Shown piece after piece: positions 1 through 37,711 of a stretch of DNA of 37,711 bases. The stretch is taken from NCBI GenBank assembly GCA_013349435.1, contig DUZQ01000025.1:1-37711 (forward strand), in the 5' to 3' direction. The notes below the pieces were generated by a model. The model was not told where the DNA came from. It made no database searches and saw only the letters and a list, made by a program, of their open reading frames with translations. The stretch is from Planctomycetota bacterium (lineage in GTDB: Bacteria > Planctomycetota > Phycisphaerae > Sedimentisphaerales > Anaerohalosphaeraceae). The first letter of the stretch is position 1. The number at the start of each line of letters is the position of its first letter. The position numbers and the translations under genes are program-made.

Positions 1-100
1 ACTGCTCATAATGAACCTTAATAAACGTGGACAGGGATGCTCAAGAAGAAAAACTGAGTAACGGGAAATTTATTTTTTGACTTCTTGCTCTTTATAGGTG

Positions 101-350
101 ACAAAAGCGTCGGGCACAGAAGCCGGGCAGCGCGATAATATTAACAAAAGCCGTGGCGTGCACCCGTCGAGACTCGGTCTCGCCGCGGCTGAAGCGGCCG
201 AAACCGGGCTTAACACAATACGCATCACGCATCACTCAATACGAGGCACGAGAACCGAGCTACGAGCGACTAATATGTTCTGAGCGACCCACAGTCATCC
301 TGTGGGTATTGTTAAAAGGTCTCAAAATCACAGGTTGTGAGAAACGCACC
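101..350. repeat. Dispersed repeat, copy 1
   Basis: This stretch closely matches 29095-29270, including near-identical blocks at 223-245 versus 29151-29173 and at 288-306 versus 29209-29227. It carries two short hairpins kept in both copies: CCCACAG-TCATC-CTGTGGG at 288-306 and TCACA-NNN-TGTGA near 328-340. A further hairpin, AGCCCTT/AAGGGCT, lies just beyond at 353-373. Copy 1 holds extra sequence (about 125-215) missing from copy 2. Open frames across it (about 98-440) look like chance translations of repeat sequence. Nothing else was recognised in positions 1-450. Confidence 0.75.
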
Positions 351-452
351 TTAGCCCTTTTGGGACAAGGGCTTACGGTCAGTTCGCTGGAATTTCGTAT
401 TTTCGACTGGTGTTATTCTGTTTTTTTAGTGCACAATTAGCCCAAAGTGTGG

Positions 453-477
453 TATTTTAATATAGACTATTAAAATA
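453..477. promoter_or_regulatory. Palindromic operator candidate upstream of the Rrf2 regulator
   Basis: Two perfect 10-base arms, TATTTTAATA and TATTAAAATA, flank the 5-base centre TAGAC. The site ends 10 bases before the ribosome binding site (AGGAG at 488-492) of the regulator gene. Rrf2-family proteins are dimers that commonly bind such AT-rich palindromes and repress their own operon, so this is the best candidate operator for the cys-nad-nif operon. I could not place a convincing -35/-10 pair. Confidence 0.5.
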
Positions 478-499
478 GTAGGTTTATAGGAGTAGAAAA

Positions 500-928
500 G
501 TGAAACTATCATCAAGGAGCCGATACGGGTTGAGGGCCGTTTTGGATCTGGCTTTGCATTATGGAAAAGGCCCGTTGCAGATAAGGGCTATTGCCGCTCG
601 TGAGGAGATATCAAACAAATATCTGGAACAACTGATGACAATTTTGAAAACATCGGGTCTGGTCCGCAGCCTCAGAGGCCCAAAAGGGGGTTACATTCTG
701 TCAAAACCTCCCGACCAGATAAAGCTAAAGGAAGTCATTACTGCGCTTGAGGGGCCGTTATTTCCGGTTGAATGTCTTCAGCATCCCCAGTTTTGCCCAC
801 ACTGCGCAGAATGCATAACCAGACAGGTCTGGGCCGATGTTCAGGAGGCCATGCTCGGTGTCCTGGAAGCAACTAATATGCAGGATCTGGTTGACAGGGT
901 GAAAACCTCTGAGAACCGAAAAGCTTAA
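500..928 (+). CDS. Rrf2/IscR-family transcriptional regulator
   Basis: A 142-residue winged-helix repressor, usual length for Rrf2. The N-terminal half has the typical helix-turn-helix (about residues 26-60, ending in the wing LRGPKGGY). The sensing loop holds cysteines at 92, 99, 102 and 105. Positions 92, 99 and 105 nearly match the three cluster-binding cysteines of IscR (92, 98, 104), so an Fe-S-sensing form is more likely than a cysteine-free CymR type. The start is GTG, with AGGAG seven bases upstream. It is first in an operon for cysteine and Fe-S cluster synthesis with a palindrome just upstream, so self-regulation plus control of that operon is inferred. The ligand (Fe-S cluster or the OAS/CysE state) cannot be told from sequence. 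Confidence 0.9.
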   Translation: MKLSSRSRYGLRAVLDLALHYGKGPLQIRAIAAREEISNKYLEQLMTILKTSGLVRSLRGPKGGYILSKPPDQIKLKEVITALEGPLFPVECLQHPQFCPHCAECITRQVWADVQEAMLGVLEATNMQDLVDRVKTSENRKA

Positions 929-951
929 AAGATTTAATCAGGATTCGCTAA

Positions 952-1899
952 ATGGACGAATTGAACGACGATAAGAAAACCCAGAAGCTCGCCGAGGCAA
1001 TCGTAGGCACATACTACGGTGCAACAGGTATAAACTTCATAGATGTGACCAATTTGCCCGTTCGCGATAAAATTCTGAGAATTCTTGATCTGCTGACCGA
1101 ACTGCTTTTCCCCGGATACACCGGAAAAAGAAACGTTACCCGTGAAAATATCAAATTCATTGTCGGCGACATACTTTGCGAAGTGCGAACGGGACTTGCC
1201 GAGCAGGTGGAACTGGCGCTTTGCCACCAGTGCCGGCTGGACAACTGCGAAAATTGTGATTGTAAGACCCGGGCCTGCCGGATTACCGACCAGTTGCTGG
1301 ATAAACTTCCCGAAATCAGAGAGATGCTCAAGAGCGATGTACAGGCCGCCTTTGACGGAGACCCTGCGGCCAAGTCTTTCGAGGAAATTATAATAGGCTA
1401 TCCATACATAACCGCCATTGCAACCCATCGTATCGCGCACGAACTGTACCTTAAAGATGTCCCTTTGATACCGAGGATAATGAGCGAAAGCGCACACAGC
1501 AAAACCGGAATCGACATTCACCCCGGCGCCAGAATCGGCAGGAATTTCTTTATCGACCACGGAACAGGCGTGGTAATAGGCGAAACGACTGTCATCGGTG
1601 ACAATGTAAAGCTTTATCAAGGCGTTACCTTGGGGGCTTTGAGCTTTCCGAAGGACGAAAGAGGCAGAATCATAAAGGGCGGCAAACGCCATCCTACAAT
1701 TGAAAACGATGTTACAATTTATGCCGAGGCAACAATATTAGGCGATGTTACAATAGGGGCCGGTGCGACAATCAGCGGCAATGCCTGGATAAAAAAGTCG
1801 GTCCCGCCGGGTGTAACGGTCGCGGTGGCAACACCTAAATCGCTTTACGCGCGTCTTCAGGCTCGGGGTGACCGGCAAAAGAACAAAGACAAAAAGTAA
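952..1899 (+). CDS. cysE: Serine O-acetyltransferase
   Basis: 315 residues. It makes O-acetyl-L-serine from serine and acetyl-CoA, the committed step of cysteine synthesis, in the cytoplasm. The C-terminal third (about 180-300) is a left-handed beta-helix of hexapeptide repeats with the family signature around DIHPGARIG and the catalytic-region motif DHGTGVVIGE. It has the long EpsC-type N-terminal helical domain, here with an unusual cysteine cluster (CHQCRLDNCENCDC) near residues 90-105 that could bind metal or respond to redox. It lies 23 bases after the regulator. The product would feed the sulfhydrylase two genes downstream. Confidence 0.92.
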   Translation: MDELNDDKKTQKLAEAIVGTYYGATGINFIDVTNLPVRDKILRILDLLTELLFPGYTGKRNVTRENIKFIVGDILCEVRTGLAEQVELALCHQCRLDNCENCDCKTRACRITDQLLDKLPEIREMLKSDVQAAFDGDPAAKSFEEIIIGYPYITAIATHRIAHELYLKDVPLIPRIMSESAHSKTGIDIHPGARIGRNFFIDHGTGVVIGETTVIGDNVKLYQGVTLGALSFPKDERGRIIKGGKRHPTIENDVTIYAEATILGDVTIGAGATISGNAWIKKSVPPGVTVAVATPKSLYARLQARGDRQKNKDKK

Positions 1900-1913
1900 T
1901 TAAACAGGAACCA

Positions 1914-1970
1914 GTGCCGCCGGTAAATATCGGCCTCAGCAACATCTAACAGCTTGTTTGCCGGTGGTGC
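1914..1970 (+). other. Intercistronic hairpin between cysE and nadA
   Basis: GTGCCGCCGGTAAA (1914-1927) pairs with TTTGCCGGTGGTGC (1957-1970) as a 14-bp stem with several G-U pairs, closing a loop of about 29 bases. It has no following T-run, so it is not a standard terminator. It lies 18 bases ahead of the nadA start and could stabilise mRNA ends, be a processing site, or tune nadA expression. Confidence 0.5.
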
Positions 1971-1988
1971 TTATGATAGGATTTTATT

Positions 1989-2906
1989 ATGCAGATACCT
2001 GTAATTGAAAAGATACACCGACTCAAAGACCTGGGAAAGGCGGTTATCCTGGCGCACAACTATCAGCCCGCCGAGATTCAGGATATTGCAGATTTCGTTG
2101 GAGATTCATTGGGGCTGAGTATCGAAGCGGCTCGAACAGACGCAGAGGTCATAGTCTTTTGCGGAGTTCACTTCATGGCTGAAACCGCTGCTATCCTTTC
2201 TCCGCAAAAAACTGTTCTTTTGCCCGAGAAGGAGGCGGGCTGTCCCATGGCTGATATGATAAGCGCCCAGCAACTGTTGGAATTGAAGGCTCAACACCCA
2301 AATGCGCTGGTTGTTTCGTATGTAAATACGACGGCCGAAGTTAAGGCCCTTAGCGATTATTGCTGCACCAGCGGAAACGCCGTTGAGCTTGTGGGCACAT
2401 TGGACCCCGATGAAGAGATAATCTTCGTGCCGGATCAATACCTCGGCCAGCACGTAATTGACAAAACAGGGAGGGATATGATTCTTTGGCCGGGCTACTG
2501 TCCCAGCCATGTCATCATCACCGCAGAAGATATAGATAAGGCAAGGCGGGAACACCCGGATGCATCTGTTATGGCTCATCCGGAGTGCACCGGGCGGGTA
2601 CGAGCCTGCGCCGATGAAATACTAAGTACAAGCGGGATGCTCAGGTTCGCAAAGCAGTCCGAGAAAAAGAAGTTCATTGTTGCCACTGAGACAGGGATAA
2701 TTTATACGCTGAAGAAGCAGAATCCCGACAAGGAGTTCTATAGCGCATCAGATAATGCAATCTGTCCTAATATGAAAAAGATTACCCTTGAGAAAATCGT
2801 CTGGTCTCTGGAAGATATGCAATACAAAATCACCGTCCCCGATGATATACGAAAAAAAGCAAAAGCGGCGCTTGACAGGATGTTGGCGGTAATGCCGGGC
2901 AAATAG
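1989..2906 (+). CDS. nadA: Quinolinate synthase
   Basis: 305 residues, the compact form of the family. It condenses iminoaspartate with dihydroxyacetone phosphate to quinolinate, the precursor of NAD, and needs a [4Fe-4S] cluster. Three cysteines fit the cluster ligands of NadA: C85 (EAGCPMAD), C171 (GYCPSH) and C259 (AICPNMK), spaced as in short bacterial homologues. The N-terminus AVILAHNYQ is diagnostic. No nadB or nadC is in the window. Its place inside a cysteine/Fe-S operon fits its role as an Fe-S client. In some bacteria nadA/nadB sit beside a nifS-like gene, so the pairing has precedent. Confidence 0.95.
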   Translation: MQIPVIEKIHRLKDLGKAVILAHNYQPAEIQDIADFVGDSLGLSIEAARTDAEVIVFCGVHFMAETAAILSPQKTVLLPEKEAGCPMADMISAQQLLELKAQHPNALVVSYVNTTAEVKALSDYCCTSGNAVELVGTLDPDEEIIFVPDQYLGQHVIDKTGRDMILWPGYCPSHVIITAEDIDKARREHPDASVMAHPECTGRVRACADEILSTSGMLRFAKQSEKKKFIVATETGIIYTLKKQNPDKEFYSASDNAICPNMKKITLEKIVWSLEDMQYKITVPDDIRKKAKAALDRMLAVMPGK

Positions 2907-2934
2907 AACCGGCGTAATTCCTTACAAGGAATAA

Positions 2935-4239
<1,305 letters not shown>

Positions 4240-4266
4240 CTAATAACTAAAAACTGAGACCTGAAG

Positions 4267-5151
4267 ATGTGGGATTATACAGACAAGGTTATGGATTATT
4301 TTTTTAAGCCGCGAAATGTCGGCTACATTGACGATGCAGACGGTGTCGGTGAAGTCGGTTCGTTAGCCTGCGGGGACGCCCTTACTTTGACATTTAAGCT
4401 TGACGACAACGGCAGGATAGAAGAAGCGAAATTCAAGACTTTCGGTTGTGCAAGCGCTATCGCTTCATCCTCGGTACTAACAGAAATGATTAAGGGAATG
4501 ACCCTTGAAGAAGCCGGGAAGGTTTCCAACCAGGATATTGTGAGGGAGTTGGGGGGTTTGCCCGAGCAGAAAATGCACTGCTCGGTAATGGGGCATGATG
4601 CCCTGAAAGCGGCAATTGCAAACTATCGCAGCAAGGGCGAACGTTCACCCGGGAAAACAGGAAGGGTTGTCTGCACTTGTTTTGGCGTAACCGACGAGGA
4701 AATCAAAGAGGTAATCCGGAGTAACAGCCTTACTACCGTTGAACAGGTAACCAACTACTGTAAGGCCGGGGGTGGTTGCGGAGGCTGTCACGGTCAGATA
4801 CAAACATTAATCGACCAAATCCACAGCACTAAGGAATCAACAGAACATATAACCGAATCACCAAAGCCCGTCAGGCTCACAAACATAAAAAAAATTGAGC
4901 TGATAAAACAAACCATCAATGAGCAGATTCGCCCGGCACTTAGAGCGGACGGCGGTGATATCGAACTAATCGACGTTGAGGGCAACAAAGTTATCGTCGC
5001 TTTTCGCGGAATGTGCGCACAGTGTCGTTTAGCCGAGTTTACAATGAAGGAGGTGGTCGAGGCGAGACTGCGGGAATTTGTAAGTGAAGAGCTTTTTGTG
5101 GAAGAAGACAAAGATTCGGCTAGACAGCCGCATAATCACAGAACGGTTTGA
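4267..5151 (+). CDS. nifU: NifU, three-domain Fe-S cluster scaffold
   Basis: 294 residues with the full NifU layout. An IscU-like scaffold (residues 1-120) has cluster cysteines C35, C61 and C105. A central BFD-like [2Fe-2S] domain (about 133-185) has C136, C138, C171 and C174. A C-terminal Nfu domain (about 207-285) has the CAQC pair C250/C253 after RADGGDIELIDVEG. It receives sulfur from the desulfurase encoded 6 bases downstream and passes assembled clusters to target proteins. No nitrogenase gene is visible, so this is probably a general (NIF-type) Fe-S system, as in other anaerobes that use NifU/NifS instead of ISC or SUF. Confidence 0.95.
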   Translation: MWDYTDKVMDYFFKPRNVGYIDDADGVGEVGSLACGDALTLTFKLDDNGRIEEAKFKTFGCASAIASSSVLTEMIKGMTLEEAGKVSNQDIVRELGGLPEQKMHCSVMGHDALKAAIANYRSKGERSPGKTGRVVCTCFGVTDEEIKEVIRSNSLTTVEQVTNYCKAGGGCGGCHGQIQTLIDQIHSTKESTEHITESPKPVRLTNIKKIELIKQTINEQIRPALRADGGDIELIDVEGNKVIVAFRGMCAQCRLAEFTMKEVVEARLREFVSEELFVEEDKDSARQPHNHRTV

Positions 5152-5157
5152 TTTAAG

Positions 5158-6315
5158 ATGAAGACTATATATATGGACAATAACGCCACTACAAAGGTGG
5201 CGGATGAAGTAATCGAAGAAATGACGCCGTACCTTGGCGAACTTTACGGTAATCCATCGAGCATGCACAGCTTCGGTGGGCAGGTGAGCAGTAAACTCCG
5301 ACAGGCGCGCCAAAGCGTCGCGGCTCTTTTGGGGTGTGAATCTGATGAGATTGTGTTTACAAGCTGTGGTACAGAAAGCGACAATACAGCTATAAGGGGT
5401 GTACTTGCCACAAACCCGGACAAAGGCAGGATAATCACGACACGCGTCGAGCACCCGGCTGTGTTGGGGCCTTGCCGGGAACTGGAACATCACGGCTATA
5501 CAATTGTCGAAATCGGCGTCGATAAACAAGGTCGGCTTGATATTGAGCAGCTTAGAGACCGCATCGACGAAGATACTGCAATAGTTTCGGTTATGTATGC
5601 AAACAATGAGACCGGAGTGATATTCCCAATCGAACAAATCGCCGCTATCGTCAAGTCGAAGGGAGTAACGTTTCACACAGATGCCGTTCAGGCGGTCGGC
5701 AAAATACCTTTGAATATGGCAAAAAGCAATATCGACTTACTCAGCATCTCGGGGCACAAGCTTCATGCCCCAAAAGGCGTGGGTGTTTTATATGTCCGCA
5801 GAGGTACCCGGCTTGCACCTTTTATGTTGGGCGGCCATCAGGAATCCGGCAAAAGAGGAGGCACAGAGAATGTGCCCGGCATAATCGCGCTGGGTAAGGC
5901 ATGTGAGTTGGCCGGCAAAAAGATTGAAGAGGAAAACATGCGGGTTAAGCAGCTTCGTGACAGGCTCCAGGAAGCGATACTTGCTTCTTGTCCCGACTGC
6001 ATGGTTAATGGAGACCAGCAGCACCGGCTGCCGAACACCCTTAACGTCAGCTTCGAATATATCGAGGGTGAGGCGATACTTTTGTTGCTGAACAAGTTCG
6101 GGATATGCGCCAGCAGCGGCTCTGCCTGTACATCCGGCTCCCTCGAGCCTTCGCACGTCTTGCGAGCAATGGGGGTGCCTTTTACCGCGGCGCACGGCTC
6201 GATACGATTCAGCCTGAGTAGATACAACACAGAGGCCGAGGTTGATTTTGTCGCCGAAAAAATGCCCGAAATAGTTCAAAAACTCCGCGACCTTAGCCCG
6301 TTTATCAAGGCGTAG
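5158..6315 (+). CDS. nifS: Cysteine desulfurase
   Basis: 385 residues, class V aminotransferase fold, group I (NifS/IscS) desulfurase. It converts cysteine to alanine and carries the sulfur as a persulfide. PLP lysine K201 is in SGHKLHAPKG and the persulfide cysteine C324 lies in the mobile loop SSGSACTSG. The N-terminus YMDNNATTKV is typical. The start is 6 bases after nifU, so the two are almost certainly co-translated. It is last in the operon: the stop codon lies 6 bases from the stop of the convergent gene, leaving no room for a separate terminator. Confidence 0.96.
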   Translation: MKTIYMDNNATTKVADEVIEEMTPYLGELYGNPSSMHSFGGQVSSKLRQARQSVAALLGCESDEIVFTSCGTESDNTAIRGVLATNPDKGRIITTRVEHPAVLGPCRELEHHGYTIVEIGVDKQGRLDIEQLRDRIDEDTAIVSVMYANNETGVIFPIEQIAAIVKSKGVTFHTDAVQAVGKIPLNMAKSNIDLLSISGHKLHAPKGVGVLYVRRGTRLAPFMLGGHQESGKRGGTENVPGIIALGKACELAGKKIEEENMRVKQLRDRLQEAILASCPDCMVNGDQQHRLPNTLNVSFEYIEGEAILLLLNKFGICASSGSACTSGSLEPSHVLRAMGVPFTAAHGSIRFSLSRYNTEAEVDFVAEKMPEIVQKLRDLSPFIKA

Positions 6316-6321
6316 CAGTGA

Positions 6322-8487
6322 CTATCTAAAAGGGCACGGCCAGCTTACTGAGTTTTGACCAAGTAATCCCCGCCATATTGCATTTACGATACTGCGGTCG
6401 GCTATATTAACAGCAGCATCACAGGTAACATCGCAATCGATAAAGCTGTAGCCTCCTGCAGCACCGAGCCGCCAGAAGTAATTTGTGATGCTTCGGTCAA
6501 CGATGTTCACGGCTGTGTCGTTATTTACATCACCGAGAAGAGCTATACCGAATTGTGCATCCGCACCGCCTGAATTACTAAATTGTTCTCCGGTAACGGT
6601 AACTCTAACCGTAAGGGCCTTGCCGGAGTTTGACAAACCCTGTGGCTGATTTACCCCCGGTGCGGCAAAAGTCCAGAATGTATCAGACACTCCTGCACCG
6701 CTTATCGTCTCAGGCTTGACAACGACATCACCCGGTAGAATTAATTCCCACTCGTATGTGTAACTGGTGTTGTCCATCGGGTCATCTATAATCAAAACAG
6801 TAGCAGTTAAGTTTGAGCTGATCGAATTCGGCAGGTTCTGGTACATCCATTGTCTGTCCAGATTCAGAACGACATTCAGTTGTTGTTCGTCGGCACCAAT
6901 GTCTATTCTGCCGCCCACGATGCGGGTCTGGGAGTCTATGTCGGTTTCGTTGGGGTCCGAAGTATAATTCGGGTCGCCTGCGTTAATACAGGTTGAACCA
7001 GGCATTAAGTGATAATCATCATCGTCATTGCCACCGATATTATCCCGGCCGTTTGGGTCAACGAATAACGGGTTACCGTCGCTGGTAAGCCAGGTATAGG
7101 TTGCAATAAAATCCCCCAAAAGGTCTTGGCCGTTGCACCACAAAATACAGTTAGAAATTGTTGGTGCAGGTATGCCGACACCCTTTTCTATTGCATAATT
7201 GGTATTATTCACTATCGTGTTGTTTTCGATTTTACTCTTATCGTCACGCGCCACTTTGATTCCACTTGCGTTGTCGTATATCCAGTTGTTCTTTATTGTA
7301 GTTTCTGAGCCGATACACCAAATGCCACAATTGAAATTGTTGTATATCCTGCAGTTACTTATCCTCGGCGAGGAGGCATGACTTCGTATTCCGTTATTAC
7401 AGCCTTTAATTATGCAATTTTTTATGACCGGGCCGGCATTGTAGCAGTATATACCGTTTCCATCAGTGCATGTTATCGTAATTCCAATCAATGTTGCCCC
7501 TTTTTCCGATTGGCCCGGAAATGTAACAGTATCGCCGGTACCCGTCCCCTCTATGATAGTTGCCGCCGCAACACAGAAATTATAAGGGTCGCGGCTTTGT
7601 ATTGTTAAGGCCTTACCGAGAAAATCAATATTTTCAGTGTAAGTTCTTTGTGGAAGTTCTATCACATCACCTTCGTCGGCATCATTGACGGCTTCCTGTA
7701 TTGTATCATAAAAATATTTTTTATTAAGGTTCTGTATTTCACCTGCTTTCTCAATAATATCGTATATCCAGTCCGCCCTTGAGCTTATGCTTATCCCAAC
7801 ATTACTTGTGGTAGTAATGCGCGCTAGTTTCCATCGATTGTTATCCTGGATTAGCCATGCCGATCCGGAATCTCCGCCCCTGGCGGCAGCTTCGTACTGA
7901 ATATAACCGGTATCTCCAACCTTATCAAAACTGATGCATGGCCATTGGTCCAGCCAAAGAGTTACCACATTTTTTCCCCAATGGAGTTGATATGTCGTTG
8001 GAAGGACAAGACTTTCTTGCTCAGTTATGTCATCCGTAATCCTGATGGGTCCGTAACTGGACAACAGGACTTCCTTGCCCGGCTCGTCATCATCCTCATA
8101 AAGTTCTATCCATTTGCTGAAAGGGACACTATAAGCATCACTGATCTTTTCTACTTTAAAGACGGACAAATCCCCCGGGCAGTTAAATTCCTGAAGAATT
8201 TTGTAATCCGGATATCCATAAGCTGTGCCAAGGATGAGAGTTTTTCCAATTCCAACTTTCCAGTGCTGAGCAGTTATCACACAATTGCAAGATATCACCG
8301 TAAATGGAGTCATTTTGCCGGAGAAGCCCCTCGCAAAATTATTCGCATCAGGTGCATTCTGTATTACAGGCGGCATTACTTTGCACGGGTCATTCCACTC
8401 CGATTCCCAAAAGGTAAGCCCAGAAGCATTTACACATAGACATGCCGACAGGGCAATAATTATTAAATTCCTTTTAGTTTCCACCAC
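6322..8487 (-). CDS. Secreted trypsin-like / parallel beta-helix / dockerin protein
   Basis: 721 residues in three parts. Residues about 50-255 resemble a trypsin-fold peptidase with a complete candidate triad: H75 in VITAQHW, D106 in GDLSVFKV and S207 in RGGDSGSAW. Residues about 265-500 are a right-handed parallel beta-helix with many short turns (ISNCRIYNN, IKNNWIYDN, IENNTIVNN). The end (about 650-715) is a type I dockerin pair with calcium loops (GDVNNDTAVNIVDRS, DVTCDAAVNIADRS). The N-terminus is a short signal peptide; LSAC at 13-16 could be a lipobox, so it may be a lipoprotein. The start appears to be GTG at 8487 (a second GTG follows). Substrate is unknown. Dockerins in planctomycetes may serve for anchoring, since cellulosome partners are usually missing. 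Confidence 0.85.
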   Translation of the reverse strand: MVETKRNLIIIALSACLCVNASGLTFWESEWNDPCKVMPPVIQNAPDANNFARGFSGKMTPFTVISCNCVITAQHWKVGIGKTLILGTAYGYPDYKILQEFNCPGDLSVFKVEKISDAYSVPFSKWIELYEDDDEPGKEVLLSSYGPIRITDDITEQESLVLPTTYQLHWGKNVVTLWLDQWPCISFDKVGDTGYIQYEAAARGGDSGSAWLIQDNNRWKLARITTTSNVGISISSRADWIYDIIEKAGEIQNLNKKYFYDTIQEAVNDADEGDVIELPQRTYTENIDFLGKALTIQSRDPYNFCVAAATIIEGTGTGDTVTFPGQSEKGATLIGITITCTDGNGIYCYNAGPVIKNCIIKGCNNGIRSHASSPRISNCRIYNNFNCGIWCIGSETTIKNNWIYDNASGIKVARDDKSKIENNTIVNNTNYAIEKGVGIPAPTISNCILWCNGQDLLGDFIATYTWLTSDGNPLFVDPNGRDNIGGNDDDDYHLMPGSTCINAGDPNYTSDPNETDIDSQTRIVGGRIDIGADEQQLNVVLNLDRQWMYQNLPNSISSNLTATVLIIDDPMDNTSYTYEWELILPGDVVVKPETISGAGVSDTFWTFAAPGVNQPQGLSNSGKALTVRVTVTGEQFSNSGGADAQFGIALLGDVNNDTAVNIVDRSITNYFWRLGAAGGYSFIDCDVTCDAAVNIADRSIVNAIWRGLLGQNSVSWPCPFR

Positions 8488-8525
8488 CTGACCTGATCTC
8501 GGTTATTCAAAAGGGATTTGATGAT

Positions 8526-8609
8526 TGCCGGAGGTGGGACTCGAACCCACACCCTGTTGCCAGGACGGGATTTTGAATCCCGCGCGTCTGCCAATTCCGC
8601 CACTCCGGC
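8526..8609 (-). tRNA. tRNA-Leu (anticodon CAA)
   Basis: An 84-base cloverleaf on the minus strand. The acceptor stem is GCCGGAG/CTCCGGC with discriminator A, the T-arm is GTGGGTTCGAGTCCCAC, and the anticodon loop TTCAAAA gives CAA. The long variable arm fits leucine. The 3' CCA is not encoded. It lies 38 bases upstream of the dockerin gene on the same strand, with no evident terminator between. Confidence 0.96.
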
Positions 8610-8623
8610 CCGGTTCGGGGGCT

Positions 8624-8652
8624 AATATACAAAATGAGCATATCGTCGTCAA
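8624..8652 (-). promoter_or_regulatory. sigma70 promoter of tRNA-Leu
   Basis: On the minus strand TTGACG (8652-8647), a 17-base spacer and TATATT (8629-8624) lie about 15 bases before the tRNA 5' end. Confidence 0.7.
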
Positions 8653-8817
8653 ATAAAATACTAATGCCTCTCCAGGCAGAACCGGGTTCGGGTGCCTTCG
8701 TCCGATAATTGTGCATCTGAAGAGAAAAAGGCGGGGTGTCGGCTATATGAATACCTTCGGCAACTGTCGTTGTTGCAAAGTTCAAGACGAGCTTCTTTGC
8801 TTTTTCTTAACAACATC

Positions 8818-8846
8818 TTGACATTGAGTGGTTTTTCTGTTATAAT
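8818..8846 (+). promoter_or_regulatory. Perfect-consensus sigma70 promoter for the flagellin genes
   Basis: TTGACA (8818-8823), exactly 17 bases, then TATAAT (8841-8846). Predicted start is about 8853, giving a 60-base leader before the first flagellin. A housekeeping consensus is unusual for flagellin, which is often read by sigma28. Confidence 0.85.
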
Positions 8847-8852
8847 TTACAA

Positions 8853-8915
8853 GATGTGGGTCTGTTCGAGACCCGGGGAAACTCTTCGGCGGGAAAACTC
8901 TTTTGGGGCCATACA
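8853..8915 (+). promoter_or_regulatory. Structured 5' leader of the flagellin transcript
   Basis: The leader opens with a perfect 6-bp hairpin, GGGTCT-GTTCG-AGACCC (8858-8874). Two imperfect direct repeats follow: GGGGAAACTCTT (8875-8886) and GGGAAAACTCTT (8891-8902). There is no good Shine-Dalgarno sequence before the ATG at 8916, only GGGG at 8905-8908. The repeated GGA elements could bind a regulator such as CsrA, which is known to act on flagellin leaders in other bacteria. That is inference. Confidence 0.45.
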
Positions 8916-9716
8916 ATGCTTTCAGTTCAAAACAGCTTCTATAGCACCTCTGCGCTGGATGGTGTCTATGCGAGCATGGCGCAAGAAGTATCAAGTCTGC
9001 CTTCGATGATTCTCCTAACGAGTCCTGACAGATACACAGGTACTTCGCTGGCAGACAATTTATTGCGTATCAGCATCGCAGAAAATACCGAAAATACGGC
9101 GAGTGTCAACGCCGGGATGTCCCTGGTACAAAGTGCCGTCTCTGTCCTTGAAACAATCAGTGAAAAGGTTGACCAGATGAAGGAATTGGCGCAGGAGGCT
9201 ACAACAACTCCCAAAAAGGAAGACAGGGAGGCACTACAGGAGCAGTTCGACGAGCTTTCTGAACAGGTCAACGCCATTGCGGTTCAGTTCGGTCTCGGCG
9301 GCAACATGTTTACGAAAGACGGCGACAGTGTCGAAGTATCAATCGGCAGCGGTTTATCCATCAGTATTGATACCAAAAACCTTACAATCAGCGGACTTGG
9401 CATCATTAACAATGTTGATATTGTAAACGACGCCGCCGGTGCTGTAGCAGGGCTTGAACTTGCCGACGGTGAGCTTAACGACTACATGGACCACCTCGAA
9501 GAGAAGTTGGCCGACCTGGCGTCGGTGGCAGACGTCCTTGACGCCCAGAGCCAAAACCTTCTTGCTGTGCAGGCCGGTATTCAGCAGGCCGGTTCTGCCA
9601 TGGCGGTTGCTAACTCGCTTAACTCAAACTACTTTGCTCAGGCCGACCTGTTTCTCGCCGCACAGGTAAACGCAAATATTATTGCCGATACGGTTTTGAG
9701 ATTGTTAGCTGATTAG
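8916..9716 (+). CDS. Divergent flagellin paralogue
   Basis: 266 residues from the ATG at 8916. That start was chosen because it gives MLSVQNSF, matching the flagellin start MLSVKNNL in the next gene; the frame is open 60 bases further upstream to an ATG at 8856. The C-terminal D0/D1 part is recognisable (QSQNLLAVQAGIQQAGSA, then LFLAAQVNANIIADTVLRLL), as is a helical N-terminal D1 (MSLVQSAVSVLETISEKVDQMKEL is split here by no gap). The near-invariant N-terminal signature, RLSSGLRINSAGDDAAGL in the neighbour, is replaced by unrelated residues. It may be a minor, cap- or hook-proximal flagellin or one losing function. It is translated just before the normal flagellin, 14 bases apart. Confidence 0.75.
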   Translation: MLSVQNSFYSTSALDGVYASMAQEVSSLPSMILLTSPDRYTGTSLADNLLRISIAENTENTASVNAGMSLVQSAVSVLETISEKVDQMKELAQEATTTPKKEDREALQEQFDELSEQVNAIAVQFGLGGNMFTKDGDSVEVSIGSGLSISIDTKNLTISGLGIINNVDIVNDAAGAVAGLELADGELNDYMDHLEEKLADLASVADVLDAQSQNLLAVQAGIQQAGSAMAVANSLNSNYFAQADLFLAAQVNANIIADTVLRLLAD

Positions 9717-9730
9717 GAAATGTTAAATCA

Positions 9731-10516
9731 ATGTTATCAGTAAAAAACAATTTAATGGCCGCCCAGGCGGCTTCTAATGCCGCAACGGTTTACCACGGGA
9801 TGAATACGAGTCTCAAAAGACTCTCATCCGGGTTGCGTATTAATTCGGCTGGTGATGATGCCGCCGGTCTTGCGGTTTGTGAATTGATTCGCGCCGACAT
9901 AGCGACCGCCCGCCAAGGCTCGTCTAATGTGCGGGACGGTATATCGTTGGTTCAAACAGTTGACGGTTCTGCAAACTCAATCAGCTTTAGTCTTATCAAG
10001 ATGAAGCAGTTGGCAACACAGGCCTCAAACGGCACGTATTCAGCCCAACAAAAATCGATTATGCAGCAGCAGTTCAACGAGTTTGCTGATGAAATTAACC
10101 GAATAAGCGGGTCCACAACCTTCAACGGTATCAATCTCTATGCACAAGGGCGGACTATCGATATTGCGCTGGGCAATGGTGATACCATAAGTATTGAGAC
10201 ACAAAGTATCAGTATTGACTCAGTTGATTTAATTACAGACCCCCAGGCGGCACTGGAAGCAGTGGATAAGGCGATAAAACAGCTAAGCAGCTACCGCGGC
10301 AGTCTGGGAGCAAAGGCCCAGCGACTCAAAAGCGCCGAAACCGTTATCGATAGCAAGGCGGAAAATTTGCTTGCTGCACAGGCGCGAATCTCAAATGCGG
10401 ACGTTGCCGCAGAGGTGGCTTCTCTGTCATCCGGGCAGGTTTTAGTCAAGTCTGCGATAGCAGCCCAGGCACACTCAAATACAATCCTGAAGCTGGCGCA
10501 GATTCTTTTGAAATGA
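9731..10516 (+). CDS. Flagellin
   Basis: 261 residues, a short flagellin with only D0 and D1 helices and a small central beta region in place of variable outer domains. The N-terminal signature RLSSGLRINSAGDDAAGLAV (residues about 31-50) and the C-terminal D1/D0 helices (ENLLAAQARISNADVAAE, then AQAHSNTILKLAQILLK) are complete. The C-terminal residues that pack in the filament core match known flagellins. AGGAAA (9715-9720) precedes the ATG and overlaps the stop of the upstream flagellin, so both share one mRNA. No other flagellar gene is in the window, so the filament genes lie apart from the basal-body cluster. Confidence 0.95.
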   Translation: MLSVKNNLMAAQAASNAATVYHGMNTSLKRLSSGLRINSAGDDAAGLAVCELIRADIATARQGSSNVRDGISLVQTVDGSANSISFSLIKMKQLATQASNGTYSAQQKSIMQQQFNEFADEINRISGSTTFNGINLYAQGRTIDIALGNGDTISIETQSISIDSVDLITDPQAALEAVDKAIKQLSSYRGSLGAKAQRLKSAETVIDSKAENLLAAQARISNADVAAEVASLSSGQVLVKSAIAAQAHSNTILKLAQILLK

Positions 10517-10559
10517 TTGTTCATTTATGAAACGGGGCTTTTAGCCGGCAAGTTAAAAC

Positions 10560-10692
10560 TGCTCTGTAGAAAAGATAACCAATCAAGCCATCTCTGAATT
10601 GAAGCGAAGCAGTCTCAATTGCTCGAAATGAGAGAATGCCGCAGTCGCCTTCGTCTCGGTCGCAATGACGAAATCAAGTTTTCTACAGAGCA
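10560..10692. repeat. Small repeat bounded by 14-bp inverted arms
   Basis: TGCTCTGTAGAAAA (10560-10573) and its exact complement TTTTCTACAGAGCA (10679-10692) enclose 105 bases. The inside resembles the widespread bacterial repeat type with CGTCATTGCGA-like and GAAGCGAAGCAGTCTC-like blocks. No transposase is present; it may be a MITE-like or REP-type element. A minus-strand open frame through it (about 10583-10804) looks like a chance translation. The rest of 10517-11050 holds nothing I can assign. Confidence 0.6.
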
Positions 10693-11050
10693 ATTCAAAA
10701 CCTGATAAACCATTAGGGCCTCGTTCCGCCGACAGCAGGCCGGTGTTCCTTTGGCATCGGTCTGCCCCTTTTTGAACAAAACAGCAGAAAATTACTTGCC
10801 ACAATATTAAGACTCATCTAAGGATTCCACCCAAAGTATTGCAGTGAAACAATAAAAATCATTGCAAAAACTATAAATCGCTGACAAAAGCGTTGTCTTT
10901 TGTAAACAATTAACAAATCCCCCTGAAACGAAAAGGTTTAAGACCGATAATAAAGGTTGATGCGTAACACCGCTATCAATTTATGTTTACATTATACAAC
11001 ATTATGGTACAGTCCAAATTGCTGTTTTGTCCGGCAAAATATATTGTAAC

Positions 11051-11104
11051 CTGCCTAAGTATTGTTGAGATGGCAACTTAAGATAAAGAAGCGCACTTGG
11101 GCAG
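11051..11104. promoter_or_regulatory. Dyad upstream of the sigma54 promoter, candidate enhancer site
   Basis: CTGCCTAAGT (11051-11060) and ACTTGGGCAG (11095-11104) are inverted copies with one mismatch. They sit about 40-95 bases before the predicted sigma54 start, a plausible range for an NtrC-type activator site. The activator is unknown. Confidence 0.35.
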
Positions 11105-11117
11105 ATAATAAGTTTTT

Positions 11118-11133
11118 TTGGCACAAAACTTGC
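11118..11133 (+). promoter_or_regulatory. sigma54 (-24/-12) promoter
   Basis: TTGGCACAAAACTTGC matches the sigma54 consensus TGGCAC-N5-TTGC with the invariant GG (-24) and GC (-12) at exact spacing. Transcription would start near 11145. No protein gene follows on this strand before a terminator at 11250-11284. Confidence 0.8.
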
Positions 11134-11144
11134 GGATATATGAG

Positions 11145-11284
11145 AATGTTGAAGAAAAGTGGATCTTAGATTTGGCACAAGCCCGGGAGGAGGTGCCTCC
11201 ATATAAGATACAAACCAAGACTGTGTTTAAGTCTTGTTAGGGTGATAGTGGAGCCGGACCGGAGGAGGCTGGCTCCCTTTTTTT
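11145..11284 (+). ncRNA. Candidate sigma54-dependent small RNA
   Basis: About 140 bases lie between the sigma54 promoter and a strong terminator. Three stem-loops can be drawn. GGCAC/GTGCC (11174-11197) has GGGAGGAGG in its loop; CCTCC at 11196-11200 offers an alternative pairing. CAAGACT/AGTCTTG (11216-11236) has a 7-base loop. The terminator hairpin has GGAGGAGG in its loop. No credible open frame exists: only a 9-codon ATG frame without a ribosome site and a 15-codon GTG frame directly abutting the AGGAGG. The two exposed GGA-rich motifs recall CsrA-binding RNAs, or it may pair with mRNAs. It lies downstream of the flagellin genes; many flagellar regulons use sigma54. Confidence 0.6.
11250..11284 (+). 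terminator. Rho-independent terminator of the small RNA
   Basis: GGAGCCGG (11250-11257) pairs with CTGGCTCC (11269-11276), followed by C and seven T's. Confidence 0.85.
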
Positions 11285-11333
11285 GCGCGCATTTACGTCC
11301 TTGCCAGGAGTGCACATTTTCTTAATGTTTAAT

Positions 11334-11744
11334 CTACCTATGTTCAACGGCCTGCGATCTGTGTCCACCTTCGGCGACCTCCGGCTGTACTGTGTATGAG
11401 AAAAAGGACAGAATTATTGTAATCGCAAGCAAAATGATCGCCGTTATCCACTGAGCCTTGACGTTGGGAATCAACCTGCGATAAATACCCAATATCACGG
11501 ACCAGTGAAGAACGACATGCAATACAAGAAGGGCAATGAGTACCAATGCTATTACGAAGTGAATAGAGCCCCACTGATGTCTGTCCAATCCCCAGAAATA
11601 CAATTCCACATTACGGCCGTAGATATCCCATCGCTTATAACCCGGAACAAGAACGTTCCTCATCAAAAGCCCGATGCCGGTTATTGCAGACATAAAAACT
11701 AGAAGCAATACGTCAATGATGAGATTGATTTGGGACTTTTTCAT
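11334..11744 (-). CDS. DUF4405-type membrane protein
   Basis: 136 residues with three membrane helices (about 8-28, 58-80 and 96-115). Histidines at the second helix (RHQWGSIHF and VLHVVLHW) are placed as in small cytochrome b-like proteins, so heme binding is possible but unproven. It belongs to the DUF4405 group. AAAGGGG lies a few bases before the ATG. It is the last gene of the ArsR-led operon, 68 bases after the CcdA gene, and could link membrane electron flow to that protein. Confidence 0.7.
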   Translation of the reverse strand: MKKSQINLIIDVLLLVFMSAITGIGLLMRNVLVPGYKRWDIYGRNVELYFWGLDRHQWGSIHFVIALVLIALLVLHVVLHWSVILGIYRRLIPNVKAQWITAIILLAITIILSFFSYTVQPEVAEGGHRSQAVEHR

Positions 11745-11812
11745 AATTTACCCCTTTCAGATAACGAGCAATTCGGTCCGAGTTGTTCATTATGCCATTT
11801 TTTCGGCTTATA

Positions 11813-12511
11813 TCAAGGGCTTGAGTAGATTAAGTAGAGTCCTCCCAGCAGTATCAGTACGCCGCAGATTTTCTTAAGCGCCAGACTCCCTCTCGATTTT
11901 TCATTCCAGTTCATATAACGTTGAACAAGTTCAGTGCAGGTCCCTGCAAGAACTATGACCGAGCAGTGCCCGAAACCGTAAACTAACAGCAAAGATGCTC
12001 CGTATAATAGGTTTGTGGATGCTAACTTGAAAGTAACACCTAACATCGGAGCCATGTACGCAAATGTGCAGGGACCCAGAGCAATTCCAAAAACCAGACC
12101 AAGGATAAATCCAGAAAGAACCCCTTTTCCATGCGTTACCGTCCGGCCGGGGCCTGACCAGGGCATAGGTATCACGCCCAAAAGATTCAGGCCGACCAAA
12201 AAAAAGAGTGCAGCAACGAAGAAATTCGCCCAGCCTCCGACATCCCCCAAAATCCGGCCTGCTGCTGCGGTGATGATGCCTATAGCAGCTATTGTGATTA
12301 ATATGCCCACCGAAAAAACCGTCGAAATAATAAAGGCCCTCTTTGTTGACATTCGCGGCTGTCCGTTGATAAAACCGACTATCAAAGGAATACTTGCAAG
12401 GTGACAGGGACTCAGGATTATGCTGAGCACACCCCACGCAAAAGCGGCGGCTATCGCTATCAAGGGCATAGCTTCTACGGCGTCAGTCAGAATTGTGAAA
12501 AGCTGCTGCAT
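11813..12511 (-). CDS. CcdA/DsbD-type thiol electron transporter
   Basis: 232 residues with six predicted membrane helices. The two conserved cysteines sit in SPCHLASIPL (first helix) and LGPCTFAYMAP (fourth helix), as in CcdA, which shuttles electrons from cytoplasmic thioredoxin across the membrane to exported thiol proteins. Extra cysteines occur in GFGHCSVIVLAGTC. The gene starts 8 bases after an exported thioredoxin, its likely partner. No cytochrome c assembly genes are nearby, so a role in reducing the operon's own thioredoxin is more likely than cytochrome maturation. Confidence 0.88.
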   Translation of the reverse strand: MQQLFTILTDAVEAMPLIAIAAAFAWGVLSIILSPCHLASIPLIVGFINGQPRMSTKRAFIISTVFSVGILITIAAIGIITAAAGRILGDVGGWANFFVAALFFLVGLNLLGVIPMPWSGPGRTVTHGKGVLSGFILGLVFGIALGPCTFAYMAPMLGVTFKLASTNLLYGASLLLVYGFGHCSVIVLAGTCTELVQRYMNWNEKSRGSLALKKICGVLILLGGLYLIYSSP

Positions 12512-12519
12512 AACGTTAT

Positions 12520-13005
12520 CTATTCCTGTTTCGACTCAATTACTATACCGAGTTCTTTCCATTTGGCCAGGATATCGGCTTTGGAGTAGAATCCTTCGTG
12601 GCGAAACAACTCCTTGCCTGAAGCACCATAGAATATCTGGGTTGGTATCATCCGAATACCATATTCGGCCCCAACATTGGGTTTCTCCCAGACATCAATA
12701 AACTCGACTTTTAGCCGACCGGCGTATTCTTTCTTGAGTTCGGCAAGGATGGGAGCCATCATTTTGCATGGTATGCACTTGCCGGCACCAAGATCAACAA
12801 GTCTCGGCAGTCTGGCCGATGCCTGTGTGTTGTCCTGAGTATGTTCTTCTGGAACCTCCGCTTGTATTCCGCATACTTCTACTTCAGAAACCGAAGCCGA
12901 CATTTGCTGTTGTAACCCGGACAATCTGCTTTGCCTCAGAGCAACTGTTGCGCCTGCTGCCGCTATAAGAACAAGAACAGTTACAATTCTTCCCGATGTG
13001 TTCAT
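12520..13005 (-). CDS. Exported or membrane-anchored thioredoxin
   Basis: 161 residues from the ATG at 13005, which has AAGGTG about 8 bases upstream; the frame is open a further 13 codons. An N-terminal membrane segment (about 6-23) is followed by a linker and a thioredoxin domain (about 64-155) with the active site C77-I-P-C80 and the cis-proline region MIPTQIFY. It would work outside the cytoplasm as a thiol reductant or oxidant, taking electrons from the CcdA protein encoded 8 bases downstream. Confidence 0.88.
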   Translation of the reverse strand: MNTSGRIVTVLVLIAAAGATVALRQSRLSGLQQQMSASVSEVEVCGIQAEVPEEHTQDNTQASARLPRLVDLGAGKCIPCKMMAPILAELKKEYAGRLKVEFIDVWEKPNVGAEYGIRMIPTQIFYGASGKELFRHEGFYSKADILAKWKELGIVIESKQE

Positions 13006-13069
13006 AAGCCAAACACCTTCATTCCAAATAAGCCGAAATGCCAATCAATAATTTTCGGCAAATCAATTT

Positions 13070-13441
13070 CTATTCCAATATTTCTGCGGCCTTTTTTACA
13101 ACAGCGGCGATATTTTCCTCGGTTGGCGGACTTTTGCCCTTTTCTATTCCAAGGTCAGATAGTTGCAGACACTCAAATTCATTAAAACCTGCATTTTTGA
13201 GAGAATTCTTTACGCAGTTTAGAGGACAACCATCAATTGCCAGAATTTTCTGGGCCGATTCAGTTATCTTCAAGATAGCATTTACGCGACCGCCGATGCC
13301 AGCCATACAGAACATCTTACCGACGCCGTCTTTATCCAATTTTCTTGCCGCAAGGTCGGTGATTTGCCCGACATCAGCAGCTCCTGAACATGCAAAAATC
13401 AATTTCGGTCCACCTTTGCATACATTTCCGTTTTCCGCCAT
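13070..13441 (-). CDS. DGC-domain putative zinc-binding protein
   Basis: 123 residues from the ATG at 13441, chosen because AGGAG lies 8 bases upstream; a start six codons earlier lacks one. It shows the conserved cysteine pattern of the DGC family: FACSGAADVG near the start, MFCMAGIGG in the middle and the naming motif AIDGCPLNCVK. Members often lie beside ArsR regulators and permeases of the kind seen here. Biochemical function is unknown; metal or metalloid binding by the cysteines is inferred. Confidence 0.85.
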   Translation of the reverse strand: MAENGNVCKGGPKLIFACSGAADVGQITDLAARKLDKDGVGKMFCMAGIGGRVNAILKITESAQKILAIDGCPLNCVKNSLKNAGFNEFECLQLSDLGIEKGKSPPTEENIAAVVKKAAEILE

Positions 13442-13465
13442 TACTTGTCTCCTGTGCAATAAAGT

Positions 13466-13699
13466 TTATATCAACATAGCTTTAATATCGGCCGGTGAGG
13501 CAACTTTACCGGCTACTTTTACAGTTCCATCTATCGCCAGGGCCGGAGTTACCATCACACCCATTTTCATGATGTCATTGATTCTGGTGATTTTTTCGAG
13601 TTCGTATTCGATACCGCTCTGCTTTGCAGCGGCCTCCGCATTTTCAGCTAATTTCTTACATTTTGGGCAACCCGTCCCAAGTATCTGAATCTTTTTCAT
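13466..13699 (-). CDS. Small thioredoxin-like redox protein
   Basis: 77 residues from the ATG at 13699 with AAGG nine bases upstream; a TTG at 13708 lies too close to that site. It is a mini-thioredoxin (redox-active disulfide protein 2 / MTH895 type) with active-site C11-P-K-C14 near the N-terminus and the cis-proline stretch VTPALAIDG. It has no signal peptide, so it is cytoplasmic. These small proteins are often found next to UPF0718 permeases and may reduce the substrate or the transporter. Confidence 0.9.
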   Translation of the reverse strand: MKKIQILGTGCPKCKKLAENAEAAAKQSGIEYELEKITRINDIMKMGVMVTPALAIDGTVKVAGKVASPADIKAMLI

Positions 13700-13710
13700 A
13701 ATATCCAACC

Positions 13711-15018
13711 TTAAAAGATAGCTCCAAAAACAATACCTGAAATTGTGGACATCACAACCACAAGAAGAATAAAAACGAGTGTTTTTATGTTCCCCATAAT
13801 CTTGCGAATAACCAGAATATTGGGCAACGACAGGGCGGGGCCAGCCAGAAGAAGCGCCAAAACAGGGCCTTTATGCATACCGAGTTTCATCAGGGCCTGC
13901 GTAATCGGGATTTCAGTCAATGTGGCGAAATACCAAAAAGCGCCTATCACACTGGCAACGATGTTACTGCTAAGCGAATTGTCGCCAACGTATTGTGCCA
14001 CCTGCTTTTCCGGTAATAGCATGCTCACGAATCCTACAACAAAAACACCGCCAAAAAGAAGAGGCACGAGAAGCTTGGCAAATTCCCACGTGTTATGCAT
14101 CCATTCGCGAATCTCGTCACGTTCATACCAACGCCAGGACATAATCACTACCGCCAGCCCGCATAAACCAGCCAGATACCACCTGATATGGTGAAGCCGG
14201 ATGACCCAGGTCTTTTGCTCCTGAATATCCGCTATATCGACTTTCTGGAACGTGACTTTGTCGCCGGATCTGTTTTCGCCCAGGTCTTCTTCGAGTTGGA
14301 ATCGAACGGCATCCTTTGTGTCGTGGATGACTACTGCCTTGAACAGCCGGCCGTCTGTGGTTCTTACAACGACATTGCCCGGATTGTACCAGTCGCTGAA
14401 TACCAGAAATAGAATCATGGATGCAAGGAAAATCGCCGTTTTGACTATAGAGCGGTGTCGCTTTTCTGGCTCCGGCATCTGTAGAGCGGCTTTTGCTTTT
14501 GCCTGCTCGCTCCTGCGGAAAAACAGGGCCATGAATAGGCCTATCGCCACAGAGAACACTACAGCCCCGACAAATCTGCCTGCTCCAATATCAAAGCCCA
14601 GAACACGCGCACTAAGAAAAATCGCAAGAACGTTTATCCCCGGACCGGAATATAAAAATGCTGTCGCAGGTCCCAGGCCTGCACCGAGATTATAGATTCC
14701 TGCAAACATCGGAAGCACACTGCACGAGCACACCGCCAGGACACAGCCTGAAACAGAGGCCACGGCGTAGGCTAAGGGTTTATTTGCGTTCGGGCCGAGA
14801 TAACGCATCACCGAGTCCTTGGAAAGGAATGTGATAATCGCTCCGGCTATGAATAATGCCGGTACAACACACGCCAGTGTGTGATTGCGAGCGTACCATT
14901 GCAATAGGCGGAACGCCTCGTAGATTGCAGTCTGAATCCTTGGATTTCCCAACGGAAGGGTGTATGCGACAAGGAAGATGACTGCAAGGGCGGTGAATAT
15001 TTTCAATTCTTTCTTCAT
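13711..15018 (-). CDS. ArsP/UPF0718 (DUF318) family permease
   Basis: About 435 residues with roughly ten membrane helices in two similar halves. The first half has the family motif GCVLAVCSCSVLPMF with GLGPATAFLYSGPGIN after it; the second has the parallel TEIPITQALMKLG and LLAGPALSLPNIL. A soluble insert of about 65 residues (about 215-280, beta-rich, TTDGRLFKAVVI) separates the halves and is longer than the usual charged loop. Relatives include ArsP, an exporter of trivalent organoarsenicals. Here the substrate is unknown; the ArsR regulator and thiol proteins point to a metalloid or soft metal. ATG at 15018 is taken, though TTG at 15024 is possible. Confidence 0.88.
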   Translation of the reverse strand: MKKELKIFTALAVIFLVAYTLPLGNPRIQTAIYEAFRLLQWYARNHTLACVVPALFIAGAIITFLSKDSVMRYLGPNANKPLAYAVASVSGCVLAVCSCSVLPMFAGIYNLGAGLGPATAFLYSGPGINVLAIFLSARVLGFDIGAGRFVGAVVFSVAIGLFMALFFRRSEQAKAKAALQMPEPEKRHRSIVKTAIFLASMILFLVFSDWYNPGNVVVRTTDGRLFKAVVIHDTKDAVRFQLEEDLGENRSGDKVTFQKVDIADIQEQKTWVIRLHHIRWYLAGLCGLAVVIMSWRWYERDEIREWMHNTWEFAKLLVPLLFGGVFVVGFVSMLLPEKQVAQYVGDNSLSSNIVASVIGAFWYFATLTEIPITQALMKLGMHKGPVLALLLAGPALSLPNILVIRKIMGNIKTLVFILLVVVMSTISGIVFGAIF

Positions 15019-15050
15019 AATCAATTTCTTTCTTTTCCTGTGGTTTTTTA

Positions 15051-15380
15051 TTACATAGCCTGCAATAATGCCGTGCTATCCTTTGCCTGTTGTCTGAGAA
15101 CGTCGGTTACACACGAGAAAAAATCGAGGATGCAGGGAGTTTTGAGCGTGTAAATTACCTTTAGTCCTTCTTTGCGGGATTCAAGTACGCCGGCATTGGT
15201 CATCACGGAAAGATGACGGGAGACGTTTGACCTTTCAGAGCCGAGGTGTTCGGCGATGTCGCAGACACATTGGGGGCCGGCCCGGAGAAAGTCCAGAACG
15301 GCGATTCGGAGGGGGTGAGATATTGCCTTTGCAATTTGGGCCTGTTTTTCAAATATCTGCTGTTTGTTTTTGGTTAACAT
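15051..15380 (-). CDS. ArsR/SmtB-family repressor
   Basis: 109 residues, usual length. The winged helix-turn-helix (about 20-85) includes SHPLRIAVLDFL and SERSNVSRHLSVM. The CVCDI pair in the alpha-3 helix region corresponds to the arsenite-binding ELCVCDL motif of classical ArsR, with extra cysteines near the C-terminus (PCILDFFSCV), so a soft metal or metalloid ligand bound by three or more thiols is plausible. GGAG precedes the ATG. A 32-bp palindrome overlaps the promoter just upstream, so it should repress its own seven-gene operon. Confidence 0.93.
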   Translation of the reverse strand: MLTKNKQQIFEKQAQIAKAISHPLRIAVLDFLRAGPQCVCDIAEHLGSERSNVSRHLSVMTNAGVLESRKEGLKVIYTLKTPCILDFFSCVTDVLRQQAKDSTALLQAM

Positions 15381-15397
15381 ATTATATCTCCAACTAA

Positions 15398-15429
15398 GTT
15401 ACTATATGATTATATATTCACATAGTAAC
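15398..15429. promoter_or_regulatory. ArsR operator palindrome
   Basis: A 32-bp inverted repeat with 28 of 32 positions symmetric, ends GTTACTAT and ATAGTAAC, AT-rich centre. It begins 18 bases before the repressor start codon and contains the -10 element of the operon promoter, an ideal place for repression. Confidence 0.85.
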
Positions 15430-15450
15430 AAAATGTTCGGTCCGGGTCAA
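15422..15450 (-). promoter_or_regulatory. Promoter of the ArsR operon
   Basis: On the minus strand TTGACC (15450-15445), a 17-base spacer and TACTAT (15427-15422). The -10 lies inside the operator palindrome. Confidence 0.7.
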
Positions 15451-15578
15451 GTATTTTTCTGTCCAGCACACATTATGAAACGGTTGGATAATCTTGAAAT
15501 GCAAGGTCAGGGGGCGGAGGGGGGATGATGGATGATGGTGGGCTGAAAAACGGATGCCGGATACCTGTGCAAAGAAAG

Positions 15579-15623
15579 TGGCGCCGCTGAAAGCGGCGCC
15601 ATTTCGGTGCCCCATTGGGGCAC
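15579..15623. repeat. Two adjacent perfect hairpins
   Basis: TGGCGCCGCT-GAA-AGCGGCGCCA (written as arms; 15579-15601) is a perfect 10-bp stem, followed by GTGCCCC-ATT-GGGGCAC (15607-15623). No T-run follows, so these are not classical terminators. They lie between divergent operons in a 720-base stretch that has no gene I can support; GGAGGAGGAGG at 15641-15651 has no start codon after it. Confidence 0.6.
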
Positions 15624-15809
15624 ATCTGACCTTAGAAAAGGAGGAGGAGGCCTATACTTTCGATATTTCCTTTTCAATAATAGCTAAATTCTTCAATCAA
15701 TCATACGTTCGGGACAAGCCCGGGTTCGCCGGGTATTATAATATTTTACCCTGGCGACCAATATTATGATTTGTATTAGTATTTTTTGCAATAGCCGTGT
15801 ATAAAGAGG

Positions 15810-15846
15810 AAAAGCAGCGCCGTTTCCCACAGCGCTGCTTTTTTTT
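15810..15846 (+). terminator. Strong rho-independent terminator without an obvious gene
   Basis: AGCAGCGC (15813-15820) pairs with GCGCTGCT (15832-15839), flanked by A's and followed by eight T's. No plus-strand gene lies between it and the ArsR operon promoter region, so it may end an unannotated small transcript from 15.45-15.8 kb, or protect the downstream blaI promoter. Confidence 0.85.
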
Positions 15847-16011
15847 CTGGCATGGCCACCTGGCGTTTTTAAGGAGGAAGAATGATTTCTTTTTTTACTT
15901 TTTAAGGTTTCATATAAAAGTCTTCACCCTCCAATACGCAGGTTTGCGATTGCCGGTTCGCGGGATTTGTGGAATGCTGAAAAAAAAGTTCACTATTTTT
16001 AGATTTTTGTG

Positions 16012-16041
16012 TTGACATCTTGTACAAATGTACGATATAAT
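16012..16041 (+). promoter_or_regulatory. sigma70 promoter of blaI-blaR1
   Basis: TTGACA (16012-16017) and TATAAT (16036-16041), both perfect, with an 18-base spacer. A BlaI-type operator fills the spacer. Confidence 0.85.
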
Positions 16042-16057
16042 AAGTTGTACAGTTGTA
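16023..16057. promoter_or_regulatory. Two BlaI/MecI-type operators
   Basis: TACAAATGTA (16023-16032) lies between -35 and -10, and TACAGTTGTA (16048-16057) lies near the transcription start. Both have the TACA-NN-TGTA form known for BlaI/MecI binding, with centres 25 bp apart. Confidence 0.8.
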
Positions 16058-16102
16058 AAAGTTGATTGGTAATAAGCATAAGTCCTTTATAGGAGATGAG
16101 TT

Positions 16103-16483
16103 ATGGCTAAGAAAGCCCTTGTGCCGTTAAGCGGTGCAGAAACGGAGGTCCTGCGTCTGGTGTGGGAAATGGACCGTGGGACGGTCCAAAACGTTTGTGA
16201 CAGATTGCCGGCGGATAGAAAAATAACCTATGCCACCGTGCAGACATTGCTGCGAAGGCTGGAAAAGAAGGGCTACCTGCGACATGAGACGGTCGGCAAG
16301 GCCCATGTATTTGCACCAGCGGTAAAGCGCGATGACGTCATAAACAGGGCGGTAGGGACGTTTTTGGACAAACTGTTCGGCGGCGACCCGGTCCCGCTGA
16401 TGCAATATCTTGCGAGGCACGACAAAATCACGGCTGCCGACGTGGAAGAATTGAAACAACTGACTGCGAAAGAGGATTCCTGA
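16103..16483 (+). CDS. blaI: BlaI/MecI-family repressor
   Basis: 126 residues, usual length. The winged-helix domain (about 8-75) has the family pattern LSGAETEVLRLVWEM and TYATVQTLLRRLEKKGYL; the C-terminal helices serve for dimerisation and hold the region cut during induction in known members. It should bind the two operators upstream and repress itself and the BlaR1-like gene 16 bases downstream. AGGAG lies before the ATG. In planctomycetes such pairs are numerous and seldom beside a beta-lactamase; none is present here, so the inducing signal need not be an antibiotic. Confidence 0.93.
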   Translation: MAKKALVPLSGAETEVLRLVWEMDRGTVQNVCDRLPADRKITYATVQTLLRRLEKKGYLRHETVGKAHVFAPAVKRDDVINRAVGTFLDKLFGGDPVPLMQYLARHDKITAADVEELKQLTAKEDS

Positions 16484-16499
16484 TTATGGGAGTAATAAA

Positions 16500-19400
16500 A
16501 TGGATGCTATTTTTACCGATATAACCGACTATTTACTGAATCAAAGCGGGCAAATCGCTGTTTTATTTGCGGTGGTAGCGATTATCTGTCTGGGGCTTAA
16601 AAAGAAGACTGCGCATCTGCGCTATCTTCTGTGGCTGATTATTATCGCTAAGTGCCTCGTACCATCTCTTGTTACCGTTTCCTTGGCGATTCTTCCGGAA
16701 AAAACGCAGCCGGCTGCCTTGATAGAACCAGTAGCTATCCCTAAATTCACACCTCCTCCCGAGCCGGTCATTCTGAGCCCTTCGCTTCGCTCGAGGACAG
16801 GCACTGCGAAGAATATCGTCCCGCCTGTTCCACCTCCAGTCCAGCGACCATCAATTATGGCACAACTTGCGCAAATCCGGCCCAAAACGTGGTTTTCAGT
16901 CATCTGGCTGGGTGGTGTGAGTTCGTACTTCATAATCGTCGTGATTAAGGCTGTCAGATTTAACCACAGACTCAAGGGAGAGAGAAAACGCCTAACTGGG
17001 GGTATGCAGAAAGAGTTTAATGAGTTGCTTGACCGGTTTGGTATCCGGGTAAGGTCCCGCATCTGGTTATTGGAGGGAATCGGCCAGCCTTTTGTTTGGG
17101 GGCTGTTGCGAGGGGCAATATACCTGCCTGCGAATTTTGGTCAAATCGGCGGAAGGGAGCACCGCCGGGGGATTTTGATGCACGAAATTGCCCACACTCT
17201 CCGCTTTGATGCAGCCGTCAACTTACTTCAAGCAATCGCACAGGCTATCTTCTGGTTCCATCCGCTCGTGTGGCTCGCTAATAGAAACATCCGCGCAGAA
17301 CGAGAGAAATGCTGCGATGAAACGGCTATCGCCAGATTGAGCGCGGCTCCCAGGGTGTATAGCTCCGCTATTGTTGACACATTGATAGCCGAGTATCAGT
17401 CCAGCCAGCCGGTGCCTTCGCTTGCTATAGCAGGGCCGATTAAGAACATTGAAGACCGCATAAAAACAATAATGAAGCCCGGCAAAAAATTCTATAGAAG
17501 ACCAACAATTATCGCCATTTTTACCATTCTGCTTTTGGCTATCATTGCAGTTCCGACAACAATTGCACTGACACACAGACAACCTGAAAGGCCGGAAGAA
17601 TTTCTTTCTAAATCCTCTTTGGAATCTGTGGCTATACTGCCAAACTGTAATGTCTGGCTTTCGGACATCAATGGACAGGATTTGCCCGTGCTCGATTTGG
17701 CAAGCGAACGAGTTGTAAAGCTTGAACATGTAGAAAGTGATCATGATCTTATTTCAAGGGGCAAAGGAGATATCCTGTATTACTATGATAGGGCAAAGAG
17801 TTGTTATAAGATTACTTTTTTGAGAGGTGCAGGATTGGGTGGAGAACCGGCTTCAAATGAATATGTTACACTGACTGCATCATATTTTGATGTGCCTTTT
17901 GTTGAAGTTGTTACCACTCGAGAGGGAAACAAATACGGAGTCACATTTGCAGGTGCGGACGAGAATAGTTGTACTATTGAATACGGCCCCCTAAAAGAGA
18001 TAAAGGATAAATACAAGGCCATTTTGCCCAACGGTGTGATGGTTGAGCTGGTGGGGATTTGCGAATATCCGAGCGGTGGTAAACAATGGTGGCGGCCGGA
18101 CGGAAGCCGGCTGGATATGGAGATAGACACTAAGGACCGCAGCAGATATACATCCGAAGACCCCGGCTATGAAATGGTTTTTAAACTTATAGGAAAGGAT
18201 TTTAATTTCAGGATTAAAGACGTAAAGGGTTCTAAACAGCGCAGCGGCTTGGAAGTTACTAAACCTGAAAGAATGAGTGCATACCGAGTTCATATCAAGC
18301 CGGATTTGAAAAAAACAAACCTGAAAGTCGGTGTCGCATCGGGCAGGTGGGAAACTATTGGCGCCCACACAGGAGGCGGTACAACCTTCGAAGTAATAAA
18401 ACGGTTCCTCAGTAAAAAAAAGATTATCTTCTCAGTCGCCAACCAGACCGATGAGGGCCTGACAATGACAGTCTCGGATGATTTGGATCGGGGAAAAGAA
18501 ACAGCCCTTTTTGCGGTTGATAAAAATGACAAAGAGTACAAAGGTGATATTCAAGCTTCTCTTTTTGTTGATAATATGCAGCAGCAAACCTTCGTGTTTG
18601 ATGATGTTCTTTTGAAGGATATCAAGGAATTCCAGTTTCGGACCCGGCCTTATGAGTGGTTAACATTTAAAAATATTTCTCTTAAGCCAAATTTCGAATC
18701 AGAAGCAAAAATCGATGTTGAAAATTCCCAAAGTAAAAAATTAGTAAATTTATTCGTTGAAGCAGATTCTATTCCGCCCACCTGGGGCAGTTTTTTTACA
18801 CGACTTCTGCCAAACGGAGTAACGGTTGAGCTGATGGGGGTGTGCGAATATCCAAGCGAAGGCAAAAAGTGGTGGCGACCGGACGGAAGCGAACTTGATG
18901 CAAGGCCTTATGAAATAAAAAATGTGGCTGTTTCAAAAATGTTTGGCAGAAAAGTGCTGGAGACGGTCATTAAGGTCGAAGGATTCGATGACGGGATCGG
19001 ACTCAGATATAACATCGAAGGTACACAAAACAGTTGTTCATCCGGCTCAGGTGACCAAAAGTTTAATGGTATTGTTTTTGACCAGCCCAAACAAAACAAT
19101 GAAACCAATATCAGTGTCGGTGTTGCAGCCGGGCAATGGGAGACAGTGCAGACACAGGAAACCAACTTTGGAGGTGTTTATTCGTATAGGGATGTAATCT
19201 GGCATGCTCCTGTCGAAACCAACGGTAAGACAGTCTTAAATACCGCTCATACCAAGATTGATCAAAATGTACGTTTTGTGGCAGTTGATAAAGAAGGCAA
19301 AGAACACAGAAGCGGTTCAACCAGCAGTATCAAAGAGGGACTTGAGAGTATGCAGACCACTTTCGATTTTCCTTTGTCTGAAATAAAAGAATTTCAATTC

Positions 19401-21077
19401 CAAACCCGGCCTTATGAGTGGGTAAGTTTTAAAAATGTCTCCTTAAAGCCGAATTTCAAAACCGATGTGGAGGTTGAGGCAGTAGTGGATGTTGCAGAAT
19501 CTGATCCTGAAGCGGTTGAGATTATTAACAAGGTAGTGGCCAAATACGCCGGTCTTGATTCGTATTCGTCTGAAGGTGATATTGTTACAGATATGGATAT
19601 GTCCGGTGTTGATGCTGATATTGTGCCTGGTATATCAGATGAAACGAAGAAAAAATTACGAGAAAGCAAGGAGTTTCAGGATGCACTCCAAAAAAGTCAG
19701 AAATCCAAACATACTTTCAGTGTGAAATTAGCCAGGCCGAATCTTTATTGTATTGAATGGAGCCAAAAGGTCCATGAAACCTTCACCAATACCGGCGCCG
19801 TTTGGTCAACAGGCGATGTCCATTACCTGCTCAATTGGGGACGAAAAACATCACCTAAAGACAGACGAAAGGCTTTAGCTTCGGCTACGGGTGTTTCGGG
19901 AGGCGCAGCTAATACCATACCCTTACTTTTCTTTGATTCTCCTACGAGCTTTCTTGGGCAATTACAAGAAGCCCGACTGGAAGCTGAGGAACCGATAGAA
20001 GCCGACTTGTGTTGTGTTATCGCCGGCAAAATGTTAGGTGCGACTATGAAGTTCTGGGTCTCCAAAGAGACTCTTTTGGTCCGGCAAAAACAGCAGATTT
20101 TAGGAGGCAAGTTTGAAATCTCTGAGTTATCGGAAGAGGACATCAAAAAAGCATTGGAGATGGCAGGGGTCGAGGTAACTGATGAGGCCGTCCAGCAATC
20201 CAGAGAACAAATTAAATTGAGCCGAAAGATGTCTTCACAAACGAAAGGTTCGATTACCGAAACTCACAGGAATATAGTTATCGATCAACCAATTGAGCCG
20301 AAACGGTTTATTCCGGCAGAAGCGGTCAAAAATGAAGCTGAGGAATCGCTTTCACCAAAAGAAAAGTCATTCAATAATCTCAAAGCTCTGGGCCTGGCCA
20401 TGATTATGTACGCCAATGACTACGAAGGTCAATTCCCGGATACACTGAAGCAGTTAAGGCCGTATTTAGAGATGAAGCTTCATAGGTGGATTTCTGCCGG
20501 CAATGTAGAATACGTGGGGAAAGGTAAGACATCTGCCGACAATCCACAAACAGTAATGGCCTATAACGAGATGCTTCCTGACGATAAAGCTACGAATGTT
20601 CTCTTTCTCGACGGCCACGTAGAATTCTGCCGGCACAAACGGCTCGAAAGCCTCGGTATTGCGCCCGCTCACGAAACCGCTGACGCTGCATTTCGCGTTT
20701 TCATCACGGCGGCCGTAAAGGCCGATTCGGAGGGCCTCAAGTTGATGGTTCAACCGGGTTCGGGCGCGTTGCAGCAAATTTCAGACTTGAAGCAATGGCA
20801 CGACCTTGAAGACGTGAGCATTGTGCGCACCAGCTTCCTACCACACGGCACCTCTGTTGTTACTACCAGCCAGGTTACAGACGACCGCGGCAGAACAGGC
20901 CAACTGGCCTTTACAATGCTCAATGCAAACCATCTGGTCAGCCCAAAACACAAATGGCTGGTAACCAGAATTGACTTTATCCCGGGCACCTCAGCCGACC
21001 CGGACGAAGACACACAAATCAAAAACGTCTCCCTCAAGCCGAATTTCAAAACCGATATGCAGGTTGAGGAATTTTAG
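16500..21077 (+). CDS. blaR1: Giant BlaR1-like M56 metallopeptidase sensor
   Basis: 1525 residues; typical BlaR1 has about 600. The M56 membrane peptidase occupies residues 1-360: helices at about 18-33, 41-65, 131-153 and 337-359, zinc motif H228-EIAH-232, then the EREKCCDE stretch. The rest is extracytoplasmic and unlike a penicillin-binding domain. It has two copies of a roughly 260-residue unit beginning PNGVMVELVGICEYPS (about 509) and PNGVTVELMGVCEYPS (about 770), both with WWRPDGS and ending TRPYEW...SLKPNF. A LolA-like segment (about 1000-1250), a DUF1559-like segment with VLFLDGHVEF (about 1367) and a tail repeating SLKPNFKT for a third time follow. On sensing its signal it would cleave the BlaI repressor. 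A Pro-rich loop (about 90-106) is encoded by an intergenic-type repeat. Confidence 0.88.
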   Translation: MDAIFTDITDYLLNQSGQIAVLFAVVAIICLGLKKKTAHLRYLLWLIIIAKCLVPSLVTVSLAILPEKTQPAALIEPVAIPKFTPPPEPVILSPSLRSRTGTAKNIVPPVPPPVQRPSIMAQLAQIRPKTWFSVIWLGGVSSYFIIVVIKAVRFNHRLKGERKRLTGGMQKEFNELLDRFGIRVRSRIWLLEGIGQPFVWGLLRGAIYLPANFGQIGGREHRRGILMHEIAHTLRFDAAVNLLQAIAQAIFWFHPLVWLANRNIRAEREKCCDETAIARLSAAPRVYSSAIVDTLIAEYQSSQPVPSLAIAGPIKNIEDRIKTIMKPGKKFYRRPTIIAIFTILLLAIIAVPTTIALTHRQPERPEEFLSKSSLESVAILPNCNVWLSDINGQDLPVLDLASERVVKLEHVESDHDLISRGKGDILYYYDRAKSCYKITFLRGAGLGGEPASNEYVTLTASYFDVPFVEVVTTREGNKYGVTFAGADENSCTIEYGPLKEIKDKYKAILPNGVMVELVGICEYPSGGKQWWRPDGSRLDMEIDTKDRSRYTSEDPGYEMVFKLIGKDFNFRIKDVKGSKQRSGLEVTKPERMSAYRVHIKPDLKKTNLKVGVASGRWETIGAHTGGGTTFEVIKRFLSKKKIIFSVANQTDEGLTMTVSDDLDRGKETALFAVDKNDKEYKGDIQASLFVDNMQQQTFVFDDVLLKDIKEFQFRTRPYEWLTFKNISLKPNFESEAKIDVENSQSKKLVNLFVEADSIPPTWGSFFTRLLPNGVTVELMGVCEYPSEGKKWWRPDGSELDARPYEIKNVAVSKMFGRKVLETVIKVEGFDDGIGLRYNIEGTQNSCSSGSGDQKFNGIVFDQPKQNNETNISVGVAAGQWETVQTQETNFGGVYSYRDVIWHAPVETNGKTVLNTAHTKIDQNVRFVAVDKEGKEHRSGSTSSIKEGLESMQTTFDFPLSEIKEFQFQTRPYEWVSFKNVSLKPNFKTDVEVEAVVDVAESDPEAVEIINKVVAKYAGLDSYSSEGDIVTDMDMSGVDADIVPGISDETKKKLRESKEFQDALQKSQKSKHTFSVKLARPNLYCIEWSQKVHETFTNTGAVWSTGDVHYLLNWGRKTSPKDRRKALASATGVSGGAANTIPLLFFDSPTSFLGQLQEARLEAEEPIEADLCCVIAGKMLGATMKFWVSKETLLVRQKQQILGGKFEISELSEEDIKKALEMAGVEVTDEAVQQSREQIKLSRKMSSQTKGSITETHRNIVIDQPIEPKRFIPAEAVKNEAEESLSPKEKSFNNLKALGLAMIMYANDYEGQFPDTLKQLRPYLEMKLHRWISAGNVEYVGKGKTSADNPQTVMAYNEMLPDDKATNVLFLDGHVEFCRHKRLESLGIAPAHETADAAFRVFITAAVKADSEGLKLMVQPGSGALQQISDLKQWHDLEDVSIVRTSFLPHGTSVVTTSQVTDDRGRTGQLAFTMLNANHLVSPKHKWLVTRIDFIPGTSADPDEDTQIKNVSLKPNFKTDMQVEEF

Positions 21078-21121
21078 TCTTTTCAAGGTGGTTATCTTCT
21101 TGTAAAATTCATCCGGATAAA

Positions 21122-21143
21122 CTGGATTCCCGCTGAAGTTTAT
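21122..21143. repeat. Dispersed palindromic repeat, inverted copy A
   Basis: The reverse complement reads ATAAACTTCAGCGGG followed by AATCCAG and matches 23592-23613 at 21 of 22 positions in opposite orientation. It is embedded in a GCGGGAATGAC-type repeat running to about 21172, between blaR1 and the next gene. Confidence 0.7.
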
Positions 21144-21229
21144 CCCGCACCTTGTACGGGGCGGGAATGACAATAGCGCGCAAAAACCAATCCAAATTGG
21201 TAACTGTCCCAAAATAAGGAGATTATATT

Positions 21230-22861
21230 ATGTTCAGGCTTCTCAAATCTTATTTGTTTGTCCTTGTATTTATGTCGGCTATGTCCGCCTCGGCCGGCGA
21301 AATGTTCGAGCAACGGGACATCTTATTTAAAAAGGCGAAATTTCTTCGAGACCAGAAAACTTATATTGAAAAGGTAGCACTCAAAAATCCCGCCTGGAAG
21401 GATTTCTCACAAGCCGTTAATCAGTATCTTAATATGTATGATGAATTAGTGAGTGATTCTGAAGTTTCAAAATTGTCTGAAGCTCACCTTTCCGGACTTC
21501 AAACGCAAATAGACAAGGTCAATCTCCTTAATCCGATGCAACTGCCGAAAGCCGGCGAAAAAGAAGCCGCTTTCGGTGCGTATTACACCAGGCTTAAATA
21601 CTATCCTGAGTGGGATAAGCAATGGCGTATCGGTCCGGATGCTGATGTGGTTGTGCGGTTTGGTGATGGCAGGCATCATATGATATTCTGGCGTGGGACC
21701 AACTATATCCCGCACTGGGTAACGGATAACGATATCTGGTACAACAACGAGTTCAATGAAACATGGCCGACCCGGGGCTGTAGTGAGCCGATGTCTGATA
21801 AGCAGTGTCGTTACTCGCACGTGCGAATCATTGAAAGTCATCCGGCCCGTGTAGTAGTACACTGGCGTTACGCATTGAATGATGTGGATTACAAGATTGC
21901 CTGGCCTGACAAAATGACAGGATGGGGTGACTGGACGGATGAATATTATGTCATTTATCCTGATGCTGTTGGTACACGTGTAATTACACTACACACATCA
22001 CATTTCGGCGATGACGAACGTGATACCGATGACCTCGGGCATGAATGGCATGAGGGGATCATCGTTTACAGTGGTTTTACCATGCCCGAAGAGGCGCTCC
22101 ATATCGATGCCGTTCATGTGGCAAATATGAACGGCGAAAAAGGAATATGGTCCTGGAACAAGCCCGGAGAGCCTGATATCGATATTCCAGAGGGTAGTAA
22201 TATCGCGATGATGAACGTCAGGTCTGCTCGTAAACCCTTCGTAATTTCGCCTCAGGGGTGTGATATGGATGTATATGAAGGCTGTCAAAACGGTTCGCGT
22301 TTTCGCTGGCGCGATCACTGGCCGACAACTATGGAGGATGTAGTCGGACGTAATGCTTCAGGAAGAAAAGCATCGCACGGCTCGTTTTTTCATATAACAA
22401 ATATTCCGGTACATAAACGCCGGGGCGATGCCTTTACCAAGGTGCTCCTGCATGGAATGACGGAAAAGGGCGATGATATTCAAAGTCTTGTACCTCTGGC
22501 AAAATCATGGCTGGATGCTCCCGAATTAAAGCTGGTTTCAAATCATAATAAAATACTCTACCAGGGCTATGATTCGACCGAAAGGGCATATGTCATAAAG
22601 ATAAACAGCAAACAGCGACCCGATGAGATTGAAGTCAATATCACGGCCGACAGGGACCGTCCCCTGATTAATCCGGCCCTGATACTCGACGGCCGCCTGG
22701 GAGATGAAATGAAGACCAAAATCGGATTGAACGGCTCGTTACTGACGGAGGGCAAGGATTATCACAGTGGGCATGTAACAAACCTGGAAAAATCAAGACG
22801 AATCATCTGGCTCAATAAAACACTTACGGACAATACGGTTATTAAAATAAACCTGCTATAA
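21230..22861 (+). CDS. Secreted protein of unknown function
   Basis: 543 residues with a clear signal peptide (about 1-23, ending SASAG). I do not recognise the family. The middle (about 130-370) is rich in Trp, His, Asp and Tyr and looks beta-structured and enzyme-like or carbohydrate-binding (FGDGRHHMIFWRGTNY, HWRYALNDVDYKIAWPD, GHEWHEGIIVYSGF). A helical N-terminal part (about 24-105) precedes it. Two cysteine pairs (GCSEPMSDKQC, GCDMDVYEGC) may form disulfides. The tail resembles a small beta-sandwich. It lies 152 bases after blaR1 with GGAG before the ATG; it may belong to the BlaI/BlaR1 unit as its regulated output, though the gap holds a repeat. Confidence 0.75.
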   Translation: MFRLLKSYLFVLVFMSAMSASAGEMFEQRDILFKKAKFLRDQKTYIEKVALKNPAWKDFSQAVNQYLNMYDELVSDSEVSKLSEAHLSGLQTQIDKVNLLNPMQLPKAGEKEAAFGAYYTRLKYYPEWDKQWRIGPDADVVVRFGDGRHHMIFWRGTNYIPHWVTDNDIWYNNEFNETWPTRGCSEPMSDKQCRYSHVRIIESHPARVVVHWRYALNDVDYKIAWPDKMTGWGDWTDEYYVIYPDAVGTRVITLHTSHFGDDERDTDDLGHEWHEGIIVYSGFTMPEEALHIDAVHVANMNGEKGIWSWNKPGEPDIDIPEGSNIAMMNVRSARKPFVISPQGCDMDVYEGCQNGSRFRWRDHWPTTMEDVVGRNASGRKASHGSFFHITNIPVHKRRGDAFTKVLLHGMTEKGDDIQSLVPLAKSWLDAPELKLVSNHNKILYQGYDSTERAYVIKINSKQRPDEIEVNITADRDRPLINPALILDGRLGDEMKTKIGLNGSLLTEGKDYHSGHVTNLEKSRRIIWLNKTLTDNTVIKINLL

Positions 22862-22909
22862 CGATTTTGTTTTTAGCTGTGAAGCCGTACTATTCGCAAA
22901 TAGAAAACA

Positions 22910-22944
22910 CAGGGGCCGACAGGCATTTACGCTTGTTGGCCCTG
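22910..22944 (-). terminator. Terminator-like hairpin between convergent genes
   Basis: CAGGGGCCGACA (22910-22921) pairs with TGTTGGCCCTG (22934-22944) with one bulge and one G-U pair. Read on the minus strand it is followed by GTGTTTTC, so it probably ends the sodN transcript and may also stop the converging one. Confidence 0.55.
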
Positions 22945-22992
22945 TTGTTCCCTCCACCCGGCTCACTCTGGACGGCCAAACGTTAACAACTC

Positions 22993-23481
22993 CTAATCAT
23001 TGTGGGTATGTTGGGGAAAATAGGCCTTATGAAACTTGCTCAGGCAGCTCCTGAGTTTCTCGACGTTTGCAAGGTCTGTCGTTTGCTTGGCTTTCATGCA
23101 GTAAACAAGCATTTCGTGCAGTATCGTTAGTTTTTCCACATATTCGTTATATTTTTTGCCGTCGGTCCTTTCTACGGGCTTTACCCGCTGGGCCATGAAG
23201 TATTAAGTAACAATATGGCTCAGTTGGTGGGCGTGTTCGTCCTTGTTTTGAATCCAACGAACGAGTTGATTCATATCGGGCTTATCCTCTTTGGAAAGCT
23301 CGGTTATCCGGAGCATGGACTTTTCAATAGTAAGGATATGCTCGGAAAGTTTGTCAAACCGGGCAGGGTCATCGTAGATACCGCAAGGTATCTGGCAGTG
23401 CGAATAAACAATGTAAACAAAAACCACCATAGATACAAAAACCACCACCCCGAATAAATTCCTGTAAAATTTCTTTTCCAT
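22993..23481 (-). pseudogene. sodN: Nickel superoxide dismutase with an in-frame premature stop
   Basis: From the ATG at 23481 (AAGGA 8 bases upstream) the frame encodes an N-terminal membrane/signal segment (about 9-26), then S-HCQIPCGIYDD, the nickel hook (H28, C29, C33, Y36) that defines Ni-SOD and must become the mature N-terminus after cleavage. The helical bundle follows to SHIVT, where TAA at 23205-23203 interrupts it. Directly after, in the same frame and without any gap, the family sequence resumes (YFMAQRVKPVERTDGKKY to KFHKAYF) and ends at 22993. The ATG at 23196 has no ribosome site, so re-initiation is unlikely. The truncated product keeps the hook but lacks about 40% of the bundle. 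A sequencing error, recent inactivation or readthrough are all possible. The enzyme would remove superoxide outside the cytoplasm. Confidence 0.85.
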
Positions 23482-23591
23482 CGTCAAAATCCTTAAAGAG
23501 AGTATTGATTTTAGTACTCGTCCAAGTGGTGAAACTCCGCATTTTCCAGCACCGTATCCCCGCATCAGGTGCGGGGTAAACTCCGTAGGGC

Positions 23592-23613
23592 ATAAACTTT
23601 AGCGGGAATCCAG
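23592..23613. repeat. Dispersed palindromic repeat, inverted copy B
   Basis: ATAAACTTTAGCGGG followed by AATCCAG matches copy A at 21122-21143 in opposite orientation (21 of 22). A CCCCGCATCAGGTGCGGGG-type hairpin (about 23561-23579) lies beside it. Confidence 0.7.
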
Positions 23614-23692
23614 AGGGTTATAGAAAGCCAAGTGTTCATTTTGTCAGACGTTCTAAAGAGGACACCCGGGCCGGGAAAGAAAACAGAGAATC

Positions 23693-23721
23693 TTGACAAT
23701 TGAGCGGATTGTATTTACCAT
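23693..23721 (+). promoter_or_regulatory. Candidate promoter for exbD
   Basis: TTGACA (23693-23698), 17-base spacer, TACCAT (23716-23721). The -35 is perfect, the -10 weak. Confidence 0.45.
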
Positions 23722-23768
23722 TTTATTATTGATAGTTTTGTGGTGGTAAATAACAAGGGCATTTTAAG

Positions 23769-24290
23769 GTGGAGCAGCTAAAAGACCATTTCAAAGGTAC
23801 CCCTGCTGAGGTGCTCGGAACCGTTGGTGGGTCCAATCGCCATTTAGGGCTGCGGATGGCTCCTATGATAGATGTGATTTTCCTTTTGCTTACGTTTTTT
23901 GTGCTGACGGCAAAATTTCGCACGCCGGAGCAGTTTCTTCCGATTCATCTGCCCACCGCCGAGGCCGGTGTTGAAAGAATCGCGCCGATAGAGCCTCTTA
24001 TAATAAACATCTCGGCTGTCGAGGGGGGCTGCGAGGTGAAAATCGCTCAGCTTGCAAGCGTTCGAGTGGAACAGTCGCGATATGCCGAAGGGCTTGCCGA
24101 GCTTGCAAGTGAGCTTGCAGGGGTACTAAACCAGCAGAAAAGGACCTCAGGCGATCCGATAGAGATTCGCTGCGCCGATGAGGTCAGTTGGGACAATCTG
24201 GTGAAGGTTTATAATGTCCTGCAGGCGGCGGGCATAAATGATATTACATTTCAGATGACCGGGCAAGTTAATGAACCTGCCGATAAATAA
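23769..24290 (+). CDS. exbD: ExbD/TolR-family biopolymer transport protein
   Basis: 173 residues. One membrane helix (about 31-48) carries the essential aspartate D35 in MAPMIDVIFLLLTFFVLT, which works with ExbB/MotA-type partners in proton-driven energy transfer to the cell envelope. The rest is the periplasmic domain (about 55-165). The N-terminal cytoplasmic part is longer than usual (about 30 residues). The start is GTG with AAGGG nine bases upstream. No ExbB/TolQ gene adjoins it, so its motor partner must be encoded elsewhere. Its end overlaps the next gene by 20 bases, implying translational coupling. Confidence 0.88.
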   Translation: MEQLKDHFKGTPAEVLGTVGGSNRHLGLRMAPMIDVIFLLLTFFVLTAKFRTPEQFLPIHLPTAEAGVERIAPIEPLIINISAVEGGCEVKIAQLASVRVEQSRYAEGLAELASELAGVLNQQKRTSGDPIEIRCADEVSWDNLVKVYNVLQAAGINDITFQMTGQVNEPADK

Positions 24291-26610
24291 AGTTGGCTAC
24301 CTGTTTTTGTGCTTTATACTAATAGACACCGCGTGGGCCACAGGCCCACCCTACATTTTACATGTCCAAGCAACCCTTTGCTCGTCGTTGGTGCTTCCGA
24401 GCGGTGACGATATTTCGGCTCAGGAAAAAGGCTCGCTCCGGAGGTTCGAAAGATTCAATCGCGAAAGTATTGAGCCGAGGCTTGCTTGGGAGTACAGGGA
24501 TTGCTTTTTCGACCCGAAAGACGCAGAGAAGCTGAGTGAACTTGCCAAACAGGCCGGGCTGGACCTTGAAAAGATATACCTTGCTCAGGAGGTGATGCGA
24601 AAACGTATCGAGGATTACGAGGGAGATGACTGGGAAAGGCTTTACGGCCAGACGGGCCTGTGGCGGAAGGTGTGCGTTGATGCCCAAAGAACCCGCCTGA
24701 TGAAGGCTCAGGTTGACTATTATGTTGCACTTACGGCCGAACCGGAAAAGAAGCGACAAATCCTTCAGGATGTTATAGATGTATGCAAATTATCCGAGCC
24801 TGCTTTCAGGCTCACCGCAGGTCTTTTGAAGGCGCGGGCACTTGGACTTATGGCGCGTGGCGAGAGAGTTTTCAAAGAAAAGGCCATCGCCGAGCTTGAA
24901 TCGATTTTGTCGGCTAAGGATTTGACGGATGAAGCGCGATTTGCCGCCGAGCTGGAGAAAATAAAAACGGCCCAAAATCCCGAAGCGGGACAAACAGAAG
25001 ACCTTGCAGGGAGGTTCAGGCGGAGCAAATGCGCCGATGACTTTGAACTGAACCTGAAGCTGGCGTTTTTGGCTCTGCGGTTCTCAGAGACCGGTTTGCT
25101 CAAGCATCTTGTTGCCGGGTGGCCCGAGGCCGAAGGTTTTGTCGGAAGTGTCATACTGTCTCGAATAGCTCAACGGTTGGCCGGTCGAACTGCCGGGGCG
25201 CCGGACGGGGAAAATTTGAGCGACATTACCGTTTTTGAAGTTGAACTCGCCGCCGGGGCTGCTGGGGAAAAGCAAGCAGAAAAGCACGAAGAAATCCTGT
25301 CCCAATTGTGTAAAATAGAAAGGTTTCAAACCCCTTTGCTGTTTTATGTTACCGCAGAGACCCTGTCCGAATCGGCTCCGGTCGAGGCTGTTGAATACTA
25401 TCGGCTCTCGGCGCTTGCTCAACACAAACAAAAAAGCAAAAACATCGAATTGGAGGCGGTCGAAATTGCAGAAAAAGGAGTTCAGCTTGCGCACAGGGTG
25501 TATTACGAGCGGCCGGCGGAGAGGCAAATTGCGTTAAATATGGCAGGTTTTTATTGCGCACTCGCCGGGGACGGTGTCGATGAGACAATCCAGTATATTT
25601 ACAGTTGTTGGTTAAGCGATGAAGGGCAAAGCAGCAAGGCAAATGAGTTGTTGGAGCAAATCGCACGGGGAACAGGAAAATATGCATCTCAGGCCCGGCT
25701 GGATCTGATTGTACAGGCGCTTAAGGAAGACCCGGATGACCTTCAGCTTCGATACGAGATGACGAAAAAACTGAAAAGTCTAATCAATTCGCCTGATTTT
25801 CAAGACGAGCACGACAGAACAGTGAAGGCCGAAGCTGTGGATTTATATTGTCAATTTCTTTTGGAAAATGACGATAAAACATCCGCTCAAGAGGTTCTGA
25901 GGCTGATTGAAGGAACCGAAGGAATGAGTATTCAAAGGTCGCATATTTTAAGAGCAGCGGCTTTGAAGAAGTTAGGCAGATTTTGGGCAGCGGTTAATGA
26001 GTTATTGACTGCTGCCAAATTTGACAACTGTGAGTATGCTATTGAGGGCCTTGATGTCCTCAGGGCTATTTTGGGCAATCGTATAGACGAACACAAGAGC
26101 TATATGTCGGACTTTATGTTATACATTGATGCCTGTGACCGGCTGGCGGAGCATTGTCTGGCTTGTGCCCAGCCGGGGTGGCAGGTGCAGGCGGGTTTAA
26201 TCCGTGCAGAGGTAGCTATCCTTTGCCCAAGAAAGAACCTGGCCGGGGAAGATAATAATGAAAGCCTCGATAAGGCCGAGCGGATTCTCAGTAAACTAAG
26301 TGTCAAGTGTCTCGATAATGATATTGACCGGCTCCGATGCAAAGCCAGATTTTTAATGGCGAAACACCAATTTGCCGATGCCGCAAGGGCATGGGGTCGG
26401 GTTCGGGCCGCCAACAAGTCCCAAACCGGTAAGAAAAGCTGGAAATGGTGGCGGGCGAAGTTTTATGAGATTCAGTGCTGGAGCAGGTTAAGCGATACAA
26501 CAGATACCGAAGTAGCCCATGCCGTTGAGGTCCTGCAGCACTCCTGCACCGATATTCCCCCTTTCTGGGCGGGGAGATTTGAGGCGTTTAAAGCCGCGGT
26601 TGAGCAGTGA
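24271..26610 (+). CDS. Exported helical-repeat (TPR-like) protein
   Basis: 779 residues, not assigned to a named family. A signal peptide (about 1-23) is followed by an almost all-helical protein with degenerate TPR-like pairs (for example about 170-240, 355-440, 455-530, 565-640 and 680-745), rich in Ala, Glu, Leu and Lys. It starts inside exbD, so the two probably act together in the envelope, perhaps with this protein as a periplasmic scaffold. The region encoding AWATGPPYI at the signal cleavage site is a 22-bp intergenic-type palindromic repeat, meaning either the true start lies downstream or the repeat has been taken into the gene. Confidence 0.75.
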   Translation: MNLPINKVGYLFLCFILIDTAWATGPPYILHVQATLCSSLVLPSGDDISAQEKGSLRRFERFNRESIEPRLAWEYRDCFFDPKDAEKLSELAKQAGLDLEKIYLAQEVMRKRIEDYEGDDWERLYGQTGLWRKVCVDAQRTRLMKAQVDYYVALTAEPEKKRQILQDVIDVCKLSEPAFRLTAGLLKARALGLMARGERVFKEKAIAELESILSAKDLTDEARFAAELEKIKTAQNPEAGQTEDLAGRFRRSKCADDFELNLKLAFLALRFSETGLLKHLVAGWPEAEGFVGSVILSRIAQRLAGRTAGAPDGENLSDITVFEVELAAGAAGEKQAEKHEEILSQLCKIERFQTPLLFYVTAETLSESAPVEAVEYYRLSALAQHKQKSKNIELEAVEIAEKGVQLAHRVYYERPAERQIALNMAGFYCALAGDGVDETIQYIYSCWLSDEGQSSKANELLEQIARGTGKYASQARLDLIVQALKEDPDDLQLRYEMTKKLKSLINSPDFQDEHDRTVKAEAVDLYCQFLLENDDKTSAQEVLRLIEGTEGMSIQRSHILRAAALKKLGRFWAAVNELLTAAKFDNCEYAIEGLDVLRAILGNRIDEHKSYMSDFMLYIDACDRLAEHCLACAQPGWQVQAGLIRAEVAILCPRKNLAGEDNNESLDKAERILSKLSVKCLDNDIDRLRCKARFLMAKHQFADAARAWGRVRAANKSQTGKKSWKWWRAKFYEIQCWSRLSDTTDTEVAHAVEVLQHSCTDIPPFWAGRFEAFKAAVEQ
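24333..24354. repeat. Palindromic repeat inside a coding region
   Basis: GTGGGCC-ACA-GGCCCAC followed by CCTAC; all 22 bases are identical to 37298-37319. Here it encodes the end of a signal peptide. Confidence 0.85.
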
Positions 26611-26614
26611 AAGC

Positions 26615-26643
26615 TTGCAATATCGGGCGGCTTTGTGTAAAAT
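26615..26643 (+). promoter_or_regulatory. Candidate clpX promoter
   Basis: TTGCAA (26615-26620), 17-base spacer, TAAAAT (26638-26643), just after the stop codon of the upstream gene and about 44 bases before clpX. Confidence 0.6.
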
Positions 26644-26686
26644 ATATTTATGAGCGGGTAGTCTTGAAATATTTGGAGACCGGATT

Positions 26687-27961
26687 ATGGCCAAGAGAAC
26701 AGGTTCAACGGGTAGTAAGAGACAGGTATGCAGTTTCTGCGGACGTTCCAAGCGACAGGTCGATGCCTTTGTGGAAGGACCGGGCGGCGTTTTTATATGT
26801 CCTGAGTGCATCGACTTATGTTATGACATAGTCAGGCAGGAGCGAAGGAGAAGCCAGGGTACGGCAGTGTCGCTGAAGGATATGCCCAAGCCGCGAATGA
26901 TAAAGGAGTTTCTGGACCAGTACGTCATAGGACAGGAACAGGCGAAAAAGTGTCTATCGGTGTCGGTACACAACCACTACAAAAGGCTGGCTCACGCAGA
27001 TACCGAGGACAATGATGTGGAGATAGAAAAGTCCAATATCCTTCTCATCGGGCCCACCGGTTCGGGCAAGACCCTGCTTGCGCGAACATTGGCTAAAGTG
27101 CTGCACGTTCCGTTTGCGATATGCGACGCCACGACCGTAACCGAGGCCGGGTATGTCGGAGAAGATGTCGAGAACTTTCTGCTGCGACTGCTTCAGTCTG
27201 CCGATTATGATATTGAAGAGGCCGAACGGGGGATAGTGTATATCGACGAAATTGACAAAGTAGGAAAGACCAATCAAAATGTATCAATCACAAGAGACGT
27301 TTCCGGAGAAGGTGTTCAGCAGGCTCTGTTGAAAATGCTTGAAGGAACCACCGCAAATATCCCGCCCCAGGGTGGAAGAAAACATCCGGAGCAGTCTTAT
27401 ATTCAGCTTGACACTTCACAGATAATGTTCATTTGTGGTGGGACGTTTGTCGGATTGGAAAATATCGTAAAGAAACGTTTAGGCAAAAAAATGATAGGAT
27501 TCGACAGCGAGCAGGGCACAAGAGAAGATACCAAGGCTGATTACAGCAACATGATAAAACAGGTAATACCCGAAGATATTATTGAGTACGGAATGATACC
27601 GGAAATTGTCGGGCGACTTCCCATTATCACAACTCTTTCCGCCCTTGATGCCGATGCCCTTGTGAAAATATTAACCGAACCCAGAAACGCTCTTGTGAAG
27701 CAATATCAAAAGCTTTTCGAGATGGAAGATGCACAGCTTACGTTTACGGATGATGCCCTGAACGAGTTGGCGGAGAAAGCGATAGAGAGAGACACCGGAG
27801 CCCGCGCCCTCAGGGCGATTACCGAGGAATTAATGCTCGATTTGATGTATCAGTTACCGGAGGAACAAAAACCCGGCAGATACGTTGTTACCAAAGAGGT
27901 CGTTCACGGTGAGGCTGATTTGTTTAAGGCAAGCCGCCGCGCCAAGAAGGAATCAGCTTAA
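26687..27961 (+). CDS. clpX: ATP-dependent Clp protease ATP-binding subunit ClpX
   Basis: 424 residues, usual length. The N-terminal zinc-binding domain has C15, C18, C38 and C41. The AAA+ domain has Walker A GPTGSGKT (122-129) and Walker B IVYIDEID (D187, E188), the substrate pore loop GYVGED and a sensor-2 region GARALRAI. The IGF loop that docks ClpP appears as KKMIGFDSE. It unfolds tagged proteins and feeds them to ClpP, whose gene is not here. GGAGA precedes the ATG. Its stop lies 16 bases from the stop of the convergent gene. Confidence 0.97.
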
Positions 27962-27977
27962 AAACAAGCCTGTGTTT

Positions 27978-28565
27978 CTATTTTACGGGCACGTACGACA
28001 CTTCTGTTTCTTCTTTAAGCTGTATCGCCGGTGTGGCCTTGGACCGTTGTGTCGGCTGACTGTTCGTGGGAGTTTGTAACGATTGCGAGGTTTCCGGCGT
28101 CTGTTGTTCTGATTCGGCATCCCCCTGACTCGGTTGTGTCGAATCGGAGACCTTGATTGAGGCTTCCAGGGCCTCAATCTGACTCATGAGAAGTTCCGTT
28201 TGCGCCTTAAGTATCCCCTTTTCAACGGCCAACTGATTCTTCTCATTTGTAGTCATACTGATTAAACGGTCGTATTCTTTTATAGCCTTTTTGAACGTAC
28301 CGAGACGAATCGCCAGCATCTTGTTCTGATTTGTCAGAACCTCCATCTCGTTCTTAAGATGCTCGGTGCGGATTTTTCTTTCCATAAAGAGCCAGCCGTC
28401 TGTTACGGTTACCGCCACAAGACCAAAAATTGCGATAATCGCAACTAGCTGCCACGTCCTCTTGGACTTGGCCTGAATCTTAAGCGCTCCAAACCTGATC
28501 CAATCGGTTTTAGTAAGGGGAATTATGTCGGGATTTTCGGAATCTGTTCGGTTCGTATCCATCAT
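27978..28565 (-). CDS. Coiled-coil membrane protein of unknown function
   Basis: 195 residues. A short cytoplasmic N-terminus ends in a basic patch (KIQAKSKR), then one membrane helix (about 38-60), a long coiled coil (about 62-140, with heptad-like EHLKNEMEVLTNQNKMLAIRL broken at 20 residues here) and a Ser/Thr/Gln/Pro-rich tail (140-195). No enzyme motif is seen. The layout resembles cell-division or envelope spacer proteins, but this is only shape. It may start at the second ATG (28562). AAGGG lies upstream. Confidence 0.65.
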   Translation of the reverse strand: MMDTNRTDSENPDIIPLTKTDWIRFGALKIQAKSKRTWQLVAIIAIFGLVAVTVTDGWLFMERKIRTEHLKNEMEVLTNQNKMLAIRLGTFKKAIKEYDRLISMTTNEKNQLAVEKGILKAQTELLMSQIEALEASIKVSDSTQPSQGDAESEQQTPETSQSLQTPTNSQPTQRSKATPAIQLKEETEVSYVPVK

Positions 28566-28600
28566 CTACCCTTTCCAAAATTGTCTAAATCCTTTCAGCA

Positions 28601-28624
28601 AAACCCCGGAAGACCGGGATTTTA
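28601..28624. terminator. Symmetric hairpin with A/T flanks
   Basis: CCCGG-AAGA-CCGGG flanked by AAAA and TTTT. It could act as a terminator on the plus strand, but no plus-strand gene ends nearby since clpX stops 640 bases upstream. It lies 36 bases upstream of the minus-strand gene start. Confidence 0.4.
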
Positions 28625-28715
28625 CTATGCCCTTGAGCGATCAAAATACCACAAAAACCTGCTTATGGCAAGGAGAATATTTCTGCGATGGCTCAATTTC
28701 GAGACTTTTTTGTGC

Positions 28716-29275
28716 TTAACCTGCATTTCTCACGGAGTCATTGTAAAAAAACTCCTTGTTCTGGTATAACTAATATCAACTTAAGTTGATTCGGGCCGGT
28801 TACTCTCTGCGTCAATCCGAAGCCGTTCGGTTATGCTCCTTCGGCAAAGCGAGGGACAGCTCGGGGCAGGCTTTTACTCTGCCATGTCATGCCGTACTTG
28901 CCTGTCTTCGGTAGCCTTGTGCGCAGGAGGGATCCGGCGTCCAGAAAACCCGCCTCTGTCATGCCGGACTTGATCCGGCATCCAGAACGACTGGATACCC
29001 GCTCGAAGGCCGGAGGAAGGTGAACGGTGGACACAAGCCTGCCGGCGCAAGCCGGCGGACATAGAACAGAATACAAATATCGAAAGCCGGTATAACAAAA
29101 GCGTCGAGCACAGAAGCCGAGCCGCGCAAGCGGCCGAATCAGGCCTTAGACATCACGCATCACTCAATACGAGACTCGAGCGACGAGCGACGAATATGTT
29201 CTGAGTGCCCCACAGTCATCCTGTGGGTACTGTTAAAACCTCCCAAAATCACAAGCTGTGAGAAATGCGGGTTAA
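28716..29275. repeat. Composite repeat region with dispersed repeat copy 2
   Basis: Ends are inverted copies with one mismatch: TTAACCTGCATTTCTCAC (28716-28733) and GTGAGAAATGCGGGTTAA (29258-29275). Inside are GACTTGATCCGG-type palindromic repeats (about 28960-29000), GCCGGCGCAAGCCGGC (29040-29056) and, from 29095, the second copy of the repeat found at 101-350. The element runs past the stop codon of the addA gene, so the last few codons of that gene are repeat sequence. Open frames here look spurious. Confidence 0.65.
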
Positions 29276-32200
29276 GTTTGGTACATAGACGGTAACAGCC
29301 GGTTTAAGAAAGTAGAGTTGGGAGGCGACGATTTGTTGTTTCAGTATATTTGAGGCGGCGGTGGTGTAGTACCGCATCTGCTCGCAGTAGCCTCGGCTTT
29401 CGGCGTATTTTTCGGCGGAATCGGCGGTTACATCGTCTGTTTTGAAGTCGATTATCACCAGGCCGGCTGGTGTCTTTATAATCATGTCGATGATGCCCTG
29501 GAGGATGACGGTTTGGCCGATCGGTGCCTTCCAGGTCCGGCCCTGACGGATTGAACCGAGTATGTTCGCATCCATTGCGAAGGTGAAGGGCCATTCACGC
29601 AAAATATTATCTTTGTGCTTTTTGACGAGTTTGCCGAGGTCGGAGAGGAAGAATTTCACTATTGAATCGCAATCGATTTTTTCAGCCAATACCGGCAAAA
29701 TCCTGTTTTCACCGACAAGCCTTTGGGCGGTCGCCCGGATTGATTCGCTGGTAATGTTACAATCGAGGTCGAGATTTTGAATGACAAGATGTGTAGCGGT
29801 GCCGATAAGTCCGGTATAGCCTGAAATTGTTGATACGGTTTTCGGTCGGCGCTCGAAGGCGTTTGACAGATCGTCCTTTGCAAATTCATCGGCGGGGTGT
29901 GTCAGTTTGCTGACGGATGTTTTGGCGGGCAGTTTTGTCAAATCATCGAGGGGATATTTCCAATTCAAAGATTCGGTTACCCGGTCGAGAAGCTGTCGGG
30001 TTTGGCTGTTGATTTTGGTGGCCCCGGCAGAGGGTTTTTTTCGCCACTCGTGTTTTTGGTTGATGATTTTATCCGAGATTCCGTCGAGTTCGGCCGGGTC
30101 CGGCAGTTCGATTCCGAACAAATCGTCATCAATAGCGTTGCCTGCAGATTCAAGTTCAAATAAATCGAGGAGTTTCTTTCGATTAGCAAGTGCATACAGG
30201 AGCCACTCGAAGTGGGATTTTGCGGATTTGAGCTGCCAGTCTTTTATATCCTCACGAGGCAGCAGGCTGAGGGGTGCGAGGATGTTTCGGCAGTTATTTG
30301 CCTTCTTCGAGGCGGTCAGGATGAGTCTTTCCCTTGCCCGCGTCAGAGCAACATAAAGTATTCTCATCTCTTCTGCGAGCATTGCGTTGAGTTTGTTTTC
30401 TGCGATTACGTCGTATTCGGCGGTGTTTATTTTGACGTTTGAATCTATGATTTGCAGGCCGAGGCCGAAGTGGTCGATGAGGCAATCGCCGTAAGAATCG
30501 GTCTTGTTGAAGGGGCAATTCAGTTCTGCGACAAATACGACGGGAAATTCGAGGCCCTTGCTTTTGTGTATGCTCATGATTCGGACGGCGTTTTCGGTCA
30601 GACTGTCCGGCTCGGCGGGCGACCAGTCGGCGCCCTGCTCGAGGAGTTTTTCGATGAACTCTACAAACCTGCCGAGCGATGTCGGCTGTGCAGCGGCAGT
30701 AAAATTTTCAAACTGGACGGCTCTTTCGTGGAGTTTCAGGAGGTTGGCCTTTCGTTGCGGGCCTTTCGGCAGTGTCCGGACAAATGAAAGAAAGCCGGTC
30801 TGGCGGTATATGTGCCAGAGGAAGTCGGCCAGAGGCTGCCGGCGGGCCAGGAGCCGCCAGCTTTCTATTTGTTCAAGTATTTCGGCGAGCTTTCGGCGCA
30901 CGGGTAGGTCCGGACCGTTTTGTGAATATTTTCGAGCACAGTCATAGAAGCTGAGTCTGAGCCGGCTGGTGTCGGAGTCTCCGTGTTTACGAAGCATCGC
31001 CAGTTCGATATCGGTCAGTTTGAAAAAGGCGCTTCTCAAAACGGCGGCTAGTTCGATGTCCTGTTGCGGATTGTCGAGCACTTTCAGGAGCGAGAGGCAG
31101 TCGGAGATTTCAGTGGCGGCGAAGTAACCGGCCTGACCGGCGCTTGTTACGGGTATGCCGGCAAGCTGGAACATTTCAACATATTGGTTTGCGCGATGGG
31201 CCGGTGAGCGCATCAGGATGACGATGTCGCGATATTGGACGTCGCGGTACTCGCTGGTTTGTTTGTCGTATATTTTGAATTCGGGCCTGCCGGTTCCTTT
31301 TCCGACCATCTCGCTGATTTTTCCGGCGATAAAAGCGGCTTGGCGCTGAGTTGAGCTTATGAAATTCATGCCGGGTGTGGCCTGGTCTTCATCGTGGTTA
31401 TTTTCGTTTTGCCCGGCGGGTTCTTCATTGAGTATATACATTTGTACCAACGGCTTTTTGGAGGCGATTGTCTCTTCGGGCGGCTCGTATTCAAATTCGG
31501 CCTCCAGGAATGTTTTTTCATCGTAGTCAACCAAAAAAGCTGGTGCGGTCATTATACGACCAAATACGGTGTTTGCAAAATCAAGAACGGCTTTGCGTGA
31601 ACGAAAGTTGCCGCTTAAATCCACACGAAGAGGGGCACTTTCAGGTGAGGCTTTTTTATTCGGTCCGGCAGTATTAACGGACTCGGGTTCTGTGTTCGGC
31701 CGCTTGCGCGGCTCGGCTTCTGTATTCAGCGGCGTTACTTTTTCGGTTGCCTGCCGGAGGCGGTTTAAGAAAATCTGCGGCTGGGCCTGTCGGAATGCAT
31801 AGATACTCTGCTTGATATCGCCGACCACGAAGACGTTGTCGGGTCGGCTTATCTTTTCGAGGATGGCTTGCTGGACGGGGTTTATGTCCTGGTACTCGTC
31901 CACGAAGATAAATTTGAATCTTTTGCGCAGCGCAGCGGAGGTTGAATCGGACTGAGCCAAAAGCTTGAGCATCTTATGTTCGAGGTCGGCGAAGTCGAGG
32001 CAGTTGAGTTTGGCTTTTGCCTCGGCGTAGCGTCTGTCGAATCTTTTGACAAGCTCAATCATAGTCCTGGTCTGCAGACTTGCAGCCCGAGCGAGCGTCT
32101 TTTCATAATCCGGATTAAGAAACGCAAGGTCGGCAATTTTTTTTAGGGTTTCTATCGCCTCTTTAGCCGGGGCCTTTATCAGCTCTGCTATCTCCGGCGG

Positions 32201-33070
32201 CATATCCTTCGGCTTGTTTGCGAACTTTGGTTTTACAAAATTTCTTATTGTATCGGCGCAACGGTCGAGATTATCTTTTTGCAGGTATTCGATGCAGTTG
32301 CTAACCGGCTCTAAGAAATCGGTCTTTATCTGGTCTGTCCAATGGCCGGTGTGAGTGATTTTTTGGTCGAGTAACTTCGAGTATTCGAGCTGCGATTTGC
32401 ACTGTTTAAGTTTGCTTATAATCATTTGCTTCTGTTTTTGTGCAAGCTCGGATGTTTCGGAGCCTGCGGCGTCGGCAAGAGCAGCGGCTCTTTCGTACCA
32501 CTTGTTGCGTCCTGCGATGCTGTCGAGGAACCTGCTGCAGGCGATTACTGCATCGAGAAAACCGGATGTGCCGGTCCGGATATTTCGACCCTGTAAGAGT
32601 TTACTTAGGCCGGGTGCGAGCGAATTGTCCTCCCATGCCTGTTCAATTATTTCTTCGAGTATTTCGGATTTCAACAGGCCCTGCTCGTCTTGCTCTATAA
32701 CTCCGAATGTCGGGTCCAGCCCCAGCAGGTGGAAGTTGTCGGTGATAATCCGCCTGCAAAATTTATGAATCGTGCTTATATGAGCGGCGTCGAGGGTAAG
32801 CAGTTGGCGGCGTAAAAAGCTATTGCGATTTTTCTGGAACCGGTCGCGGAGGTTTTCGGCGATGCGGGCCTGCATCTCGTCAGCGGCAGCATTTGTAAAG
32901 GTCAAAACGAGTATCTGCGAGATGTCGGTCGCCTCAGTTGTGTCAGCCAATATATTAGCGCATCTTTCGGCAAGGACGGCGGTCTTTCCGGTCCCGGCTG
33001 ATGCTGTTACCAGAACCTCTTTACCGGCCGAGTTAATAGCCAGTTTCTGCTGGCTTGTCCATTTAATCAT
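29249..33070 (-). CDS. addA: AddA-type UvrD/RecB helicase-nuclease
   Basis: 1273 residues, usual AddA length. Superfamily 1A helicase motifs: Q-motif TSQQKLAI (5-12), Walker A ASAGTGKT (23-30, K29), motif II FVDEYQD, motif III VGDIKQSIYAFRQA and motif VI YVALTRARERLIL. The C-terminal RecB-family nuclease has GIIDMII, then IDFKTD (D1208, K1210) and the Y-Q-Y motif. With AddB it would process double-strand breaks for RecA loading and degrade foreign DNA. AddB is not next to it. The last residues (about LTRISHSL) are encoded by a dispersed repeat. The start lies 41 bases after the DUF2321 gene on the same strand. Confidence 0.93.
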   Translation of the reverse strand: MIKWTSQQKLAINSAGKEVLVTASAGTGKTAVLAERCANILADTTEATDISQILVLTFTNAAADEMQARIAENLRDRFQKNRNSFLRRQLLTLDAAHISTIHKFCRRIITDNFHLLGLDPTFGVIEQDEQGLLKSEILEEIIEQAWEDNSLAPGLSKLLQGRNIRTGTSGFLDAVIACSRFLDSIAGRNKWYERAAALADAAGSETSELAQKQKQMIISKLKQCKSQLEYSKLLDQKITHTGHWTDQIKTDFLEPVSNCIEYLQKDNLDRCADTIRNFVKPKFANKPKDMPPEIAELIKAPAKEAIETLKKIADLAFLNPDYEKTLARAASLQTRTMIELVKRFDRRYAEAKAKLNCLDFADLEHKMLKLLAQSDSTSAALRKRFKFIFVDEYQDINPVQQAILEKISRPDNVFVVGDIKQSIYAFRQAQPQIFLNRLRQATEKVTPLNTEAEPRKRPNTEPESVNTAGPNKKASPESAPLRVDLSGNFRSRKAVLDFANTVFGRIMTAPAFLVDYDEKTFLEAEFEYEPPEETIASKKPLVQMYILNEEPAGQNENNHDEDQATPGMNFISSTQRQAAFIAGKISEMVGKGTGRPEFKIYDKQTSEYRDVQYRDIVILMRSPAHRANQYVEMFQLAGIPVTSAGQAGYFAATEISDCLSLLKVLDNPQQDIELAAVLRSAFFKLTDIELAMLRKHGDSDTSRLRLSFYDCARKYSQNGPDLPVRRKLAEILEQIESWRLLARRQPLADFLWHIYRQTGFLSFVRTLPKGPQRKANLLKLHERAVQFENFTAAAQPTSLGRFVEFIEKLLEQGADWSPAEPDSLTENAVRIMSIHKSKGLEFPVVFVAELNCPFNKTDSYGDCLIDHFGLGLQIIDSNVKINTAEYDVIAENKLNAMLAEEMRILYVALTRARERLILTASKKANNCRNILAPLSLLPREDIKDWQLKSAKSHFEWLLYALANRKKLLDLFELESAGNAIDDDLFGIELPDPAELDGISDKIINQKHEWRKKPSAGATKINSQTRQLLDRVTESLNWKYPLDDLTKLPAKTSVSKLTHPADEFAKDDLSNAFERRPKTVSTISGYTGLIGTATHLVIQNLDLDCNITSESIRATAQRLVGENRILPVLAEKIDCDSIVKFFLSDLGKLVKKHKDNILREWPFTFAMDANILGSIRQGRTWKAPIGQTVILQGIIDMIIKTPAGLVIIDFKTDDVTADSAEKYAESRGYCEQMRYYTTAASNILKQQIVASQLYFLKPAVTVYVPNLTRISHSL

Positions 33071-33111
33071 TTTATATCGAAACCTTTGACCTAAACGTTG
33101 CGGGAGACTTT

Positions 33112-33630
33112 CTACGACATATTGCCCTTTAATATCTCTGCTGTTGTCTTAGTTGCGAATTCCATTACCACATTGTAAGCAAGCGGACCCAATTTCTCAC
33201 AAATCCGTTTTATTCTTATTGCCGAAGGCTTAGCTTGTGGTATATCCCTGGCAATGTTATGCATGTCATCATCAATTGTATCTTCTTCATTTTCGTCAAT
33301 GCCTAATTCTGCAAATACTTGAATGGCTGCCATAATTTTATTTTCTGTCCAAGGATATGGCTTGCCGCATCTTTCACAGTAAGAAGGAACATCAGCGGGC
33401 CTCCCGGGCACCATTTTACCTCCACCCCCCTGTCTTGCATCAATCCAACTTGTTTGAAGAACCTCAATCTGAGTGCCTTGGATTTCTTTACCGCAACTCG
33501 GGCAAGCAGTTATGGTGGGCGCACCACAATCTTTACAAAACTCCTTTTTTTCCTCTGGACAAAGATTACAACAACCGGTTATTTGATGACCATTTTCACA
33601 AACTTGTTGAACATCGTAATTTCCTGACAT
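33112..33630 (-). CDS. DUF2321 zinc-ribbon protein
   Basis: 172 residues from the ATG at 33630, which lies one base after the stop of the upstream gene (TGA-A-ATG), indicating translational coupling; GTG at 33642 is an alternative. The first 90 residues hold several zinc-ribbon CxxC units: CENGHQITGCCNLC, FCKDCGAP, ACPSCGKEI and YCERCGKPYPWTE. The rest is helical. It fits DUF2321, of unknown function. It is probably cytoplasmic and may partner the membrane protein it is coupled to. Confidence 0.85.
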   Translation of the reverse strand: MSGNYDVQQVCENGHQITGCCNLCPEEKKEFCKDCGAPTITACPSCGKEIQGTQIEVLQTSWIDARQGGGGKMVPGRPADVPSYCERCGKPYPWTENKIMAAIQVFAELGIDENEEDTIDDDMHNIARDIPQAKPSAIRIKRICEKLGPLAYNVVMEFATKTTAEILKGNMS

Positions 33631-33631
33631 T

Positions 33632-34174
33632 TCAGTTCTCACTTTCTTTTCTCTTTTTTTTCAACTCTTCTACATAAGCATCGAACACATGACTGTCGCC
33701 GTATGCAATATGACCACATTCAGTTATTACATAAGCACAGTTTTTATCTAAAAGATCAATCACAAGATCTTTACCAGTACTCGACATGAGCAAATCGGAC
33801 TCTCTCGATTCAAGTTTAAGTGGCCAACAGTCCTTTTTTTTCATAACTCCAGGAAAAGGGATAACAGTGCCATCTTTGAGCAATTTATATTTACCAAATC
33901 CAACTTGTTGAATAGTAACTGCAAAATTGCTTAAGTTTATTACCCTGACACATAACCGGTGTTGTTTTTCTTTTACAGCATTCATTGTCTTCGGAAAGGG
34001 AATAGCAGAGACCGCCCAACTATCTTTTTCCTCATCTTTGTAACCGATCTCTGGAATCACCTTTAGTTTAACTCTGCTATTGCTAAACTGAACCCATGTA
34101 TTAAAGAGACTAAGCGTTAAAGCTACAGCGCCTACCATAGCAGTGATTAAGGTTGCTATTTCAGTACCTGTCAA
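33632..34174 (-). CDS. Small membrane protein of unknown function
   Basis: 180 residues. The start is TTG at 34174 with AAGGAG six bases upstream. One membrane helix (about 7-27) leads into a soluble beta-rich domain (about 35-165: LCVRVINLSNFAVTIQQVGF, then CAYVITECGHIAYGDS) and a Lys/Glu tail. The domain recalls small sensor-like beta-sandwich proteins found beside effectors, but I do not recognise a family. Its stop overlaps the reading start of the DUF2321 gene. Confidence 0.75.
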   Translation of the reverse strand: MTGTEIATLITAMVGAVALTLSLFNTWVQFSNSRVKLKVIPEIGYKDEEKDSWAVSAIPFPKTMNAVKEKQHRLCVRVINLSNFAVTIQQVGFGKYKLLKDGTVIPFPGVMKKKDCWPLKLESRESDLLMSSTGKDLVIDLLDKNCAYVITECGHIAYGDSHVFDAYVEELKKKRKESEN

Positions 34175-34300
34175 TTTCTTCTCCTTTTATTAACTTTCGC
34201 CTTTTTTGCGGTTTTCTCACCTAACTCCATTAAAATGAATGGCTTACACGCCTTTTTTGCCCGTTTACAACATCACGATGTAAACTTACTATGCCTCATA

Positions 34301-35251
34301 TCATGCCGACTTTGTGGCAGCTTTTTCAAGGAGTTTAACAATCTCTGTATGACCATTTTGTCCCGCAATCAACAGAGCCGTTATTCCATTTTCAGTACTC
34401 GTATCAACGTCAGCGCCTTTTTCCAATAGGATGTTGACAATTTCACTATCGCCTGTGCATGCAGCTACCATCAAAGCCGTTGCGCCCTTGTTGTTCTTGA
34501 TATTGACCTCAGCACCATTTTCCAGCAGAAGCCTAACAACTGCTGCGTGGCCGCTCTTCGCTACTGCTGTCATCAAAGCTGTTTGGCTGTAGATTGTTTT
34601 AGCATTTATATCGGCACCCTTTGACAGTAGGAGCTTGGTGATTTCCATATGGTTCTGATCTGCTGCCAGCATCAAGGCCGTTATGCCTTTGTTGGTTTTC
34701 GCGTTAACATCAGCACCATTCTCAAGGAAGATTTTGACAATTTCCGTTTGGCCTTTGTATGCTGCCCATCCAAGAGCCGTTTTGCCATCGTTAACCTTTG
34801 CATTAGCCTCAACTCCGTTAGTCAGTAAGTGCTGAACTGTCTGAAGGTCACCGTCTTTTACGGCTTGAATCAATTTAGCATCGTCTGTTAGCCCATATAC
34901 TGTTTCATATGCATCACGGAGCTGCTCGTTTCTAATTTTTTCCGACGGGATACCAATTCTGACAATCCCAGCATAAACCGACCCAAAGATTTTAACGAGA
35001 CTGTATAACAATGGGACACGATGAGCTAATATAAATGTGCATAACATGACAAAGATAAAACCCGACGGCAGTAGCCACCATGAGTGCAATTTATTTATTC
35101 CAAATACCCCCAACAATATTGCGGAAACCATGTAAAATAATGCGCCCATTATTGTAAAGAGGCCCGCTCCAAGTTTAACTCTAACGCCCAATGTCCAAGT
35201 TATGGCGAAGAAGATCAAAATGGTGTAACCAACGTATCCTAAAATTTGCAT
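34301..35251 (-). CDS. Membrane-anchored ankyrin-repeat protein
   Basis: 316 residues. Three N-terminal membrane helices (about 5-22, 30-50 and 58-76) and a linker are followed by about six ankyrin repeats (about 124-312) with clear units such as GKTALGWAAYKGQTEIVKIF, ending ENGADVNAK. Ankyrin arrays bind proteins, so this likely presents a binding surface at the membrane. GAAGGAA precedes the ATG. It is third in the minus-strand set leading to addA. A second ankyrin gene lies 1.2 kb upstream. Confidence 0.88.
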   Translation of the reverse strand: MQILGYVGYTILIFFAITWTLGVRVKLGAGLFTIMGALFYMVSAILLGVFGINKLHSWWLLPSGFIFVMLCTFILAHRVPLLYSLVKIFGSVYAGIVRIGIPSEKIRNEQLRDAYETVYGLTDDAKLIQAVKDGDLQTVQHLLTNGVEANAKVNDGKTALGWAAYKGQTEIVKIFLENGADVNAKTNKGITALMLAADQNHMEITKLLLSKGADINAKTIYSQTALMTAVAKSGHAAVVRLLLENGAEVNIKNNKGATALMVAACTGDSEIVNILLEKGADVDTSTENGITALLIAGQNGHTEIVKLLEKAATKSA

Positions 35252-35316
35252 TTCTTTTTCCTTCGGCTAAACCCATTTCTGTGCCCTCTCTGTGGCTTAA
35301 TTTCCAAAAACAATAG

Positions 35317-35892
35317 TCACTGTTCAATCATCCTAAGCTTCTCAATTATTGCCTGATATTTTTGTGCATACAATTGCAGTTCTAAATCTGTCATTGATTT
35401 CACATTCTTGTTAATTTTTGATAAATATCTTCTAACACTTCCAAACATATCCGCTTCTGGGTTATTACAATAGAACATCCCGCCAATTCGAGTGAATAGG
35501 TATATCAGAAAGACAGCTAGTCCGATTATGCCAACGACATAATTTCCAAATACCAAACCCAAAACTATTGTAATAAAGGATAAAATTCTAACCCAGCCTA
35601 AAGAAGCAGCCATATCTGTTCTGGCAAAGTTTGTGAAAAAATAAACTTGCGGAATGAATATACCCGGGCTTGTTTTCATCATTCCTATTTCCTCAGGATC
35701 ATCAAATTGATCTGCGTACTTAATAAGAAAGCCTTCCATAAGTCTACCGCACTGCGAATTCATGGCAAGAAGCTGCATTGTTATTGTTACCGTACATACA
35801 GCAGGAAGCCATATCCACAGGTGAATACCAAATAATGAGGCAACTCCCATTAATATTGATAATGATACCAAATGTATGAATGTCGTTATCAC
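35317..35892 (-). CDS. Multi-pass membrane protein of unknown function
   Basis: 191 residues with about four membrane helices (about 5-23, 27-45, 99-115 and 118-137) and a soluble helical C-terminus (about 155-191, LELQLYAQKYQAIIEKL). No known motif. The start is GTG with GGAG five bases upstream. It is the first gene of the accessory set and ends 65 bases before the ankyrin gene. Confidence 0.72.
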   Translation of the reverse strand: MITTFIHLVSLSILMGVASLFGIHLWIWLPAVCTVTITMQLLAMNSQCGRLMEGFLIKYADQFDDPEEIGMMKTSPGIFIPQVYFFTNFARTDMAASLGWVRILSFITIVLGLVFGNYVVGIIGLAVFLIYLFTRIGGMFYCNNPEADMFGSVRRYLSKINKNVKSMTDLELQLYAQKYQAIIEKLRMIEQ

Positions 35893-36116
35893 ATTTTCTC
35901 CATTCCAATAATGATTATAAAGTCTATAAAATGCATTACAAAACTACCATCGCCGTATTACTCGGTGAACCTTCACCTGCTTTATTTATTGCTAAAACAC
36001 GCTATTCGGGTTCGGTTTATTCGGTGCTGGTCAAGTAAAGAAATTTCCGAGAGTATCGCCGTTGGTTATTATAACAAGGTAAGGGGGGTTAGTGGAAAAG
36101 TCAAGTGATTTTGCTG

Positions 36117-36170
36117 CTATACTATGCTGAGTATTGCGGCCAGTTTCTGCTGGGCGGTCCAGTTAATCTT
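36117..36170 (-). pseudogene. Remnant of a second AddA-like gene start
   Basis: On the minus strand this reads KINWTAQQKLAAILSIV and then stops. It matches the AddA start MIKWTSQQKLAINSA. At DNA level 36139-36167 matches 33039-33067 in 25 of 29 bases, with GCCAGTTTCTGCTGG identical, exactly 3100 bases away. The remaining gap 35893-36426 holds a CACGAAGGTCGCGAAG-type repeat (about 36228-36255) and nothing else recognised. Confidence 0.65.
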
Positions 36171-36426
36171 TTCAGTTGCCACTTTGCCCTTTCAATGGGT
36201 TCAAAGCCGCTGCGTAAATCACTTTCACCACGAAGGTCGCGAAGTTTGCGAAGTTAAGGTTAAAAAACAAAATCTCTTTTCGTGTTCTTCCTGAACTTCG
36301 TGGTTAACAATATTATCCATTATCGTAATACAACATAACTGCTGATTTTAACCGTCAATGCCGCGATGTAAATCATTTTTGCCACAATTCCAGCCGCCAA
36401 CCTTGCAGATCACAGGTTGCAGAGCG

Positions 36427-36993
36427 TTAATCTTTAGCGCCATATTCTTTTAAAAGCTTGATTGTCTGTGTATGGCCCATCTCCTTTGCTATGCTTAAAG
36501 GCGTATAATCTTTACCATCCTTACTTGCTTTAGCATTCATATCGGCTTTTCTTTCCAGCAACAGCTTGACAATATTCAATTGACCATTATGAGCCGCTAT
36601 CCACAAAGCCGTCGTACTATCGGTTTTACGTTTCACATTCACATCGGCTCCGCTTTCCAGCAACAGCTTGACATTCTCCAAATGACCATTCTGTGCCGCA
36701 ACATACAAGGCCGTTGCGCCGTCAGTATTTTTAGTGTTCACATCAGCTCCGCTTTCCAGTAGAACCTTGATAATATCAAGATGGCTCCCCACAGACGCCG
36801 CCCACAAAGCCGTTGCGCCATGGTGATAACATTTCGTATTCACATCGACACCCTTTTCCAGCAAAGCCCGGAGTGCGGCAACGTCATCTCGAAAAACTGC
36901 ACGGATGAGATCATCGGCATCATTAGCGGGACGCTCCGATGAACAACCTATGGTAAGAATAAGAAATAGAATGCAAAACAATACATTTTTCAT
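36427..36993 (-). CDS. Ankyrin-repeat lipoprotein
   Basis: 188 residues. A signal peptide ends in the lipobox LTIGC (C17), so the mature protein is lipid-anchored outside the cytoplasm. About five ankyrin repeats follow (about 28-187), with units like GATALYVAAQNGHLENVKLL. GGGG lies nine bases before the ATG. It resembles the membrane ankyrin gene 1.2 kb downstream in repeat sequence and may be a paralogue. Partner unknown. Confidence 0.9.
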   Translation of the reverse strand: MKNVLFCILFLILTIGCSSERPANDADDLIRAVFRDDVAALRALLEKGVDVNTKCYHHGATALWAASVGSHLDIIKVLLESGADVNTKNTDGATALYVAAQNGHLENVKLLLESGADVNVKRKTDSTTALWIAAHNGQLNIVKLLLERKADMNAKASKDGKDYTPLSIAKEMGHTQTIKLLKEYGAKD

Positions 36994-37297
36994 ATTCAGA
37001 TACCCCTTTTACGATATGGATGTTACATTTTAATTACCTTATGTTGTTTTTCTTTAACAATTTGCCCGGTCTATCCTGTCAAAAGCTCTCTGTTCTCGGC
37101 GTCAACCCCGCCTTCGCGGGGACAAGCCTGTGGCCAATCTTTTTTTCTTTTACAACACAACTTTGGCCACTAAGGATGCGAAGTTCACGATGAAGCCTTA
37201 CAGTGCCGTATTGTAAACTCGCAACGCTGCGATGTAAAGCTGCCATATCCGTCAATCCAAACATATTATCTACCTGTCTGTCTGTAAGAGGAAACCG

Positions 37298-37711
37298 GTG
37301 GGCCACAGGCCCACCCTACCGGTTTCGCCCCGTTGGGACTTTTTGTTTTGTGTGGCGATCTATATCCCAGGGCTTCGCCCTGGGCTGTATTATTGCGCCC
37401 CTTCGGGGCTTTAATTAATTTTTGTTATTATTCCTTTCCCCCAGGGCTTCGCCCTGGGCTATATTATTGCGCCCCTTCGGGGCTTCTGGAAGCGGTGGGC
37501 CATCCGCAGTCGCCAAGGCTATGGCGGGACAAAAGGCCCACCTTACATTTCTGGATGCCGGGGCAGGCCCCACCCTACCTCATTTTCCCCAGGGCTTCGC
37601 CCTGGGCTGTATTATTGCGCCCCTTCGGGGCTTTAATTAATTTTTGTTATTATTCCTTTCCCTCAGGGCTTCGCCCTGGGCTGTATTATTGCGCCCCTTC
37701 GGGGCTTTAAT
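37298..37711. repeat. Array of GC-rich hairpin repeats
   Basis: It begins with the palindromic repeat also found at 24333-24354. Four copies of a unit follow from about 37366, 37440, 37588 and 37662 (window ends in the last). Each holds hairpin CCCAGGG-CTTCG-CCCTGGG, a spacer TGTATTATTGC and hairpin GCCCC-TTC-GGGGC. Copies 1-2 and 3-4 are 74 bp apart and 2-3 are 148 bp apart. The A/T-rich joiner TTTAATTAATTTTTG recurs. Open frames here are chance translations. The region 36994-37297 holds CGCGGGGACAAG- and GCGATGTAAAG-type repeat fragments only. Confidence 0.85.

Follow-up and report, generated by a model that had tools for sequence, protein, structure and literature searches.

A conserved planctomycete small RNA with a predicted sigma54 promoter and GGA-loop hairpins as a candidate antagonist of CsrA

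CsrA binds GGA presented in the loops of hairpins, and its activity is controlled by small RNAs (sRNAs) such as CsrB and RsmZ or, alternatively, by the protein FliW (PMC4894983, PMC7652899). FliW and the csrB-activating BarA-UvrY system were described as mutually exclusive, with the Planctomycetes being among the likely users of FliW and RNA antagonists of the BarA-UvrY type being held to be gamma-proteobacterial (PMC4682653). We analysed a stretch of 37,711 nucleotides from a Planctomycetota genome, here called the window, and report that it carries at 11118-11284 one copy of a widely conserved, previously unlisted planctomycete sRNA; judged from its sequence, the locus is almost certainly a conserved sigma54-driven sRNA gene. 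Among the described systems with which it can be compared, Qrr and GlmZ are sigma54-dependent sRNAs acting by base pairing and CrcZ sequesters Hfq/Crc via A-rich motifs, while the site of GacA/UvrY is TGTAAG-N6-CTTACA.

Like CsrB/CsrC and RsmX/Y/Z, the RNA is noncoding, carries several GGA-loop hairpins and an intrinsic terminator, has an 18-bp palindrome far upstream of its promoter and occurs in a genome in which FliW is absent and csrA is present; as for CsrB/CsrC, one genome holds two paralogues, here under different promoters. With Qrr, GlmY/GlmZ and CrcZ it shares a -24/-12 promoter, and the two palindromes upstream of it are candidates for activator sites of the kind those RNAs have. 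Rfam searches at gathering and relaxed thresholds gave no match for the window locus or ten relatives, so that the RNA differs from CsrB/RsmX/Y/Z in having no Rfam or sequence match and from Qrr, GlmY/GlmZ and CrcZ in having no sequence or structure relation, and we found no description of this RNA in the literature. It further differs from CsrB/RsmZ by a sigma54 instead of a sigma70 promoter, from the GacA/UvrY-driven RNAs by its palindrome TGTTG-N8-CAACA, from CrcZ by GGA instead of A-rich motifs, and from the gamma-proteobacterial CsrB/Rsm RNAs by its host, a member of the Planctomycetota, for which FliW was assumed to be the antagonist (PMC4682653). Its proposed position, the release of CsrA targets, would be that of FliW, taken by an RNA instead of a protein. 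The features of the locus, in window coordinates, are as follows.

9731-10516, + strand: flagellin gene (Pfam Flagellin_N/C), upstream context outside the sRNA
10984-11001, + strand: distal activator-type palindrome TGTTTACATTATACAACA (family consensus TGTTG-N8-CAACA), at a fixed distance in the family
11056-11080, + strand: proximal palindrome TAAG-N17-CTTA (family TAAC-N17-GTTA), at the same position across the family
11118-11133, + strand: sigma54 promoter, -24 TTGGCAC / -12 TTGC, kept upstream of relatives
11145-11284, + strand: predicted sRNA gene reaching to the T-tract, its start being placed from the -12 element; matched by covariance model R3
11164-11208, + strand: hairpin P1 of the minimum free energy (MFE) fold, apical loop region with GGAGGAGG (11186-11193), covarying in family f7
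11216-11236, + strand: hairpin P2 (CAAGACT/AGTCTTG) of the MFE fold, covarying in f7
11237-11249, + strand: linker TTAGGGTGATAGT, conserved in family f1 as AGAGGGTGATGT according to the alignments
11250-11284, + strand: P3, intrinsic terminator hairpin supported by covariation, with GGAGGA loop and T7
11285-11288, + strand: GCGC right after the T-tract

The initial annotation had described an exact -24/-12 element, a strong terminator behind it and no credible reading frame between them, and all three descriptions hold. The promoter TTGGCACAAAACTTGC (11118-11133, + strand) includes TGGCACAAAACTTGC (11119-11133), the sole exact sigma54 site of the window, the core TGGCAC-N5-TTGC giving a single match without mismatch when both strands were scanned. 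Placing +1 about 12 nt past the -12 element predicts a transcript of 11145-11284, which ends in a terminator with a stem at 11250-11276, the loop GGAGGA at 11261-11266 and T7 at 11278-11284; the fold of the locus is modestly better than that of shuffled sequences (z = -2.0). No ORF of at least 20 aa fits a gene running from this promoter to this terminator, a 40-codon frame at 11118-11240 beginning within the promoter and upstream of the predicted +1 near 11145. Alignments of the relatives contain indels that disrupt every reading frame, and no conserved frame is present between promoter and terminator.

Taken alone, the sigma54 site is no more than chance, as the exact pattern TGGCAY-N5-TTGC occurs 18 times in its own genome and the reversed control pattern 15 times; the case for a gene therefore rests on conservation. 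From the genome-wide counts, a chance promoter is expected at about 7e-4 per 260-nt upstream region. The remaining 17 exact sites precede flagellar (flgB, flgD type), ammonium-transporter, groEL and nitrogenase-cofactor-type genes, these names being read from translated N-termini and not from a family search.

When 11100-11300 was compared with 59 relatives by blastn, matches were confined to the 3' hairpin and came from five other genomes; in each of the five, a sigma54 promoter precedes the hairpin by some 80-200 nt. The 39 genomes of f1 were searched with R1, a covariance model restricted to the hairpin, and TGGYAY-N5-TTGC was found 48-118 nt upstream of the match in 19/19 best genomes, the pattern being rare in control blocks from the same loci; in family f2 the promoter accompanied 12/12 matches. 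Two broader models, R2 and R3, enlarged the family. R3 was built from only 14 f7 sequences, leaving out the promoter and all f1 sequences; it matches the window RNA at 11155-11290 (E = 2.4e-7) and 93/161 genomes of the order at E <= 0.01, and its 30 best f7 loci all show the promoter, with at most one mismatch, 39-54 nt before P1 (including L162, which lies near a contig end and whose promoter was read as L076). An exact-pattern scan for the terminator hairpin in 84,980 genomes returned 18 stretches, all from Planctomycetota (including Sedimentisphaerales, Phycisphaerae and Anaerohalosphaeraceae), with the sigma54 promoter in all 16 having enough upstream sequence. Promoter-free models thus repeatedly recover the promoter at the right place, which is more than chance would give. 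A random sigma54-like sequence before a random terminator, as might be read from the near-equal counts of sites and reversed controls, is refuted by promoter, palindromes and structure being conserved in three families, leaving it a probability close to nil.

Combining models and promoter checks, we find the RNA in about 109 of the 161 genomes of this order, which is apparently Sedimentisphaerales: 22/39 in f1, 12/13 in f2, 74/89 in f7 and 1/1 in f3, and in none of f4, f5 and f6 by the same approach; many genomes are draft assemblies, making the absences soft. Outside the order, a phylum sample of 392 genomes gave only two weak matches, both promoter-less. We discarded low-scoring R1 and R2 matches and those outside the order, which were mostly common terminators without sigma54 sites. 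A sigma54 promoter was not seen in a small number of divergent members, among them those of genus g37. The covariance-model search for conserved structure and promoter that the initial annotation had suggested thereby finds promoter and hairpins kept in three of the order's families, which supports its proposal of a small noncoding RNA driven by sigma54. For a phylum in which few sRNAs have been described, this is a large new RNA family, complete with promoter and candidate activator sites.

Two palindromes precede the promoter in this family, a layout as known for enhancer-binding-protein sites in sigma54 systems. The distal one starts 134-141 nt before the -24 T, with TGTT-N10-AACA beginning at 134-140 nt in 25 of 49 family members, compared with a maximum of 6 for any 4-mer palindrome in the shuffle control. 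In 11 of the 49 the proximal one is an exact TAAC-N17-GTTA that begins 63-67 nt upstream of the -24 T; in the window both its half-sites are altered together and the palindrome is kept. The palindrome pair is absent from the 17 further exact sigma54 sites that the genome contains, and an activator shared with flagellar or ammonium genes was rejected for this reason.

Three covarying hairpins, P1, P2 and P3, are conserved. In the f7 alignment 91% of cells pair and 11 pairs are changed on both sides, pairing falling to 35-49% in a control with slid partners; in f1, the 23 aligned P3 sequences pair in 97.8% of cells, and both partners have changed in 6 of the 8 pairs. The loops of P1 and P3 are GGAGGAGG-like. 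GAGGA is identical in the P3 loop of all 22 f2/f7 members, and the f1 loop, although variable, retains GGA in 21 of 23, compared with a mean of 9.5 and a maximum of 18 over 2000 trials with shuffled loops; the two members without it are those of G026 and G033. Over 49 transcripts, GGA occurs 282 times compared with 194 +/- 8 in dinucleotide shuffles and is, among G+C-rich trinucleotides, the one most often lying wholly within hairpin loops; as the members are related, these numbers are descriptive.

CsrA itself is nearly universal: of 66 good genomes in the order, 63 encode it, as does the window's genome, so its presence does not discriminate and was dropped as a co-occurrence test. It is similar to the CsrA of E. 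coli over 59 residues, including R6 and R44. FliW is encoded close to csrA in 12 of 13 f5 genomes and was found in 175/298 of a class sample; no FliW above the cut-off was detected in f1, f2, f3 or f7, the sRNA was found in 0/13 f5 genomes, and no genome among those examined has both. Fisher's test gives p = 5e-7 for this exclusion without correction for phylogeny, and the exclusion may reflect one event on one branch; f4, f6 and most of genus g2 have neither FliW nor the RNA. The CsrAs of FliW-containing f5 genomes share a C-terminal motif, ENxxAAnixLEDIT (L194-L198, L209, L210), which is missing in the CsrAs of the sRNA families, a difference fitting the reported binding of FliW to an extended CsrA C-terminus (PMC7652899).

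These observations suggest a model according to which a stand-alone sRNA gene of about 140 nt would be driven from its sigma54 promoter by an enhancer-binding-type activator bound to the two upstream palindromes, and the folded RNA would present GGA in the loops of P1 and of the terminator hairpin P3, sequester CsrA and thereby release its mRNA targets, a role that FliW would fill in f5, a sister family, and across most of the remaining class. GGA loops, FliW exclusion and CsrA tail difference lead us to rank this explanation best, and we consider it probable that the RNA is a CsrA-sequestering antagonist which took over from FliW. The whole evidence base is sequence comparison: CsrA as the partner is supported by correlation, and transcription, the identity of the activator and any effect on flagellin or other targets we infer from the features described. 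Speaking against a sponge, the loop GGAGGA is an imperfect match to the CANGGANG hexaloop, which was described for gamma-proteobacteria (PMC4894983). The GGA-loop RNA and FliW take each other's place within a single order, and the CsrA tail differs along with them; if CsrA binding is true, the RNA solution would have arisen independently here, under another sigma factor, and the order would offer a natural experiment on how a protein antagonist is exchanged for an RNA.

The same loops could be read differently. An ordinary trans-acting sRNA could use the GGAGGA loops or the AGGGTGATGT linker as seeds for pyrimidine-rich mRNA sites, and the conserved single-stranded loops and linker do resemble seeds, several sigma54-dependent sRNAs such as Qrr and GlmZ acting that way; the f1 loops, however, keep just the GGA core with varying flanks, which suits recognition by a protein better, and base pairing leaves the FliW exclusion and the CsrA tail difference unexplained, so that we regard this reading as possible and rather unlikely. 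Alternatively, the GGAGGAGG elements could be Shine-Dalgarno decoys binding the 16S rRNA 3' end and damping translation, as AGGAGG is a perfect anti-Shine-Dalgarno complement and the P3 loop of f2/f7 is invariant in GAGGA. Several f1 loops contain GGA without AGGAGG (GGAGAAG, GGAGUGA, AAGGAUU, CAGGAA), making a decoy improbable. A more specific form, in which a sigma54-switched RNA binds the anti-Shine-Dalgarno sequence of 16S rRNA with its two GGAGGAGG loops and favours leaderless mRNAs such as that of thiE, appears quite improbable as well, and we know of no sRNA for which such a principle was described.

The involvement of thiE is suggested by the gene order, the ThiD2-ThiE thiamine-phosphate synthase gene (thiE) lying downstream on the same strand in 26 loci, nearly always as the next gene and often with a gap of 40-120 nt to the terminator. 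This would be expected if the RNA were a 5' leader or attenuator of the thiE operon and no separate gene. However, in 20 of 21 loci (e.g. L098, L101, L104) thiE is preceded by a -10 element of its own (TATAAT or 5/6 positions), 12-16 nt ahead of the ATG, by which it looks leaderless and independently transcribed, and it is not downstream in the window and seven other loci, several of them with a convergent gene. The loci do not fit co-transcription with the downstream gene; the -10 element largely refutes a thiE leader or riboswitch, which we consider very unlikely, the sequences establishing the RNA's independence from thiE.

The designation of the RNA as an orphan is correct for the immediate surroundings of the window locus and does not extend further, as the RNA has a family, usually stands upstream of thiE and has a paralogue in the same genome. 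The position next to flagellin genes is likewise confirmed for the window and recurs in four other genera, but these five loci are a minority among the contexts of the RNA. At 8856-9716, immediately ahead of the regular flagellin gene, the window contains another flagellin-like gene, whose N-terminus is unusual (a weak match to Flagellin_N and none to Flagellin_C).

The paralogue is a second, diverged copy at G000:C20:28555-28729 (L173, E = 2e-4), preceded by a sigma70-like TTGACA element instead of a sigma54 promoter, and paralogue-type copies are present in eight f7 genomes (G056, G071, G072, G077, G078, G090, G091 and G109). Two loci of genus g34 without a sigma54 site had pointed to a promoter swap, which we rejected, since the same genomes also carry a sigma54 copy and the loci represent the second paralogue. 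The RNA of G034 (L029) has no sigma54 site and instead TTGACA-17-TCTAAT upstream, possibly a promoter switch, and G089 holds two sigma54-driven copies in one genome (L048, L069). GCGC follows the T-tract in 13 of 18 sRNA terminators compared with 2 of 25 other terminators, so a clade-wide habit was rejected. At 37366-37706, four matches to Rfam Acido-Lenti-1, spaced by multiples of 74 nt, form a repeat array reaching the end of the window.
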